NCBI RefSeq assembly: GCF_029504735.1
Contig: NZ_JAQFIP010000001.1
Coordinates: 124,001-188,000 of the forward strand
Length of the DNA stretch: 64,000 bases
Source: Ereboglobus sp. PH5-10
Lineage (GTDB): Bacteria > Verrucomicrobiota > Verrucomicrobiia > Opitutales > Opitutaceae
Direction: 5' to 3'
Below, piece by piece: positions 1-64,000 of the stretch. Numbering within the stretch: the stretch's first letter is position 1; every line of letters begins with the position of its first letter. The notes beneath the pieces are model-generated. The model saw nothing but the letters and a program-made list of their open reading frames with translations. It was not told the origin of the DNA and ran no database searches. The position numbers and the translations under genes are program-made.

Positions 1-345
1 ATCGCCGCGCACAAGGCGTCGCGCGCGTCGCTGCGCTCGCAGTTGCAAAAACTCTATCCGCGCGTGACGGCCATTGAATACGGCTCAACCAAACCGCGCG
101 CCATCGCCTTTTGCAGCGGCAGCGGCAACAGCGCCATGCGCGAACTGGCCGCCGCCGGCGTCGATACGCTCGTGACCGGCGAGCTCCGCGAGGAATGGTT
201 CAACGTCGCGCAGGAGCAAAAACTCAACCTCTACCTCTGCGGCCACTACGCCACCGAGGTGCACGGCGTGAAAGCCCTCGCCGCCGAGCTCTCCGGGCGC
301 TTCGGCCTCCCGTGGAAATTCATCGCCACGGACAACCCATTGTGA
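1..345 (+). CDS. NIF3-like dinuclear metal centre protein, C-terminal part
   Basis: The reading frame is open from base 1, so the gene begins before the window and only the last 114 codons are present. The fragment has the C-terminal NIF3/YbgI signature: a CSGSGNSAMRE segment, then VDTLVTGELREEW, then a GHYATEVHGVKAL block whose His and Glu are metal ligands in this family. Family members are hexameric or toroidal proteins with a two-metal site; many are annotated as GTP cyclohydrolase I type 2, but their true reaction is unsettled. The next gene, aroQ, follows after a 100-bp gap holding a hairpin element, so co-transcription is possible but not shown. Confidence 0.85.
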   Translation: MAAHKASRASLRSQLQKLYPRVTAIEYGSTKPRAIAFCSGSGNSAMRELAAAGVDTLVTGELREEWFNVAQEQKLNLYLCGHYATEVHGVKALAAELSGRFGLPWKFIATDNPL

Positions 346-360
346 AATACGAGCATTCAA

Positions 361-425
361 GGTAGGGCGAAGCCTCCGGCTGCGCCGTTTCGCGCATCGC
401 GGTCCAGCCGGAGACTTCGCCTTAC
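361..425. repeat. Imperfect inverted repeat (hairpin element)
   Basis: Two 22-bp arms (361-382 and 404-425) pair with two mismatches around a 21-bp GC-rich loop. The left arm reads GTAGGGCGAAGCCTCCGGCT; the right arm is its near reverse complement. It fills most of the NIF3-aroQ gap. There is no T-tract, so it looks like a dispersed palindromic element rather than an intrinsic terminator. Confidence 0.65.
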
Positions 426-445
426 CGCGACAAACATTTTTTATC

Positions 446-871
446 ATGAAAAAAATCGGCATCATTAACGGCCCCAACCTCGACCGCCTCGGCAAACGCG
501 AGCCGGAAATCTACGGCTCCACCACCCTCGCGCAGCTCGCGCGGCAACTGCAGGCCGAGTTCAACGGCAAGGCCGCGCTTGAGTTTTTCCAATCCAACAT
601 CGAGGGCGAAATCGTGGGCAAAATCGCCGCGTTCGCCGACGCGAAGTTCGACGGCCTCGTGGTCAACTTCGGCGCCTACACGCACACGAGCGTCGCCTTG
701 CGCGACGCGCTTCTTGGCGCGCATTTGCCCGCGGTCGAAGTCCACATTTCAAACATCTACAAGCGCGAGGAATTCCGCCACACATCGCTGACCGCGCCCG
801 CTTGCGCCGGCATGATCAGCGGCCTCGGCTTGGAGGGCTACTTCGCGGCCGTGAGGTTTTTGCTGAAATAA
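446..871 (+). CDS. aroQ: 3-dehydroquinate dehydratase, type II
   Basis: Cytoplasmic shikimate-pathway enzyme converting 3-dehydroquinate to 3-dehydroshikimate. At 141 residues it has the normal length for the type II dodecameric family. Visible motifs are the N-terminal NGPNLDRLGKREPEIYG (with the active-site Arg18 and Tyr23), the EFFQSNIEGEIV block, the NFGAYTHTSVALRDAL block containing Asn74, and EVHISNIYKREEFRH with His100. All expected catalytic positions are present. The start at MKKIGIINGP is the only one that fits the family. Chorismate synthase (aroC) of the same pathway lies far away at 55.1 kb. Confidence 0.97.
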   Translation: MKKIGIINGPNLDRLGKREPEIYGSTTLAQLARQLQAEFNGKAALEFFQSNIEGEIVGKIAAFADAKFDGLVVNFGAYTHTSVALRDALLGAHLPAVEVHISNIYKREEFRHTSLTAPACAGMISGLGLEGYFAAVRFLLK

Positions 872-956
872 GGGCGCTGTTCGCGCGAGTCCTTTTTCGC
901 GCGCCCGACACAACACGAACGCGCGCCAAAACGCGCCACTGTTTGAATTAATCGAC

Positions 957-1457
957 ATGCAAATCACATTGGAAATTCTCGCCTGGAGCGCGCTCGTGAT
1001 CGGATTGGTCTGCGGACCGTTTGGCGCGCTCATCCCCGTGGTGCCGGGCGCGGTGCTGCCGGTGGTCGGCGCGCTCATCCACAAGTTGATTCTGCCCGAC
1101 GTGCTTTCGTGGTGGACGATTGTGGCGCTGGTGGTTTGCGCGATCCTGGAGCGCGTGGTGGATTTCCTTGGAACACTCGTCGGCGCCAAATGGGCCGGCG
1201 CGACGCGGTGGGGTTTGTTCGGCGCGGCGGTGGGCGGAATTGTCGGTCTGTTTTTCGCGCCGTTCGGCCTGTTGCTCGGGCCGGTCATCGGGGCGTTTGT
1301 CGCGGAGATTATTTTTGCGAGGAAAGGCTTGGAAGGCTCGGTGAAGTCCGGGTTTGGCGCGGGCGTGGGTTACGGCATTTCCATGGCGGCGAGGCTGGCG
1401 ATTGCCCTTTTCATGGTCATGATCGTTTTGTTTGATCTGTATCTTTACTACGCATGA
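957..1457 (+). CDS. DUF456 family membrane protein
   Basis: A 166-residue hydrophobic protein with about four membrane segments separated by Gly/Pro-rich turns such as GPFGALIPVVPGAVLPVVG and GLFGAAVGGIVG. This pattern of paired Gly-rich helices is typical of DUF456 proteins, whose function is unknown. Its TGA overlaps the ATG of the following peptide-binding protein (ATGA at 1454-1457), so the two are translationally coupled. No catalytic residues are recognisable. Confidence 0.8.
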   Translation: MQITLEILAWSALVIGLVCGPFGALIPVVPGAVLPVVGALIHKLILPDVLSWWTIVALVVCAILERVVDFLGTLVGAKWAGATRWGLFGAAVGGIVGLFFAPFGLLLGPVIGAFVAEIIFARKGLEGSVKSGFGAGVGYGISMAARLAIALFMVMIVLFDLYLYYA

Positions 1458-3049
1458 ACGTCCATCGCATCCTCCTTCTCTGCCTGAGCGCGGTCTGCTT
1501 TGCCGTGTCCGCGGCGGGACAGCAAAAAATCCTTCGCGCCGGCAATGGCGACGAGCCGCAGGACCTCGATCCGCAGGTGATTTCCGGAAGCGTGGAGCAC
1601 CGCCTGGCGTGCGCGTTGTTCGAGGGGCTGGTGAACAATTCGCCCGACGACCTGGGCGTGATTCCCGGCGTGGCGGAGCGCTGGGATGTGTCGGACGACG
1701 GGCTTGTCTACACGTTCCATTTGCGGGCGGACGCGAAGTGGTCGAACGGCGAGCCGGTCACGGCAAACGATTTCGTGCGTTCGTATGCGCGCATGCTGTC
1801 GCCCAAGCTCGCCACCGAATACGCCTACATGCTTTTTCTGCTCAAGGGCGCGACGGATTACTACACGGGAAAAACGGGGAATTTTTCCACCGTCGGCGCG
1901 CGCGCGCCCGACGAGCGCACGCTGGTGCTCACGCTCGAGAGGCCCGCGCCGTTTTTCCTGAGCGCGCTCACGCACTATGCGTGGTTTCCGGTGCCGCTTT
2001 CGGTGATTGAAAAATTCGGCCCGGTGGACGCGAAGGGTTCGCGATGGACGCGTCCGGGAAATCTCGTCGGCAACGGCCCGTTCGTGCTCACGGAGTGGAA
2101 GCAGAACCAGATTATTTCAACACGGCGCTCGCCCACATATTGGGATCGCGAAACGGTGAAACTCGACGGCATTGATTTTTATCCCGTCACGCAATCCGAC
2201 AACGAGGAGCGCATGTATCGCGCGGGGCAGCTCGACATCACCTACGATTTTCCGCCGCAAAAAATCCCCTCCTACAAACGCTCGCCCGACTCGCACCTGC
2301 GCATCGATCCCTACTGCGGCGTTTATTTTTATCGCTTCAACACAAAGCGCAAACCGTTCGACGATGTGCGAGTGCGGCGCGCGTTTGCGCTGGCGATCAA
2401 CCGCGAGCGGCTGGTGAAATACGTGACGCTCGCCGACGAAAAACCGGCCTACACGATTGTGCCGCCGGATGTGGCGGGTTACACGCCGGCGCCGGACGCG
2501 GCGTTGAAGGCAAACATCGCCGAGGCGCGACGACTGCTGGCCGAGGCGGGTTATCCGAACGGCAAGGGGTTTCCAAAAACCGAATTGCTTTACAACACGC
2601 TTGAGAAACACCGCATCATCGCGGAGGCGCTGCAGCAGATGTGGCGCAAAAACCTCGGCGTCGAAATCGGCCTCTACAACCAGGAGTGGAAGGTGTATCT
2701 CGACTCGCAGAAGACGATGAACTTTCAGGTGCAGCGCGCGGGGTGGATCGCGGACTATGTCGATCCGCATGTGTTTTTCGACCTGTGGCGCACGGGCGGC
2801 GGCAACAACAACACGAACTGGGGCAACGCCGAATACGACCGCATGCTCGACGCGGCGCTCGAGGCGAAGACGCAGGAGGAGCGTTATGCGATCTACCAGC
2901 GCATGGAAAAAATGCTGCTGCGCGACCTGCCGATCATGCCGATTTATTTCTACACCTACGCGAGAATCATTTCCCCGCGGGTAAAGAATTTCCGCACCAC
3001 GTTCCTGGACAACTACCCGTGGAAATACGTGGACTTGGAAGTGAAGTGA
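1454..3049 (+). CDS. Peptide ABC transporter substrate-binding protein (OppA-like, SBP family 5)
   Basis: A 531-residue exported protein with a Sec signal peptide (about residues 1-22, ending VSAAGQ). The body follows the SBP_bac_5 pattern: LRAGNGDEPQDLDPQ near the N-terminus, then GVAERWDVSDDGLVYTFHLR and WSNGEPVTANDFVRSYARM, later PFDDVRVRRAFALAINRE, and the C-terminal NNTNWGNAEYD block. These are the positions conserved in OppA-type oligopeptide receptors. No permease or ATPase genes are adjacent, so it is an orphan receptor that must share a transporter encoded elsewhere, or act with a peptidoglycan-peptide importer. It starts inside the stop codon of the DUF456 gene. Confidence 0.92.
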   Translation: MNVHRILLLCLSAVCFAVSAAGQQKILRAGNGDEPQDLDPQVISGSVEHRLACALFEGLVNNSPDDLGVIPGVAERWDVSDDGLVYTFHLRADAKWSNGEPVTANDFVRSYARMLSPKLATEYAYMLFLLKGATDYYTGKTGNFSTVGARAPDERTLVLTLERPAPFFLSALTHYAWFPVPLSVIEKFGPVDAKGSRWTRPGNLVGNGPFVLTEWKQNQIISTRRSPTYWDRETVKLDGIDFYPVTQSDNEERMYRAGQLDITYDFPPQKIPSYKRSPDSHLRIDPYCGVYFYRFNTKRKPFDDVRVRRAFALAINRERLVKYVTLADEKPAYTIVPPDVAGYTPAPDAALKANIAEARRLLAEAGYPNGKGFPKTELLYNTLEKHRIIAEALQQMWRKNLGVEIGLYNQEWKVYLDSQKTMNFQVQRAGWIADYVDPHVFFDLWRTGGGNNNTNWGNAEYDRMLDAALEAKTQEERYAIYQRMEKMLLRDLPIMPIYFYTYARIISPRVKNFRTTFLDNYPWKYVDLEVK

Positions 3050-3261
3050 CGTGACTCGGGCGAAAACCCGTTAATCCCGTTCAAAACATCTCGTCCGAAA
3101 AAAAACCGGGCTCGTTTTGCGTCACGATTGTTTATTGCAAACCAGATGCCGCAATCGCCGAGGAATAATTAAGCGCACAATTAACCTAGCTAAATCGCGC
3201 GTGTTTCTTCTAATTGCGGACGGTTGTTTTCAAATATGTTTCAAGAAATCATACCGCATTC

Positions 3262-5751
3262 ATGTCTCTGATTGATACTCTACGCACCCTTCCAGGTGGT
3301 GGCCAGCAGCCGCGCAAACGCAAGACTCTCGTCAACTCGCGCGTCTGGAAATTCCTCGCAACCCACAGGCTCGTCACGACGTTGATCCTCATCGCGACGG
3401 CGTCCTCAATCGTGTTCATCAGCTACGTGGGAATCAACAGCAGCTCGATTCCGATTTACCCGAACCAGGTCGCCGGGGTGCAAATCACCGCAAACGTCGC
3501 GTTTGATTACGTGAGCCACCAGCAGGCCGAGCTCACGCGCGAGCAAATCCGCAACCGCGTGCCCCGCGTTTACAAGCTCGACGACGAGCCGCTCAGAAAA
3601 TTCGAGGCCGCGATCAAGGACTTGCTGGCGGACCTGGACACGTTTGAAAAAAGATACCCGCCCGAGGGCGCCGAGAATCCCGTGCGCACCGCGTCGTTCA
3701 ACGCGCTCCTGGTCGCATTCAACGCCCGCGGCCCCTACAACACCACGGCGGCGGAGGTGCGGACGCTGCTCGACATCGGCGACGCCAACCGGCGCCGCGA
3801 GATCGCCGAGACCGCATTGCAAACACTGCGCGAAATCTGCAAGGACGGCATTCAGGACAATGCGCTTGCCATGATGACGGCGTCCGACGGCACATCCACG
3901 CTGCTGCGAATAACGCGCCCCGGCGGCGAAAGCGTGGAGCGCACCGTGCGCACGCTTGAAAACGCGCGCAGCGAATTGCGCGTAAGCCTGGCCAGCGAGG
4001 GACTGCGGCGCAGGACGATCAACACAATCGCGCGCATCTTCGACAACGGCCTCGCGCCCAACATCCGCTTCGACGAGGTTGCCACCGAGGCGCTCAAGAT
4101 GGAAGCCACGATAAAAATGCCCTCGCCGGTCGTCCATGTTGAGAAGGGGCAGATCATCATCGAAAACGGCAAGCGCGTGACATCCGAACAGCACGAAATG
4201 CTCGAGGCCTATCGCGCCTACCAGCTTGAGCACAACACCGAGAGCAGCTCGGCCGACATGCAATTTCTACGTCGCATCCTCGTGGTGCTGGCGATGGTGC
4301 TCGCGTGCGCCATCTACATGCGCATCGAGGACCCCGAGACGCTCCAGAGCAACGGACGCCTCGCGCTCCTCGCGCTCGTTGTTGTCTTCAATCTCGCCCT
4401 TGTGCGGGTCACCTATTGGTTGAGCGAGCTGCCGTATTTCATGCACCACTCGGAGGCGGCATCAATCCTGCCGTATCTGGCGCCAACCGCGATCGCGCCG
4501 ATCATTGTCGTGATTCTCATCGACGCGGGCTCGGCCATTTTCATGGCGCTGCTGATCTCCGTGTTCACGAGCGTCATTTACGGAAACCGGCTCGACGTGC
4601 TCGTGCTCACCTTCTTCGCGTCGATCATCGCCACCTACCAATGCCGCCACGTCCGCCGCCGCAGCAGCATCATGCGCGCGGCGCTTTATGGCGGCATCGC
4701 CGTTTCGTGCTTCGCGCTGCTCTTCGGCATCATCGACCAGCAGTCATTCCTGGGGCCCGATTTCACCGTGCCCCGCCAGATACTCACGGGCCTGATAAAC
4801 GGCGTCATCACCGGCGTCATCGTCGTCGGCTTGCTGCCGATCATCGAAACGCTTTTTCAACGCACGACCGACATCACGCTGCTCGAGCTCACCGACTACA
4901 ATCACCCGCTCCTCCGGCGCATGCAAATGGAGGCGCCCGGCACCTATCACCATTCGCTCGTCGTGGCGCAGCTTGCGGAAAACGCCGCCAACGCCATCGG
5001 CGCCAATCCGCTGCTCGCTCGCGTGTGCGCGCTCTTCCACGACATCGGCAAGACGAACAAACCCGAATACTTCACGGAAAACCAGCGAGACCGCGCAAAC
5101 CCGCACGACGAAAACAACCCCTCGCTTTCCGCGCTCATCATCAAGGCGCACGTAAAGGACGGCGTTGACCTCGCAATCAAAAACAAGCTCCCGCGCGCGG
5201 TCATCGACGTCATCCAGCAGCACCACGGCACGAGCCTGATTCGCTTTTTCTATCACAGGGCGCTCGGTGAAAAACGCTATCAGGCCAGCGGCTCCGCCTC
5301 GCCGATTCCGCACCACGGGGGAACAACCCCGCCCGTGGTTGTCACGCGCCCGCCGTTTGCGATGCAAAACTCGCCCGGCCTCGATCCCGTTCCGGTGAGC
5401 GAGTCCACTTACCGTTACGACGGCCCGCGCCCGCAATTCAAGGAAAGCGCGATCATCCTCCTCGCCGACGGTGTCGAGGCGGCCTCGCGCTCGATGCGCA
5501 AAGTAACGCCGCAACACCTGGGCGAGTTGATCGACCAGATTTTCAGGGATCGCATGGATGACGAGCAGCTCGACGACGCGCCGCTGACATTTGCCGACCT
5601 GAACAAAATCAGAAATAGCTTTGTCCTCACGCTTCTGAACATGCTGCATTCGCGAGTCGCCTATCCCCCTACGGAGGAAAAGACCGTCGAACAAACCAAC
5701 GACAAAGGCACGCCGCCCGCCGATGCGCCGCAACCCGAGCCGGCCAAATAA
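3262..5751 (+). CDS. 7TM-HD domain phosphodiesterase (PgpH-like)
   Basis: An 829-residue membrane protein read from the ATG of MSLIDTLRT; an upstream TTG at 3214 would add 16 atypical residues. Order of parts: a cytoplasmic basic N-terminus, one membrane helix at about 33-50, a large extracytoplasmic 7TMR-HDED region to about 330, a block of seven membrane segments to about 545, then a cytoplasmic HD domain. The HD domain shows GTYHHSLVVAQ near residue 563 and HDIGK near 593, followed by QQHHGT. Family members such as Listeria PgpH hydrolyse cyclic di-AMP. A Gly/Pro-rich insert of about 40 residues lies between the HHG motif and the last HD helices. Substrate is inferred from the family only. 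Confidence 0.9.
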   Translation: MSLIDTLRTLPGGGQQPRKRKTLVNSRVWKFLATHRLVTTLILIATASSIVFISYVGINSSSIPIYPNQVAGVQITANVAFDYVSHQQAELTREQIRNRVPRVYKLDDEPLRKFEAAIKDLLADLDTFEKRYPPEGAENPVRTASFNALLVAFNARGPYNTTAAEVRTLLDIGDANRRREIAETALQTLREICKDGIQDNALAMMTASDGTSTLLRITRPGGESVERTVRTLENARSELRVSLASEGLRRRTINTIARIFDNGLAPNIRFDEVATEALKMEATIKMPSPVVHVEKGQIIIENGKRVTSEQHEMLEAYRAYQLEHNTESSSADMQFLRRILVVLAMVLACAIYMRIEDPETLQSNGRLALLALVVVFNLALVRVTYWLSELPYFMHHSEAASILPYLAPTAIAPIIVVILIDAGSAIFMALLISVFTSVIYGNRLDVLVLTFFASIIATYQCRHVRRRSSIMRAALYGGIAVSCFALLFGIIDQQSFLGPDFTVPRQILTGLINGVITGVIVVGLLPIIETLFQRTTDITLLELTDYNHPLLRRMQMEAPGTYHHSLVVAQLAENAANAIGANPLLARVCALFHDIGKTNKPEYFTENQRDRANPHDENNPSLSALIIKAHVKDGVDLAIKNKLPRAVIDVIQQHHGTSLIRFFYHRALGEKRYQASGSASPIPHHGGTTPPVVVTRPPFAMQNSPGLDPVPVSESTYRYDGPRPQFKESAIILLADGVEAASRSMRKVTPQHLGELIDQIFRDRMDDEQLDDAPLTFADLNKIRNSFVLTLLNMLHSRVAYPPTEEKTVEQTNDKGTPPADAPQPEPAK

Positions 5752-5921
5752 GCGCCCCTCAAAACACCAACCGCATCGAATAGCCCCGCAAGACATGCGC
5801 CCGCGTTCGCAGCGTATTTTGTCCCGTCGCATGCGTCAGTGAATGAGCTTCGCCGCGGAAAACTCATCGACAAAAAACGCGCGGCAAAAACAAAACCCAT
5901 CGGAGGCGCCCTGATGCGGTC

Positions 5922-6314
5922 TCATTTTAGATTGTTGATAAAAGTCGCGCACATATAGCCGAGCCACACGGCCAGAAAGCAGATCACAAACGTAAGCGTG
6001 GCGTTGGCTCCCGCGTGAAACCACTCGCCCTCGCGGGCGAGCGCAAGCGTCTGTATGCTGAACGACGAATACGTTGTGAAGCCCCCGAAAATGCCGGTCA
6101 TAACAAACTGGCGCGCCGTGCTCCCGACCAGAAACCGCCCGTCGGGAGCGGTGATTGTTGCGAAAAATCCGATCAGAAACGAGCCGCTCACATTGACGAT
6201 AAACGTGCCCCACGGAAACGTTTCACCGACATGGTGCGCAACAAAACCGGAAAGCGCGAATCGCGCCAATCCGCCAATCGCGCTACCGAGAGCTATCCAA
6301 AAGTAGAGTGCCAT
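5922..6314 (-). CDS. crcB: Fluoride exporter CrcB/Fluc
   Basis: A 130-residue four-helix membrane protein that forms a dual-topology dimeric fluoride channel in this family. Family motifs are visible: GGLARF in helix 1, PWGTFIVNVSGSFLIGF (containing the pore Asn), and GGFTTYSSFSIQT, which matches the conserved TTFSTF Na+/fluoride segment. Its leader carries a fluoride riboswitch about 35 bp upstream, which strongly supports the assignment and predicts induction by fluoride. The gene is transcribed towards the convergent phosphodiesterase gene and stands alone. Confidence 0.96.
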   Translation of the reverse strand: MALYFWIALGSAIGGLARFALSGFVAHHVGETFPWGTFIVNVSGSFLIGFFATITAPDGRFLVGSTARQFVMTGIFGGFTTYSSFSIQTLALAREGEWFHAGANATLTFVICFLAVWLGYMCATFINNLK

Positions 6315-6349
6315 GAGAGATTCCTTTTTGTATGCAATGAGAACACCAA

Positions 6350-6418
6350 GTAGGAATCATCAGCAAGTCTCGCGACCGGCGGTTTCCCCGTAAAGGAGCG
6401 GCAGAAATCCATTGCCGT
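6350..6418 (-). promoter_or_regulatory. Fluoride riboswitch (crcB motif)
   Basis: Read on the minus strand, the leader contains GGCAATGGATTTCTGCC, then AAACCGCC, then GCTGATGATTCCTAC in the spacing of the crcB-motif RNA. The first segment closes the P1/P2 stem with its conserved ATGG core. The AAACCGCC and GCTGATG segments form the pseudoknot and the second stem, and TCCTAC is the conserved 3' end. It ends about 35 bp before the crcB start, so regulation could act at translation or at an early termination hairpin; no clear terminator is seen. Confidence 0.9.
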
Positions 6419-6518
6419 TGTATTGGGAACGTTAGCACACAAATTTCATTTCACAAGCACGTCATTTCCAAGCCGCAACTTGACAAAGCCCCGTCGCTCG
6501 CGACAACTTTCACGCTTT

Positions 6519-6932
6519 ATGCGCCCCCTCGTGCAATGCATCGCCCTCTTTATGGCCGCCATCTGGCTGCCGGCGACGCAGCATTGTATGCTCGACGCAA
6601 TCGGCCTCATCGAGGCGCACGTCATCGATCACGACCACCAAACCGGTTGCGACCATCACACCGACACAACGCAGCACGCGCACGACACCTGCGTGCTCGT
6701 CGAGTTTTCCTCCTGGTTCGACACCGCCGAGCACCTCAACGCCCCCGAACCATCGGCCCTCAACGCGTGCACCTGCCTCATCGAAACACTTTCCGCCTCG
6801 CTAATCGCACTTTGCGTTTTCGAACGCCCCCCGCCCTCCTTCCCCTCCGATCCGCCTGATTGGTTACCCTCGCGACATTTTACCGAACGCACCGCGCCCG
6901 TGTCGCGCGCCCCCGCCGCCTCCCTCGCCTGA
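6519..6932 (+). CDS. Small secreted His/Cys-rich protein upstream of czcCBA
   Basis: A 137-residue protein starting at MRPLVQCIALFMAAIW, which forms a signal peptide. The mature part opens with a Cys and a His-rich stretch (HDHQTGCDHHTDTTQHAHDTC), then a short CTCL segment and a low-complexity Pro/Ser-rich tail. No named family is recognised. The His and Cys clusters, together with its position 129 bp upstream of the czcC homologue on the same strand, suggest a periplasmic metal-binding accessory of the efflux system. The function is an inference from context only; a longer start 96 bp upstream would destroy the signal peptide. Confidence 0.6.
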   Translation: MRPLVQCIALFMAAIWLPATQHCMLDAIGLIEAHVIDHDHQTGCDHHTDTTQHAHDTCVLVEFSSWFDTAEHLNAPEPSALNACTCLIETLSASLIALCVFERPPPSFPSDPPDWLPSRHFTERTAPVSRAPAASLA

Positions 6933-7061
6933 TCAATCCCCGCGCGGATTGACAGGTTCCTCCCATCCCGACGCCTCGCCCGCGACGCCGCCGCGCGCGC
7001 CCATGCGAAGCCCTCCCCCTCCCGTCCCGTATCCATTTTTCAACTACAACAAACACACAAC

Positions 7062-8363
7062 ATGAAGCACATCCCGCACATCGCCCTGGCCCTCCTTTTC
7101 ACCCTTCACTCTTCACCCTTCACCCTTCTCCGCGGCGCTCCCGCCGCGGAAGCCACAACCATCCCCGCGCTCATCACCGAGATCAGCGCGAAAAATCCCG
7201 AGCGCGCATTCTACGAGGCCGAGATTTCCGCCGCCCGCTCCAGCGCGCGCGCCGCCACGCGCCTCGCCGATCCCGAGCTTTCCGTCGAACTCGGGCGCAC
7301 GCGCGTCCGCGCGTCCGACGGCTCCCTCGCGGGCGAGGGCGCCGCGTGGTCCGTCTCGCTCACGCAAACCTTCGACTGGCCCGGACGCCTCCCGCTCCGC
7401 AAGGCCATCGCCAGCCGCGACATCACCCTCGCCGAGCTCGGCCTCGCGCGCTTCGACCAGGCGCTCACCGCCCGCGCGCGCGTCCTCGCCACCGGCCTGC
7501 ACTCCGCCGCCACCCGCGCCGACGCCATTCGCGAAGTCGCCGACCGCTTCACCGCGCTCAAGGAAACATTCCTCGCCCGCGATCCCGCCGGCCTCACCCC
7601 GCTCCTCGACACGCGCGTCATCGAAGCCTCCGAGCTCTCGCTCCAGCGCCGCGCCACCGAGGCCGAGCTCGCCCTCCACGCCGCGCTCATCGAGCTCAAC
7701 CAGCTCCGCGGCGCCGCCCCCGACGCCCCGCTCCGCATCGACGCCCCGCACGATTACGCCGCCGCACTCGCCGCGCCGCCCGAGCGCAACGCCCTCCTCG
7801 CCGCCGCCCGCGAAAACAACTTCGAATACCGCATGCGCCGCGTCGAACTCGAGCAACAAGGATACGCCGTCCGCCTCGCCCGCAACGAACGCTACCCCGG
7901 CATCGCCGTGAGCCCCTACTACTCGCAGGAAAAAGCCGACGGCACCGAGCGCTCCTTCGGCATCGGCCTCTCCATCCCGCTCCCCGTCACCGGACGCTCC
8001 GGCGCCGCCGTCAACGAAGCCGAGTCGCGCCGCCGCCAGGCCGAGGCCGCCGCCTACCTTGCCGAGCGCGAACTCGACCGCGACGTCCTCCTCGCCGCCC
8101 AAACCCTCCAAACCAAACTCGCCGAAACCGCGCGATGGAAACCCGACACGATAACAAAATTCCGCGAAGCCGCCGCGCTCGCCGACCGCCACTACCGCCT
8201 CGGAGCCGTTCCCATTTCCACCTACATCGAACTGCAAAACAGTTATCTCGACGCCGTCGAATCGCTCCTCGACACGCGCAACGAAGCCCTCGAAGCCGCC
8301 CTTCGCCTTGAGGAACTCACAGGCCTGAAGCTCGTTCCGCTAAGCGGCGCGAACTCCAAATGA
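7062..8363 (+). CDS. czcC: Outer-membrane efflux protein, TolC/CzcC family
   Basis: A 433-residue TolC-type protein forming the outer-membrane channel of the CzcCBA metal efflux complex. The long Ala/Arg/Glu-rich helices characteristic of OEP repeats run from about residue 40 to the C-terminus in two halves (for example SARAATRLADPELSVELG and the later SGAAVNEAESRRRQAEAAAY). The signal peptide core is encoded by a tandem heptamer repeat (7096-7130), giving residues LLFTLHSSPFTLLRG. The stop overlaps the start of the adaptor gene (ATGA at 8360-8363). Assignment to Czc rather than another TolC system rests on its neighbours. Confidence 0.92.
   Translation: MKHIPHIALALLFTLHSSPFTLLRGAPAAEATTIPALITEISAKNPERAFYEAEISAARSSARAATRLADPELSVELGRTRVRASDGSLAGEGAAWSVSLTQTFDWPGRLPLRKAIASRDITLAELGLARFDQALTARARVLATGLHSAATRADAIREVADRFTALKETFLARDPAGLTPLLDTRVIEASELSLQRRATEAELALHAALIELNQLRGAAPDAPLRIDAPHDYAAALAAPPERNALLAAARENNFEYRMRRVELEQQGYAVRLARNERYPGIAVSPYYSQEKADGTERSFGIGLSIPLPVTGRSGAAVNEAESRRRQAEAAAYLAERELDRDVLLAAQTLQTKLAETARWKPDTITKFREAAALADRHYRLGAVPISTYIELQNSYLDAVESLLDTRNEALEAALRLEELTGLKLVPLSGANSK
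7096..7130 (+). repeat. Degenerate heptamer tandem repeat (TTCACCC unit) inside czcC signal peptide
   Basis: About five copies of a 7-bp unit (TTCACCC, TTCACTC, TTCACCC, TTCACCC, TTCTCC) in direct orientation, in the reading frame of czcC codons 12-23. Confidence 0.7.
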
Positions 8364-9415
8364 AGAATGAAAATGGAGAATGTAGAATGAAAACATCCAC
8401 GAACCACGCCAGCGCAAGGAGCGGCGGCGTCCCGCCGCCGGACGCGACAAAGTCGCGCCCCATTTTTTTCGCCATCACGCTTATCGCCGCCCTCGCCTTC
8501 GCCACCGCCTGCTCGCGCCATGACGACCACGCGGGGCACGATCACGCAAGCCACGATCACAACAAACAACAACACGACAATCACGACCACGCGGACCAAA
8601 ATCGCGCAGCCCGCGAACACGACGCCCACGACGGTCATGATCACGCCGCGCACAGCGCCCCCGAAAAAACAGACCCGCACGCGGACCACGATCATGCCAA
8701 GCCCGACCGCGACCACTCCGCGCCCGGCCATGATCACAAAACCGAGCCTGCCCAAAAACGCGATCCGCACGCAGGCCATTCGCACGGCGCGTCCGAAAGC
8801 ACGAATGTCACCTACGACGAAAAGAACGGCCTGAAATTCGACGACGCCACGGCGCACGCCATCAACCTCGCCACCACGCGCATTGTCACGCGCCCGTTTG
8901 CGCACCGCGTCATGCTCAACGCCACCGTCGTCGACGCCGGCCCGCCCGTGCAAGTCACCGCGCTCGTCCCGCCCTCCGTTGCCGACGACATGCAGGATCA
9001 CCCGCACGAAGGCGTGCGTATCCTCGCCATTAACCGCGCCCTCACGCACGCCACCGGCCAAGTCGAAGTCACCCTCGCGCTCGCCGACATTCACAACATG
9101 GCGCAGGCTGCCAAGTCCGCCTCCTCTCCGGGCACGGACATCGGCGACAGCCTCGCCATTCCGCTGATCGGCCCGCCCGAGCAAAAACTCACCATTCCCA
9201 ACACCGCCGTGCTTCGAACCATAGAAGGCACCTTCGCGTATCTCTATCACGACGGCCACTACCGCCGCACGCCCGTCGTGCTCGGCATGACCGACGGCGC
9301 CCACACCGAAATCATCTCCGGCCTCGCGCCCGACGCCCCCGTCGCCGCCACCGCCGTCGAACAACTCTGGCTCACCGAACTCCGCCTCACCAAAGGCGGC
9401 GGACACTCGCACTGA
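8360..9415 (+). CDS. czcB: Short His-rich RND periplasmic adaptor-like lipoprotein (CzcB position)
   Basis: A 351-residue protein between the TolC-like and RND genes. After a hydrophobic leader ending LAFATAC, a weak lipobox with Cys as possible lipid anchor, about 90 residues are dominated by His and Asp (HDDHAGHDHASHDHN and similar), a likely metal-binding sponge. The remaining 210 residues resemble the beta-barrel and membrane-proximal parts of CzcB/CusB (RPFAHRVMLNATVVDAG, LTIPNTAVLRTIEG, VVLGMTDGAHTEIISGL). The helical hairpin and lipoyl halves expected in a full adaptor are not apparent. The start is either 8360, coupled to czcC, or the ATG at 8387; both lie in a repeat that supplies several ATGs. 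Confidence 0.75.
   Translation: MKNENGECRMKTSTNHASARSGGVPPPDATKSRPIFFAITLIAALAFATACSRHDDHAGHDHASHDHNKQQHDNHDHADQNRAAREHDAHDGHDHAAHSAPEKTDPHADHDHAKPDRDHSAPGHDHKTEPAQKRDPHAGHSHGASESTNVTYDEKNGLKFDDATAHAINLATTRIVTRPFAHRVMLNATVVDAGPPVQVTALVPPSVADDMQDHPHEGVRILAINRALTHATGQVEVTLALADIHNMAQAAKSASSPGTDIGDSLAIPLIGPPEQKLTIPNTAVLRTIEGTFAYLYHDGHYRRTPVVLGMTDGAHTEIISGLAPDAPVAATAVEQLWLTELRLTKGGGHSH
8362..8390 (+). repeat. Degenerate heptamer repeat at the czcB start
   Basis: Four 7-bp units (AGAATGA, AAATGGA, GAATGTA, GAATGAA) run through the first ten codons of the adaptor gene and create alternative ATG codons. Confidence 0.6.
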
Positions 9416-9419
9416 GAAA

Positions 9420-9546
9420 CCCAGAAGACCAGAGGCCAGAAAGCCAGAACCCAGCTACAAACCACCAAGCCTCCTGCCTTCGTCTCCGGCTTTCTACATT
9501 CTGACTCCTGACTCCTGTATTCTGACTCCTTTTCCCTCCTCTTTCC
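9420..9546 (+). repeat. Two heptamer repeat clusters between czcB and czcA
   Basis: The 133-bp gap is mostly repeat. 9420-9454 has four units of the type CCAGAAG; 9491-9546 has units TGACTCC, TGACTCC, TGTATTC, TGACTCC followed by pyrimidine-rich copies up to the czcA ATG. No Shine-Dalgarno sequence is left in front of czcA. Confidence 0.7.
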
Positions 9547-9548
9547 CA

Positions 9549-12500
9549 ATGATCAATCGCATCCTCGAATTCTCCCTTCGCCAGCGCCCGCTCGTTTTGC
9601 TCGGCGCGCTCGCGCTTCTTCTCGCCGGACTCTGGTTTGTCAACCGCCTGCCGATCGACGCCGTGCCCGACATCACCAGCACGCAAGTGCAGATCAACAC
9701 CGAAGTCAAAAACCTCGCGCCCGAGGAAATTGAAAAGCTCGTCACCTTTCCCATCGAAATGGAAATGAGCGGCATCCCCGGCGCGCGCGAAATGCGCTCG
9801 CTCTCCAAGTTCGGCCTCTCGCAAATCACGATCGTCTTCGAGGACTCTGCCGACATCTATCGCGCCCGCCAGCTCGTCGCCGAACGCCTTGCCAACGCCG
9901 CCGAGTCGCTCCCCCCCGGCCTCGCGCCCAAGCTCGCCCCCATCACCACCGGCCTCGGCGAAATCTACTACTACGTTGTCGATTACAAACACGACGCCGC
10001 CGGATTGAGTGGCATGGGCGACTCGCCCATGGGCTCGGGCGGATCGGGTGGCATGGCCGACCCGGCCATGTCTGCATCCCACAAACATCCTGAACACGGG
10101 CGGGTCACCCATGCCACTCAACCCGCACAACCCATTCCGCATTCCGCACTCCGCACTCCGCATTCCCCGATCCCCGCCACGCGCCCCGAGCAACTCATGG
10201 AGCTCAAGCTCCTCCACGACCAAGTCATCAAGCCCGCCCTGCGCGCCGTCCCCGGCATCGCCGAAGTCAACGCCTCCGGCGGCTACGAAAAACAAATCCT
10301 CGTCTACCCGCGCCCCGACGCGCTCCTCGCCGCCGGCATCACCACCGCCGAGCTCGCCGACATCATCGCCGCCAACACCGAAAACGCCGGCGGCGGCGCG
10401 GTCCAAATCGGCGCCGAGCAAATCATCATCCGCGCCGATTCCCGCGTGCAAACCACAGACGACATCGCGCGCCTGCCCGTGAAGTTTCGCGGACTCGCCT
10501 CGCGCCCCCTCCTCGTCTCCGACCTCGCCGAGGTTGCCATCGGCTCCTCGATCCGCACCGGCTCCTCCACGCACAACGGACGCGAGGCCGTGCTCGGCTC
10601 CGCCCTCATGCTCACCGGCGAAAATCCCCGCATCGTCGCGCGCCGCATCGCCGAAAAAATCGACGAACTCCGCCCGCGCCTCCCCGACAACGTCGAAATC
10701 ATCACCGTTTACGACCGCACCGAACTCGTTGACCGCACCATCAACACCGTCGCGCACAACCTCACCTACGGCGCGATCTTTGTCGTGGTCGTTCTCCTGC
10801 TCCTTCTCGGCAACATCCGCGCCGCCCTCATCGTCTCGCTCGCCATCCCCCTCTCGTTCCTCTTCGCCATCACCGGCATGGTCGAGACCAACCTCAGCGG
10901 CAACCTCATGAGCCTCGGCGCGGTCGACTTCGGCCTCATCATCGACGGCGCCGTTGTCATGGTTGAAAACATCGTTCGCCGGCTCGGCCTCCGGCAGCAC
11001 GAAATCGGACGCCCGCTCAACGCCGCCGAGCGCAACCAAACCGTCCTCTCCGCCGCCAAGGAAGTCGGTCGCCCCGCGTTCTTCGGCGTCCTCATCATCA
11101 CCATCGTTTACATCCCGCTGCTCTCGCTCACCGGCATCGAAGGCAAAACCTTCAAGCCCATGGCGCTCACCGTCATCTACGCGCTCATCGGCGCGATCAT
11201 CCTCACGCTCACGCTCATGCCCGTGCTCAGCAGCCACATCCTCCGCGGCAACATCTCGCACAAGGACAACCTCGTCATCCGCGCCCTCAAGGCCGCCTAC
11301 CGCCCGCTGCTCGCGGTCGCGCTCCGCCTCCGCTGGCTCATCGTCGCCGCGTCGATCGCGCTCTTCGCCCTCGCCGCGCACACATTTAAAAACCTCGGCG
11401 CCGAGTTCATCCCGCAACTCGACGAAGGCTCGTTTGCCACGCACATGATCCGCACCACAAGCATCGGCCTCGACGCCTCCGTCGCCATGCAGGAAAAAAC
11501 CGAGCAAATCATCCACCAACAATTCCCGGGCATCACCACGACCTTCTCGCGCATCGGCACGCAGGAAGTCGCCACCGACCCGATGGGCGTCAACGTCGCC
11601 GACACCTACATCTTCTTCAAACCCTTCGACCAATGGCCTGCCGGATCGAGTGGCACGGGCGACTCGCCCGTGGGATCGAGTGACATGGCCGACCCGGCCA
11701 TGCGTTCAGCTCACAAACATCCGGAACATGGGCGAGTCGCCCATGCCACCCACCCTGTGCCAACCTCCAAGTCCGACCTCGCCGCGCAACTCACCGCCGC
11801 GCTCGAAACCGCCATCCCCGGCCAGGCCTACCTCTTCAGCCAGCCCATCCAAATGCGCTTCAACGAAATCCTCGAAGGCACGCGCGCCGACATCGCCGTG
11901 AAAGTCTTTGGCGACGACTACGACCAAATCGAGCACATCGCCACCGAGGCGCGCGAAATCCTCGAGGCCATCCCCGGCGCCGCCGACGTCGAATTCGACT
12001 CGCTCGGCAAATCCCCGCTCCTCGAAATCAAACTCAAGCCCGACGCCATGGCGCGCTACAACATCCACGCCTCCGAACTCAACGCCGCCGTCGAAACCGC
12101 GCTCGCCGGCGCCGATGTCGGCACGGTCATCGAAGGCAACCGCCGCATCCCCATCGTCGTGCGCGTCACCGACGACATCCGCTCCCGCACCGAGGAAATC
12201 CTGCGCATCCCGCTCCGCGCCGAATCGCCCGACACCCTCCTCACGCTCGGCCAGGTGGCCGACCTCGTCGTCACTGAAAAAGTCGCCGCCATCACCCGCG
12301 AGTCCGGCCAGCGCCGCGCCGCGATCATGGTCAACCTCCGCGGCCGCGACGTGGAAAGCTACGTCCGCGAGGCGCAGCAAAAAATCGCCGCCGAAATCAA
12401 GCTTCCCCCCGGCTACACGATCGAGTTTGGCGGCTCCTTCCAAAACCTGCAACAAGCCCGCGCCCGCCTCGCGATCATCGTGCCCGCCGCGCTCGCGATC

Positions 12501-12965
12501 ATCTTTGTCCTCATATTCATCGCCTTCGGCAGCCTTCGCCAGGCGCTGCTCGTTTACACGGGCATCCCGCTCGCCGTCACCGGCGGCGTCTTCGCGCTCT
12601 GGCTGCGCGACATGCCCTTTTCGATCAGCGCCGGCGTCGGCTTCATCGCCCTGAGCGGCGTGGCAGTCCTCAACGGCCTGATGATGGTGAGCCATTTCAA
12701 CACCCTCCGCGCCGAAGGCCTGAGCGTCCGCGACACGGCCATCGAAGGCGCACTAACCCGCCTCCGCCCCGTCCTTATGACAGCACTCGTCGCCAGCCTG
12801 GGCTTCCTCCCCATGGCACTAGCAACAGGCCCCGGCGCCGAAGTCCAACGCCCCCTAGCAACGGTCGTCATCGGCGGAATAATCACAGCAACATTCCTGA
12901 CGCTGATACTATTGCCCGCGCTGTATGATACGTTTGAGAAGAAACAAAGACCTGAGAGCAGATGA
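9549..12965 (+). CDS. czcA: Heavy-metal efflux RND permease, CzcA/CusA family (with two in-frame repeat insertions)
   Basis: Inner-membrane proton/metal antiporter of the RND superfamily. The DFGLIIDGAVVMVEN motif in the TM4 region is the proton-relay signature of heavy-metal RND proteins, and LDEGSFATHMIRTTSIGLD and FSQPIQMRFNEILEGTRADIAVKVFG are also characteristic. At 1138 residues it is about 100 longer than usual (about 1040). The excess is two insertions encoded by a palindromic DNA element: residues about 150-208 after GLGEIYYYVVDYKHD and residues about 697-736 after FFKPFDQWP. Both fall in periplasmic porter-domain loops and keep frame, and all other motifs are intact, so the gene is probably functional. 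It ends before a bidirectional terminator. Confidence 0.95.
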   Translation: MINRILEFSLRQRPLVLLGALALLLAGLWFVNRLPIDAVPDITSTQVQINTEVKNLAPEEIEKLVTFPIEMEMSGIPGAREMRSLSKFGLSQITIVFEDSADIYRARQLVAERLANAAESLPPGLAPKLAPITTGLGEIYYYVVDYKHDAAGLSGMGDSPMGSGGSGGMADPAMSASHKHPEHGRVTHATQPAQPIPHSALRTPHSPIPATRPEQLMELKLLHDQVIKPALRAVPGIAEVNASGGYEKQILVYPRPDALLAAGITTAELADIIAANTENAGGGAVQIGAEQIIIRADSRVQTTDDIARLPVKFRGLASRPLLVSDLAEVAIGSSIRTGSSTHNGREAVLGSALMLTGENPRIVARRIAEKIDELRPRLPDNVEIITVYDRTELVDRTINTVAHNLTYGAIFVVVVLLLLLGNIRAALIVSLAIPLSFLFAITGMVETNLSGNLMSLGAVDFGLIIDGAVVMVENIVRRLGLRQHEIGRPLNAAERNQTVLSAAKEVGRPAFFGVLIITIVYIPLLSLTGIEGKTFKPMALTVIYALIGAIILTLTLMPVLSSHILRGNISHKDNLVIRALKAAYRPLLAVALRLRWLIVAASIALFALAAHTFKNLGAEFIPQLDEGSFATHMIRTTSIGLDASVAMQEKTEQIIHQQFPGITTTFSRIGTQEVATDPMGVNVADTYIFFKPFDQWPAGSSGTGDSPVGSSDMADPAMRSAHKHPEHGRVAHATHPVPTSKSDLAAQLTAALETAIPGQAYLFSQPIQMRFNEILEGTRADIAVKVFGDDYDQIEHIATEAREILEAIPGAADVEFDSLGKSPLLEIKLKPDAMARYNIHASELNAAVETALAGADVGTVIEGNRRIPIVVRVTDDIRSRTEEILRIPLRAESPDTLLTLGQVADLVVTEKVAAITRESGQRRAAIMVNLRGRDVESYVREAQQKIAAEIKLPPGYTIEFGGSFQNLQQARARLAIIVPAALAIIFVLIFIAFGSLRQALLVYTGIPLAVTGGVFALWLRDMPFSISAGVGFIALSGVAVLNGLMMVSHFNTLRAEGLSVRDTAIEGALTRLRPVLMTALVASLGFLPMALATGPGAEVQRPLATVVIGGIITATFLTLILLPALYDTFEKKQRPESR
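9998..10124. repeat. Palindromic insertion element, copy 1 (inside czcA)
   Basis: About 127 bp containing nested palindromes such as GGCATGGGCGACTCGCCCAT and CATGGCCGACCCGGCCATG, with a right end (GGGTCACCCATGCCACTC) that is roughly the inverse of the left end. It aligns with copy 2 at 11639-11757 almost throughout, apart from an extra 8 bp near its centre. It encodes residues of the type SGMGDSPMG, GMADPAM and HKHPEHGRVTHAT. Confidence 0.85.
10134..10168 (+). repeat. Heptamer repeat (ATTCCGC/ACTCCGC) inside czcA
   Basis: Five 7-bp units ATTCCGC, ATTCCGC, ACTCCGC, ACTCCGC, ATTCCCC directly after palindromic copy 1. Together they make one composite in-frame insertion of about 58 codons. Confidence 0.8.
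11639..11757. repeat. Palindromic insertion element, copy 2 (inside czcA)
   Basis: About 119 bp homologous to 9998-10124. Left end GAGTGGCACGGGCGACTCGC, centre CATGGCCGACCCGGCCATG, right end ATGGGCGAGTCGCCCATGCC. The two ends are inverted copies of each other and each is itself palindromic. It encodes about 40 extra residues of CzcA. Confidence 0.85.
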
Positions 12966-13038
12966 TGCGACATAGCGCGGACTGCCGCCGGAATCCCCTG
13001 GCGCTTGGCATATCGAAAACGGAGAAGCCTCCACACAC

Positions 13039-13071
13039 AAAAAAGACCGGGCGCAAACCCGGTCTTTTTTT
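13039..13071. terminator. Bidirectional intrinsic terminator between czcA and the symporter gene
   Basis: Perfect stem AAGACCGGG (13043-13051) / CCCGGTCTT (13058-13066) with a CGCAAA loop, flanked by A-runs on the left and T-runs on the right. It can stop transcription of both convergent genes. Confidence 0.9.
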
Positions 13072-13106
13072 AAGTTCAAGCGTCAGTGCTGACGCGTTTA
13101 TCGCGC

Positions 13107-15047
13107 TTACCAGAAGATGATGTAGAGCACGATTGTGAGCAGCACGATGCCGATGCCGACTTTCTTCACGCCGGGCGAGGTCTCCAGCGCGATCGCCGTG
13201 TTCACGGGCATCTTCACCGGCTCCTTCAACGGATTCACGAGCGTGCAGATGGCGAGCACCGCGATGACAACCCCGAAGCAGATCGCCATGCGGTTGAGAA
13301 ACGCGATTTCGGGCGTGAATATCTTGAGCGCGCCATAAAGCACCGCGTTGATGACGATGCCGAGCCAGCCGAGATAACGCGGGGCCTTGTGCACCAAAAA
13401 TCCAAACAAAAACACGCCGAGCACGCCCGGGCTGATGAAGCCTTGGAACTCCTGGATGAAGGTGAATATGCCGTTGTATTTCGGACTGCCCAATCCCGGC
13501 GCAATGACACACGCGATTCCCACAAAGATCAGCGTGCAGGCCTTGCCGACGTTCACGAGCACCTTCTCGTTGGCCCGCGGAGCCAGCTTGTGGAAGATGT
13601 CCATTGTGAAGATCGTCGAGGCCGAGTTGAGCATCGCCGCGAGCGAGCTCACGACCGCGCCGAACAGCGCCGCGAGCACGAACCATGTGTAGCCCGGCTT
13701 CAGCAGATTTTTCAACAGCGTGCCGTAGGCCGCGTCATAGTCGTATCCGACAATTTTTGTCGCCGAACTCACGCCCTTCTTGTTCGCCGCCGCCACCAGG
13801 TTTGTGTTGGCCGCAAAAATCTCGGTCGCGGTCGGGGCGGCGCCGACCTCAAGGGGCGCGCCCGCCTTCGCGGCGTTGTGCGAGGCGAGCGCAAGCGCCG
13901 TCGCCGTGTCGCGCTTCGCAAAGTTTTCCGTGAACGGAAACACCTTCTCCGATTTGCCCGACTGGAACTCGACCAGCACCTGCCTGTTCTTGATGTCGGC
14001 CTGTTCCCGCAAGTCCCCGCTGTAGAGGTTGAATGCGAGAATGCCCGGAATGATCACCACAAACGGAATGAGCAGCTTGAGAAACGCGGCGAACATGATG
14101 CCCTTCTGCCCCTCGGCGAGCGACTTCGAGCCGAGTGTTCGTTGCATGATGTATTGGTTGAGCCCCCAATAGAAAAAGTTCGGAATCCACAGGCCGATGA
14201 GCAGCGCCGTCCACGGCACCGCCGGGTCCGACGCCGGACGCACCATGTGGAATTTGCCGCCCGCGCCGTTTTCGCCCGGCATCGCGGCCCCGGAGTTGAG
14301 CAACGTGAGGCGTTCGATCGGCCCCGCGTCGGCGAGTTGCGCCACCGTCACATCGGACGTGGCCACCTTCGTGGCGATCAGTTCCGCGGGGTCTTTTTGT
14401 CCGATGGCGCTGAGCGCGAGCACGAGCACGAGCGCGCCGCCCGCGATAAGCGCGGAGCCCCAGATCAAGTCGGTCCACGCGCACGCGCGCAAACCGCCGA
14501 CAAACACATAAACCGCCGCGCTTATTCCGATAATCCAGCACGACACGGTGATGTTCCCTATGTCGAGCCCGAGAATCGTCGTGCCCTGGAAAAACACCGT
14601 GATGACCTTCGATCCCGCAAAAATCACCGACGCCGTCGGCACGCCCACGAGGATGACCATGGTCACGATCGCCATGATTGTCCGCGAAAGCACGCCGTAG
14701 CGATGTTCGAGAAATTCCGGCACGGTGTAGATGCCCGCGCGCAAAAGTTTCGGCAGAAACAAAAACGCCACCACCACAAGCGTCACGGCCGCGAGCCACT
14801 CATAAGAGGCGATCGCCAGGCCCAGCCAGTCGGCCGCCTGACCGGACATCCCGACAAATTGCTCGGTGGAAATATTCGCCGCGATCAGCGAAAAACCCAC
14901 AAGCCACCAGGTCAGCCCGCGCCCCGCGAGGAAGTAGGAACTGGCGCCTTTCGGCTCGTTCTTGCTTTTGGCGATGCCTTTCCAAGTGCCAAAGCCAATG
15001 ACTGAGATAACTGCGACAAAGAACAGAACAATATCAAGTGTGCTCAT
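13107..15047 (-). CDS. Sodium:solute symporter (SSS/SGLT family)
   Basis: A 646-residue membrane transporter starting at MSTLDIVLFF; this removes a non-membrane N-terminal extension of a longer frame. Family features are FLAGRGLTWWLVGFSLIAANISTEQ (Na+-site helix), YTVPEFLEHRYG, and about thirteen to fourteen hydrophobic segments. A soluble insert of about 90 residues (around 400-490) is larger than in the sugar-transporting members. The closest general type is the SGLT/YidK group that imports sugars or myo-inositol with sodium. The substrate cannot be told from sequence. No catabolic genes are adjacent; it stands alone between two terminated units. A small hairpin (13080-13095) follows the stop. 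Confidence 0.9.
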   Translation of the reverse strand: MSTLDIVLFFVAVISVIGFGTWKGIAKSKNEPKGASSYFLAGRGLTWWLVGFSLIAANISTEQFVGMSGQAADWLGLAIASYEWLAAVTLVVVAFLFLPKLLRAGIYTVPEFLEHRYGVLSRTIMAIVTMVILVGVPTASVIFAGSKVITVFFQGTTILGLDIGNITVSCWIIGISAAVYVFVGGLRACAWTDLIWGSALIAGGALVLVLALSAIGQKDPAELIATKVATSDVTVAQLADAGPIERLTLLNSGAAMPGENGAGGKFHMVRPASDPAVPWTALLIGLWIPNFFYWGLNQYIMQRTLGSKSLAEGQKGIMFAAFLKLLIPFVVIIPGILAFNLYSGDLREQADIKNRQVLVEFQSGKSEKVFPFTENFAKRDTATALALASHNAAKAGAPLEVGAAPTATEIFAANTNLVAAANKKGVSSATKIVGYDYDAAYGTLLKNLLKPGYTWFVLAALFGAVVSSLAAMLNSASTIFTMDIFHKLAPRANEKVLVNVGKACTLIFVGIACVIAPGLGSPKYNGIFTFIQEFQGFISPGVLGVFLFGFLVHKAPRYLGWLGIVINAVLYGALKIFTPEIAFLNRMAICFGVVIAVLAICTLVNPLKEPVKMPVNTAIALETSPGVKKVGIGIVLLTIVLYIIFW

Positions 15048-15330
15048 TTTGATTATGCCCGGACGCGAATCCGGAGGGTGGTGCTGGTGGGTTTGAGTGC
15101 GTTTGTTAAGGTAAACGGCAACCGCCCCTGAAGACGGTTGCCGAAATGAAAACACGAAAAAGTGTGGAAAATCCAAACCAAGGCGAGAACAGAAATCTCG
15201 TCCAAAAAGATTACGCCCGGGTCCATTTTTTTAACAACACAAACTCCGCCCTTGCCGTTCACCCGCCCGCCCGATTATCTGCACGGCTTTTCCACACAAA
15301 CAGAACGCCCACGAACGCCACACGCCACCC

Positions 15331-16878
15331 ATGATCCAAACCATCGCCGTCCTCGATTTCGGTTCACAATACACGCAAGTCATCGCCCGCCGCATCCGCG
15401 AGTGCCAGGTTTACTCCAAGATCTACCACTTCGCCACGCCCGCCGAGACACTTCGCGCCGACGGCGTCACCGGCATCATCCTCTCCGGCGGACCCAGCTC
15501 CGTCTTCGCCCCCAACGCCCCGATGCCCGACAAGGCCATCTTCGAGCTCGGCGTCCCCGTGCTCGGCATCTGCTACGGCGTGCAACTCATGGGCAGGCTC
15601 CTCGGCGGAAAAGTCGCCCGCAGCAAACACCGCGAATACGGCCTGGGCACGCTCGCCATCCGCAAAAAATCCCCGCTCCTCGCCGGCCTCCCCCGCAAAC
15701 TCCGCGTCTGGAATTCCCACGGCGACCGCCTCATCGCGCTCCCGCCCGGATTCACCGCCGTCGCCCGCACCGAAAACTCCGAGTTCGCCGTCGTGCAGGA
15801 CACCAAGCGCAACTTCTACGGCATCCAGTTCCACCCCGAAGTCTCGCACAGCGAGCACGGCATGGACATCATCCGCAACTACCTCTTCGGCATCTGCAAC
15901 ACCCCGAAAAACTGGACCACCGCCGACTTCATCAAGCAGGCCGTCGCCGAAATCCGCGCCCAAGTCGGCAAGGGCCGCGTGCTCCTCGCCCTCTCCGGCG
16001 GCGTCGATTCCTCCGTGTGCGCCGCGCTCCTCCACAAGGCCATCGGCAAACAACTCACCTGCGTCTACGTTGACACCGGCCTCATGCGCAAAAACGAAAC
16101 GCAAAACATCGAGAAACTTTACGCCAAGCATTTCAAAATCGACCTGCGCATCGTTGACGCCTCGCAACTCTTCCTCAAGCGCCTCAAGGGCGTCAACGAC
16201 CCCGAGCGCAAACGCAAAATCATCGGCGGCGCCTTCATCGAAGTCTTCGAGAAAAAAGTCCGCGAACTCAAAACCCGGGAAGGCATCGAATACCTCGGCC
16301 AGGGCACCATCTATCCCGACGTCATCGAGTCGATGGCCATCGGCGGCAATCCCGCCGCCATGATCAAGTCGCACCACAACGTCGGCGGCCTGCCCGAGCG
16401 CATGAAGTTCAAGCTCGTCGAGCCGCTCCGCCAGCTCTTCAAGGACGAAGTCCGCCAAGTCGGCACCAAGCTCGGCCTGCCCAAGGAAGTGGTCTGGCGC
16501 CAGCCCTTCCCCGGCCCCGGCCTCGGCGTGCGCGTCGTCGGCGACATCACCAAGGAACGCCTCGACGTCCTCCGCGAAGCCGACGCCATCCTCCAGGAGG
16601 AAATGATGGACGCCGGACTCTATTACAAAATCTGGCAAACCTTCTGCGTTTATCTGCCCGTGAAATCCGTCGGCGTGATCGGCGACGAGCGCAACTACGC
16701 CGACGTGATCGCGCTGCGCCTCGTTGATTCGATCGACGCCATGACCGCCGACTGGGCCAAGCTCCCCAACGAGCTCCTGCAAAAAATCTCGAACCGCATC
16801 ACCAACGAAGTCCGCGGCGTGAGCCGGGTCGTCCTCGACATCAGCTCCAAGCCGCCCGCGACGATCGAGTGGGAGTGA
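15331..16878 (+). CDS. guaA: GMP synthase (glutamine-hydrolysing)
   Basis: Converts XMP to GMP with glutamine and ATP in the cytoplasm. The class I glutamine amidotransferase domain covers about residues 1-190 and shows GGPSSVFA, the nucleophile Cys81 in GICYGVQLM, and the [11 protein letters not shown] His/Glu motif. The ATP-pyrophosphatase domain has the P-loop SGGVDSS at 222-228. The C-terminal dimerisation domain contains [16 protein letters not shown] and ends PPATIEWE. At 515 residues it has the usual length. The 283-bp upstream gap shows no recognised regulatory element. Confidence 0.98.
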
Positions 16879-16882
16879 GCGG

Positions 16883-17010
16883 GATTTTCGATTCTCGATT
16901 CTCGATTTTCGATTGGGCGCTCCCGCGCCAAACCGCCAAACACCAGCACCATCGCAACCGCCCAATCAGTCCTATCGGTCTTATCCGTCCCAGTGGTCCT
17001 ATTGGGACCA
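16883..17010 (+). repeat. Two short tandem repeat clusters downstream of guaA
   Basis: 16883-16915 holds 7-bp units GATTCTC, GATTCTC, GATTTTC, GATTGGG. 16963-17010 holds about five 9-bp units such as CAGTCCTAT, CGGTCTTAT, CCGTCCCAG, TGGTCCTAT. Both lie between guaA and the toxin-antitoxin pair. Confidence 0.65.
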
Positions 17011-17031
17011 TGAAAAACAATTCTTGCCGCA

Positions 17032-17045
17032 CCCATATTTATGGG
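17032..17045. promoter_or_regulatory. Possible VapBC operator (inverted repeat)
   Basis: CCCATA-TT-TATGGG lies 14 bp before the antitoxin ATG. VapBC operons are autoregulated through palindromes in this position; the role is inferred from location. Confidence 0.4.
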
Positions 17046-17058
17046 CAGGTTGTGCCCC

Positions 17059-17307
17059 ATGAAAACCACACTCGAAATACCGGACACTGTTTTCCGAAAA
17101 GCAAAGGCCATCTCAATGCGCAACGGACAAACCTTCGGCTCCTACGTCACCCTTGCAGTGGAAAGCCGCGTCGCGGAGGACATGCGCCGCGGCAACGCAA
17201 AGCCGTGGATGCGCCATGCCGGCGCCTTCAAGTCGAGCCCCGCGGAGCTTGCAAAAATCCGCTCCGCCATCGCCGCCGAATTTGAGCAAATTGAGGACGA
17301 ATCATGA
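17059..17307 (+). CDS. vapB: Type II antitoxin, VapB-like
   Basis: An 82-residue protein starting MKTTLEIPDTVFRKAKAISM, a ribbon-helix-helix DNA-binding N-terminus of the kind that pairs with PIN toxins. The charged C-terminal tail (AKIRSAIAAEFEQIEDES) would wrap the toxin. It overlaps the toxin start by 4 bp (ATGA at 17304). A GTG-type start six codons upstream is also open but gives a weaker RHH beginning. The protein is expected to neutralise VapC and repress the operon. Confidence 0.85.
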   Translation: MKTTLEIPDTVFRKAKAISMRNGQTFGSYVTLAVESRVAEDMRRGNAKPWMRHAGAFKSSPAELAKIRSAIAAEFEQIEDES

Positions 17308-17684
17308 TACTGGACACAAACGCCCTCTCGGCCTTTTTCGAGGGCAACCCGAAGGTCGTCCAAAAATTTGAAGAAATGGCCGGCGTCCCGCATCTGCCGG
17401 TGATCGTGCTTGGCGAGTTTCGTTTTGGACTGCTTGGAAGTCGCAAAAAACGCGAATGGGAGACGCACCTCGCAGCCTTTGCCCGCGACTGCGTCACGCT
17501 TTCCATTACCGAAACAACAACATTTCATTACGCCGAAATCCATCACGCCCTGAAAAAGGCCGGCACCCCCATTCCACAAAATGACGCATGGATCGCCGCC
17601 CTCGCGTGGGAACTAAACATGCCCGTTCTCAGCGACGACACGCATTTCGATCTCGTCCCGCGTCTCCGCCGAATCGCCTTTTAG
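17304..17684 (+). CDS. vapC: PIN-domain ribonuclease toxin, VapC-like
   Basis: A 126-residue PIN domain of standard length. Metal-binding acidic residues are recognisable: Asp4 in MILDTNALSAFF, Glu38 in VLGEFRFGLLGS, Asp94 in PQNDAWIAALA, and Asp111/Asp112 in LSDDTHFD. VapC toxins cleave tRNA or rRNA in a Mg2+-dependent way; the target here is unknown. It is translationally coupled to the antitoxin and ends 64 bp before hisD. It appears intact. Confidence 0.93.
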   Translation: MILDTNALSAFFEGNPKVVQKFEEMAGVPHLPVIVLGEFRFGLLGSRKKREWETHLAAFARDCVTLSITETTTFHYAEIHHALKKAGTPIPQNDAWIAALAWELNMPVLSDDTHFDLVPRLRRIAF

Positions 17685-17716
17685 TCCAACGCCCGCATGC
17701 CGCTTGCGCGCCCTTT

Positions 17717-17747
17717 ATTCCGCATTCCGAAATCCGCATTCCGCATT
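17717..17747 (+). repeat. Heptamer repeat (ATTCCGC) abutting the hisD start
   Basis: Units ATTCCGC, ATTCCGA, AATCCGC, ATTCCGC, ATT end one base before the hisD ATG at 17749 and occupy the place of a ribosome-binding site. Confidence 0.8.
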
Positions 17748-17748
17748 T

Positions 17749-19041
17749 ATGAAAACCCTCTCCGCCACCTCCAAGACCTTCGCCGACGAACTTGCCGCGT
17801 TCTGTCGCGCCGCCGAACCCTCGCCCGAAATCGCCGCCAGCGTCGCCGCCATCCTCGCCGACATCCGCGCGCGCGGCGACGAAGCCGTCTCCTACTACGC
17901 CGCCAAGTTCGACAGCGCCAAACTCCGCGCCAAGGAATTCCGAGTCAAACCCGCGCTCATCGCCGACGCCGCTAAAAAACTGCCCGCCGTCGAGCGCAAG
18001 GCAATCGAGGCCGCGCACGCGAACATCCTCGCCTACAACCGCAAAAACCTCCCCGCAAACTGGACGGCAAAAAACAAGCACGGCGCGGAAGTCGGCGAGA
18101 AATTCGACCCCATCCGCCGCGTCGGCCTCTACATCCCCGGCGGACAAGTCCCGCTCGTCTCCACCGTGCTCATGACCGCCACGATGGCGAAAATCGCCGG
18201 CTGCCCGCAAATCGCCGCGTTCACCCCCTCCGATCCCTCCGGCAAAGTCTCCCCCGCCCTGCTCGCCGCGCTGCACATCGCCGGCGTCGACGAAGTTTAC
18301 CGCATCGGCGGCGTGCAAGCCGTCGGCGCGATGGCCTACGGCACGACAACCATTCCCGCCGTCGACAAAATCTTCGGCCCCGGCAACGCCTACGTCTGCG
18401 AGGCCAAGCGCCAGGTCTTCGGCACCGTCGGCGTCGATTCGCTCCCCGGCCCCAGCGAACTCATGGTGATCGCCGACGACACCGCGCGCGCCGACTTCGT
18501 GGCCGCCGACCTCCTCGCCCAGGCCGAGCACGGCTCCGGACGCGAAAAAATCTACCTCGTCGCCACCTCGCAAAAAATCATCGACGCCATTTCCGGGGAA
18601 ATCCAGTCACAGCTCAAATTGATCGCCCGCTCGGAAAAAACGCAGGCAGTCCTGACCGGCGGATTCCTCGCCATCGAGGCGCCCGCGCCCGACCAGATCG
18701 CCGACATCGCCAACTACGTCGCGCCCGAGCACCTCGAAATCATCACCAAGCCCGCCGCCGAGAAAAAACTCCTTCGCGCAATCACGACCGCCGGCGCGAT
18801 CTTCCTCGGCAACCACACTCCGACCGCGCTCGGCGATTTCACCGCAGGCCCGAGCCACGTGCTCCCGACCGCGCGCACCGCGCGCTTCTCGAGCGGCCTG
18901 CGCACGGCGGATTTCATGCGCCGCACAAGCATCGTCCGCTACGCCGCCGCGAGCGTGAAAAAAGCCAATGAAGTCACGAGCCGCTTCGCCTCGATGGAAA
19001 AACTCGACGCCCACGGCCGCTCGGTAAAAATCCGCTGCTGA
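17749..19041 (+). CDS. hisD: Histidinol dehydrogenase
   Basis: Final two oxidation steps of histidine biosynthesis, histidinol to histidine with NAD+ and zinc. The 430-residue protein from MKTLSATSKTF has the family blocks RVGLYIPGGQVPLVSTVLMTA, IFGPGNAYVCEAKRQVFG, DSLPGPSELMVIAD and AEHGSGREKIYL, then the C-terminal NHTPTALGDFTAGPSHVLPT with its zinc/active-site His. A longer frame to 17704 only adds residues encoded by the heptamer repeat, so the internal ATG is preferred. No other his genes are nearby. Confidence 0.97.
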   Translation: MKTLSATSKTFADELAAFCRAAEPSPEIAASVAAILADIRARGDEAVSYYAAKFDSAKLRAKEFRVKPALIADAAKKLPAVERKAIEAAHANILAYNRKNLPANWTAKNKHGAEVGEKFDPIRRVGLYIPGGQVPLVSTVLMTATMAKIAGCPQIAAFTPSDPSGKVSPALLAALHIAGVDEVYRIGGVQAVGAMAYGTTTIPAVDKIFGPGNAYVCEAKRQVFGTVGVDSLPGPSELMVIADDTARADFVAADLLAQAEHGSGREKIYLVATSQKIIDAISGEIQSQLKLIARSEKTQAVLTGGFLAIEAPAPDQIADIANYVAPEHLEIITKPAAEKKLLRAITTAGAIFLGNHTPTALGDFTAGPSHVLPTARTARFSSGLRTADFMRRTSIVRYAAASVKKANEVTSRFASMEKLDAHGRSVKIRC

Positions 19042-19059
19042 TCTCGCCCGCGCGCGCGT

Positions 19060-20337
19060 ATGCAACGCCACCCATCAATGCACAGTAGCCACAATCCGCC
19101 TCCAGAACCGACCGCCGAGCAGCTCGCGCACGCGCGCGCCGAACACCGCAGGCACGTTGAATTCTACCAGCGACTCCAGCAAGTTTCCGCGCACCACAAT
19201 CCGCGCTTCTCCGTCACGAACGTCATCATCGCGCTGAACATTGTCGTGTTTATTGTCATGGGTTTTCTCGGCGCGGGCTGGTTCATGCCCGCGGAGGACG
19301 GGATGCTCGTCTATATAAAATACGGCGCGAACAACGGCGCGGCCACGACCAACGGCGAATGGTGGCGGCTTCTCACGTGCATGTTCATGCACTACGGCAT
19401 CATCCACATCGCCGTGAACATGTGGGCGTTGTATCAGGCGGGCGCGTTTCTTGAAAAGTTGCAGGGCCGCTTCATCTACGCGCTCATCTATCTCGCCAGC
19501 GGGCTTTCGGGCGGCTTCGCAAGCATCATCTGGCACGGCGACCAGACATGGAGCGCGGGCGCGTCCGGCGCGGTCTTCGGCGTCTTCGGCGCAATCCTCG
19601 GCTACATGCTCAGGATGCGCAGCGGTCTTCCCGCGACCGTTTACAAGCCGATCATGAAAAGCACCGCCACATTCGCCGTCTATAACATCGCCTTCGGCGC
19701 CGCTGTGACGGGCATCGACAACGCGGCGCACATCGGCGGTTTCGCGGGCGGCGTCATTCTCGGCGCGGCGCTCGCGCAACCGCTCGACCTGAGCCTGCGC
19801 CGCATCCGCCGGCTGCAAACGCTCGGCCTCGCGGGCCTGCTTCTTACAGCGCTGATTTTTGGCGGCATAAAACTCACGCCGCGTTTTAACTATTCGGTCA
19901 CCGACGAGCTCGCGTGGGGAACAAAGGAGGCTTCGATCCTCAAAAAGCTCAACGCGCTTGGAACCTCGCGCAATGGCGTGCTAAAAAAGTTTGGCTCCGA
20001 CAACAACACAAGGGAGCTCGCCAACTGGATCGACTCCAGCCTCATCCCAACCTACCGAGAGCTTCTGGAGGAAACCTCGTCGCCGCGTTTTAATCCCGAT
20101 CAAATTACAGCAAAACGACAAAAGCTCCTCATCACGGCCTTGGATGAAAGCCGCCAAACTTGGGCCGACTTCAACACACAACTGAAGGACGACCGGGCAT
20201 TCGACCTCTCGACATGCATGCAACGCAGCAATCAAATTGTCGCCAATTTCAACCAGGCAAACAAAGCGCTCAAATACGAGGCACTCCCAAGGAAAAACAA
20301 AAATCCAGCGGCAGGAGCGCCGAATTCATCCTCCTGA
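19060..20337 (+). CDS. Rhomboid family intramembrane serine protease
   Basis: A 425-residue membrane protein. A cytoplasmic N-terminus of about 45 residues precedes six or seven membrane helices. The catalytic dyad is visible as Ser169 in SAGASGAVFG and His224 in DNAAHIGGFAGG, and the WWRLLTCMFMHYGIIHIAVNMWAL block is the standard L1/TM2 signature. A C-terminal soluble region of about 150 residues, mostly helical, follows TM7 and is not a known domain. The stop codon TGA at 20335 is part of a heptamer repeat (TCCTGACTCC), so the present C-terminus may have been reset by repeat insertion. Substrate unknown. Confidence 0.92.
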   Translation: MQRHPSMHSSHNPPPEPTAEQLAHARAEHRRHVEFYQRLQQVSAHHNPRFSVTNVIIALNIVVFIVMGFLGAGWFMPAEDGMLVYIKYGANNGAATTNGEWWRLLTCMFMHYGIIHIAVNMWALYQAGAFLEKLQGRFIYALIYLASGLSGGFASIIWHGDQTWSAGASGAVFGVFGAILGYMLRMRSGLPATVYKPIMKSTATFAVYNIAFGAAVTGIDNAAHIGGFAGGVILGAALAQPLDLSLRRIRRLQTLGLAGLLLTALIFGGIKLTPRFNYSVTDELAWGTKEASILKKLNALGTSRNGVLKKFGSDNNTRELANWIDSSLIPTYRELLEETSSPRFNPDQITAKRQKLLITALDESRQTWADFNTQLKDDRAFDLSTCMQRSNQIVANFNQANKALKYEALPRKNKNPAAGAPNSSS

Positions 20338-20360
20338 CTCCCGCCTCCTGGCTCCTTTCC
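20330..20360 (+). repeat. Heptamer repeat (TGACTCC type) between rhomboid and yfcE genes
   Basis: Units TGACTCC, CGCCTCC, TGGCTCC, TTTCC after a leading CTCC. It includes the rhomboid stop codon and ends 8 bp before the next ATG. Confidence 0.7.
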
Positions 20361-20368
20361 ATCCACCC

Positions 20369-20806
20369 ATGCGCATCGCCGTCATATCCGACACGCACGA
20401 CCGCTACCCGCCGCATCTGTCGCAACGCATCCAAGGTGCCGATGAGATCTGGCACCTCGGCGATGTCTCCGCGCCCGCCATTCTCGACGAGCTCTCGCTG
20501 ATCGGGCCGCCGCTGCATGTCGTGCAGGGCAACTGCGATTTTTATCCGTGGCCCACCTCGCTCCGGCGAAGAATCCATGATGTGTGCTGCCAGCTTGTCC
20601 ACGCGCCGCCCCCGGATCTGCCGCGTGAGTATTGCGACATTCTTCTGCACGGGCACACGCACATCCCGCGCGACCAGGTGATCGACGGCATTCACTGGCT
20701 GAATCCCGGCAGCGTTTCACTGCCGCGCGGAGGCCATCCTCCAAGCTTCGGCTGGTTGACCATCGGTCCGGACAAAAGCGTCGAGTGGAGCATCGAGCAT
20801 TTGTAG
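20369..20806 (+). CDS. yfcE: YfcE/MJ0936 family metallophosphodiesterase
   Basis: A 145-residue calcineurin-like phosphoesterase. All metal-binding motifs are in place: SDTHD (7-11), HLGDVS, GNCD, HGHTHIP and the closing NPGSVSLPRGG. E. coli YfcE and archaeal relatives hydrolyse model phosphodiesters; the natural substrate is unknown. The start MRIAVISDTHD is chosen because the family begins exactly there. It follows the rhomboid gene by 31 bp, with a repeat in between, and faces the YfhO-like gene. Confidence 0.93.
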   Translation: MRIAVISDTHDRYPPHLSQRIQGADEIWHLGDVSAPAILDELSLIGPPLHVVQGNCDFYPWPTSLRRRIHDVCCQLVHAPPPDLPREYCDILLHGHTHIPRDQVIDGIHWLNPGSVSLPRGGHPPSFGWLTIGPDKSVEWSIEHL

Positions 20807-20836
20807 CCGCAAAGCGCCGGGCTCGTGGTGCTCAGG

Positions 20837-23245
20837 CTACTCCGCTTCCGGCGGCTCAATGCGCAGTTTTTTGCGCCATGAGGGAAACGCCAGCAGGCAC
20901 ACCGCAAAGGCAATGCCCGCGAACGTGGCCTTTTTGCCGGTGGCCAGTCCCCACGGCACATATTCAATGCGAAACACATGGCGCCCCTGGGCGAGCGGGA
21001 TTGCCCGCAATATGTAGTTCGCCGGAAGCACGTCGTAGTTCGTTTGCACGCTGCCAGGGAGCGTCACCGCGCGCCAATCGCGCGACCACGGATCGGTCAT
21101 CACGAGCATCGTGGCGCGGTTGCAGGTCACCTCCAGCGTCCACTGGTCGGTCGATGCGCCGAGCAGGCGCACGGTGTATTCGACCGATTGCGGCTCGGGT
21201 TTCGGATTCGGCTCCTGCTCGAGTATTACCTTCTGCTTGAGATCAAACTGGGGATTGGCGAGCGCCTTGAATATCTCGTCGCGCGACTTCATCACCTCGT
21301 AATTGGACACGATGTAAAAACGCCCCATCGCCTCGGGCGCGATCGGCGTCGCCTTTATGTTATTGCCCTCGGGATGGAAAATAAAGCGGCAGCGCAACAG
21401 GCCGAACAATCGCTGGTCAATTCTCGTGATGTTCAGGTTTTGCGTGGCGCCGTCCGGGTCCAGTCCCTGCGTAAATGTCATGAACTCCGAGTAACGTTTA
21501 AGCACCGAGGGTTCGTTGCCCCAAATGCCTTCCGAGCGCCACATCATGCCAGACATTGGCGCGATCAGGTTTAGCGCGCGATAGCCGCTCCTGGGATCGT
21601 TTTTCGCAAAAAACTCCTGCAATTGCATGCCGTGTATTTCGGAAACTTTGAAGCTCGGCAGGTTTTTATACGCGAAAATATACACATCGACAACGGCCAT
21701 CAGGCAAAGCGCCCAGACCACCTGCGGAACCTTGCGCGCCGCCAGCCACAACGCGCCCGCGACCATGAGCAGCCCCCCGCCGATTCGCAGCGCCAGCGCG
21801 CTCGTCGCCACTCCCGCCTCCATCACTCCGGATTGCACCCAGTAGTTTTTGTGCAGGTAGCTTTCATTCGAATCGATCATCGAGTTCAATATCGACTTCC
21901 AGCCGTCCAGCGCCCCGTCCGTGCCCATCCAAATCCCCGCCAGCACGCAGCACGCGCCGAGGCCGAGCCAGGCCGCGCCCCAGCCGACGCCCGGCTTTTC
22001 CTTGTTGAGCAGCCGGTTGACGCCCATTGCCGCCAGCAACGAGCCGAACAGTCCGGCAAAAAACACAAACTTCGACGCGCCGCGGAAGGATGAATAAAAC
22101 GGCACCATCTTATACAATATATTATACAACGCCGAAACATTGCTGCCAAACGCGAGCAACAGCACCGCGGCAAGCAGGCCGATCCAGCGCAGCCGGTCGT
22201 TCATTTTGAATCCGCCGACGCCGAACGCGGCAAACGCAAGCCCGGCCACGCCCATGTATAATTGCATCTCCCAAAGATAACAGCGCCCCCAATACATGAC
22301 CTTTTCCGTGCCGCCGTAAAACCACGGCGCGATTGTGGTGAGCAGGTTTTCCGGCGGCAGGCCGAACATTTTTGCAAACTCAAGCCCGGCGCCGCCCGCG
22401 CGCACCGACTCCATCATCGCGCCGTAGGAGGGAAGCAATTGCATCGCCGAAAAAATGGCGGCCAGGGGATAAATGGCCAGCAGGCCGAGAACCGTCGCCA
22501 TGCGCCGCTCCGCCTGCCAGAGAAATATGAGCGAATACACGCCGGCCGTGATCGCCGTGTAATATGCGTATTGCGCGTGGCCCGCGTAGATCTGCAGCGC
22601 GGCCGCGCCCGCGGCGAGCACGATCCACTTGAAGCGATGCGAGCGCATCCACCCGTCAATGCCCCAGAACACAAAAGGAGCCCACGCCATCGAGCCGAGA
22701 TTCGACATGTGCCCCGCGTAAACGTGCATGAAATACGTGCCGCCGAGCATGGCGAGCACCCCGCCGACAAACGCCGCGGCGGGCCTGAGCCCGCGCCATG
22801 CCGCCCACATGTAGAGGCCGAGTCCGATGACAAATGTGTGAAACGCCATCAGCACGTTGATCGCCGCGGTCGGCGGCAAAAAGGAAACGAACCAAGTGGG
22901 CGGATAAAACAACGCCGCCTGCGAGTCGCCCACAAACGAATGCCCGCCGTAGGTGTAGGGATTCCAAAGCGGAAGGTTGAACGGCGGGATTTCCTTCCAC
23001 GCCGGGGTCATCGGAAGATCGCGGGTGGCCTCGGCGTGCAGAAAGTGCTGCTGATATATATACTGGCTGTAAACATCCGTGCCCGGTTTCGAATACACGA
23101 CATCCTTTGAAAACAGGTGCCAGCAAAACAGGCTCATCACGATGGCGAACAATCCCGCGCACCACGGCAGATGCGCGTGATACCCGCCCCACACCCATTG
23201 CGCGGCGGCGACAATCCATGCCCAAAGCCGTTTCATTTTATTCAT
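20837..23245 (-). CDS. YfhO-like multispanning membrane protein
   Basis: An 802-residue membrane protein with about twelve hydrophobic segments in the first 530 residues and a C-terminal periplasmic beta-rich domain (VEYTVRLLGASTDQWTLEVTC to HVFRIEYVPWG), followed by a last helix. The early loop PWNLPLWNPYTYGGHSFVGDSQAA-like region (seen here as NLPLWNPYTYGGHSFVGD) is characteristic of YfhO/GT-C-fold proteins. In Gram-positives YfhO transfers sugars to lipoteichoic acid; here a role in surface glycan transfer is inferred from the family and the adjacent glycan genes. It is the last gene of the minus-strand cluster, 65 bp after the TPR protein gene. Confidence 0.82.
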   Translation of the reverse strand: MNKMKRLWAWIVAAAQWVWGGYHAHLPWCAGLFAIVMSLFCWHLFSKDVVYSKPGTDVYSQYIYQQHFLHAEATRDLPMTPAWKEIPPFNLPLWNPYTYGGHSFVGDSQAALFYPPTWFVSFLPPTAAINVLMAFHTFVIGLGLYMWAAWRGLRPAAAFVGGVLAMLGGTYFMHVYAGHMSNLGSMAWAPFVFWGIDGWMRSHRFKWIVLAAGAAALQIYAGHAQYAYYTAITAGVYSLIFLWQAERRMATVLGLLAIYPLAAIFSAMQLLPSYGAMMESVRAGGAGLEFAKMFGLPPENLLTTIAPWFYGGTEKVMYWGRCYLWEMQLYMGVAGLAFAAFGVGGFKMNDRLRWIGLLAAVLLLAFGSNVSALYNILYKMVPFYSSFRGASKFVFFAGLFGSLLAAMGVNRLLNKEKPGVGWGAAWLGLGACCVLAGIWMGTDGALDGWKSILNSMIDSNESYLHKNYWVQSGVMEAGVATSALALRIGGGLLMVAGALWLAARKVPQVVWALCLMAVVDVYIFAYKNLPSFKVSEIHGMQLQEFFAKNDPRSGYRALNLIAPMSGMMWRSEGIWGNEPSVLKRYSEFMTFTQGLDPDGATQNLNITRIDQRLFGLLRCRFIFHPEGNNIKATPIAPEAMGRFYIVSNYEVMKSRDEIFKALANPQFDLKQKVILEQEPNPKPEPQSVEYTVRLLGASTDQWTLEVTCNRATMLVMTDPWSRDWRAVTLPGSVQTNYDVLPANYILRAIPLAQGRHVFRIEYVPWGLATGKKATFAGIAFAVCLLAFPSWRKKLRIEPPEAE

Positions 23246-23262
23246 AAAAACACTCTTAATAA

Positions 23263-23278
23263 TTATATTATAATATAA
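23263..23278. promoter_or_regulatory. AT-only 16-bp palindrome upstream of the YfhO-like gene
   Basis: TTATATTATAATATAA is a perfect palindrome containing TATAAT on both strands, 18 bp before the YfhO-like start, in otherwise GC-rich DNA. A promoter -10 element or protein site is possible; no clear -35 is seen. Confidence 0.35.
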
Positions 23279-23310
23279 CGCCGGTCGTTGCCTGGTTTTA
23301 ATTGCCGCGC

Positions 23311-26106
23311 TTATTTATTAAGGAAGATCGACGGGATTTGCAGCGGCACGCCGGCGCTGCCCGGCACGTTCGACATCGGGAAGCGCAGGTCCTGCTGCTG
23401 GGCGGGCTGCGGCTGGGCCTTGCCAAGGGCAACCTCCAGGTTGCGGCGCGCGTCCGCGAGGTTGGGGTTGATCCTCAGCGCCTTTTGCAACGCGAGAATG
23501 GCGTCGTCTCGGCGGTTCGCCTGCATGAGCGCGACACCATAGTTTGTCAGCAAGATGGCGTTGCCGCCGTCGAGACTCAGCAACCGCGTCATTGGGTCGC
23601 CGCCCATCATCTCGCACACGACGTCGAACACCTCGGTTCCATTCATCTGGCGCAGCAGGGAAAGCGCCTCGCGCTGGTCCGCCTTTATCAATTTGGCGAA
23701 CAGGTCGCCTCCGCGCATTTCGAGCAAGTGCGCAAGCGGTTCGTCGCGCATGTCGAGGATCATCGATTCGTAGGCGTCGCTGCCCCGCATTTTGCGCAAC
23801 GCCAAATAGGCGGCGCTGCCCTTGAGCGTGAAGATATTCCTGAACTCACCGGCGGCGTCGAGCTTGAGCAGGTCGTTGAGGATTCCTTTTTCGGCGAGCC
23901 GTTTTTCGAGAGCCGCCCCGCTCTCCTCCTTGACCAGGTTTTCGAGCGTGTCCACGGTCCTGGCCTTGCGCAAATCGTCGAGCGGATCGCTGACGCGCAA
24001 CTTGATCAGCTCCTCAATCGCCGCGCCGCCTTTCAAACCGAGCACGCGTTCATGGGAGTCGCCGCATTTGGTTTTCAACAGCTTGCCCAGCGCCGCGCCG
24101 TCAGGGCTGTTGACCAGGTCGCCAATCGTCACATTACCCTGCTCGGAGAGCAGCTGTTGCAGCGTCTGGTAGCCCCTTTCCCGCAACATCTGCGTGAATT
24201 TGGGACCGCCCTCGGCCCTGAATATTTTTTCATACACTGGCGCGGCCTCGGCGCCCTGCTGAACCTGTGTCAACGCGTTGGCATAATTCACCATGAACGC
24301 GCCGATCGGCATGAGCCGCATCGCGCGCCGGAAATACGGAAGCGCCTCGGCATTGCGTCCCTTTTGGAGGAGAAGCACGCCCATGTTGTTATTCGTTTCG
24401 GCCAGGTCGGGGCGCAGGCGGTTGGACTGCTGTATGTGATAATACGCCGCGTCGCGATTGCCGCTGTCGAGCAGCACCTTGCCATAGCGGCTGTGCGCCT
24501 GCCACGCGTCCGGATTTTTCGAAAGTGTGTAGCGCCACATGTTTGTCTCGTTCAGAAACACGTCGCTGTATAAATTCCCGTTGAAGGCCACCAGCACCAG
24601 CGCCGCGATGCCCGCGCCCATCGCCCACGGTTTGCCCTTGTCGGAAACGCAATCGTATAGTTTCGCCGCGCCCGCGATCATCAACCCGATCACGCCGATG
24701 ACCGATATATACAGGAAGTGATCGGCCACCCAGGTGATGCGCATGTAGGACATGTCAACAAATCCGAGCACCGGCACGAGGAACCCGAAGAAAAAGCCGA
24801 GGCCGAGTATCAGGTGTTTTCCCCAAGTTTTGCGATAAACCCAGAATAAAACCACCAGCGCGATAAACGCCACCCAAGGCAAAAACATCCACAGCGGCGG
24901 GTTTTCCGGCACCTCCCATCGCGGATAAATCGGCATCAGGGGATACGGATCGAACGGCCACACGCACTGTTTTAAATAGAAGAAAATCGCCGCGCCCGCG
25001 ATCACGATGCGCGACCACCAGCCGCCCACCGGAATGACCTCCGCGCCGATGGCGTTCTTGTGCTGAAAATAAACGGTGACAAGCGCGACTATTATGGCCA
25101 TGGCAAAAAATGGCGCGGTGCTGAGCACAAGGTGCCTCACCGAGCGCCATTGCGGGCCTTTCCGCTTGTTCCACAGCTGGACAAGCCCCCACGTTATGCC
25201 AAGCGCGACAAGCATGCCGGCCGCGAATTTCAGGCTCCCGGAGGGCGCTATGATTTCCTTTATCAGCGAGCTTGTTGAGTTGGCTTGCGAGCTTATGGTC
25301 TCGGCCCCCACCAGCCATCTCATGGCGACGATTGTGCCACAAGCAACAGCGGCGCAAAACGAGGCAAGCGCCATGAAAACAGGGGTGTCCCGAAGCTCCA
25401 AATTGTCGTCCTTCCACCACTTATACAATACAAACGCGAAAGGAAGCACGATGACGGCGCTCTTGCTCAGCAACGCCGCCGCGAACAACACCAGCGACGC
25501 CACAAGATTCCCCGTCTTTCCCCCCTCGTGATATTTTATAAACGTGATCGCCGAGAGCAGCATGAATATGAGCGAAATTGTGTTCTTCTGCTCCGACACC
25601 CACGCCACCGACTCGACAAGCACGGGATGAATCGCAAACAAAAGCCCGCCTATCCACGCCCACCTTATTCTTAATAATGAAAGCAATTGCCACACCAGCA
25701 GCGCGTTTATCACATGCCAGATCGAGTTTATAATATGATAACAACTGTTGTCGTATTGCCAGAGCTGCCACTCGAGCCAGAGGATCGTCGCCTTGAGCGG
25801 CAGGTAGTCGGCGCCGACATCGCCCTTCCAGATTATCTTCAGCCCGGCAAGACCGCTGCTGAGCGCGGGGTTGGCGGTGATCTCCTGGTCGTCGTCCCAG
25901 AGCCAAGTGCCGTGAAACGCCGGCGACGCCACAAACAAACCCGTCGCCACGATGATCGCCGCGTAGAGCAGAATCCTGTGCCAGTCGTGCTTCACGACCG
26001 GCGTCGGCAACGGTTCGGGCGCGGCGGTTGCGGAACCGGAGGCGGCGGGCGCGCTCTTGAGGCTGCGCGTATGTTCCGGGAACTTGCGGGATGATTTGTC
26101 GTTCAT
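23311..26106 (-). CDS. Membrane protein with glycosyltransferase-like (GT-C type) region and TPRs split by an unknown repeat domain
   Basis: A 931-residue protein starting at MNDKSSRKFPEH. Residues about 50-500 carry ten or more membrane segments with the motifs WDDDQEITANP and HPVLVESVAWVSEQKNTISLIFML, a pattern common to TPR-containing GT-C/PMT-like proteins of Verrucomicrobia and Planctomycetes. TPR units follow from about 535 (DAWQAHSRYGKVLLDSGN, AETNNNMGVLLLQKGRNAEAL) and a last TPR lies at 852-895. Between them, residues about 633-851 form a novel array of short Leu-rich helical units with GG turns. Its start overlaps the stop of the GT9 gene (ATGA at 26103). It probably acts in surface glycan assembly or protein glycosylation; no direct proof. 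Confidence 0.75.
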   Translation of the reverse strand: MNDKSSRKFPEHTRSLKSAPAASGSATAAPEPLPTPVVKHDWHRILLYAAIIVATGLFVASPAFHGTWLWDDDQEITANPALSSGLAGLKIIWKGDVGADYLPLKATILWLEWQLWQYDNSCYHIINSIWHVINALLVWQLLSLLRIRWAWIGGLLFAIHPVLVESVAWVSEQKNTISLIFMLLSAITFIKYHEGGKTGNLVASLVLFAAALLSKSAVIVLPFAFVLYKWWKDDNLELRDTPVFMALASFCAAVACGTIVAMRWLVGAETISSQANSTSSLIKEIIAPSGSLKFAAGMLVALGITWGLVQLWNKRKGPQWRSVRHLVLSTAPFFAMAIIVALVTVYFQHKNAIGAEVIPVGGWWSRIVIAGAAIFFYLKQCVWPFDPYPLMPIYPRWEVPENPPLWMFLPWVAFIALVVLFWVYRKTWGKHLILGLGFFFGFLVPVLGFVDMSYMRITWVADHFLYISVIGVIGLMIAGAAKLYDCVSDKGKPWAMGAGIAALVLVAFNGNLYSDVFLNETNMWRYTLSKNPDAWQAHSRYGKVLLDSGNRDAAYYHIQQSNRLRPDLAETNNNMGVLLLQKGRNAEALPYFRRAMRLMPIGAFMVNYANALTQVQQGAEAAPVYEKIFRAEGGPKFTQMLRERGYQTLQQLLSEQGNVTIGDLVNSPDGAALGKLLKTKCGDSHERVLGLKGGAAIEELIKLRVSDPLDDLRKARTVDTLENLVKEESGAALEKRLAEKGILNDLLKLDAAGEFRNIFTLKGSAAYLALRKMRGSDAYESMILDMRDEPLAHLLEMRGGDLFAKLIKADQREALSLLRQMNGTEVFDVVCEMMGGDPMTRLLSLDGGNAILLTNYGVALMQANRRDDAILALQKALRINPNLADARRNLEVALGKAQPQPAQQQDLRFPMSNVPGSAGVPLQIPSIFLNK

Positions 26107-27359
26107 TGAAGATGGGCGGTGCGTTGTTTGTATACGGAGCAAACCGTGTCGAACACTTGCGACACAGGGATGTTTTTCATGCAGAGATTGTTGTTGCAGG
26201 CGGTCTGGCGGTTGTTCCACGCGTTGATGCACGGCGAGCAGGCGAGGCCGAGCCAGATGTTGTGATTGCGCGGGCTGAGCGTGCCGAAAAGCAGCGGCGT
26301 CTCGGGGCCGAACAACACAACCACATCGACCGGCGTGAGCGCCGCGAAATGCGCGGGACCGCTGTCGTTGGTGACGAGAATTTCCGCCAGTCCGTAAACA
26401 ATCAGGAGCTGGCGCAGCGTCGTCTTGCCCGCGAGCGAGAAACAGCGCGCGTCATTCACCTCGGCGACGAGTTTTTCGATTTTTTCCGCCTCAGAGGGGC
26501 CGCCGGTGAACGCAATCGCGATGTCGGAATGCGTTTCCAAAAGCCGCCGTGCGAGCTCGACGTAATTCGAGTTCTCCCAACGGCGCAAGGGCATCAGGTC
26601 GCTCGCGTTGGCATTGAGCAAAATGACGCGGCGCGTGCGCCCGGAGGCGTCCGTTCCCGCGAGCTCGCGAAGCATCGCGGCAACCTCCTCGCGCTCGGAA
26701 TCCTCCGGCTTGAAATGCGCGAGCGACATCTCCGCGGGCGGCGTGAATCCAAACGTCGGGAAGGCATCGGGATCGTTGTCGAGCGCGCGCACGAGCGAAA
26801 GAAACGTCTTCGACGCGTGCATGTGCGAATTATACAACACTCGATGCGTGCACAGGTTTCCGCGATACGGCCCCTCGCCAAAATAACAGTGAAAACCGAC
26901 GCGCATCCGCGTGCCCATCATGTAGGCGATGATGGCCGACGCGCGCGCGAAGAACTCCATGTCGATGCACACGTCGATTTTGCGACGGCGGATTGCCCAC
27001 AAACGCGAAAGGCAACTCGTCACCATCGACACCGCCGACTTCGTGCGAATCGTGAGCACGTTCTCGCGCGGAATCAGGTCCATCACATCGAGGATGAAGC
27101 GGTTTTCCTCGAACATGAGGAAAAAAACATTCTCCTTGCCCACCTTCGCGACAGCCTGCCGGATGGCCTCGTTTGCAAGAACCGTCGAGCCCTGCTCGGC
27201 GAGTTTCAGAAAAATAATGCTCTTGGGCTCCGTTTTTATGTCGGGCCTGAAAATCAAATCCATGAGCCAGCGCCAAAAGGTAAAACAGGCGCAGACATAC
27301 GGAAACACCCATCCGTCAATTTGTTGCAATCGTTTAGTTTGGGCGCTTGGTCGGCTCAT
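26103..27359 (-). CDS. Glycosyltransferase family 9 (heptosyltransferase-like)
   Basis: A 418-residue protein of the ADP-heptose:LPS heptosyltransferase family. Recognisable blocks are SIIFLKLAEQGSTVLANEAI (N-terminal Rossmann start), VILLNANASDLMPLRRW, and the C-terminal TNDSGPAHFAALTPVDVVVLFGPETP with the nucleotide-sugar site. The C-terminal CSPCINAWNNRQTACNNNLCM segment is Cys-rich, as in several GT9 proteins that bear a C-x2-C motif. It is translationally coupled to the downstream membrane/TPR gene and lies 78 bp after the nucleotidyltransferase gene, so the group is likely one operon for LPS core or another surface glycan. Confidence 0.88.
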   Translation of the reverse strand: MSRPSAQTKRLQQIDGWVFPYVCACFTFWRWLMDLIFRPDIKTEPKSIIFLKLAEQGSTVLANEAIRQAVAKVGKENVFFLMFEENRFILDVMDLIPRENVLTIRTKSAVSMVTSCLSRLWAIRRRKIDVCIDMEFFARASAIIAYMMGTRMRVGFHCYFGEGPYRGNLCTHRVLYNSHMHASKTFLSLVRALDNDPDAFPTFGFTPPAEMSLAHFKPEDSEREEVAAMLRELAGTDASGRTRRVILLNANASDLMPLRRWENSNYVELARRLLETHSDIAIAFTGGPSEAEKIEKLVAEVNDARCFSLAGKTTLRQLLIVYGLAEILVTNDSGPAHFAALTPVDVVVLFGPETPLLFGTLSPRNHNIWLGLACSPCINAWNNRQTACNNNLCMKNIPVSQVFDTVCSVYKQRTAHLQ

Positions 27360-27437
27360 GGATAGTGGGCATGCAAATGGAAAAGCGTGTAAAATACGTG
27401 AGAACGGCCCTTTGAAAAGACCGAAAAGCGGGCAAAA

Positions 27438-28325
27438 TCAAAACAGCGTCCCCGGATACTCGCCTCGAGCCACGAGCTCCCGAATCGAGGCGACCACGCC
27501 GGGCTTGTCCGCCGGATACGTTATGCCAAACCAATCGCTGTCCGCCGTGAACGCGCGCACGCGCAACCCGCCCCGCCCGACCAGTGCCGCGACTGCCGCG
27601 GGCAAATAAAACTCAGCCTGGTTTCCCTCCGTGTAAGTTTCGTCGCGCCGCAGGAACGCGGCGAGCTGGCTCTCAAGCGCGCCAAAAAATCCCGGCAAAA
27701 AGCCCCAGCAATTCATCGAAACCGTTTCGTCGCCGGAATACTTTTTCCCCTCGCCCGCCCCAACCTCGTCCGCCGCGATTTTTGTGTGCTCGACGACATC
27801 GCGAAGCCATCCGTCCGTCCCAATCTCGCACATGCCTCGCGACACCGTGCCATTTTCCGAAAGCGTCCTCGACAACTTGAACCCCACCAGCGTCGCCTCC
27901 CCCTCGCCCGCCGCCGTCAAAAACCCGGCCAGCGTTCGAAACGCGTCCGCGCCGTAAAAATCATCCGCGTTGATCACCGCGAAAGGCTCCCGAACCTCGC
28001 CGCGCGCGCACCAAGTCGCATGCCCCGTGCCCCAGGGCTTCGCGCGCCATGACGGCACTCCAAACCCCGGCGGCAAATCGTCCATTGCCTGAAACGCATA
28101 CCCCACCTCGATGCGCCCGTCATACTTCGCGCCGACCTGCTCGCGAAAAACCTCCTCAAAATCGCGCCGGATAACAAACACCACGCGCCCGAATCCCGCC
28201 CGGATCGCATCGAAAACCGAATAATCCAAAAGTGTTTCGCCCGACGGACCGACGGGGGCGATCTGTTTGAGCCCCCCGAAACGGGAGCCCATACCTGCGG
28301 CAAGAACGAGTAACGTGGGTTTCAT
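27438..28325 (-). CDS. Sugar-phosphate nucleotidyltransferase-like protein
   Basis: A 295-residue NTP_transferase-fold protein. The N-terminus LVLAAGMGSRFGGLKQIAPVGP contains the GxGxR signature, and AVINADDFYGADAFRTL has the Asp pair that binds metal and nucleotide. The ETYTEGNQAEFYLPAAV and DWFGITYPADKPGV blocks near the C-terminus are typical of a subgroup often annotated as a nucleotidyltransferase without assigned sugar. It probably supplies an activated sugar to the glycosyltransferases immediately downstream. The exact substrate cannot be read from sequence. Confidence 0.85.
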   Translation of the reverse strand: MKPTLLVLAAGMGSRFGGLKQIAPVGPSGETLLDYSVFDAIRAGFGRVVFVIRRDFEEVFREQVGAKYDGRIEVGYAFQAMDDLPPGFGVPSWRAKPWGTGHATWCARGEVREPFAVINADDFYGADAFRTLAGFLTAAGEGEATLVGFKLSRTLSENGTVSRGMCEIGTDGWLRDVVEHTKIAADEVGAGEGKKYSGDETVSMNCWGFLPGFFGALESQLAAFLRRDETYTEGNQAEFYLPAAVAALVGRGGLRVRAFTADSDWFGITYPADKPGVVASIRELVARGEYPGTLF

Positions 28326-28382
28326 AAACAGCCACCCTTGGCCAAAATGACGCGGAAGCGCAACACCAAGGAACAGCCCGGC

Positions 28383-29072
28383 TCAGTCCCGCGAACCCGC
28401 GCGCCCCCCGGGGCTCGCCGCCGGCCTTTTTTCCGCGGCATCGTCAGCGGCGGCCTCCGGTGTCAGCATATGCTTGCGCAACAGATTCACCACGCCCCAA
28501 AGCACGATTCCGAACGCCGCGCCGCCGATATGCGCGAGCGTCGCCACGCGGATGTTGGGATCGTCAAACTTGATCATGCCACCCCCGCGCCCGCCGAGCC
28601 GCGCCTCGTATATCAACTCAGCCACATGGATTCCCAGAAACACAGGCCAAAACCAGTCGCGCCACGATTGCTGCCAGCCCAAAAACGCAAGCATCACAAG
28701 CCAGCCCACGTTCGCGCCCGACAACCCGCCGTAGCGAATCATGTCCGCGTCAAAAATAAAAATCGTTGTCGTCACGGCCAGGGGCATCAGCACGAGCCAG
28801 CCCACGTTCAGCCACCAGCGATACCGGTAAACCAGCGCCCACCCGATCAAAAAATACAGCCCCGTATCCAGCGCGAAATGCACCCAGCCGAAATGCACGA
28901 AATTTCCCGTCCACATCCGCCACCACTCGCCCGCAATGATCGCCGAGCGGTCGTAAACCAGCGCGCGCGCCAGCTCCGGCCACGACTGCGCGACAAGCGC
29001 CAGCACCCCGCCCGGCAAAAACAGCCACGGCAGCAAACGCGGTTTCAACAGTGATGAGAACGGCGGGATCAT
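28383..29072 (-). CDS. Rhomboid-family protease, rhombosortase-like
   Basis: A 229-residue membrane protein from MIPPFSSLLK. It shows GEWWRMWTGNFVHFGWVHFALD in place of the rhomboid L1/TM2 block, GGLSGANVGWLVML with the presumed catalytic Ser, and a TLAHIGGAAFGIV segment with the His. The short size and the GLSGAN form are closer to rhombosortases, which process C-terminal GlyGly-CTERM anchors, than to classical rhomboids such as the one at 19-20 kb. A charged Ala-rich tail of about 30 residues follows the last helix. No GlyGly-CTERM substrate was seen in this window. It diverges from rsmA. Confidence 0.72.
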   Translation of the reverse strand: MIPPFSSLLKPRLLPWLFLPGGVLALVAQSWPELARALVYDRSAIIAGEWWRMWTGNFVHFGWVHFALDTGLYFLIGWALVYRYRWWLNVGWLVLMPLAVTTTIFIFDADMIRYGGLSGANVGWLVMLAFLGWQQSWRDWFWPVFLGIHVAELIYEARLGGRGGGMIKFDDPNIRVATLAHIGGAAFGIVLWGVVNLLRKHMLTPEAAADDAAEKRPAASPGGRAGSRD

Positions 29073-29247
29073 TTTGAAAACGCGGAGCTTGGCCGCGGAT
29101 CGCGATGTTGACGACAACTTTTGCGCGTGCAACACGCCGCGCACTCGGCCAACAATCACGCCCGTATTCTTTTTCGTTTTCGCAACCGCACGGCAGCGCG
29201 CAATCGTTCCGGGCGAAGCGACAATCCGCCAAATCCAAAATTCCCGC

Positions 29248-30120
29248 ATGCCGCTCACACCCTCCGCCACACGCGAACTTCTCGCCTCGCTCGGCCACAA
29301 CCCGAAGCGCTTTCTCGGGCAAAACTTCCTCGTTGACGGCAACATTGTGCGCAAATCCCTCGAACTCGCCCAAATCGCCCCGTCCGACACCGTCGTCGAA
29401 ATCGGCCCCGGCCTCGGCACGCTCACCAACGCCCTGCTCGAAACCGGTGCTCACGTTTACGCAGTCGAAAAAGACACCACGCTCCACGCCCACCTCGCCT
29501 CCACGCTCGCCCCGAAACACCCCCAAACATTTCACCTCATCCACGGCGACGCCCTCGACCACCCCCTCGCCGGATTGGATTCAGCCCTTCAGCCCTTCAG
29601 CCATTCAGCCCCTTCCATCAAAGTCGTCGCCAACCTCCCCTACGCCATCTCAACCCCGTGGATGGATGCGATTCTTTCCGGCCCGCTGCCCGAACGCATG
29701 GTGCTCATGCTCCAGCAGGAGGCCGCGCAACGCTACACCGCCGGGCCCGGCACCAAACAATACAGCGCCATCTCCATCTTCCTTCAAAACGCCTACGACA
29801 TCGCGCCCGGCCACAAAGTCTCCGCCGCCTGCTTTTATCCGCGTCCCGACATCGAGTCGTATCTGCTTCACCTCGTGCGCAAGCCACGCCCCTTTATTTT
29901 TGCGACTGAAACAAAAGCCGCCATTCGCGCCTGTTTCCAACAACGCCGCAAACAACTCGGCGCGCTGCTTCGCGACCGCCTGCCGGACGGCGCGCGCGGC
30001 GACTGGTTTGATTATCTCGCGACCGAGGGACAATTCACCCCCAAAAGCCGCCCCGAGGAAATCCCGCCCGAACTCTGGACTCATTTCCCCGCAAATCCGC
30101 CGCCGCAGACTCGCACTTGA
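29248..30120 (+). CDS. rsmA: 16S rRNA (adenine1518-N6/adenine1519-N6)-dimethyltransferase
   Basis: Dimethylates A1518 and A1519 of 16S rRNA with SAM. The 290-residue protein begins MPLTPSATRELL and shows HNPKRFLGQNFLVDGNIV, motif I VEIGPGLGTLTNAL, VYAVEKDTTL, and the catalytic NLPYAIS. Between HGDALDHPLAG and VVANLPYAIS an extra loop (LDSALQPFSHSAPSI) is encoded by an 8-bp tandem repeat at 29580-29613. The catalytic core is otherwise complete, so the enzyme is expected to be active. Longer upstream frames lack family similarity. Confidence 0.96.
   Translation: MPLTPSATRELLASLGHNPKRFLGQNFLVDGNIVRKSLELAQIAPSDTVVEIGPGLGTLTNALLETGAHVYAVEKDTTLHAHLASTLAPKHPQTFHLIHGDALDHPLAGLDSALQPFSHSAPSIKVVANLPYAISTPWMDAILSGPLPERMVLMLQQEAAQRYTAGPGTKQYSAISIFLQNAYDIAPGHKVSAACFYPRPDIESYLLHLVRKPRPFIFATETKAAIRACFQQRRKQLGALLRDRLPDGARGDWFDYLATEGQFTPKSRPEEIPPELWTHFPANPPPQTRT
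29580..29613 (+). repeat. 8-bp tandem repeat (TTCAGCCC) inside rsmA
   Basis: Four units TTCAGCCC, TTCAGCCC, TTCAGCCA, TTCAGCCC in direct tandem encode part of an extra loop of RsmA just before the NLPYAIS motif. Confidence 0.85.
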
Positions 30121-30202
30121 AACTCCTCCGATTTTAAATCTATAAATGCGCCCTTATTTTCCGAAGCACCATAATCCCTCGTCCGGTCGCACACACACAT
30201 AC

Positions 30203-31078
30203 ATGACATCCTACCTGAAAAAACTAACCGCCGTGCCGCCGGCCCTTTTTTCCCTGTTCGTTTTTGCCGCCGCGCCCGCGCTGCACGCGCAGGAGGCCGC
30301 CGCGCCCGGCATATTTGCAGATGGCCAGGAATATTACGGCGACGACGAGGAGTATCACATTTACGGATCCGTCGAGAACGACCAATACACCTCGTCCACC
30401 GGTTTTTTCCGCGTCACCATCCCCGTGCTCCCCGAGCTCGGCGGCCAGATAAACGACACGCCAAACACCGTCACCTTCCAGGATGACTACGGCGAGCACG
30501 CGACCATCGGCTGCTTTCGCATGAACGACGAGCTGCGCGCCGAGGAAACCAAGCGCGGACGCAAGGAATTCCTCGTGTGGTTTTTCCAGCAATTCATCCA
30601 GCGCGATTTCACCCGCAACGTCCCCGGCACCAGCACCGAGCCCAACGCCCGCTTCATCAACGGCACGCAAGGCGGCACGCTCTTCACGCAGCTGCTCCTT
30701 CCCAACGGCTCCGCATTTGCACACCGCGTTTTTGTGTTCCCGCCCAAGTCGGGTCACGTCGCCAAGCGCGGCAATTTCATCTTCATAAACAACGGCAACA
30801 TCTACGTGATCAGCATCGAGCTCGCCGAGCGCATCTTCGAGCACAGCACTTACAACAAAACCGTCACCGAGGAGGAGGCCGTCCTTCGCAGGCGTCTCAA
30901 CGACCTGCTCAACCGCATCACCTTCATGGAAGGCCCGGCAAACGCACCGGCGCCCGCCGGCAACATTCCCGCAACAGGCATCGCCCCCGCCCCTGCACCC
31001 GCGGCGACACCGTCGGAAATCCCCGCCATCACGCTCCCCTCTTCCGGGCCGTCATCCTCGGGCACCTCCCTCAAATAA
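30203..31078 (+). CDS. Secreted protein of unknown function
   Basis: A 291-residue protein starting MTSYLKKLTAVPPALFSLF, with a Sec signal peptide cleaved near ALHAQEA. The mature part has an acidic start (YYGDDEEYHIYGS), a central globular region of about 180 residues with mixed strands (FFRVTIPVLPELGG, FVFPPKSGHVAKRGNFIFINNGNIYVISIELAERIFEH), and a Pro/Ala/Ser-rich low-complexity tail. I recognise no family. It follows rsmA by about 80 bp on the same strand. Its stop overlaps by 8 bp the end of the decayed gene on the other strand. Confidence 0.7.
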   Translation: MTSYLKKLTAVPPALFSLFVFAAAPALHAQEAAAPGIFADGQEYYGDDEEYHIYGSVENDQYTSSTGFFRVTIPVLPELGGQINDTPNTVTFQDDYGEHATIGCFRMNDELRAEETKRGRKEFLVWFFQQFIQRDFTRNVPGTSTEPNARFINGTQGGTLFTQLLLPNGSAFAHRVFVFPPKSGHVAKRGNFIFINNGNIYVISIELAERIFEHSTYNKTVTEEEAVLRRRLNDLLNRITFMEGPANAPAPAGNIPATGIAPAPAPAATPSEIPAITLPSSGPSSSGTSLK

Positions 31079-32049
31079 TAGTCCCCTTCTCCAAAGCCCT
31101 CCGAGGCTTCCTTTTGGTAATCGACTTCAACCAGTCAATCGCCCGCGCCACAACCTGCTTGCATTGTGCCAGCATACCCTTTCTCGCCGCGTTAGCCTGA
31201 AGCTTATCCCAAAATTTTTCATCATCAAAATACCGCCCGATAATATCGCTCGCCCATTCATCGCGCACCTCCGCTTCACTGTATCCACGCAAAAGCCTGT
31301 CCTTTCGATAAGCCTTCGGCATCGGAGCCACACCGTCCACTACATTTGCAAAATCACTCCAAAGCCGGCCGTTTTGAATCTTAAGCGGGTGCCAAGCTCA
31401 TGCCCCATTAATACATTTTCAGGCGCGTCTGTCGCCGAGTTTATGAATATTGTATTTGGGCCGCTTGGCTCGATAAATGTCTTCAAGTTAGCCCGCTCAC
31501 TTGAGCGGTAGAACACCACCTTCTTTTTGAAGGTGTTTTCCAACGCGCTTACGAAATCAGACCCGCGAGACGCCTCGACTCCAGCACCACCTTTCGCCAA
31601 TATTCCTCCGGATTCTCCCTGTATTCCTTCAGGGATTGTTCGAACTCCTGAAGCTCCTCCGGCTTGTCCCTCAGCTCCGCGCGCATCGCCTCCACCCTCT
31701 CTGGATAGTCCATGTCGTGCACGATATCGCACGGCCCGCTCGCATGTGACAACACGGGCATTTTCTCCTGACAGGAGTCCTGCGAGCCTTGCGTTGAGTT
31801 CGTCTGTCCCGAGACCTGTTGCATCCACCCATTTCGATGCCTTCGGCGAACGCGGGGCAACATGATTTACGTCCGCATTGCCGCGTGAAGGCACGATATC
31901 CCCTCCGTCCTCTATATTTCCATCAAGCGCGCGCCGCGCCGAAAGCTCCGTGCCGCCTACTTGATCCCCGACAGCTCCCTGTCGATATTCGGGTTGAGCG
32001 AAAGGCAAATGGAGACGGGCCGAGTTTTGTTGATTTTCATTCTCCTCAT
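31071..32049 (-). pseudogene. Decayed metallopeptidase-like gene (broken HELGH motif)
   Basis: Three minus-strand frames each carry a piece of what looks like one ancestral protein. One frame gives KKKVVFYRSSERANLKTF and then VLMGHELG at about 31398. A single missing base turns the expected HELGH into HELGT, and the continuation lies in the next frame (HPLKIQNGRLWSDFANVV, then DEWASDIIGRYFDDEKFWDKL to 31071). Upstream, YPERVEAMRAELRDKPEELQ (about 31700) sits in a third frame. A 30-codon reading frame beginning at 32049 (SICLSLNPNIDRELSGIK) may be the original start. HExxH plus the following helical region resembles zincin domains of phage/plasmid polyvalent proteins. GC content is lower than in the neighbours. 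Likely a mobile-element relic. Confidence 0.6.
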
Positions 32050-32149
32050 GAGTTTTTAGCAGGAAAATAAGGACGCGGATTCAATGATTCGTTCGCGTTT
32101 ATTGATTTACGCCCGGCAAACAGGCGCGCCGGAGAACTGGCGGACCGTG

Positions 32150-33793
32150 CTACGCGCCCGATATTCCCGTGATTTCGCCGTCGGGCGACACGTCGATTTT
32201 TTCGGCGCTCGGCACCCTGGGCAGTGCCGGCATGCGCATCATCCGGCCAGTGAGAGCCACGATAAATCCCGCGCCCGCCGCCAGCTCGAAATCGCGCACC
32301 GTGATGCGGAACCCGCGCGGACGTCCGAGCTTCTTCTCGTCATCGCTAATCGAGTTTTGCGTCTTCGCCATGCACACGGGCAGCCCGCCAAACCCCGCCG
32401 CCTCGAACAATGCAAGCCTGTGCTCCGCCTCGGGCAGGAAATCCACCCCGTCCGCGCCATAGATTCGCCGCGCAATCGCGCCGATTTTTTCACGCACCGG
32501 CATCGAATCCGCATAAACGAACTCCAGTGGCGAGAGGGTTTTCTCCGCCGCGGCGATTGATTCCACAACCGCGTTCGCCAGCTCCACCCCGCCCTCGCCT
32601 CCGCGCGCGAACACATCCGAGAGCGCGCACCCCGTGCCGTTCGCCGCGCAGAACTCGCGAACAACCGCAAACTCCTCCGGCGTGTCGACGGGAAAGCGAT
32701 TGATCGCCACCGTCACCGGGCGCCCGAAGCTCCTCGCCGCGTCGAGATGCGCCGCGAGATTTTCAAGGCCCCGGGTGAGCGCCGCCACGTCCGGTTTCTC
32801 AAGATCGACAAGCGCCGCGCCGCCGTGCATCTTGAGCGCGCGAATCGTCGCCACGAGCACAATCGCGTCCGGCGCGAGTCCCGTCTGGCGGCATTTGATG
32901 TCGATGAATTTTTCCCCGCCGAGGTCGAACGCGAATCCGCACTCCGTCACCACGTAATCCGCGTGCGCAAGCGCCATGCGCGTCGCCAGCGCCGAGTTGC
33001 ATCCGTGCGCGATATTCGCAAACGGCCCGCCGTGCACAAACGCGGGCACGCCCTCGGCTGTTTGCACGAGGTTCGGTTTTAGCGCGTCGCGCAACAGCGC
33101 GCACATCGCGCCCGTGACGCGAAACTCCGACGCGCGCACCGGCTCGCCCTCCGCGGTGAAACCGACAACAAGCCGGTCAATCCGCGCGCGCAAATCCGCC
33201 AGCGATTCCGACAGGCAAAGCACCGCCATGATTTCCGACGCAGCCGTGATGTCGAAGCCGCCCGCGCGCTCCGTCGCCGAGTCCACTCCCGTGCGAATCG
33301 AGCGCAGCGCGCGGTCATTGCAATCAAGCACTCGCTTCCAAAGCACGCCCTCCGGCGCGAGCCGTGTTTGTTTGAAATGAAGCTGGTTGTCGATCACCGC
33401 CGCGAGCAAATTGTGCGCCGATGTGATCGCGTGAAAATCCCCCGTGAAGTGCAGATTGATCTCGCGCGCCGGCTGCACCGTGCTGAGTCCGCCGCCCGCC
33501 GCGCCGCCCTTGCGCCCGAACACCGGCCCCATCGAGGGCTGCCTCAACGCCAGCGCGGCGGAGCGCCCGGTTTTTTTGATGCCCTGCGCGAGCCCGATCG
33601 ACGTGACCGTCTTGCCCTCGCCCGCGGGGGTCGGCGTGATCGCCGAAACGAGGATAAGTTTCCCGTTTTTCGGACGGCGCGCCCGCGCCGCGTCGAGCGC
33701 CGCCAGAGAAACCTTCGCCTTGTCGTTGCCGTAAAGCGAGAGGTGGTCTTGGTTGATGCCGATTGAACGTGCGAGGTCGGTAATGGGAAGCAT
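32150..33793 (-). CDS. fhs: Formate--tetrahydrofolate ligase
   Basis: ATP-dependent synthesis of 10-formyl-THF from formate in one-carbon metabolism. The 547-residue protein starts at MLPITDLARSIGIN and shows the P-loop TPTPAGEGKTVTSIGLAQ, RQPSMGPVFGRKGGAAGGG, the FTGDFHAITSAHNLL block and the C-terminal GAGFIVALTGRMMRMPALP. These cover the conserved regions of the family, and length is normal. It diverges from ymdB across a 95-bp gap that contains a 50-bp palindrome. Confidence 0.97.
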   Translation of the reverse strand: MLPITDLARSIGINQDHLSLYGNDKAKVSLAALDAARARRPKNGKLILVSAITPTPAGEGKTVTSIGLAQGIKKTGRSAALALRQPSMGPVFGRKGGAAGGGLSTVQPAREINLHFTGDFHAITSAHNLLAAVIDNQLHFKQTRLAPEGVLWKRVLDCNDRALRSIRTGVDSATERAGGFDITAASEIMAVLCLSESLADLRARIDRLVVGFTAEGEPVRASEFRVTGAMCALLRDALKPNLVQTAEGVPAFVHGGPFANIAHGCNSALATRMALAHADYVVTECGFAFDLGGEKFIDIKCRQTGLAPDAIVLVATIRALKMHGGAALVDLEKPDVAALTRGLENLAAHLDAARSFGRPVTVAINRFPVDTPEEFAVVREFCAANGTGCALSDVFARGGEGGVELANAVVESIAAAEKTLSPLEFVYADSMPVREKIGAIARRIYGADGVDFLPEAEHRLALFEAAGFGGLPVCMAKTQNSISDDEKKLGRPRGFRITVRDFELAAGAGFIVALTGRMMRMPALPRVPSAEKIDVSPDGEITGISGA

Positions 33794-33820
33794 GGGTAAA
33801 ATATTGGTTATTTTGCGGGG

Positions 33821-33870
33821 GAATCGGCGCAAATCGACTCAAATCGATTTGGATCGATTTGCGCCGATTC
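33821..33870. repeat. 50-bp palindrome between divergent fhs and ymdB
   Basis: Outer arms of 17 bp (GAATCGGCGCAAATCGA and its exact reverse complement) enclose CTCAAATCGATTTGGA, itself palindromic apart from two outer base pairs. The sequence also repeats AAATCGA/ATCGATTT about every 10 bp. It lies 28 bp from fhs and 19 bp from ymdB, so it could act on both promoters. Confidence 0.85.
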
Positions 33871-33888
33871 TCACGCAAGTTTTTCCCC

Positions 33889-34671
33889 ATGTTAAAATTT
33901 CTCTTCATTGGTGACATCGTCGGAAAACCCGGGCGCGCAATTGTGATTGAAAAACTCGCCGCGCTGCGCGACGAGCGCGCCATCGACTTTGTCGTCGCCA
34001 ACGCCGAGAACTCCGCCGCCGGCTCGGGCATCACGGGCGCAATCGCCAAAACGCTCCTCGCATCGGGCGTGGATGCCATCACGCTCGGCGACCATGTGTG
34101 GGATCAAAAAGGCTGGGAACACGACATCGGCGCGCTCGACCGCGTTTGCCGCCCCGCCAACCTTCCCGCCGCGTGCCCCGGACGCGAATACGTCATCCTC
34201 GAAGCCGGTGGTTTCCGCCTCGGCGTGACGACGATGCTTGGCCGCCAGTTCGTGGGAATGAAAGCCGAATGCCCGTTCCTCGGTGCCGAGCGCGTCCTGC
34301 GCGAGCTTGAGGACAAAACCGACGGTGTCTTTGTTGAAATCCATGCCGAGGCCACGTCCGAAAAACAAGCGATGGGCTGGCATCTCGACGGACGCGCCGT
34401 CGCCGTGCTCGGCACGCACACGCACGTCCCCACCGCCGACGCATCCGTGCTGCCCGGCGGCACCGCGTTCATGTGCGACGTGGGAATGACCGGCCCCTAC
34501 GCGTCGGTGTTGGGCCGCGAAGTGAAACCGGTGCTCGGACGCTTCCTCGACGGCATGCCGCGCCGCTTCGAAGTGGCCGAGGGCGATGTGCGCATGTCAG
34601 CCGCGCTGGTGACATTCGACCCCGCGACCAAACGCGCGGTATCGTGCGAATTGATAACGGTGAAAAGCTAA
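33889..34671 (+). CDS. ymdB: TIGR00282 family metallophosphoesterase (YmdB-like)
   Basis: A 260-residue binuclear-metal phosphodiesterase. It begins MLKFLFIGDIVGKPGR, the family signature, followed by NAENSAAGSGIT, LGDHVWDQKG, and VEIHAEATSEKQAMGWHLDGR ahead of GTHTHVPTADASVLPGGTAF. In Bacillus subtilis YmdB hydrolyses 2',3'-cAMP and affects RNA turnover and biofilm development; the role here is by homology. Start chosen at the ATG that yields the conserved N-terminus. Confidence 0.95.
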   Translation: MLKFLFIGDIVGKPGRAIVIEKLAALRDERAIDFVVANAENSAAGSGITGAIAKTLLASGVDAITLGDHVWDQKGWEHDIGALDRVCRPANLPAACPGREYVILEAGGFRLGVTTMLGRQFVGMKAECPFLGAERVLRELEDKTDGVFVEIHAEATSEKQAMGWHLDGRAVAVLGTHTHVPTADASVLPGGTAFMCDVGMTGPYASVLGREVKPVLGRFLDGMPRRFEVAEGDVRMSAALVTFDPATKRAVSCELITVKS

Positions 34672-34945
34672 CCGGCGCGCATTCTCGAACCGCGCACGCG
34701 CTTCGAGCATCATCCGCTGTTTTTGTTTTTTGCATGGGATGGGTTCAACGCCATGCATGATTCGGTGTTTTTTACCGTCTTTGTTGTGGCGCGGCAAAAA
34801 TGACAGTCCCGTTTTCAGCGAGTAAGATGACATGGGAAATTTCACTCATCAAAAACGCATCACGAAATCCGTATACGTTGATGCTATTGCCTTGCGCTCC
34901 CACGAAAACGCCCCACCCTCTTGCGCAACTTTTCTCCTTTTTATC

Positions 34946-36118
34946 ATGGCTAAAACATTCGTATTCTCATCCGAGTCCGTTGGCGAGGGGCACCCCGACA
35001 AAGTCGCCGACTATATTTCCGACAGCGTCCTCGACGCCTGTCTCGCCCAGGACAAAACCTCCCGCGTCGCCTGCGAAACCATGGTCAAGTCCAACGTCGT
35101 CATCCTCGCCGGCGAGATCACCACCAAGGCCAGGCTCAACTACGAAACCATTGTCCGCGACGCCATCCGCGAAATCGGCTACACAAACAACGACGACGTC
35201 TTCCACGCCGACACCGTTTTCATCAACAACTACCTCACCAGCCAGTCGCCCGACATCGCCCAGGGCGTCGACAAACGCAAAGCCAAGGGCAAGAAAACCG
35301 CCGAGCAAGGCGCCGGCGACCAAGGCCTCATGTTCGGCTACGCGTGCGACGAGACACCCGAGCTCATGCCGCTCCCCATCATGCTCGCCCACCGCCTCGG
35401 ACGCGAACTCACCAAAATCCGCAAAACCGGCGGCAAAAAATGGGCGTGGCTCCGCCCCGACGCCAAATCGCAAGTCTCCATCCGCTACGAAAACGACCGC
35501 CCCGTCGAAGTCGTCAACGTCGTCATCTCCACGCAGCACACCGCCGACGTCGAGCATGCGCAAATCGAGTCCGCCCTCATCGACAACGTCATCCGCAAAG
35601 TCATCCCCGCCGACCTCCTCAACGGCAACACCCAGTATCTCATCAACCCCACGGGCCGCTTTGTCGTCGGCGGCCCGCAAGGCGACTCCGGCCTCACCGG
35701 ACGCAAAATCATCGTCGATTCCTACGGCGGCTGGGGCCGCCACGGCGGCGGCGCCTTCTCCGGCAAGGACCCCTCGAAAGTTGACCGCTCCGCCGCCTAC
35801 ATGGCGCGCTGGGCCGCCAAAAACATAGTCGCCGCCGGCCTCGCCAAATACGCCGAGCTCCAGCTCGCCTACGCCATCGGCTACCCGCACCCGGTCAGCG
35901 TGTTTGTTGACACCTTCGGCACCGGCAAAGTCGGGGACGAAAAAATCGCCCGCGCCGTCCAAAAAGTCTTCAGCTTCAAACCCGCCGACATCATCAAGCA
36001 ACTCAACCTCCTGCGCCCGATCTACCGCGAGACAACCAACTACGGCCACTTCGGCAAAGCCGGCCTCCCGTGGGAGCAAACCAACAAAACCGCCGCCCTC
36101 CGCGCCGCCGTCAAATAA
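34946..36118 (+). CDS. metK: S-adenosylmethionine synthetase
   Basis: Makes SAM from methionine and ATP. The 390-residue protein from [20 protein letters not shown] has the ATP-binding [15 protein letters not shown] hexapeptide region, [20 protein letters not shown], and [22 protein letters not shown]. Length is normal. A longer upstream frame adds unrelated residues. It lies 100 bp before ahcY on the same strand, so the SAM/SAH cycle genes form a unit. The 274-bp leader was inspected for SAM riboswitch classes and none was convincing. Confidence 0.98.
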
Positions 36119-36180
36119 GTGAGTTTTGGATTTGGGGTTGCTCAAGCGTCATCCGGAAATCCTTCGGAGCGGTGGTTCCC

Positions 36181-36212
36181 AATCCAAAATCCAAAATCGA
36201 AAATCCAAAATA
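36181..36212 (+). repeat. Heptamer repeat (CCAAAAT) in front of ahcY
   Basis: Units CCAAAAT, CCAAAAT, CGAAAAT, CCAAAAT plus AAAAATC end 6 bp before the ahcY ATG; no other ribosome-binding sequence is visible. Confidence 0.8.
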
Positions 36213-36218
36213 AAAATC

Positions 36219-37652
36219 ATGTCCAAGCCCGCCTTCTCAATCACGTCCAAGTATCACGTCCGCGACATCGCGCTCGCCCCCTGGGGCCGCAAGGAAATCT
36301 CCGTCGCCGAGCACGAAATGCCCGGCCTCATGGCCATCCGCAAAAAATACGGCGCGTCCGCCAAAAAACCGCTCGCCGGCGTGCGCATCATGGGATCGCT
36401 CCACATGACGATCCAGACGGCCGTGCTCATCGAAACGCTCAAGCACCTCGGAGCCAGCGTTCGCTGGGCCTCGTGCAACATCTTCTCCACGCAAGACCAC
36501 GCCGCCGCCGCCATCGCCAAAAGCGGCGTGCCCGTCTTCGCATGGAAAGGCGAAACCCTCGAGGACTACTGGGACTGCACCCTGCGCGCCATCACCTTCC
36601 CCGGCGGCAAGGGCCCGCAACTCATCGTCGATGACGGCGGCGACGCCACCCTCCTCATCCACAAAGGCTGCGAACTCGAGGAAGGCTCCGACTGGGTCAA
36701 CACTCCCTCCGCCTCGCACGAGGAGCAAGTCATCAAAAACCTCCTCAAGCGCGTTCACAAAACGAACAAAAATTTCTGGCGCCCCATCGCCGCCGAATGG
36801 CGCGGCGTCTCCGAGGAAACCACCACCGGCGTGCACCGCCTCTACCAAATGCTCGACGCGAAAACACTCCGCGTCCCCGCCATCAACGTCAACGACTCGG
36901 TGACCAAGTCCAAGTTCGACAACCTCTACGGCTGCCGCGAATCCCTCGCCGACGGACTCAAGCGCGCCACCGACGTCATGATCGCCGGCAAAGTCGCCTG
37001 CGTGTGCGGCTACGGCGACGTCGGCAAAGGCTGCGCCCACTCCCTGCGCGGCTTCGGCGCGCGCGTCATCGTCACCGAAATCGACCCCATCAACGCCCTC
37101 CAGGCCGCGATGGAAGGCTTCGAGGTCAACACCACCGAAAGCACCCTCGGCACCGCCGACATCTACGTGACGACCACCGGCAACCGCGACGTCATCACGC
37201 TCGAGCACATGAAGCGGATGAAAGACCAGGCCATCGTCTGCAACATCGGCCACTTCGACAACGAAATCCAAGTCAGCCGCCTCTACGCCGAGAAAGGCGT
37301 GAAGCGCATCACCATCAAGCCGCAATACGACCAGTTCGTATTCCCGAATGGACGCAGCATCTATCTCCTCGCCGAAGGCCGCCTCGTGAACCTCGGCTGC
37401 GCGACCGGCCACCCGAGCTTCGTGATGTCAAACAGCTTCACAAACCAGACGCTCGCGCAAATCGACCTCTGGCAAAACCGCGACCGTTACGAAGTCGGAG
37501 TGTATCGCCTGCCGAAGCACCTCGACGAGGAAGTCGCGCGCCTGCACCTGGAAAAAATCGGCGTCAAGCTCACCAAGCTCACCAAGCAACAAGCCGCCTA
37601 CCTCGGCGTCCCGGTGAACGGCCCCTACAAACCGGAGCACTACCGGTATTGA
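36219..37652 (+). CDS. ahcY: Adenosylhomocysteinase
   Basis: Hydrolyses S-adenosylhomocysteine to adenosine and homocysteine with bound NAD+. The 477-residue protein starts [19 protein letters not shown]. It shows [37 protein letters not shown], the NAD-binding [31 protein letters not shown] and the C-terminal PYKPEHYRY. Length matches bacterial forms carrying the extra 40-residue segment. It is followed by an intrinsic terminator. Confidence 0.98.
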
Positions 37653-37676
37653 GCACCATCGACTTGAATTAAAACG

Positions 37677-37703
37677 AAAACGCGGGAACTCCCGCGTTTT
37701 TTT
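37677..37703 (+). terminator. Intrinsic terminator after ahcY
   Basis: Stem CGCGGG (37681-37686) / CCCGCG (37691-37696) with an AACT loop, extended by flanking A/T pairs and followed by a run of seven T. Confidence 0.9.
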
Positions 37704-38107
37704 ATTCCCCTTGCCCGGCACTGTATATGCGATCACCGAGCAACCGTGATTTGAATATGCCCGCATGTCCGAACTCGCTGAATCTCGCATCACTTGAAGT
37801 CTAAAACAACCCTTCGCACTTAATACGGAAATAATAAAAATTCAGGTATTTTTTTGCATATCAAAATTTTCCATTACTGTCTCAATTTTTAATGCCACGC
37901 CAGCCCCTCCCTTTGATGTTCGCATGGCCCACATCCCCACAACTCTCACGCGTTTCCCTTACCGGTAATATTTGCAGCCGCAAACGCCATCCGCGCGACT
38001 ATGGGACAAATGGCGCAGGGGCATTTCATGCCAAACCACATCCAATACGCTCCCGCATTTGTCAATTGCCACCCCCTTATCTTTTCAAAGCAAAGAGACC
38101 CGGCCCC
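37704..38107. other. Intergenic stretch without recognised features
   Basis: About 400 bp between two facing terminators. Short open frames here show no protein-like composition. An AT-rich segment around 37830-37890 stands out, but no RNA gene or binding site is recognised. Confidence 0.5.
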
Positions 38108-38109
38108 GC

Positions 38110-38136
38110 AAAAAAACCCCCGGAAAAACCGGGGGC
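38110..38136 (-). terminator. Intrinsic terminator of the AT-hook/HTH gene
   Basis: Read on the minus strand: stem CCCCCGG, TTTTT loop, CCGGGGG, then seven T. It starts 36 bp after the stop codon at 38172. Confidence 0.9.
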
Positions 38137-38171
38137 TTTGTGATTGTTTATAGCAACTGGATGCCAGGATA

Positions 38172-38561
38172 TTAGCGGCGCTTTTTGACGAGGCCGAATT
38201 CCTTCTTGATATTCTGAACGCTCGGGAGCGAGATACCAAGGCTCTTGGCGATTTCGGCGCCAGTCTTGCCATCGGCAACCAGGGCCTTCACTTGATCCTT
38301 CACCTCGGGCGTGATGCGGGCGCGCTTGCCCTTCTTGCCTTTTTTGGCCTTGGGAGCCTTGGCGGCCTTCGCACCCTTGGCGGGACGTCCGGGCTTCTTG
38401 GAGCCGACGGCGCGCTTGAGCGCCTTGATAAAGGAATCAATGTCATTGAATCCATAAGCCGCGGGCAGGCTTGCGAGTTTCCCCTGAATCTTCTGAAACT
38501 TCTCAAGTTCCGCCAGCTTTGCTTTTGTTACTGCAATTTCGTTTTTGATGTCGTTTGCCAT
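38172..38561 (-). CDS. Small H-NS-like DNA-binding protein (coil, AT-hook linker, HTH)
   Basis: A 129-residue basic protein. Residues 1-50 form charged helices (EIAVTKAKLAELEKFQKIQG) like the oligomerisation region of H-NS-type proteins. Residues 53-80 form a Lys/Ala-rich linker with an AT-hook core, KKPGRPAKG. Residues 82-125 form a helix-turn-helix (TPEVKDQVKALVADGKTGAE, then IAKSLGISLPSVQNIKK) similar to resolvase or RNA polymerase sigma-type HTHs. The combination suggests a nucleoid-associated or silencing protein, but no exact family is recognised. The gene is monocistronic with a strong terminator, and its upstream region is AT-rich. Confidence 0.8.
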   Translation of the reverse strand: MANDIKNEIAVTKAKLAELEKFQKIQGKLASLPAAYGFNDIDSFIKALKRAVGSKKPGRPAKGAKAAKAPKAKKGKKGKRARITPEVKDQVKALVADGKTGAEIAKSLGISLPSVQNIKKEFGLVKKRR

Positions 38562-39210
38562 ACGAACGCCAATAGAGTAATATGTTTTTTCTCATGCAAG
38601 CATTATTATCCAATTTATATGCTACTATGCGTTTTTACCGAGCCCCAATAAACAGGCGGGGAGGCATGCGGAAAATCATACTCCGGATTTGTCACAATCT
38701 AAAAAACAACACCCATCCACCCGCATAAGAATTTCGCAATCACTTGTTTTGCAACAAATTGACAAATCATAAAACCCCTCCCGCGCATTATTTTCATCAT
38801 CGAAAACAATGTTCATTTTTCGCCGCCCGGGCGCGGAAGAACATGCCGGAAATGTCGGTTAAAAATACACAATTTTTTCGCAAAACCCACAGTGCGGCGG
38901 GGAAAAAACATACCTTTGGCGCGACACGAAGCCGCGTTCTGCCGCCCGTAATTCTTGGCGGGGCCGGCAAGCGCGCCCAGCCCGCTAACGGCCAAAGCCA
39001 GTCCGCATGCAGTATAGCTTAAGAATATTTTTAGGGGAAAAGCCAATGAAGCCCGTTTAATTTTCCCCGATGGTAGCGGTGTGATGAATAAGTATTGGAA
39101 CACTAAATCCTTTATTTGTCCGAATGATTGTCCGGCAAAAGGCCTGTAAACACACACGGGACGCACGCACGCCCCGTTCGAAACACGTCCTTAAGAAAAT
39201 TCCTTTTGTT

Positions 39211-39480
39211 TTTAGAATGCCACCGAATAGGTCATCATGACGCTGTGCTCGATGATCGGGATTCCGCCGCCGATGGCGCTTTTTTCTTTTCGTTAAATAC
39301 ATCGTTCATATTGAGCTTTATTTTTTGCCGAAGCACCGCGGAGGTCGCCGGCCGGAAAGCGGGATGGTCGTGGCGGGCGGCGTGGTCGATGAACACCGGC
39401 GGCGTTGTGCGCAAGGTCGGCTTGTAAGCGAACTGCGGGGTGCGCAGCCGTTGCGAGTCCTGATAAAAACTTGCTGGCAA
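39211..39480 (-). pseudogene. C-terminal remnant of a TonB-dependent receptor-like outer-membrane protein
   Basis: On the minus strand, RQKIKLNMNDVFNEKK is followed in the next frame by SAIGGGIPIIEHS and VMMTYSVAF, then a stop. Motifs of the form N-V-F-x-E-K near the end and a terminal Phe are typical of TonB-dependent receptor beta-barrels. The frame break falls in an A-rich run (GAAAAGAAAAAAG), and no start or upstream barrel is present. The rest of the 38562-39600 gap shows no other support for genes. It is probably the tail of a deleted receptor gene. Confidence 0.5.
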
Positions 39481-39553
39481 TTAGTAACCGTGCCCCCCCG
39501 CCAGCCCGATGCCCCGGGTCAACATGTCTATGGGTCTTTCTGGCAGGCTCGAA

Positions 39554-39592
39554 TTTCTGCTTTCTTAATTCTTAATTCTTAATTCTTAATTC
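39554..39592 (+). repeat. Heptamer repeat (TTAATTC) in front of cysS
   Basis: After TTCTGCT come four to five perfect units of TTAATTC/TAATTCT, ending 8 bp before the cysS ATG. Confidence 0.85.
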
Positions 39593-39600
39593 ATCCCCTC

Positions 39601-41001
39601 ATGCCTATTCGTCTTCACGACTCGCTCACACGCACCGCGCTTCCGCTCGCGCCCGGCCAGCCCGACGGCGTTTTCCGTTTCTACAACTGCGGCCCCACGG
39701 TTTACGCGCCCGCGCACATCGGCAACTTCCGCACCTTTGTCGTCAACGACCTCATCCGCCGCCTGCTCGAACTCGAATTCGGCGCCGACAAAGTCCGCCA
39801 CGTCCGCAACATCACCGACGTTGACGACAAAACCATCCGCCGCTCGCGCGAGGAAAACCGCACGCTCGCCGAGGTCACCCGCCAGTGGACGGAAAAATTT
39901 CACGCCGACTGCGACGCGCTCAACTGCCTGCGGCCGCACGACGAGCCCCGCGCCACCGACCCGCGCTACATGAGCGAGCAAGTCAACATGATCGACGTGC
40001 TCCTCGAAAAAGGAAACGCCTACGTCGCGCCCGACGGCTCCGTGTATTTCAAAGTCTCCTCCTATCCCGCCTACGGCGCGCTCTCCCGCGTCAAGGAGCG
40101 CGAGCTCAAGCCCGGCTCCGCCCTCGCCGGCAAGCCCGGGGCCTCCGCAGCCGACGCCGACGAAAAGGAGGACGGCTCCGACTTCGCCCTCTGGAAGGCG
40201 CACAAGCCCGAGGACGGCCCCAACCAGTGGCCCGGCCCGCGCAACGCCGCCGCCGGGCGCCCCGGCTGGCACATCGAATGCAGCGCCATGAGCAAGGCGA
40301 TCCTCGGCCCGACCATCGACCTGCACACCGGCGGCGTCGATCTGCTCTTCCCGCATCACGAAAACGAAATCGCGCAAAGCCAGTGCTGCAACGACCGGAC
40401 CTTTTCGCGCCACTGGTATCACAGCGAGCACCTCCTCGTTGACGGCAAAAAAATGAGCAAGTCGCTCGGCAACCTCTACACGCTCGACCAGCTCGCCGCG
40501 ATGGGCCACACGCCGATGGCGCTCCGCTACGCGCTCCTCGCCGGGCATCCGCGCAAACAACTCAACTTCACACTCGACTCGCTCCACGCCGCCGAAAAAG
40601 CGCTCGCCACCTTCCGCGCCTTCGCCGCCGCGCTTCCGCCCTCCGGTGGCGACGACACCGTGCTCGATCCGTTTTTCGCCGCCCTGCACGACGACCTCAA
40701 CACACCCGCCGCCCTCGGCGCGCTCTTCACGCTCGTCAACCGCGGCCCCGCCGAATCGAAACTCGACGCGCCGGTTTTCGCGCGCGCCATGTTCGCCCTC
40801 GGCCTGAAACTCGACGCACCCGTCGCGCCAAAAGCCGAGGCTCCCGCCGATGTGACCGCGCTCGCCGAGCAACGCTGGGCCGCGAAAAAAGCGAAGGATT
40901 TCGCCGCCGCCGACCGCCTCCGCGGAGAAATCGCCGGCAAAGGCTGGACGATGCTCGACGGCAAGGACGGATACAAACTGGAACCGATAAAGGGAGCCTG
41001 A
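39601..41001 (+). CDS. cysS: Cysteinyl-tRNA synthetase
   Basis: Charges tRNA-Cys. The 466-residue class I synthetase shows YNCGPTVYAPAHIGNFRTFV (zinc Cys and HIGH-like motif), GGVDLLFPHHENEIAQS with zinc-binding His, and KMSKSLGN as the KMSKS loop. An Ala/Asp-rich insert (ASAADADEKEDGSD) lies in the connective domain. The C-terminal RWAAKKAKDFAAADRLRGEI is normal for the family. A tandem heptamer repeat occupies its immediate 5' flank. Confidence 0.98.
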   Translation: MPIRLHDSLTRTALPLAPGQPDGVFRFYNCGPTVYAPAHIGNFRTFVVNDLIRRLLELEFGADKVRHVRNITDVDDKTIRRSREENRTLAEVTRQWTEKFHADCDALNCLRPHDEPRATDPRYMSEQVNMIDVLLEKGNAYVAPDGSVYFKVSSYPAYGALSRVKERELKPGSALAGKPGASAADADEKEDGSDFALWKAHKPEDGPNQWPGPRNAAAGRPGWHIECSAMSKAILGPTIDLHTGGVDLLFPHHENEIAQSQCCNDRTFSRHWYHSEHLLVDGKKMSKSLGNLYTLDQLAAMGHTPMALRYALLAGHPRKQLNFTLDSLHAAEKALATFRAFAAALPPSGGDDTVLDPFFAALHDDLNTPAALGALFTLVNRGPAESKLDAPVFARAMFALGLKLDAPVAPKAEAPADVTALAEQRWAAKKAKDFAAADRLRGEIAGKGWTMLDGKDGYKLEPIKGA

Positions 41002-41022
41002 GAAGGTTTTAATAATCCTCAG

Positions 41023-41083
41023 ATGACGCCGATTTTCACAGATGCAAACCTCCGCATCTGTGAAAATCTGTGACATCTGTGGG
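41023..41083. repeat. Inverted and tandem ATCTGTG repeat after cysS
   Basis: GATTTTCACAGATGC (41031-41045) pairs perfectly with GCATCTGTGAAAATC (41054-41068). The right arm continues with two more ATCTGTG units. It could form a hairpin behind cysS but lacks a T-tract. Confidence 0.75.
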
Positions 41084-41299
41084 TTAGCCCTTCTTCTCCG
41101 CCCCGGTTTTCGCCCACTCAATTCACGGGGAGTATTTTTTGCAACGCGATCAGTCGGACGGCCCCACCCTTCCCCGTCCTGCGCCCCGCCGCATTGCAAT
41201 ACTTTCGCATATTGCCCCGTCCGTCCCGCCCAATCTCCGCGCTTGCGCAAAGCTCATTGTTTTTAAAGCTTCTTCCTTTTTACAACGTTCAACCGACCA

Positions 41300-42643
41300 A
41301 TGAAACAACGCACTCTCGCTCGGGAAGTCACCATACAAGGCAAAGCGCTCCACACGGGCGAAGAAGTCACCATGACCATGCGGCCCGCGCCCGCAAACCA
41401 CGGCATCGTCTTCAAGCGCGTCGACCTGCCCGGCAGCCCCGAGCTCCGCCCCCGCGTTGACCAAATCTCCGATCTCGTCCGCGCCACCACCATCCAGGTC
41501 GGCCACGCCAAGCTCCACACCGTCGAGCACATCCTCTCCGCCCTCACCGGCTGCGGCATCGACAACGTCCTCATCGAGATCAACGCCTCCGAACCCCCGA
41601 TCATGGACGGCTCCGCGCGCCCCTTCGTCAACATGATCCTCCAGGCCGAGCCCGTCGAGCAGGACAAGGACCGCGAATACTTCACGCTCGACGCCCCCGT
41701 CTCCGTCTCGCGCGGCAACTCCACCATCATCGCCCTCCCCGCCGACGAACTCAAAATCTCCTGCACCTCGGCCGACGACCGCGGCATCCACACCCAACAC
41801 CTCTCGATCTCGATCGACCCCGACATTTACATGTCGCAGATCGCCGCCGCGCGCACCTTCACCATCTACGAGGACATCGAGGAACTCCTCAAGCTCGGCA
41901 AAATCAAGGGCGGCACCCTCGACTGCGCCGTTGTCATCAAGGGCGACAAAATCCTCTCCAAGGAGGGCCTGCGCTTCAACGACGAGTTCGTGCGCCACAA
42001 GATCCTCGACATCGTCGGCGACATCACGCTCCTCGGCATGCCCCTCAAGGCGCACATCATCGCCACGCGCCCCGGCCACGCCATCAACGCCGACCTCACC
42101 AAGGCCCTCTACGAAAAACTCCTCGAGCGCAAAAAGAAGCCCGCGAAAAAGAAGGCCGCCCGCGCCGACACGCTCCGCCCCAACGAAACCTCGCTCGACA
42201 TCAAGCGCATCCTCGAAATGATGCCGCACCGCTACCCCTTCGTGATGGTTGACCGCGTCATCGAATTCATCGGCGACAACGAGCTCGTCGCCATCAAAAA
42301 CGTCTCCATCAACGAACCCTATTTCCAGGGCCACTATCCCGAGGAGCCCCTCATGCCCGGCGTGCTCCAGCTCGAAGCCATGGCGCAAGCCTCCGGCCTG
42401 CTCCTCCTGCGCGGCATAAGCGTTGACGGGCGCACCCCGTTTTTCATGAGCGCCGACAAGATCAAATTCCGCCGCCCCGTGCGCCCCGGCGACCAGCTCA
42501 CCATCAACGCCAAGCTCACTAAAATCCGCGCCAACAAACTCGCCGTCGCCGAGGCCACCTGCACCGTCGGCGGCAACGTCGTGTCGAGCGCCGAGCTCAT
42601 GTTCACCCTCGTTGACGCCGCCGGAAACATGGGCGGCTCGTGA
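41300..42643 (+). CDS. lpxC/fabZ: Bifunctional UDP-3-O-acyl-GlcNAc deacetylase / (3R)-hydroxyacyl-ACP dehydratase (LpxC-FabZ fusion)
   Basis: A 447-residue fusion. Residues 1 to about 285 are LpxC, the zinc deacetylase that commits UDP-acyl-GlcNAc to lipid [11 protein letters not shown] has zinc His77, and [18 protein letters not shown] has the second His/Asp pair. A Lys-rich linker ([14 protein letters not shown]) joins FabZ, residues about 305-447, with [14 protein letters not shown] (catalytic His) and [16 protein letters not shown] (catalytic Glu). FabZ dehydrates hydroxyacyl-ACP, which competes for the lipid A precursor pool. Such fusions are known from Bacteroidota and related phyla. 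lpxA follows about 470 bp later, after a small membrane gene. Confidence 0.97.
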
Positions 42644-42670
42644 CAAATCCAGATTAACCCCCAGCCGAAA

Positions 42671-43045
42671 ATGAAATGCCTATTGAGCAATCTATTTTGC
42701 GCATTCTGGCTATTCGTGCTTTTGTGCCCAAAGGCATTGTTTCGTGCTCTCGAAAGCGCCATACTTCTGCTCATTACCGTGGATGTCGCTTTGCTTGGTA
42801 TGTTGTTTGCTATTTTTTTCGACTGGCGAAAAAAGAAAGCGAGCGGCTTGGTTTTATTATCTCTTACAGTGGTATTGATTTCCCATGTTCTATTGCCGCC
42901 ACTCGAAGGCAGTGTTTTTTATATCGTGGCGGTGGCACCGATTGCAGTTTTCATTGGTTCCAGTTTGGTTTCATTTACTTTGAAGATGAAAGTGCCTCCA
43001 TCGCAGTCAGGGCTGACGCAGAAAAACGACGATTCTGCAATTTAA
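42671..43045 (+). CDS. Small membrane protein of unknown function
   Basis: A 124-residue hydrophobic protein with three or four membrane segments (around 7-24, 30-52, 58-78 and 82-105) and a polar C-terminus. GC content is clearly below that of lpxC and lpxA on either side, and codon use differs, suggesting that it was inserted between the two lipid A genes. No family is recognised. A second overlapping frame in the same DNA is less protein-like. Confidence 0.55.
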   Translation: MKCLLSNLFCAFWLFVLLCPKALFRALESAILLLITVDVALLGMLFAIFFDWRKKKASGLVLLSLTVVLISHVLLPPLEGSVFYIVAVAPIAVFIGSSLVSFTLKMKVPPSQSGLTQKNDDSAI

Positions 43046-43116
43046 TCGTGCAACCATTCGTAACGGCTACCTGACAACGATCAATATTCCGCAATTTCAA
43101 AACTAAATTTTTCCAC

Positions 43117-43905
43117 ATGCCTACTCTCATCCACCCCAGCGCGGTCGTCGAACCCGGCGCGCAACTCGGCGACGGCGTTGAAATCGGTCCCTTTGCCTAC
43201 ATCGGCGCGCAAGTCCGCCTCGGCGACGGCACCCGCGTGCGGCACCACGGCACCGTCGAGGGCAACACGCACCTCGGCAAAAACTGCGACGTCTTCCCCT
43301 ACGCCTACATCGGCGCCAAGACGCAGGACCTCAAATACAAGGGCGGCAACCCCGGCGTGCGCATCGGAGACGGCAACACCTTCCGCGAATTCGTCTCCGT
43401 CCACGGAGGCACCAACGACGGCGAGCACACCATTCTCGGCAACAACAACCTCGTCCTCTGCTACGCGCACATCGCGCACGACTGCGTGCTCGGCAACAAC
43501 ATCATCATGAGCGGCTACGCCGGCCTTGCCGGCCACGTCACGGTCGAGGACCACGTCGTCTTCGGGGCCAACTCCGGCGTGCACCAATTCTGCCGCATCG
43601 GCGCGTATGTCATGCTCGGCGGCTATTCAAAAATCGTGCAGGACATCGCGCCCTTCATGATTGCCGACGGCAACCCCGCGGTCATCCGCACGATCAACAA
43701 AATCGGCCTTGAGCGCAACGGCTTCACGCCCGGGCAAATCGAGCGCGTGAAACAAGCCTACCGCATCCTCTTCCGCGACGGACTGAACCGCACCCAGGCG
43801 ATGGAAAAACTCACCGCCCACGAGCACGCCCAAACCCCCGAGTTCCAGCGCATCATGACCTTCGCCGGAACCAGCGATCGCGGCCTCGCGCCGGGGGCGG
43901 CTTAA
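43117..43905 (+). CDS. lpxA: Acyl-ACP--UDP-N-acetylglucosamine O-acyltransferase
   Basis: First step of lipid A synthesis. The 262-residue protein is a left-handed beta-helix built of hexapeptide repeats (IHPSAVVEPGAQLGDGVEIG, then repeats of the form I-G-x-G-x) with HGGTNDGEHTILGNNNL and the catalytic His in CYAHIAHDCVLGNNI. The C-terminal helical domain follows GLERNGFTPGQIERVKQAYR. Length is normal. It belongs functionally with lpxC-fabZ upstream. Confidence 0.97.
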   Translation: MPTLIHPSAVVEPGAQLGDGVEIGPFAYIGAQVRLGDGTRVRHHGTVEGNTHLGKNCDVFPYAYIGAKTQDLKYKGGNPGVRIGDGNTFREFVSVHGGTNDGEHTILGNNNLVLCYAHIAHDCVLGNNIIMSGYAGLAGHVTVEDHVVFGANSGVHQFCRIGAYVMLGGYSKIVQDIAPFMIADGNPAVIRTINKIGLERNGFTPGQIERVKQAYRILFRDGLNRTQAMEKLTAHEHAQTPEFQRIMTFAGTSDRGLAPGAA

Positions 43906-43994
43906 ACGCCTCCATCAAAAATGGGCTCCAGAATATGAGCCAAAAAACGGCGCGATTATTTTTTCGCAGCCACATGGATCATTAAAAGAACAAC

Positions 43995-44636
43995 ATGCCC
44001 CTCAAACCACAGGCACTCATTTATGAAGTTGATGCTGTGCATGCATCAAAAGTCGAGCGACTGTCCATCAGTATTTCTGCTCCATATGAAGACGGCAAAG
44101 GTGACTGGGCCTGTTTGTTTGAGATTCGTGGAATTAAGGAAATCGAAAAAAAACGAGAGTTCTATGGGGTGGATGCGCTCCAATCCTTGATTCTAAATTT
44201 GTTTCTTCTTCATTCAATTTTTTCGCACCTTCGTAAAAAAGGTTACTCATTTAGATGCGTGAACAGCGGGGAAGAAATTTTTCCCGATGAGATGTTTGAG
44301 CCCTTCACTAAAAGAACTTATATCTATTTTATTAGGGAACCTCAACCGACTCAGCGAAAAACAAGCCTACTCCCACGAAACCCAACTTTATCCGCTTGCC
44401 CTGAATCCGCCGCGCGTTGCTCTTGGGTGAACTTCCATGTCCAAAGCCAGCACCACCAACCAGCCGTTTCTCAAGCGCCGCATCGTCATCACGCGCACGC
44501 AGGCGCAAAACGCCGGGCTCCGCGAAAAACTCGAAAGCCTCGGCGCCGAGGTGCTCGACATCCCGCTCATCACCGTCACCCCGGCCATCGACAAAAACGC
44601 CCTCGTCGAAATCTTCGCCGAACTCGGGAGCTATGA
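43995..44636 (+). CDS. DUF6968-like protein with C-terminus running into hemD
   Basis: The open frame codes 213 residues but only about the first 115 look protein-like: VERLSISISAPYEDGKGDW, FYGVDALQSLILNLFLLHS, then LRKKGYSFRCVNSG. The G-DW-C ... GVDALQSL pattern resembles the DUF6968 family, found in scattered bacterial genomes, with unknown function. From 44437 the frame overlaps hemD by 200 bp and becomes an Arg/His-rich shadow, so the original stop has probably been lost. Low GC supports recent acquisition. Confidence 0.5.
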   Translation: MPLKPQALIYEVDAVHASKVERLSISISAPYEDGKGDWACLFEIRGIKEIEKKREFYGVDALQSLILNLFLLHSIFSHLRKKGYSFRCVNSGEEIFPDEMFEPFTKRTYIYFIREPQPTQRKTSLLPRNPTLSACPESAARCSWVNFHVQSQHHQPAVSQAPHRHHAHAGAKRRAPRKTRKPRRRGARHPAHHRHPGHRQKRPRRNLRRTREL

Positions 44637-45231
44637 CTGGATCGTTTTCACCAGCGCCAACGGCGCGCGCATTTTTTTCGAGCAATTTTTCAAGGGCTTC
44701 GACGACATCCGCTCTCTCGGCCTCCTGCGCTTCGCCTGCGTCGGGCGCGCCACGGCCCGCGAAATCGAAAAACACCACATCAAGGTCGAGTGCATGCCCA
44801 AGACCGCCACCGGCGAAGCCCTCGCCGACGCGCTCATCGACACCGGCAGCCTCGACAGCGCCAAGGTAATCGTCGTCACCGGCAATCTCAACCGCGACAC
44901 ACTCGTGCAAAAACTCGGGGACGCCCGCGCCATTGTTGACCGCCTCCCGCTCTACAAAACCGAAAAGACAAACCTCGCCGACAACCCCGCCGCCGCCGAT
45001 TACCGCGAGCACGGCGCCGACGCGCTCCTCTTCACCAGTTCATCGACAGTCGATTCCTTCGTCGCCCAAGGCGCATCGCTCCGCCGCGGGGAAAAGGCGA
45101 AACAGCCCCTCTACGGCAGCATCGGTCCGCACACCAGCGAGACGATGCGCGAGAACAAAATCCCCGTCGATTTCGAGGCGGGCGAAGCCACCCTCGACGC
45201 CTTCATCGACGCGTTGATCGCGAAATTGTAG
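44437..45231 (+). CDS. hemD: Uroporphyrinogen-III synthase
   Basis: Cyclises hydroxymethylbilane to uroporphyrinogen III in tetrapyrrole synthesis. The 264-residue protein has the loose HemD pattern: RRIVITRTQAQNAGLREKLE, a WIVFTSANGARIFFEQF block, FACVGRATAREIEKHH, and DALLFTSSSTVDSFVAQGA followed by SIGPHTSETMRENKIP. The family is poorly conserved, and these blocks are the diagnostic ones. No other hem genes are adjacent. Its TAG stop is formed by the left arm of an inverted repeat. Confidence 0.93.
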   Translation: MSKASTTNQPFLKRRIVITRTQAQNAGLREKLESLGAEVLDIPLITVTPAIDKNALVEIFAELGSYDWIVFTSANGARIFFEQFFKGFDDIRSLGLLRFACVGRATAREIEKHHIKVECMPKTATGEALADALIDTGSLDSAKVIVVTGNLNRDTLVQKLGDARAIVDRLPLYKTEKTNLADNPAAADYREHGADALLFTSSSTVDSFVAQGASLRRGEKAKQPLYGSIGPHTSETMRENKIPVDFEAGEATLDAFIDALIAKL

Positions 45232-45287
45232 GGGCGCGCCTTGCGCGCGCCCTCGTCCACGCGGATGTTTTTCGGATGCGCCCCTAC
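45228..45287. repeat. Inverted repeat supplying two convergent stop codons
   Basis: GTAGGGGCGC (45228-45237) and GCGCCCCTAC (45278-45287) are perfect inverted ends of a 60-bp GC-rich element. The TAG of hemD (45229-45231) and the TAG of the convergent isomerase gene (complement of 45284-45286) both lie in these arms. Confidence 0.85.
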
Positions 45288-46129
45288 GCGCGCTCCCACG
45301 CCTCCCGGGCAAACGCCACCGTCCGCGCCAGCGTTTCCGGGTTTGTGTCCTCGAGCAGCACATACGCCCAAGGCTTGTGCTGTTTCGCCAGTTTAAAAAA
45401 CAACGGGTAGTTCAGCAGCCCGCCCGCCGTCCCCGCAGCGACCTGTTTGTATTCGCCCTCCGGCGTGATGACAAAGTCCTTCGCGTGAAACGCCGCGATG
45501 CGCTCGCCGAACAGCGCGAACGATTCCTCGATGATCGCGTCCTGATTTTTGTGGTTGTCCGCGTTCACCAAGTTCACCGGGTCAAAAATAATCTGCAAAT
45601 TGTTCGACCCCACCTCGTCGATCAGCCGTTTGATGCGCCTTGGGCTGTTGACAACATACGACGTCACACCCTCGACGGCCACGAACACGCCAAATTTTTC
45701 CGCCTCGCGCACCAGCTCGCGCACGCGCGAAAGCACGCGTTGAAACGCCGCCTCGCCGTGGTTGTCCGGGTGAAACACAAAATCCGCGCGCACCGATCCC
45801 GTTTCCGTCCCCACCATGCCGCATCCAAAATCGCGCGCATGGCGCAGGTATTCCTTGAATCGCCCCATCTGAAAACGCGCGTCCGCCTCGTCCGGCGTCC
45901 CCAGGTTGATGTAGCATCCCAGCACCGCAATCGAAACGCCCTCCGCGCGAAACGCCTCGCGCGCATGGGTTGCCAGCCCCGGACTCACGCGTCCCGCGTC
46001 CGGGTCGAAATCCGGAATCGATTTGACCGCCGCAAACTGCGCCGCGCACAAACCGTGCGCGGCGATCCGCCGTGCCAGCTCGTCGAGTTGCATCTTCCCA
46101 AAATCATGCGCGCGAACACCAAGTCTCAT
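45284..46129 (-). CDS. Sugar phosphate isomerase/epimerase (TIM barrel)
   Basis: A 281-residue AP endonuclease-2-type TIM barrel starting MRLGVRAHDFGKM. Metal-ligand positions are visible in the order expected for the family: VGTETGS (Glu), VAVEGVTSYVVNSP (Glu), IIFDPVNLVNADNH (Asp) and AFHAKDFVITPEG (His, Asp). Such enzymes epimerise or isomerise keto sugars with a divalent metal. It is followed on the minus strand by nothing and preceded, 112 bp away, by the aldolase-like gene, so the two may act in one sugar-degrading route. Confidence 0.88.
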   Translation of the reverse strand: MRLGVRAHDFGKMQLDELARRIAAHGLCAAQFAAVKSIPDFDPDAGRVSPGLATHAREAFRAEGVSIAVLGCYINLGTPDEADARFQMGRFKEYLRHARDFGCGMVGTETGSVRADFVFHPDNHGEAAFQRVLSRVRELVREAEKFGVFVAVEGVTSYVVNSPRRIKRLIDEVGSNNLQIIFDPVNLVNADNHKNQDAIIEESFALFGERIAAFHAKDFVITPEGEYKQVAAGTAGGLLNYPLFFKLAKQHKPWAYVLLEDTNPETLARTVAFAREAWERA

Positions 46130-46240
46130 AGTGCCCGCATCGTGCTCGACCGCCGCGCAAAGCGTCAACCCCGCGGACGGCCAACAGTAAGAAAGCCCCG
46201 GGGCGTTTGAACAAACCAACGCGGGCGGCGGCGCGCCCGT

Positions 46241-47524
46241 TTATTCGACACCGAAAACTTTTTTCAACTCGTCGATCGCCGCGTCCGGCATCGGGACAAG
46301 CGGGCCGAGCGGGCGGCTGAGGAAAAGCGCCTCGCATGTCGCCTCCAGCACTTCGAGCCGGTCGAACGCGTCGAGCACGTTTTTGCCGACCACGAGCGCG
46401 CCCTCGTTTTCGATGAGGATGACGGGGCGCTTGGCGAGCGACACATGCGCGGCGATTGTTTCCGCGTCGGCGACGACACACGCGTGACGCAGGCGCGGCA
46501 CGTCGTTGAGCATGATAAAACTCTCCGGAATCGTGCGCGTGCTCAGGGCGGCGTCGGTCATGCAAAACGCGCTCGCATGAGAGGGCTGGGCGTTGATGAC
46601 CGCGCCCACATCCGGATTTTTTTGGTAAATGAGCGCGTGCAAAAGCGCCGCGCGGCTGGGCCGCTTGCCGGCCTCGCAGGCATTGATCGTGGCGCGCACC
46701 ACGCCGGAGGGTTCGAGCTCGAGGCGGTCCCGGCGGCGCGGCGTGATGACAAACTCATCGCCCGCCAACCGCGCCGAGTATGATCCGACGGTGCTGGTAA
46801 GCAGGCGCTGCCTGTAGGAGCGCTGCACAAAATCGCATATCTGCGTGCGAAGCTCCTTCTCGCGGCTGGTCGGCTCGGCGTGGGGAAGCTCGGCCAGCCC
46901 GGGCAGCGCGCGCTCGACGAGCTGCTCATCCGTGAGCGTGTTGATTTTGCCAAGCGCGGCGGCCTTGCAAAGGGTCTGCGCGACGTATTCGAGTGTTTCG
47001 AAACGTTGAAACGCGTCCTTCAAATCGCGCCCGCCAATCACAACGCCATGGTTTTCGAGCATCACGCAATCGGCGCCGCCCGCAAAGGTTTCGGCGATGT
47101 TGCGACCGAGCTCCTCGCTGCCGGGGCACGCATACGCGGCATAGGCGATCTTGCCGCAGACGGCGTGCGCGAGCACCTGCACCCGCGTGTCCGGAATCAA
47201 CCGGCAAATGCTGAACGCCACGAGCGCGCCGGGATGCGCGTGCACGATGGCCTTGATGTCGGGCCGCCTGCGGTAGATTTCGCGGTGAAAGGGAAACTCG
47301 GACGACGGCGGGTGCAACCCCTCGCGCGTGCCGTCGGGGCGAACACAAACAATGTCGGAGGAATTCAACCGCCCCTTGTCCACGCGCGCGGGCGTGATCC
47401 AAATGCCGCCGTCGGCGTCGCGGATGGAAAGATTGCCGCCGGAGGTGGTGGTCATCTTGTAACGATAGATGCGACGCATTGTTTCGACGAGTTCGTCGCG
47501 CGGATGAAGCCAGGAGGAAGCCAT
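46241..47524 (-). CDS. Tandem class II aldolase/adducin-like protein
   Basis: A 427-residue protein with two aldolase/adducin domains. Domain 1 (about 1-205) is complete: TTTSGGNLSIRD, the catalytic-type Glu76 in SSEFPFH, zinc ligands His95 and His97 in VHAHPGA, and His159 in LENHGVV. Domain 2 (about 222-420) follows the same fold but has NAQPSHA in place of HAHP and ENEGALV in place of ENHG, so it has lost its metal site. The first domain is likely active on a ketose or aldonate phosphate such as fuculose- or ribulose-phosphate. The start MASSWLHPRDEL follows a heptamer repeat. Confidence 0.88.
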   Translation of the reverse strand: MASSWLHPRDELVETMRRIYRYKMTTTSGGNLSIRDADGGIWITPARVDKGRLNSSDIVCVRPDGTREGLHPPSSEFPFHREIYRRRPDIKAIVHAHPGALVAFSICRLIPDTRVQVLAHAVCGKIAYAAYACPGSEELGRNIAETFAGGADCVMLENHGVVIGGRDLKDAFQRFETLEYVAQTLCKAAALGKINTLTDEQLVERALPGLAELPHAEPTSREKELRTQICDFVQRSYRQRLLTSTVGSYSARLAGDEFVITPRRRDRLELEPSGVVRATINACEAGKRPSRAALLHALIYQKNPDVGAVINAQPSHASAFCMTDAALSTRTIPESFIMLNDVPRLRHACVVADAETIAAHVSLAKRPVILIENEGALVVGKNVLDAFDRLEVLEATCEALFLSRPLGPLVPMPDAAIDELKKVFGVE

Positions 47525-47529
47525 GTGAA

Positions 47530-47563
47530 AAATTAAGAAGTATGAATTAAGAATTAAGAAGTC
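47530..47563 (-). repeat. Heptamer repeat (TTAATTC/TTCTTAA) in front of the aldolase gene
   Basis: Read on the minus strand, units CTTCTTAATTC, TTAATTC and ATACTTCTTAAT precede the ATG by 6 bp, in the same sense orientation as the cysS repeat. Confidence 0.8.
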
Positions 47564-47619
47564 CAAATCAATGGCAACGGCGCATGCGCAATGGAACCAA
47601 CATTTACAGGCACCCGCAA

Positions 47620-47662
47620 TTTTCTGACTTCTTAATTCCTAATTTCTGCTTTCTACTTTTTC
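47620..47662 (+). repeat. Heptamer repeat in front of rsmE
   Basis: Units TTCTGAC, TTCTTAA, TTCCTAA, TTTCTGC, TTTCTAC run to the GTG start of rsmE at 47664. Confidence 0.75.
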
Positions 47663-47663
47663 C

Positions 47664-48440
47664 GTGCCCGATTTTCGTTCCTATTGCCCAAGCCCGGCTG
47701 ATGCCGCGAACGCGACGGAGCTTTTGCTCTCCGCCGAGGAGTCGCATCATCTCGTCGCGGTCAATCGCGCCCGCCGCGGCGATCCCGTGATCGCATTCGA
47801 CGGTCACGGACGCGAATGGACCTGCGAACTCGCGCGCGATTCCAAAAACGCCGCCGTGCTCAAAGTCCTCTCATCGCGTCAGGCCGCCGCGTTTCCCTTT
47901 CGCATCACACTCGCGCAAGCGCTGCCCAAGGGGCCGTCGATGGACGCCATCGTGCGCAAGGCCACCGAGATCGGAGCCGCGCGCATCGTGCCGCTCGAAA
48001 GCGAGCGCACCCAGGTCCACTTCGACACCAAGCGCGAGGACAAAAAAACGGACAAGTGGCGCGTCGCCGCGCTCGAAGCCGCCAAGCAATGCGGCAATCC
48101 CTGGCTGCCCGAAATCCAGCCCGTGCAAAACGCCACCTCGTTCATGCGCGCAAGCGCGACCCCCGGGGCCGGCTTCGACCTGCGCCTCATCGCCAGCCTT
48201 CACGACGGCGCGCGCCCGCTCAAAACCATCCTCGCCGACTTCCGCGCCGCGCACGAAAACAACGCGCCCCGAAACGTGCTCTGGCTCATCGGCCCCGAGG
48301 GCGATTTTTCCCCGGCGGAAATGGACGCGGCGCGCGGCGCCGGCATCGCGCCGGTGACGCTCGGCCCGCTTGTGCTGCGCTGCGAAACTGCGGCGGTTTA
48401 CGCCCTGAGTATTTTGAGTTACGAGCTGCAAAACATGTGA
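47664..48440 (+). CDS. rsmE: 16S rRNA (uracil1498-N3)-methyltransferase
   Basis: SPOUT-class methyltransferase acting on U1498 of 16S rRNA. The 258-residue protein starts at a GTG codon (MPDFRSYCP); no upstream ATG fits. It contains SAEESHHLVAVNRARRGD in the N-terminal PUA-like part, ALPKGPSMDAIVRKATEIG, SERTQVHF, and the knot motifs IGPEGDFSPAEMDAARGAG and LGPLVLRCETAAVYAL. Length is normal. The start is directly preceded by a pyrimidine-rich tandem repeat instead of a clear Shine-Dalgarno sequence. Confidence 0.96.
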   Translation: MPDFRSYCPSPADAANATELLLSAEESHHLVAVNRARRGDPVIAFDGHGREWTCELARDSKNAAVLKVLSSRQAAAFPFRITLAQALPKGPSMDAIVRKATEIGAARIVPLESERTQVHFDTKREDKKTDKWRVAALEAAKQCGNPWLPEIQPVQNATSFMRASATPGAGFDLRLIASLHDGARPLKTILADFRAAHENNAPRNVLWLIGPEGDFSPAEMDAARGAGIAPVTLGPLVLRCETAAVYALSILSYELQNM

Positions 48441-48515
48441 CTAAATATTCGCGCTTTTTCACCTCGCCCTTATTCGCCGTGGATAGTTATTTTTCGCGCT
48501 AATTTTTCGCTTCTT

Positions 48516-49358
48516 ATGCAAATACGCATCCCTGCCCTCATGAGCTTGTTCGCGTGCGCGCTTGTCGCGCATGCGCAACAAAACGCAACTGAGCTCCCGC
48601 CGCTTCCAAAGCCCGAACTCACCGAACAATGGGAGCCGGTTCCGCCCGTCATCAGCGTGCCCGCGACGACCGGCATTCCGTCCGACGCCATTGTGCTTTT
48701 CGACGGCACCAACCTCGACGCGTGGGAATCGACCGACAAGAAAAACGCCGCGCCGCGCTGGAAACTCGACCCCGCGGAACGCTCCATGACCGTCGTGCCC
48801 AAGACCGGCAGCCTGCGCACCAAGGCCTCGTTTGGCGACGTCCAGATCCACCTCGAATGGCGCTCGCCCGCCGTGGTAAAGAAGTCCGGCCAGGGCCGCG
48901 GCAACAGCGGCGTGCTCATCATGGGGCTCTACGAACTGCAAGTGCTCGACTCCCACGAAAACCCGACCTACCCCAACGGACAGGCCGGCTCGATCTACAA
49001 ACAATTTCCGCCCCTGGTGAACGCATCCCGCAAACCCGGCGAATGGCAAACCTACGACATCGTGTTCATCGCGCCGCGCTTTAATGCCGACGGCTCGCTC
49101 GCCTCGCCCGCGCGCATGACCGCGATCCACAACGGCGTGGTCGTCCAGCACGCCACCGAGCTGCGCGGCCCCACCGAGTATCGCGGCCTGCCCGCCTACA
49201 AGGCCCACGCCGACAAGCTGCCCTTCACGCTCCAAAACCACGGCGGCGACCTTGTCTCCTTCCGCAACATCTGGGTGCGCGAACTCTCCTTCCCGCCGCC
49301 GCCGCCGATTCCCGATCTTCCCCCGCCGCCCTACGCGCCGCCTCCGAAAAAGAAATAA
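48516..49358 (+). CDS. Secreted DUF1080 protein (3-keto-disaccharide hydrolase family)
   Basis: A 280-residue exported protein with a signal peptide ending at VAHAQ. The concanavalin-like DUF1080 fold starts at AIVLFDGTNLDAWEST, continues through FGDVQIHLEWRSP and GRGNSGVLIMGLYELQVLDS, and ends with RNIWVREL. The C-terminus is a proline-rich tail (PPPPPIPDLPPPPY) ending in Lys residues. Family members cleave 3-keto-glycosides made by Gfo/Idh/MocA dehydrogenases. The next two genes encode such a dehydrogenase and a TIM-barrel/DUF1080 fusion, supporting a periplasmic 3-keto-glycoside pathway. Confidence 0.9.
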   Translation: MQIRIPALMSLFACALVAHAQQNATELPPLPKPELTEQWEPVPPVISVPATTGIPSDAIVLFDGTNLDAWESTDKKNAAPRWKLDPAERSMTVVPKTGSLRTKASFGDVQIHLEWRSPAVVKKSGQGRGNSGVLIMGLYELQVLDSHENPTYPNGQAGSIYKQFPPLVNASRKPGEWQTYDIVFIAPRFNADGSLASPARMTAIHNGVVVQHATELRGPTEYRGLPAYKAHADKLPFTLQNHGGDLVSFRNIWVRELSFPPPPPIPDLPPPPYAPPPKKK

Positions 49359-49382
49359 CTCTCCGAAAAACACATCCCTACA

Positions 49383-50819
49383 ATGAAACATTCCAATACC
49401 AAAAACACATCCGCGACGCCCAACGCGCTCTCGCGCCGCCGCTTCCTCCAAACCGCAGCCACGGCCACCGCGGCGGTCGCCTTCGGCACCCCGTTCATCT
49501 CGCGCGCCTGGGCCGCCGCCGGCGCGAAGTCCCCGTATAAAAACCTCGTCTCCGCCAACCGCAAAGTCCGCGTCGCCTGCATCGGCATCGGCGGCCGCGG
49601 CTACAGCAACCTCTCCGGCATTATCGACGCCGGCGGCGAAATCGCCGCGCTTTGCGACGTGCACTTCGAGCGCGGCTCGCGCGCGTTCTACGGACACCCG
49701 AACGTCCCCCGCTACCGCGACTTCCGCCAAATGCTCGAGGAAATGGACGGCAAAATCGACGCCGTCTCCGTCTCCACGCCCGACCACATGCACTTCCCCG
49801 CGACGCTCATGGCGATCGAACGCGGCAAGCACGTTTACGTTGAAAAACCCCTCACGCACACCATCGGCGAGGCCCGCATCCTGAAAGCCGCCGCCCAAAA
49901 ACACGGCATTGTCTCCCAAATGGGCAACCAAGGCCACGCCAAGGAAGGCACGCGCCTCACCAAGGAATGGATTGATGCCGGCGTCATCGGCACCGTGCGC
50001 GAAATCCACAGCTGGACAAACCGCCCCGGCGTTCCCGGACGCCGTCCCATCTGGCCGCAGGACGTTCCCTGGCCCACCAAGGACACCGAAAAAACGCGCT
50101 ATGCGCTCAGCCCCGACACGCTCGACTGGAACCTCTGGCTCGGCGTCGCCCCCGTGCGCCCCTACACGCACAACCTCGCCCCCTTCGACTGGCGCGGTTT
50201 CTGGGACTACGGCTGCGGCGCGCTCGGCGACATGGGCTGCCACATCATGGACGCCGCCTACTGGGCGCTCGACCTCAACGGCGACTGCAAAGTCACCGCC
50301 GACGCCGAGGGCGGCTCCGTCGTCTGCGGCCCCAAGGCCTCCACAATCACCTACGAATTCCCCGCGCGCGGCTCCCGCGCGCCCGTCAAATACGTCTGGT
50401 ATGACGGCGGCCGCAAACCCGCCGCCCCCAAGGAACTCGGCGACGACGGCAAACTCAGCACCGGCGGCACGCTCTACTACGGCGACAAGGGTATCATGTA
50501 TTCGCCCAGCGATTACTCGGAATCCGTCAAACTCCTGCCCGAATCGAAAATGAAGGAGTTCACCAAGCGCCCGGCCAGGACCATCCGCCGCATCCCCAAG
50601 GCCAACCAATACCGCGAGTGGCTCGACGCCATCCAAGGCGGCGCGCACGCCCCCGGCTCCAACATCGTTGACCACGCCGCCGGCCTCACCGAATTCGTCT
50701 CGCTCGGCAACCTCGCCCTGCGCACCGGCAAACCCATCCAATGGGACGCCACCCGCGCCGTGTGCACCGGAATGCCCGAAGCCCAAATCCTCATCAACAA
50801 AAACTACCGCGTGTATTAA
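49383..50819 (+). CDS. Tat-exported Gfo/Idh/MocA family oxidoreductase
   Basis: A 478-residue NAD(P)-dependent dehydrogenase with a twin-arginine leader (SRRRFLQTA at about residues 17-25) that would export the folded protein with its cofactor. The Rossmann motif is VACIGIGGRGYSNLSG, followed by VSVSTPDHMHFPATL and the family hallmark VEKPLTHT. Later blocks NQGHAKEGTRL and MGCHIMDAAYWALDL match the periplasmic subgroup common in Planctomycetes and Verrucomicrobia. Proposed reaction: oxidation of C3 of a glycoside, creating the substrate for the DUF1080 proteins on either side. It lies 24 bp after the first DUF1080 gene. Confidence 0.93.
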   Translation: MKHSNTKNTSATPNALSRRRFLQTAATATAAVAFGTPFISRAWAAAGAKSPYKNLVSANRKVRVACIGIGGRGYSNLSGIIDAGGEIAALCDVHFERGSRAFYGHPNVPRYRDFRQMLEEMDGKIDAVSVSTPDHMHFPATLMAIERGKHVYVEKPLTHTIGEARILKAAAQKHGIVSQMGNQGHAKEGTRLTKEWIDAGVIGTVREIHSWTNRPGVPGRRPIWPQDVPWPTKDTEKTRYALSPDTLDWNLWLGVAPVRPYTHNLAPFDWRGFWDYGCGALGDMGCHIMDAAYWALDLNGDCKVTADAEGGSVVCGPKASTITYEFPARGSRAPVKYVWYDGGRKPAAPKELGDDGKLSTGGTLYYGDKGIMYSPSDYSESVKLLPESKMKEFTKRPARTIRRIPKANQYREWLDAIQGGAHAPGSNIVDHAAGLTEFVSLGNLALRTGKPIQWDATRAVCTGMPEAQILINKNYRVY

Positions 50820-50820
50820 A

Positions 50821-50853
50821 AGGCTGAAGGACTGAAAGGCTGAAGAGCTGAAA
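50821..50853 (+). repeat. 8-bp repeat (GGCTGAAG) between the oxidoreductase and the fusion gene
   Basis: Units GGCTGAAG, GACTGAAA, GGCTGAAG, AGCTGAAA immediately after the oxidoreductase stop codon. Confidence 0.75.
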
Positions 50854-50911
50854 TCCAGCCCGGCCCTCCGGTCCTCACCACGACAAACACAACGCAACAT
50901 CAAAATTCATC

Positions 50912-52450
50912 ATGAAAAAACAACTCTTCGCGCTCTCCGCGCTTCTGCTTTCACTCCTCACCCTTCACGCCTCGCTCAATGCCGCCTCCGGCGACATCGA
51001 ACTCGGCCTCCAGTCCTACACCTTCCGCACGAAACAATTCAACCTCACCCTCGAGGACGCGCTTGATCGGGCGGTCGCGATGAAAATCAAAAACATCCAA
51101 GCCTATCCCGGGCACAAAATCTCCGCCAAGGTCGATGAAAAGTTCGGGCACAATATGAGCGACGCCGCCAAGGCCGAGGTTCGCAGCCTCTTCAAGAAGC
51201 GCAAGCTCAACCTCACCAGCTACGGCGTCGTCAACGGCAAGACCGAGGCCGAGTGGCGCAAAATCTTCGCCTTCGCCAAGGAAATGGGCCTGCGCGACGT
51301 CGCCGTCGAGCCGAAGGACACCGGCGTCATACCGCTCATCGCCAAACTCGCCGAGGAATACGGCGTCAAGGCGGCGATCCACAACCACGCGGAACCAACC
51401 GTTTACGCCGACCCCGAATTCGCCCTCGCCACCGCCGCGCCCCATGCAAAAAGCATGGGACTGTGCGCCGACACCGGCCACTGGATGCGCAGCGGTTACG
51501 ACCCCGTCGCCACGCTCCGCAAAGCCGAGGGCCGCCTTGTCTCGCTGCACTTCAAGGACCTCACCGAGCGCGGTGTGAAAGCCGCGAAGGACATGCCCTG
51601 GGGCACCGGCGCGGGCGACGCCGCCCTGCAAATCCTCGAACTGCGCCGCCAGGGCTTCAAGGGCATCGCCTACATGGAATACGAAAACAAAGTGCCGGTC
51701 GCGCAACTCGACGCCGAAACCGCGCTCTGCGCCGATTGGTTCCACCGCGCCCTCGCCGCCAGCGACGACGACCTGCGCAACGGCCGCGTGCTCCCCGCCG
51801 GCTACGTCAACGAGAAAAACATCTCCAAGACCTGGGCCAAGAAACGCCCCGCCAACACCGAGCGCTGGCCCAACGCCCAGCCCCTCTTCGACAAGAACCT
51901 CTCCAACGCCCAGTTCAAGGCCGGCACATGGGAATTCGTTGACGGCGTGCTCACCGGCAAGGCCAACGGCACCATCTGGACAAAGGAAAAATACGGCGAC
52001 TTCGCACTGAACCTCGACTTCCGCTGCGCGGAAAAAGGCGACAGCGGCATCATCCTGCGCTGCACCGACATTTCCAAATGGGTGCAAAACGCCATGGAGG
52101 TGCAGATCCAGCAAGGGGAGAACAAAAACCCGAAATACGCCATGGGCGCCGTGGTTGACATAGCCGCGCCGAGCCGCCAGCTCGAAATCGAACCCGGCCG
52201 CTGGTATCACGCCACCGTCATCGCCCAGGGGCCGAAGCTCCAAGTCTCGATCGACGGCGAGCGGGTGATCAACATCGACCTCTCCAAGTGGAAGGAAGCC
52301 GGCAAGAACCCGGACGGCAGCAAGAACAAATTCCAAAAGGCGTATGCCGAAATGGTCGGCGAAGGCCGCATCGGCCTTCAGTATTACGCCAACAGAGCCG
52401 TCACCTTCCGCAACTTGGTTATTGAGCGCATCCCCGCCAAGACGGAGTAG
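50912..52450 (+). CDS. Secreted sugar isomerase/epimerase (TIM barrel)-DUF1080 fusion
   Basis: A 512-residue protein with a signal peptide ending near SLNAASG. Residues about 28-280 are an AP-endonuclease-2-type TIM barrel: IELGLQSYTFRTKQFNLTLE, VAVEPKDTGV, AIHNHAEP, LCADTGHWM, SLHFKDLTERG. Residues about 300-510 are a second DUF1080 domain (FVDGVLTGKANGTIWT, GDFALNLDFRCAEKGDSGI, RNLVIERIP). Placing isomerase and 3-keto-glycoside lyase/hydrolase activities in one exported chain fits sequential steps on the same keto-sugar. It is followed by an intrinsic terminator, closing a three-gene operon. Confidence 0.9.
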   Translation: MKKQLFALSALLLSLLTLHASLNAASGDIELGLQSYTFRTKQFNLTLEDALDRAVAMKIKNIQAYPGHKISAKVDEKFGHNMSDAAKAEVRSLFKKRKLNLTSYGVVNGKTEAEWRKIFAFAKEMGLRDVAVEPKDTGVIPLIAKLAEEYGVKAAIHNHAEPTVYADPEFALATAAPHAKSMGLCADTGHWMRSGYDPVATLRKAEGRLVSLHFKDLTERGVKAAKDMPWGTGAGDAALQILELRRQGFKGIAYMEYENKVPVAQLDAETALCADWFHRALAASDDDLRNGRVLPAGYVNEKNISKTWAKKRPANTERWPNAQPLFDKNLSNAQFKAGTWEFVDGVLTGKANGTIWTKEKYGDFALNLDFRCAEKGDSGIILRCTDISKWVQNAMEVQIQQGENKNPKYAMGAVVDIAAPSRQLEIEPGRWYHATVIAQGPKLQVSIDGERVINIDLSKWKEAGKNPDGSKNKFQKAYAEMVGEGRIGLQYYANRAVTFRNLVIERIPAKTE

Positions 52451-52480
52451 GCAGCCCCGCCCAAAAGCCATTCAGAACAA

Positions 52481-52514
52481 AACGCGCCGGATGAAATGCC
52501 CGGCGCGTTTTTTT
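52481..52514 (+). terminator. Intrinsic terminator after the keto-sugar operon
   Basis: Perfect 10-bp stem AACGCGCCGG (52481-52490) / CCGGCGCGTT (52500-52509) with a 9-nt loop, followed by a T-run. Confidence 0.9.
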
Positions 52515-52580
52515 GCGCCATGATGTTGATCGCCTTCGGAAAAAGAGCGCCCAACTCATGTTCGCCAAAAGGCCGGGGCC

Positions 52581-54761
52581 TTATTTGATGAACAGCATTT
52601 CCTCGTAGGTGGGCACGGGCCAGGTGTCGTCGGGGCACACGGTTTCGAGGGCGTCAACCGCCTGGCGGATCGTGTTGAGTTGAGGGAGGACTTCGTTGCA
52701 ATAGTGCTGCGCCTCGGCGAGCAGGTCGGGCAGTGTCGCCTGCTTGCCGCGCATGGCGGTAAGCTTGCCGAGTTCGTCTTGAAGGTCGGCGATAAGCATG
52801 CTGACGCGCTCGAAGAGACGGGTGTCGGGCGCGGCGCCGGCTGCCTTGAGTTCGTTGATGTTCCGGGCGAGCTCGGTTTGGTAGCGCAGCGCGGTGGGGA
52901 TGTATTTTGTGCTCGCCATTTCGATGACGATGCGCGTCTCGACATTGATCGCCTTGCAATATTGCTCGAGCGCGATTTCACGGCGCGATTCGAGCTCGCG
53001 CCTGGTGAGCACCTTCATGCGCTCGAAACACTCGACGGTGTCGGGCGCGACCATCCACACGGCGGCGTCGGGCGTGGTTTTTAAGTTGAGCAGGCCGAGG
53101 CTCTCGGCTTCGCGGTGCCAGTCGGGCGAGTAGCCGTTGCCGTTGAAAATGACCGCGCCATTTTCCCTGGCGATTTGGGTCAGGACCTCGGAGACGGCGT
53201 CCTCGAGTTTTTTGCCGCCGGCGACGCTTTTTTCGAGATGGTCGGCGATGCGGTTGAGCGAGCCGGCGACGATGGTGTTGAGCGCGGCGAGCGGCGCGCC
53301 GATGGACTGGTTGGAGCCGACGGCGCGGAACTCGAATTTGTTTCCGGTGAAGGCAAAGGGCGAGGTGCGGTTGCGGTCTCCGGTGTCGCGCTGGAGAACG
53401 GGGAGCGAATCAACGCCGAGCTGGATGGTGTCCGCCTTTTGGGAGGAGCAGGCGCGGCCTTTTTTGAGCTGCTCAAAAACGTCGGAGAGTTGCGCGCCGA
53501 GAAAGATCGACATGATCGCGGGCGGGGCCTCGTTGGCCCCGAGGCGCTGGTCGTTGCTGGCCGAGCCGACGAGTGCGCGCAGCAGGCCGCTGTGCCGGTG
53601 GACGGCGCGAATGATCGCCGCGCAGAAAACGAGGAACTGCATGTTCTCGTGCGGCGTGGCGCCGGGATCGAGAAGGTTGCCCTGCACGCTGTTGCCGAGC
53701 GACCAGTTGAGGTGCTTGCCGGAGCCGTTGACGCCGGAGAAGGGCTTTTCGTGGAGGATGCACTCGAAGCCGTATTTGCGGGCGACGCGCTTGAGGACGA
53801 TCATCGTGAGCTGCTGGTGATCGGCGGCGACGTTGGCGTTTTCGTAAACGGGCGCGATTTCGTATTGCGAGGGCGCGACCTCGTTGTGGCGCGTCTTGAT
53901 GGGCACGCCGAGTTTGTAGAGCTCGGCCTCGCACTCGTGCATGTAGGCGAGCACGCGCTCGGGGATGACCCCGTAGTATTGGTCGGCAAACTCCTGCCCC
54001 TTGGGCGGGCGCGCCCCGAAGAGCGTGCGCCCGGCGGTCATGAGGTCGGGACGGGCGAGGAAGAAATTGCGGTCGATGAGAAAATATTCCTGTTCGGGGC
54101 CGGCGGTCGGCGTGACGAGGGGCACATCGGTGTGACCGAAAAGTTTCAGGATGCGGCGCGCCTGTTCGTCGAGCGCCTCGGCGGAGCGCAGGATCGGCGT
54201 TTTCAGGTCGAGCGACTCGCCGGTCCACGAGACAAAAACCGTCGGGATGCAAAGCGTGGCGCCGTTGGGATTTTCGAGAAGATAGCACGGGCTGGTGACA
54301 TCCCACGCCGTGTAACCGCGCGCCTCGAAGGTGGCGCGAATGCCGCCTGAGGGCAGCGAGGACGCGTCGGATTCGCCGAGGATGAGCTGCTTGCCGGAGA
54401 ACTCGGCGACGGCGCCGCCCTTGCCGTCGGGCTCGAGGAAGCTGTCGTGTTTTTCAGCGGTGAGTCCGGTGAGCGGTTGAAAGACGTGCGCGTAGTGCGT
54501 CGCGCCGCGTTCGAGCGCCCAGTCCTTGATGGCGGTGGCGACGGCGTCGGCGTCGGCGGGCTCGAGCTTCGAGACGGTCTCGATGGTTTTGCGGAGCGAT
54601 TTGTAAATGGCCTTGGGAAGGCGCGCCTGCATGAGCTCGTCGGTGAAGACGTTGCGACCAAACAACTCGGCGGTGTGGCTTTCATTGAAGGCCACGGTTG
54701 CGGTGACGCGGTAGTTGTTGGCGGCTGAGATCGCGCTTAATCGTGCTGGGCTTACGCTCAT
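52581..54761 (-). CDS. glnN: Glutamine synthetase type III
   Basis: ATP-dependent synthesis of glutamine from glutamate and ammonium. At 726 residues from [18 protein letters not shown] it has the size of the GSIII class, well above GSI. Visible blocks are [52 protein letters not shown] and [20 protein letters not shown], which hold the glutamate, metal and ATP sites. It ends [12 protein letters not shown]. The divergent 303-bp gap to aroC shows no recognised nitrogen-control site. No GSI gene is seen in the window. Confidence 0.96.
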
Positions 54762-55064
54762 GTGGGAAGTGTGGTGCGGAGATCGGAATGCGGAACGAGG
54801 ATATGCGAAAGGGTTTCTGATGAGGTTTTTTGGACGGGAACTCAAGCACGAGCTTTGGCGGATTACGGACTTCATCCATGCATTGAAGCAAGAACCGGGC
54901 CAGTGTCCGCGCGGACCAAGCCACGATTCGCAATCACACTTTCCCGTCGCATTTCAAAAACGAGGCCGGCCAAATTTGCATTGTTTCAAGAGCCCCCCGT
55001 CGCGCCCGCGATTGCCATTTGAATCTTGCGAAGCGGGGCCGCGGCGGGTGTGTTTATCGACACG
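54762..55064. other. Divergent intergenic region glnN-aroC
   Basis: About 300 bp that must hold both promoters. No sigma-54 type -24/-12 pair, riboswitch or palindrome was recognised by eye. Confidence 0.5.
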
Positions 55065-56165
55065 ATGCCAAACAGTTTCGGAAAGATGTTCACGATTACG
55101 ACCTGGGGAGAAAGCCACGGCGCGGGCGTGGGCGTGGTGGTAGACGGATGCCCGCCGCTTCTGCCAATCACAGCGGAGGAAATCCAGGCCGAACTCGACC
55201 GGCGGCGTCCGGGGCAAAGCGACATCGTGACTCCGCGCAACGAGGCCGACGCGGTGGAAATCCTATCCGGCGTGTTCGAGGGAAAAACAACCGGCGCGCC
55301 AATCGCCATGCTGGTGCGCAACGCCGACCAGCGCCCCGGCGCATACGACGAGATGCGCGAAAAATTCCGCCCGTCGCACGCCGATTTTGCTTACCAGGCG
55401 AAATATGGCGCGCGCGATCACCGCGGCGGCGGACGCAGCTCCGCGCGCGAAACAATCGGCCGCGTGGCGGCCGGCGCGATCGCAAAAAAACTGCTGTCAG
55501 CCAAAGGCGTCGAAATCCGCGCGTTCGTTGCGCGTGTGCAGGATCTCGCAATACCGGAAACCGTGCTTTCGGAAATGCCGTTTCCATCGCCCGCGCAAAT
55601 CGAGGCCAGCGCGGTGCGCTGCCCGCACGCGGCGACGGCGGAGGCGATGATCGAGCGCATCAAGGAAGTGCGCGCCGCGGGCGATTCCGTGGGAGGCGTG
55701 ATTCGGTGCCGCGTGCACGGCGTTCCCGCCGGATTGGGCGAGCCCGTGTTTGACCGGCTGGAGGCGGACCTGGCGAAGGCGATGCTCTCGCTGCCCGCGT
55801 CGAAAGGTTTTGAAATCGGAAGCGGTTTTGCGGGAACGCTGTTGAAAGGCTCCGAGCACAATGACGCATGGATCTCGCAGGACGGAAAACCGCGCACGGC
55901 GACAAACCGCTCCGGCGGCGTGCAAGGCGGCATCAGCAACGGCGAGGAGATTTTTTTCAACGTGGCATTCAAGCCGACCGCCACGATCATGCTGCCGCAA
56001 AAAACCGTCGATGCGCGCGGCGCGCAAACCGAGCTGACCGGTCGCGGACGTCACGACCCGTGCGTGCTGCCGCGCGCGGTGCCGATTGTCGAGTCAATGG
56101 CCGCGCTGGTGCTCGTCGATCACTGGATGCGCCAAAACGCGCAGTGCGGGACGTTTCAATTGTGA
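55065..56165 (+). CDS. aroC: Chorismate synthase
   Basis: Last step of the shikimate pathway, EPSP to chorismate, requiring reduced FMN. The 366-residue protein from [19 protein letters not shown] shows [29 protein letters not shown] and the FMN/substrate block [36 protein letters not shown] and the C-terminal [20 protein letters not shown] complete the conserved set. Length is normal. Neighbouring genes are unrelated. Confidence 0.98.
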
Positions 56166-56198
56166 TCAAACCGCGCTGTTTTCGCTCTAAGCGCGCCA

Positions 56199-58373
56199 TC
56201 AGCGATACAACGCCGTCACGGGAGTGGTTGTGAGCACGTTGTATTGGCGCACGGCGAGCCGCCACCATTCGGCAAGGTCGCGCGCCGGGCGCCGCCAGAG
56301 TTCGCGGTGCAGCCAGATCATGGATTCCGCATCGTAAAGCAGGCCGACTTTTTCCTTCTGCGCAAGCCCCCCGGGTCCCTCAAAAAGAAGTCGTTCGCGC
56401 AAACGCGCAAAGTATTCGCGCGCCTCCTCGCTGCTCGTCTCCTTTTGCCGCAACATCGAAACATGCACGGCGTTCACATACGGATCGAGCACGGCCTGAA
56501 GCAAACCGTGGTCGGCGCGCAACACATCCAGCGGACGCATCTGTTTGTAACATTCCTCCAAGTTCAAACGCAACCGGCGCAGTTCATACGGCGGGCGCGT
56601 TTCCTCGGGCGTGAGAAACAATCCCGCCTCCGCCGCGGCGCGCCCGAAGCGCAGTTTTCCCAGGCCGATCGAAATCGGAATCGAAAACACCATCCCGGCC
56701 AGCACCGGCGAAAGCCACCAGAAGAACACCGGCCGGATGTAAAACGCCAGCGCGCCCCACGCCAAACCAAAGACAATGTGCGGCGCGTGCGTGATAATCG
56801 CCTCGCGCCAGTCGGTGCCGTCATCGCCGCCGCGTTTCTGCGTGACCCACGACACGCCCTTCCCCAGCAGCGTGTAAACGACAAACTTGCTGTGGAAAAG
56901 CATGTTGACCGGCGCCAGAAACACCGAGAGCACAACCTCCAGCAGGGTGCTCGCGACGAGATTTTTTCTCCCTCCAAACGACTCCGCCGCATCGCGATTT
57001 TTCAGCGTCAGGAAAACGCTCATGAACTTCGACGCAAACAGCATCACCATCGTGAGCAAAAAGAGCGCGAGCGCCTCCGCCGCCTGCACCGGCATGCCAA
57101 AAACCAACGCGTCGCCGCGCGTCGCAAGCGCGCCCGCGAACGACTCCCCCATCGCCCGCCCGTGCGAGTTTGCGACACCAAAGGCATAAACGGTGCCGAG
57201 CATCATGAACAACAGCCACAATGGCGACGACACATACGCCATCACGCCCATGAGCAGATGCAGGCGGTTGACCGGCCTGAACCCTTTCGCCAGCAGCAGC
57301 CAGCTGTGCTGCATGTTGCCCTGGCACCAGCGCCGGTCGCGCTTGGCGCTGTCGATCAGCGTCGGCGGCCCCTCCTCGTAGGTGCCCTCGATGTCGCCCG
57401 CGAGCCACACCTGCCAGCCCGCCTTGCGCATGAGCGCGGCCTCGACAAAATCGTGCGACAGGATGCGTCCGCCAAACGGTTCGCGCCCCGGCAACTCCGG
57501 CAACCCGCAATGCTCGATGAACGGCTGCACGCGAATGACCGCGTTGTGCCCCCAGTAGTTGCCCGAGTCCTGCTGCCAAAAATTCAGCCCCGCGAGAAAC
57601 AGCGGGCTGTAAAGCCGGTTCGCGAATTGTTGCAGGCGCGCATAAAGCGTCTCGCCGTTCACGAGGCGCGGCGCGGTCTGGATGATGCCGGCTCCGGGAT
57701 TTTTTTCCATCATCGCGACGAGTTTCACCAGCGCGTCGCCCGACATGATGCTGTCCGCGTCGAGCACGACCATGTAGCGGTATTTCCTTCCCCAGCGGCG
57801 CAGAAAATCGGCCACATTGCCCGCCTTCTTGTTAATTTGCTGGCGGCGTTTGCGGTAGAAAATTTTCCCAAAGCCCCCGACCTGCTTGCAAAGCTCCACC
57901 CACGCCACCTCCTCCTGAACCAACTGGTTTGGCTGGTTGGAGTCGCTGAGGATGAAAAAATCGAAATGCTCCAGCCGCCCCGTCTCCTGCAACGAGCGAA
58001 ACACCACGCGCAATCCCTCAAAAACGCGGCTCACATCCTCGTTGAACACCGGCATCACGACCGCCGTGCCCGCCAGTTGCGGAGATTCGCCAGGCGCGAT
58101 GGTATTGGCAATCTGCCGGCGATCACCGCCCCGTATCGAGATGACAAAGCCGGTCAGCGCCGTCACAAACCCCAGAGCGATCTGCGCAAACAAAATCACA
58201 AACAACACAAGCATCGCGCACTCCAGCGGGGTGAGCCGCCCGTCGAAACGCCAGAACAGATCGGCCATGAGCCACGTCGCGGCGCCCGTGATCATGAAGA
58301 CGAGCGTGAAAAACACACGCCTGCGGCGCGCGATTTTTCGGGGAGCGTTCAGTTCGTGCGAAGTTATTGTCAT
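56199..58373 (-). CDS. opgH: Glucans biosynthesis glucosyltransferase OpgH (MdoH)
   Basis: Processive inner-membrane GT2 enzyme that makes osmoregulated periplasmic glucan from UDP-glucose. The 724-residue chain starts close to TM1 (RRRVFFTLVFMITGAATWLM). It has VMPVFNEDVSRVFEGLR, FFILSDSN, VLDADSIMSGDALVKL, SGNYWGHNAVIRVQPFIEHC, FVEAALMRKAGW and RDRRWCQGNMQHSWLL (the QxxRW-like motif), then several more membrane segments. The roughly 130-residue cytoplasmic N-terminus of the E. coli enzyme is missing. It is the third gene of an opgG-X-opgH operon, 16 bp after X. Confidence 0.95.
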   Translation of the reverse strand: MTITSHELNAPRKIARRRRVFFTLVFMITGAATWLMADLFWRFDGRLTPLECAMLVLFVILFAQIALGFVTALTGFVISIRGGDRRQIANTIAPGESPQLAGTAVVMPVFNEDVSRVFEGLRVVFRSLQETGRLEHFDFFILSDSNQPNQLVQEEVAWVELCKQVGGFGKIFYRKRRQQINKKAGNVADFLRRWGRKYRYMVVLDADSIMSGDALVKLVAMMEKNPGAGIIQTAPRLVNGETLYARLQQFANRLYSPLFLAGLNFWQQDSGNYWGHNAVIRVQPFIEHCGLPELPGREPFGGRILSHDFVEAALMRKAGWQVWLAGDIEGTYEEGPPTLIDSAKRDRRWCQGNMQHSWLLLAKGFRPVNRLHLLMGVMAYVSSPLWLLFMMLGTVYAFGVANSHGRAMGESFAGALATRGDALVFGMPVQAAEALALFLLTMVMLFASKFMSVFLTLKNRDAAESFGGRKNLVASTLLEVVLSVFLAPVNMLFHSKFVVYTLLGKGVSWVTQKRGGDDGTDWREAIITHAPHIVFGLAWGALAFYIRPVFFWWLSPVLAGMVFSIPISIGLGKLRFGRAAAEAGLFLTPEETRPPYELRRLRLNLEECYKQMRPLDVLRADHGLLQAVLDPYVNAVHVSMLRQKETSSEEAREYFARLRERLLFEGPGGLAQKEKVGLLYDAESMIWLHRELWRRPARDLAEWWRLAVRQYNVLTTTPVTALYR

Positions 58374-58389
58374 GCGATAAAAACCCGCC

Positions 58390-58971
58390 TTACCGGGTGA
58401 ACAAAAAGATGCCCGCGAAGACCGCCGCGAAGAAAATCCAGAGCGCGCATGTTTTCAAAACCGGCCAGCGCTCCATGCGCTCCAATGTCTCGCCCGCCGC
58501 CCCGGTGATCACGCCCAGGTCAATCGGCCTCGGCACCATGCTCGACACCGCCATGTTCGGCCCCGCCGTGATCGAGCTCTCGCGCATGGCCCTCGCGAAC
58601 TCCTCCGGGATTTTGCCTGTATCCAGGAATGAATACGGCCACTTGGTCGCGCCGTTCGTGAGCAGCAGCGCCACGCGGCCCGTCGCCGCCAGCCGCTCCC
58701 CGGGAACGTCGCAGCCCGCGAACACCGCGCCGAACCAGCGATCCATCCACGCCTCGGTTTCCACGGCGGCAAGCGTGGTGGGATCAAGTGAGGGATTCCG
58801 CTCATGGCGTTTCGCGGCGTGCTCGAGAATCGCCTGGATCAACCGGCTCTGGTGCAGGCGCGAGTGAATCCGGTGCGCACGCAGATAATCCTCCACGCGC
58901 GCATAGGCGGCGTTCCAGGCCTCGATTGAGCCGGTGCGCGGGCGAAATCCCTCCGGCAGCAGGTCGTTCAT
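58390..58971 (-). CDS. Unknown membrane-anchored protein between opgG and opgH
   Basis: A 193-residue protein (MNDLLPEGFRPRTGSIEAWN) with about 165 soluble residues and a single C-terminal membrane helix (TCALWIFFAAVFAGIFLF). It overlaps opgG by 4 bp (ATGA at 58968) and lies 16 bp from opgH, so it is coupled to glucan synthesis. The segment NMAVSSMVPRPID just before the helix loosely resembles the SSMFPDPW region at the end of the E. coli OpgH N-terminal extension, which this OpgH lacks. It may be a separated regulatory N-domain or a new subunit. Not a named family to my recognition. Confidence 0.75.
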   Translation of the reverse strand: MNDLLPEGFRPRTGSIEAWNAAYARVEDYLRAHRIHSRLHQSRLIQAILEHAAKRHERNPSLDPTTLAAVETEAWMDRWFGAVFAGCDVPGERLAATGRVALLLTNGATKWPYSFLDTGKIPEEFARAMRESSITAGPNMAVSSMVPRPIDLGVITGAAGETLERMERWPVLKTCALWIFFAAVFAGIFLFTR

Positions 58972-60548
58972 CGCGTCTCCGGATTCCACAGGTAACTCCA
59001 TGTTTCGGTGAGCGCCCCGCCGCGGTTGTTGCGCAGGAAGCACCGCAGTTCCACGGGCTTTCCGGAACCGTCGGGCGCAATGGCAAACGCGGCGCGCCAC
59101 GTGTTGTTGTGGGGATTTCTTTCCGCGCTCACATGCGCGACCCTCGCACCGTCGCCCGCGGTCACAACCGCCTCCACCTTCTCCCCGGCGGACAGCTTCG
59201 CCAGAGCGCCGCCGCCGTAATCAACCCAGAACCGCCGCAGATTTGTTTCGTGCGTGAACGATCTTCCCTGGCGCGTGGAAACGACAATTCCCGTCCCGGG
59301 CGCGGGTGTGTTTCCGCCGGCTTCGTTGAACCAGTGCATCCGATACGACACGCGCAACGGCTCGCCCGCGGGCGGCAGCGTGGCGGGCGCCCAAAAGGCG
59401 ACGATGTTGTCGTTGGTCTCGTCCGGCGTGGGCAACTCAACGAGGCGCACCTCTCCCCCGCCCCAGTCGCCAACCGGCTCCACCCACACGCTCGGCCGCA
59501 AATGATACGCCGCCTCGATGTCCTGGTAATTTTCAAAATCGCGCTCGCGTTGCATCAACCCGAAGCCGCGCGGATTCTCGTCCGAGAAGCTGGAAACACT
59601 CACCGCGCGCGGATTGTCGAGCGGACGCCACAGCCACTCGCCCGCTCCCGTGTGCAGCGAAAGCCCGTCCGAGTCGTGCACCTCCTGACGCAAATCATCC
59701 GGACGCATCGCGCTCGATTTGCCGAACCAAAACATGCTCGTGAGCGGCGCGATTCCGAAAACCTGCCGCCCCTCCGCCTTCGCCGCGCGCCGGTAAATCA
59801 CCGCGTCAACCTCAATCAGGGTGACGCCGCCCGGCGTGATCAAAAACTGATACGCGCCCGTCACGCTCGGGCTGTCCATGAGCGCCCACACGCGCAGCCC
59901 CTTCGCAGTCGCCACGGGACGCTCGACCCAGAATTCCTCGAACACCGGAAACTCCTCGCCGCCCGGCCCGGCGGTGTCGATTGCCAGCCCTCGCGCGGAA
60001 AGCCCGTAATGCGAGCCCTTAGCCAGCGCGCGGAAATAACTCGCGCCCTGAAACACAACCAAGTCGTCCCACACGCCGGGCTTGTTGAGTTGGTTGTGCA
60101 CGCGCAATCCGCTGAACCCCATGTCCGCCGGAAGCCCGGAACCGGCGGCCCGCGCCGCGCCGCGATAGTCAAATGCCTCCGCCGAAAACGGAATCCGCGC
60201 CGCCCTGCCGTCAACGACCTCGTTGATCCGCACCGTGTGCAACTGGATGAACCCCGGATGAAAAAACTGCATGCGAAACGGAATATCATCGCGCGCCCAC
60301 AACGCATGATCCGCCCTGTAGGCGATCTGCCGGTATTCGTCGTAATTCAGCCGCCTCAAGGCCTCCGGCACGCGCGATGGCGGAGCGACGTAAGGCTTGG
60401 CAGCCAGCGCGGCGGCGCGCTCCCGCAATTTTTCAAAATCAAACGCATCCTGTGCAACGGCCGACGATGCGGCGGTCGTCACGACAACGCCGCACAGCAC
60501 TGGCCGCATTGCGCGCAAAAGCATATGGAATCTGAATCGAAAAAACAT
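58968..60548 (-). CDS. opgG: Periplasmic glucans biosynthesis protein OpgG (MdoG)
   Basis: A 526-residue protein with a signal peptide ending SSAVAQDAF; the ATG at 60548 is used, and one at 60524 is an alternative. The beta-sandwich OpgG signatures are present: FDFEKLRERAAALAAKPYV, LRRLNYDEYRQIAYR, GLSARGLAIDTAGPGGEEFP, GIAPLTSMFWFGKSS, HDSDGLSLHTGAGEWLWRPL and RNNRGGALTETWSYLW. OpgG is needed for branching or release of periplasmic glucans made by OpgH. It starts the operon and is coupled to the unknown middle gene. Confidence 0.95.
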   Translation of the reverse strand: MFFRFRFHMLLRAMRPVLCGVVVTTAASSAVAQDAFDFEKLRERAAALAAKPYVAPPSRVPEALRRLNYDEYRQIAYRADHALWARDDIPFRMQFFHPGFIQLHTVRINEVVDGRAARIPFSAEAFDYRGAARAAGSGLPADMGFSGLRVHNQLNKPGVWDDLVVFQGASYFRALAKGSHYGLSARGLAIDTAGPGGEEFPVFEEFWVERPVATAKGLRVWALMDSPSVTGAYQFLITPGGVTLIEVDAVIYRRAAKAEGRQVFGIAPLTSMFWFGKSSAMRPDDLRQEVHDSDGLSLHTGAGEWLWRPLDNPRAVSVSSFSDENPRGFGLMQRERDFENYQDIEAAYHLRPSVWVEPVGDWGGGEVRLVELPTPDETNDNIVAFWAPATLPPAGEPLRVSYRMHWFNEAGGNTPAPGTGIVVSTRQGRSFTHETNLRRFWVDYGGGALAKLSAGEKVEAVVTAGDGARVAHVSAERNPHNNTWRAAFAIAPDGSGKPVELRCFLRNNRGGALTETWSYLWNPETR

Positions 60549-60787
60549 GGTTGTGTGGAAAATCAAAAACGAAACAGACCGCGATTCGGCAAAAAGGTTA
60601 CGCGCCGGGACAATCCATGAAAAACGCCACGCCCAAACCGCTTTCACATAGCGTTTTTACGACTTACTTATTATTTCACGCCTTGTGAAACAAGGCTCCC
60701 GTTTGAGTGGCCATGCGCCATTATCAACCACCAAAGTGCGATGAGAAAAAACCTTATGAGGCTAATGAATCGCGTCCGGGAAGGCCC

Positions 60788-61693
60788 CTACCTCCCCAAG
60801 AAATACCCACGCTGCTTGTCCGTGATCGGCATGTTCGCCTTTTCCATGACCTTCAGGAAATCTTCCCACACCGTGCGTTTGGTGCGGTTGGTCGGGGTGC
60901 GCAAAATGAACGATGGATGATACGTGACCATGAGCGGCTTGCCCTCGAATTCCTTCCACTGACCGCGTATCGAACCGAGCGTCGTAAAGCTGTCAAACCC
61001 GAGCAGCGCCTTCGCCGCCGTCGCCCCGAGCGCGACGATCAATTCGGGATTCACGACCTCCAGTTGCGCGCGCAGATACGGCATGCAGTAAAGCATCTCC
61101 TCCTCGGTCGGCGGGCGGTTGCCGATTTGCTCGCGGCCGGGCGGCGTTGGCAAATCCGGACGCCAGTTCATGATGTTGCCGATGTAAACATCCTCGCGCT
61201 TCACGCCCATCGCTTGGATCATTTTCGTGAGCAGCTGCCCCGCGGGCCCGACAAACGGCTCGCCCTTGATTTCCTCCTCCGCTCCCGGAGCCTCGCCGCA
61301 GAAAAATATTTTCGCGTCGAGATTGCCCACGCCAAGCACGACTTTTTTTTCGGGGCGCACGCGTTCGAGGCAGACGGGGTTGGTCGTCACCATGTTGAGC
61401 AGCGCGTCCCAGCGCGTTTTCTTGTCGCCCTCGGGCAGCGTGACCGCCGGCGGGGGCGGCAGTTTCGGCTCGGCTTTTTTGGGCGCGGTGTGCCGCGCCG
61501 CGGGCTGGCGCAGTTGCGAGTAAACAACCGGCGCGGACGCGACTTGGGGTTGCTCCGTCCGTGCTTTCGGCGCGCGCGCCTCGACCGCGTTGCGCAACGC
61601 CACCATCGTCTCGCCCGACACGACGATATCCTTCACGCCGCCTGCCTTGAGGCGGCGGAGTTCGTCGGCGATCGCGTTGAGTGTGGCGCGCAT
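60788..61693 (-). CDS. Uracil-DNA glycosylase, family 4-like (Fe-S ligands incomplete)
   Basis: A 301-residue protein with a Pro/Ala-rich N-terminal extension of about 90 residues and a C-terminal UDG fold. The catalytic region GEAPGAEEEIKGEPFVGPAG (133-152) and TYHPSFILR (257-265) match family 4 enzymes that excise uracil from DNA. Family 4 normally binds a [4Fe-4S] cluster through four Cys. Here only Cys108 and Cys203 fall near expected places; the first Cys is Asn/Thr and the K-C-R-P-P Cys is replaced by Trp in IGNIMNWRPD. The cluster may therefore be missing. It lies 25 bp downstream of ribE. Confidence 0.9.
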   Translation of the reverse strand: MRATLNAIADELRRLKAGGVKDIVVSGETMVALRNAVEARAPKARTEQPQVASAPVVYSQLRQPAARHTAPKKAEPKLPPPPAVTLPEGDKKTRWDALLNMVTTNPVCLERVRPEKKVVLGVGNLDAKIFFCGEAPGAEEEIKGEPFVGPAGQLLTKMIQAMGVKREDVYIGNIMNWRPDLPTPPGREQIGNRPPTEEEMLYCMPYLRAQLEVVNPELIVALGATAAKALLGFDSFTTLGSIRGQWKEFEGKPLMVTYHPSFILRTPTNRTKRTVWEDFLKVMEKANMPITDKQRGYFLGR

Positions 61694-61718
61694 GGGTCGG
61701 TGTCGTTTGTGCGTCCGA

Positions 61719-62330
61719 TCAACCGGCGCGTCCAGAGTGAAACGCGGTCAGCTTCTCGACGTATTTGCCGAGCAGGTCGAACTCCAGGTTCACCGGATCG
61801 CCGGAGTGTTTTTCCGAAAGATTGGTCACGTTGATCGTCGTCGGGATGAGCCACACCGCAAACGAGTCATCCTCAACTTCGGCGACCGTCAGCGAAATAC
61901 CGTCGATCGCGATGCTGCCCTTGCTCACGAGGTAGCGGCCATTGCCCTTCGGGGCGCGAACGCGCATGTAGTAGTCGTTGCCGCGCTTCTCAAAAATCTC
62001 AATCACGCCAAGCCCGTCGATGTGGCCGGTGACAAAATGCCCGCCGACTTTTCCGTCAAAACGCAGGCTGCGCTCAAGGTTCACCGCGGAACCCGCGTTG
62101 AGCGCCGAAAAACTCGTGAGGCGGCGCGTCTCCTCGAGCACGTCGAACTCCACCGTTCCCGCCGCAGCGTCGAAATCGGTGACCGTGAGGCAGCAACCGT
62201 TGACCGCAATGCTGTCGCCGTGCGCGACGCCCTCGATGACGGTTTTTGCGGACAGTTTTAAGCGCCAGGAGGCACTGCCCTGGACAAACGAAACGACACG
62301 ACCTTTTTCTTCAACGATACCGGTAAACAT
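61719..62330 (-). CDS. ribE: Riboflavin synthase, alpha subunit
   Basis: Dismutates two lumazines to riboflavin and the pyrimidine precursor. The 203-residue protein begins with the canonical MFTGIVEEKGRV and contains two lumazine-binding repeats. The first holds GDSIAVNGCCLTVTDF; the second starts GGHFVTGHIDGLGVI and holds GSIAIDGISLTVAEVED. Length is normal. No FMN riboswitch or other rib genes are seen. The uracil-DNA glycosylase gene follows 25 bp downstream and may be co-transcribed. Confidence 0.97.
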   Translation of the reverse strand: MFTGIVEEKGRVVSFVQGSASWRLKLSAKTVIEGVAHGDSIAVNGCCLTVTDFDAAAGTVEFDVLEETRRLTSFSALNAGSAVNLERSLRFDGKVGGHFVTGHIDGLGVIEIFEKRGNDYYMRVRAPKGNGRYLVSKGSIAIDGISLTVAEVEDDSFAVWLIPTTINVTNLSEKHSGDPVNLEFDLLGKYVEKLTAFHSGRAG

Positions 62331-62409
62331 AGCACGCGAATTGAACACCAAACCGCGCGCGCGCAAAGCCCCAAATTGCGCTGGTTATGGCGAAAAGCGA
62401 GGGAATGGT

Positions 62410-62489
62410 GGCGACTCCGTCGATGCCCTTGGCGCAAGCGAACAAAAAGGCGCGCCACGAGTGCTTGCCGGTTTGGCGTTGCGGGGTTT
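62410..62489 (-). pseudogene. Decayed copy of a Tat leader-coding segment
   Basis: About 80 bp highly similar to the 5' end of the FAD oxidoreductase gene at 63919-64000. On the minus strand it reads GKHSWRAFLFACAKGIDGVA, against GTHSRRAFLSDCAKGIGGVA in the intact gene. The twin Arg has become Trp-Arg, and no enzyme body follows. It looks like the leftover of a tandem duplicate. Confidence 0.7.
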
Positions 62490-62583
62490 CAGCTTATATC
62501 GGTGCGCGTGCCGGCATTCGCTTTCTGCCATTCGTTTTTTAACCGCGGTTGGTTTGGCTTAGTTTTTAGAGCATGTCCGAAGT

Positions 62584-64000
62584 TTAGTCCAAAATGGCGC
62601 CAGACTGGATTAGCGTTTCGCGAAGGCGGGTGATGTTTACCTGCGAAACATCGCGATTATCGGCAAGGCAGAGGGCGGCGGCGGCACCGGCCGCTTGGCC
62701 GAGACACATGGCGGAGGCCTGGACACGGACGGAGGCGGAGGCGACTTCATCGCCGGAGAAGGGGCGTCCGGCGACGAGAAGATTCGGGAAACCGGGGGAG
62801 TGCAGGCAGCGATAGGGGACGTTGCCGGGTTGCTTGAGGTATTCGGCGCGCTGGCGGGCGCTGTTGCTTGAGTGGATGTCAACGGGGTGGCAACCGCGGG
62901 CGATGGTGTCGGGGAACTTGGTTGCGGCGAGGTATTCGACGCCGGTGAGCGTGTGGGCGCCGAGGATGCGGCGGGTTTCGCGGATGCCGGTTTGCGTGGC
63001 GGTGGTGAGAAGCACGGCGTCGCGGAAGGCGGGAGCGTGCTTGCGGAGCAGGTCAACGAAAACGTGCGCGTCTTCGCGCAGGCGGCACTCGGCTTCGGTG
63101 GCCTCGCGGTTGTCGGCCATGTTGGCGGCGGTGCGGGTTATGTTCACAACGACAACGCCCTTGGACAGGGTGCTGTTATACCAGGGGCCGCCGAAGAGGG
63201 GGATTTTTTGGGTCTTGGAGAGTTTTTGGAGAATGGCGCGGAAGTCGGTGTCCTGCGATCCGGGGCGTCCGTGACGGAGGCGGTTTGGCGGAATGGCGTC
63301 GGTGTCCACGTTGCCGAGCATGAAAATAAGGGAGGCGGGCTGAAGGTTTTCCGGGGCGGGCTGCATGGGGACGCCGGCGCGGAGGGCGAGGTCGGCGTCG
63401 CCGGTGCAGTCGATGAAATATTTGGCGGCGAGGGTTTGCGCGCCGTTTTTGTTTTCGATGACGGCGTGGAACAATGTGCCGTTGTTTTGACGGCAGCTTG
63501 TCAGGTAGCTGTGAAGGTAGAGGGTGACGCCGGCGTCAACGACCATGCGCTGGGCGGCGAGTTTGTATTTTTCCGGGCAGAAGGTGACATTGCCCCGGGG
63601 GAGGTCCACTCCGGCGCCGCCGATGGCGGAGAGTTTTTCGACAAATTCCCAAGGCATGCCGCCGATGACACGGTGCCCGTTGAGATTAAAGACGCTGATG
63701 GGGGAAACGAGGCCGGCCGTGGCCATGCCGCCGAGAAAGCCGTAGCGCTCGACAAGGGCGGTGCGCGCGCCGCCCCGCGCGGCGGCGACGGCGGCGATGA
63801 AGCCGGCAGGGCCGCCGCCGCAAACGACCACGTCGTATTCGCCGGCGACGGGGGCGGCGGCTTGTCGCGATGCTCCGGCGGGAGACGCGAGGAGCGAGGG
63901 CGCGGCGAGTCCCGCGACGGCGACTCCGCCGATGCCCTTGGCGCAATCGGACAAAAAGGCGCGGCGCGAGTGTGTGCCGTCGTTGCGGAGCGGGGTGTTT
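62584..64000 (-). CDS. Tat-exported FAD-dependent oxidoreductase (5' end outside window)
   Basis: The frame is open to base 64000, so the start lies beyond the window; 471 codons are present. The N-terminus shows a Tat leader (HSRRAFLSDCAKGIGG, then a hydrophobic Ala/Gly stretch to about LLASPAG). FAD-binding motif DVVVCGGGPAGFIAAVAAAR follows directly, then VERYGFLGGMATAGLV and, near the C-terminus, AGRPFSGDEVASASVRVQ. This is the FAD_oxidored family common in Verrucomicrobia and Planctomycetes, with unknown substrates, often associated with sugar or polysaccharide gene sets. An internal TTG at 63954 is not a plausible start because it would cut the Tat motif. Confidence 0.9.
   Translation of the reverse strand, partial: NTPLRNDGTHSRRAFLSDCAKGIGGVAVAGLAAPSLLASPAGASRQAAAPVAGEYDVVVCGGGPAGFIAAVAAARGGARTALVERYGFLGGMATAGLVSPISVFNLNGHRVIGGMPWEFVEKLSAIGGAGVDLPRGNVTFCPEKYKLAAQRMVVDAGVTLYLHSYLTSCRQNNGTLFHAVIENKNGAQTLAAKYFIDCTGDADLALRAGVPMQPAPENLQPASLIFMLGNVDTDAIPPNRLRHGRPGSQDTDFRAILQKLSKTQKIPLFGGPWYNSTLSKGVVVVNITRTAANMADNREATEAECRLREDAHVFVDLLRKHAPAFRDAVLLTTATQTGIRETRRILGAHTLTGVEYLAATKFPDTIARGCHPVDIHSSNSARQRAEYLKQPGNVPYRCLHSPGFPNLLVAGRPFSGDEVASASVRVQASAMCLGQAAGAAAALCLADNRDVSQVNITRLRETLIQSGAILD

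Follow-up and report, generated by a model that had tools for sequence, protein, structure and literature searches.

Inteins and homing elements are well-known examples of mobile enzymes that reside in frame in conserved proteins, many of them essential, and occupy the same site in several genera. Moreover, Ogata et al. are said to have described, in 2000, the Rickettsia palindromic elements (RPEs), in-frame palindromic insertions in unrelated genes. The RPEs are the better-known parallel for in-frame palindromic elements, according to the relevant part of PMC10969869. Intragenic copies of the GTAG/GTGG superfamily of REPs were published in 2013, with Opitutus terrae having the largest number (Di Nocera et al. 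2013, PMC3733652). The relevant parts of this paper state that most of the O. terrae GTAG-20 REPs bear GTGG, that each of the two uvrA genes of this bacterium carries a double REP insertion, that the intragenic CGTC repeats of R. conorii are equated with RPE-4 and RPE-6, and that CGTC repeats are not associated with transposase genes. RAYTs are regarded as the enzymes that mobilise REPs (PMC8266576), and an earlier survey set aside a small number of long TnpA proteins, taking them for gene fusions or for errors of annotation (PMC6006769). Since REPs inside O. terrae genes have already been published, the elements that we describe here in a czcA gene are a further member of that kind. Intragenic REPs are thus known, and what is new relative to the literature found are RAYTs located in frame inside host enzymes: No report of such proteins was found in the literature outside subscription papers, preprints and supplements, and section 16 of PMC3733652 makes no mention of RAYTs in frame within host genes.

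The DNA analysed here, the window, is a stretch of 64 kb in which open reading frame calling identifies czcA as a single open frame (9549-12965, 1138 amino acids). Its product matches ACR_tran (PF00873) in Pfam, and the solved structures nearest to it are those of ZneA and CusA. The locus comprises:

9549..12965, + strand: czcA-type RND heavy-metal efflux pump, 1138 aa, host of both inserts (open reading frame; PF00873; relatives ZneA/CusA)
10002..10124, + strand: insert 1, REP trimer (+)(+)(-) with 7-nt outer feet (GGATTGA ...), encodes GLSGMGDSPMGSGGSGGMADPAM...HGRVTHAT
10009..10031, + strand: insert 1, REP unit 1 (GTGG tag and palindrome), codon phase 1
10048..10070, + strand: insert 1, REP unit 2
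10095..10117, - strand: insert 1, REP unit 3, inverted
10133..10166, + strand: heptamer array (CATTCCG)4.9 right after insert 1, in frame too (PHSALRTPHSP)
11643..11756, + strand: insert 2, REP trimer (+)(+)(-), encodes GSSGTGDSPVGSSDMADPAM...HGRVAHAT
11650..11672, + strand: insert 2, REP unit 1, codon phase 1
11680..11702, + strand: insert 2, REP unit 2
11727..11749, - strand: insert 2, REP unit 3, inverted

The preliminary description had reported two homologous palindromic elements in frame within czcA, and both are indeed present, at about 10002-10124 and 11643-11756. Each of them contains three palindromes, i.e. three units of 23 bp that combine a GTGG tag with a near-perfect palindrome (8-bp arms) in the order (+)(+)(-), and the peptide HKHPEHGR is encoded in both. 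When the window was searched with the 21-mer unit (up to three mismatches), seven matches at five distinct places were obtained, a count in which one palindrome may match on both strands, and the mean of 100 shuffles was 0.01. The tags of the trimer face outward, and the outer foot is conserved. As judged by these sequence features (hairpin, GTGG tag, conserved outer foot, outward tags), the czcA elements are assigned to the GTAG/GTGG superfamily of REPs. The parallel with the RPEs that had been drawn thus holds for the behaviour of the elements, which sit in frame, in unrelated genes and in a loop of the pump and also have intergenic copies, but not for membership: they are GTGG-tagged REPs.

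Among 80 named relatives from many phyla, the median length is 11 residues for loop 1 and 15 for loop 2 of the pump, as compared to 67 and 53 residues in our CzcA. This corresponds to about 56 and 38 added residues, in good agreement with the initial estimates of about 58 and 40. In the case of insert 1 the size was right, but a part of the extension (10133-10166) is the heptamer array and not the palindromic element; the array adjoins insert 1, and the extra residues of loop 1 therefore come from two sources. A degenerate heptamer-like array is also found between genes at 9420-9540 of the window, and the in-frame arrays in the czcA loops (10133-10166; L110, L111) vary among congeners. Seven CzcA homologues, taken from six genomes that represent other genera of the family, all lack both inserts, and together with the loop medians of the 80 relatives this shows that the pump of other genera lacks the extra loops. 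The best-matching named relatives are mostly verrucomicrobial MAGs, the top one being labelled Kiritimatiellia. The loops might simply be periplasmic loops of variable length that expanded in this lineage, their repeat-like DNA being a product of slippage or convergence: One of the 80 relatives per loop has a long stretch as well, unrelated in sequence to the REP insert, and heptamer arrays and other repeats occupy the same two loops in the congeners G001 and G003. Yet, the same units with the same edges are found in many unrelated genes and outside genes, and the controls gave 0 matches, which makes this explanation extremely unlikely. Long unrelated extensions in one of the same two loops were seen in a Parachlamydiaceae and a Phycisphaeraceae CzcA (L162, L166).

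The two insert sites align near residues 152-159 and 648-660 of CusA. From the alignment with CusA and ZneA and from the general topology of RND pumps, we take both sites to be periplasmic, as had been suggested before. In an AlphaFold2 model of CzcA, the pLDDT is below 50 at residues 157-202 and 701-732, i.e. in the inserts, which are thus predicted to be disordered; the only other residues with such values are 673-676 and 1135-1138. In the congener G001, insert 1 of czcA has one REP fewer, and insert 2 contains a heptamer-like stretch instead of any unit within two mismatches. In G003, both loops are filled by other repeats. The presence of different repeats in the same two loops of congeners indicates that these loops are insertion-tolerant sites. 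It is conceivable that the inserts were recruited for pump function, e.g. for metal binding by the His residues of HKHPEHGR, a peptide that is present in both of them. This is very unlikely, as the insert 2 of G001 is devoid of a REP unit and its insert 1 is shorter, and the same type of peptide is found in unrelated proteins. Moreover, omega is 0.54 and 0.73 for the insert codons and 0-0.28 for three stretches elsewhere in the pump, albeit on few codons. For REP-encoded stretches in general, omega ranges from 0 to 0.73 on 18-43 codons. The czcA inserts are expected to be tolerated disordered loops rather than to confer a new function upon the pump. In G001, two frameshifts split czcA in a single-contig assembly (L110); this gene may be a pseudogene or the result of read errors, and the pump may be dispensable.

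The czcA elements belong to a dispersed family. In the own genome (G000; 3.58 Mb, 45 contigs), a 23-mer pattern with up to three mismatches gave 51 matches, some of them palindromes counted on both strands, and the reversed-pattern control gave 0. With a stricter pattern, six of 16 relatives had matches, both within the genus (G001, 14; G002, 52; G003, 17) and elsewhere in the family (G005, 94; G007, 3; G004, 1). In three genomes of the genus, the units are arranged in 74 blocks of one to four units each. Whether a copy is genic or not, its conserved sequence starts seven bases ahead of the tag (GGRTYGR), and a C directly precedes the element at 36 of 57 genic and 38 of 57 other outward edges. 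Each letter of the GTGG tag is retained in 55-57 of the 57 outward genic units, a retention that is favoured by the search pattern with its tolerance of up to three mismatches. The spacing of tandem units does not clearly differ between genic and other copies. Neither a target-site duplication nor a precise empty site could be established for the REP copies.

How the copies are distributed between coding and other sequence, and in which frames, was determined with a codon model, by which 300 bp on each side of a block were scored and the REP sequence was excluded; the model had been trained on eight genes of the own genome that are themselves REP hosts, so that their flanks are not independent of it. 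In 34 of the 74 blocks, both flanks are coding in one frame that is open through the element (own genome, 15/21; G001, 4/9; G002, 15/44); most blocks of G002 (29/44) were not scored as in-frame genic. Three of the 34 (L415, L417, L422) were admitted by hand, having a stop in the scanned span where the gene starts or ends. As for the other 40 blocks, two have both flanks coding on the same strand in another register, four have the same register and a stop, 15 have one coding flank, and 19 have none. The count covers blocks with at least one unit of up to two mismatches (leaving out, e.g., L429), and the scan left out five weak single-hit regions (L099, L100, L103, L104, L105) and the czcA match of G001; the blocks of G002 stem from 31 fetched regions, as compared to its 52 matches. 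All 14 host open reading frames of the own genome that were sent to Pfam besides czcA belong to known families (Pfam; NCBIfam names):

Own-genome REP hosts: nuoM, nuoG, two E2 acyltransferases, U32 peptidase, dnaE, histidine kinase (inside HATPase_c)
Own-genome REP hosts, continued: mutL, purH, aroA, PD-(D/E)XK nuclease (its block is below the score threshold and outside the 34), CoA-enzyme activase, hrpA, hsdR

The copy in aroA is a loop variant, and those in mutL and the U32 peptidase gene are common to G000 and G001. In the 34 blocks, 46 of the 47 sense units are in one codon phase and read SG(T/M)GDSP(V/M) or near it, while the antisense units are spread over the three phases (21, 9, 1). 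These counts are not fully independent, given the shared mutL and U32 copies and the linkage of units within a block. As many as 150 of 163 REP units lack a stop in any of the six frames; of the 34 in-frame blocks, 23 can be read through in each of the three sense frames. The use of one phase by the sense units is thus not explained by openness. The edge of the element coincides with a codon boundary in genes, and the phase bias could partly result from target choice, as a C precedes the element at most genic edges and the CC dinucleotides of coding sequence are found mostly at codon positions 2-3; however, with 1261 of 2664 CC dinucleotides in this phase, target choice alone looks too weak. 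It seems likelier that selection on the encoded peptide causes the bias.

None of the eight RAYT loci of the own genome that were identified as Y1_Tnp matches in a profile search and fetched (1.5 kb on each side where the contig allows) contains a czcA-type REP unit, and none of the 51 REP matches is near a ninth RAYT match (C2:120787) among the matches listed. A RAYT gene of the congener G002 (L259) is flanked on both sides by a trimer of the same (+)(+)(-) build with other loop letters; such loop variants account for 21 of the 77 REP units in the fetched G002 regions. The RAYT has no stop codon, and together with its two trimers it forms an in-frame part of the isochorismate synthase gene menF, resulting in one frame of 770 amino acids with Y1_Tnp and Chorismate_bind domains (Pfam). 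Among 66 RAYTs, the embedded ones included, the reading frame ends before the flanking repeat in 34 cases, inside it in seven and beyond it in 18, and seven have no repeat; the 34 cases indicate that not every RAYT frame continues through the flanking repeats. Other RAYTs of the genus are flanked by classical GTAG-tagged REPs (L034, L258; L038), GTAGGGGCGCACC... and GTAGCACAGACATT... G003 has 42 Y1_Tnp matches, many of them in frames of about 340-380 amino acids that match only positions 5-67, an expanded element unlike the present RAYTs.

In total, 14 cases of RAYTs with an HUH motif embedded in host frames were found, 13 of them without a stop:

alaS: RAYT at one site in G000, G002, G065, G103 and G039, four genera (L325, L326, L327, L312, L328)
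menF: RAYT at one site in G002, G071, G036 and G007, four genera
Creatininase: RAYT with a creatininase domain on either side, in G000 and G001
Cas_NE0113 (CARF-like)/adenosine deaminase protein: RAYT in G048 (L405, 118-2889)
Eco57I-type/N6-methylase protein: RAYT in G114 and G009

Among the matches listed, 139 genomes have an alaS match and five of them carry alaS-RAYT; for menF, matches were obtained in 142 genomes, a number that may include other chorismate enzymes, and menF-RAYT is found in four. G002, G065 and G103 have a single alaS match and G039 has two pieces of one gene, again among the matches listed, so that the interrupted alaS is the only one seen in these carriers at the threshold used. 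The RAYT is located at the site of residues 419/424 of human AlaRS, where about five residues are replaced by about 200. The same linker harbours non-RAYT extensions of 46 to 117 residues in other genera (L331, L333, L334, L339, L353), indicating a tolerant site within the family. In the creatininase case, two genes may have been joined with the RAYT in between, rather than one gene having received an insertion. The Cas_NE0113/adenosine deaminase protein presumably resembles the CRISPR-linked Cad1, and an extra REP-like stretch occurs further along its frame. Candidate fusions had been collected as large open frames around RAYTs, and 16 regions were fetched from among the matches listed. Of these 16, 13 combine a long frame with the HUH motif and three do not (L316, L320, L321). 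Only L312 and L319 are genuine in-frame insertions. L309, L310, L311, L313, L314, L315, L317, L322 and L324 were rejected by eye as chance upstream extensions, Arg-rich and unlike protein, and L323 is a RAYT whose ends are REP-like and in which no host part was recognised. In L318, the RAYT is followed by other coding sequence that we take to be DUF1638-like.

Most of the host genomes are drafts, and the embedded RAYTs might be errors of assembly or annotation, or decaying pseudogenes. In the own genome, alaS is indeed divided over two contigs at a repeat, with low-complexity sequence at the break, and in the methylase gene of G009 (L371; same site as in G114) the host sequence that follows the RAYT keeps the register but is preceded by one in-frame stop. 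The long TnpA proteins discarded in PMC6006769 were likewise regarded as fusions or errors of annotation. Against this, the same alaS site is occupied in five genomes of four genera and the same menF site in four genera, and G001 and G007 are assemblies of one and two contigs, respectively. Moreover, all 14 cases retain intact HUH and Y motifs, and the omega values of the RAYT parts are 0.13-0.27 in the seven estimable pairs. We consider errors or decay exceedingly improbable. In the Pfam scans, Y1_Tnp matched all 13 open reading frames scanned of the 14 cases, L312 being just under the cut-off; these 13 show only host domains and Y1_Tnp, with no splicing domain. In all seven pairs, omega of the RAYT is below that of the host part, with some overlapping intervals; of the 11 pairs compared, RAYT omega was saturated in four. 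The embedded RAYT parts are thus under purifying selection, and we infer that the domains are preserved as enzymes.

A tree built from 68 fetched RAYTs has one clade with the alaS-borne copies (100/99) and another with the menF-borne copies (100/98). The alaS clade has no free-standing member among these 68, and a search of 150 genomes gave nothing else with more than 46% identity to it. In a tree of the N-terminal half of AlaRS (without G000), the carriers are scattered: G002 groups with the RAYT-less G001, G065 stands apart, and G103 groups with G039. The identities of RAYT and host part in the alaS pairs are 0.81/0.79, 0.69/0.68 and 0.77/0.71; one menF pair has 0.62 for the RAYT versus 0.80 for the host. 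That RAYT identity tracks host identity in alaS argues against a recent spread or transfer of alaS-RAYT. Both one old insertion followed by many losses and old transfers remain as possible histories.

Taken together, we consider it highly probable that the czcA inserts are REP trimers of a kind presumably moved by RAYTs which have survived in tolerated loops and in a tolerated phase, and that the same route made RAYTs domains of host enzymes. The trimer would be a non-autonomous element of the kind presumably moved by RAYT transposases (TnpA_REP, HUH/Y1): The RAYT may excise or copy a single-stranded REP element and join it into a target, and an insertion would survive where the loop tolerates it and the phase is that of GSSGTGDSPV, and would otherwise be purged. 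In genes, the element starts at a codon boundary, and its sense units are read as a peptide rich in Gly, Ser, Asp and Pro. By the same route, RAYT genes could have become inserted domains of alaS, menF and other genes. An embedded RAYT would be made by host translation, and any frameshift would break the host gene too, which might protect the transposase. It is tempting to go one step further: in this bacterial family, RAYTs may occupy an intein-like niche without splicing, as stop-less REP-RAYT-REP domains in housekeeping enzymes including the only AlaRS, where essentiality guards the frame and the RAYTs have diverged with their hosts under purifying selection; the czcA REPs would then be the non-autonomous, coding-compatible form, with a stop-free GTGG tag, a codon-boundary edge and a linker peptide. 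We give this extended view an even chance of being correct.

REPs are named extragenic, yet 15 of the 21 counted blocks of the own genome are in frame inside genes and in one phase. With such copies, the conversion of mobile DNA into protein sequence becomes directly countable. The embedded RAYTs are transposases retained as a conserved domain of an essential enzyme. They suggest a route for the persistence of a selfish element and provide a natural AlaRS-transposase fusion. Surveys that discard long transposase proteins hide such RAYT-host fusions.

How does this locus relate to known systems? (i) As in inteins, a mobile enzyme is in frame inside a host protein at a fixed site in several genera; in contrast to inteins, the Pfam scans reveal no splicing domain, and the RAYT seems to stay as an inserted domain. 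(ii) As with the RPEs, a palindromic element is inserted in frame in unrelated genes, but the tag is GTGG and not of the CGTC type, so that the two are set apart by tag class and not by the letters of the RPEs. (iii) The O. terrae GTAG-20 and intragenic GTAG/CGTC REPs, as described in the relevant parts of PMC3733652, resemble the czcA elements in being short palindromes with a mostly GTGG tag that occur as dimers and groups, in having copies in known genes with two insertions in one gene (uvrA), and in their verrucomicrobial host. The differences, by comparison with that description, are czcA and the other hosts, the measured codon-phase bias, and the RAYTs in frame inside host genes. (iv) Finally, the embedded RAYTs share the HUH and YxxNP motifs and the flanking of the gene by REPs on both sides with the RAYT/TnpA_REP genes and REPtrons, as far as these are covered in the relevant parts of PMC8266576 and PMC6006769; whereas the REPtrons described there are separate genes, the frame reported here crosses both REP blocks into the host protein.
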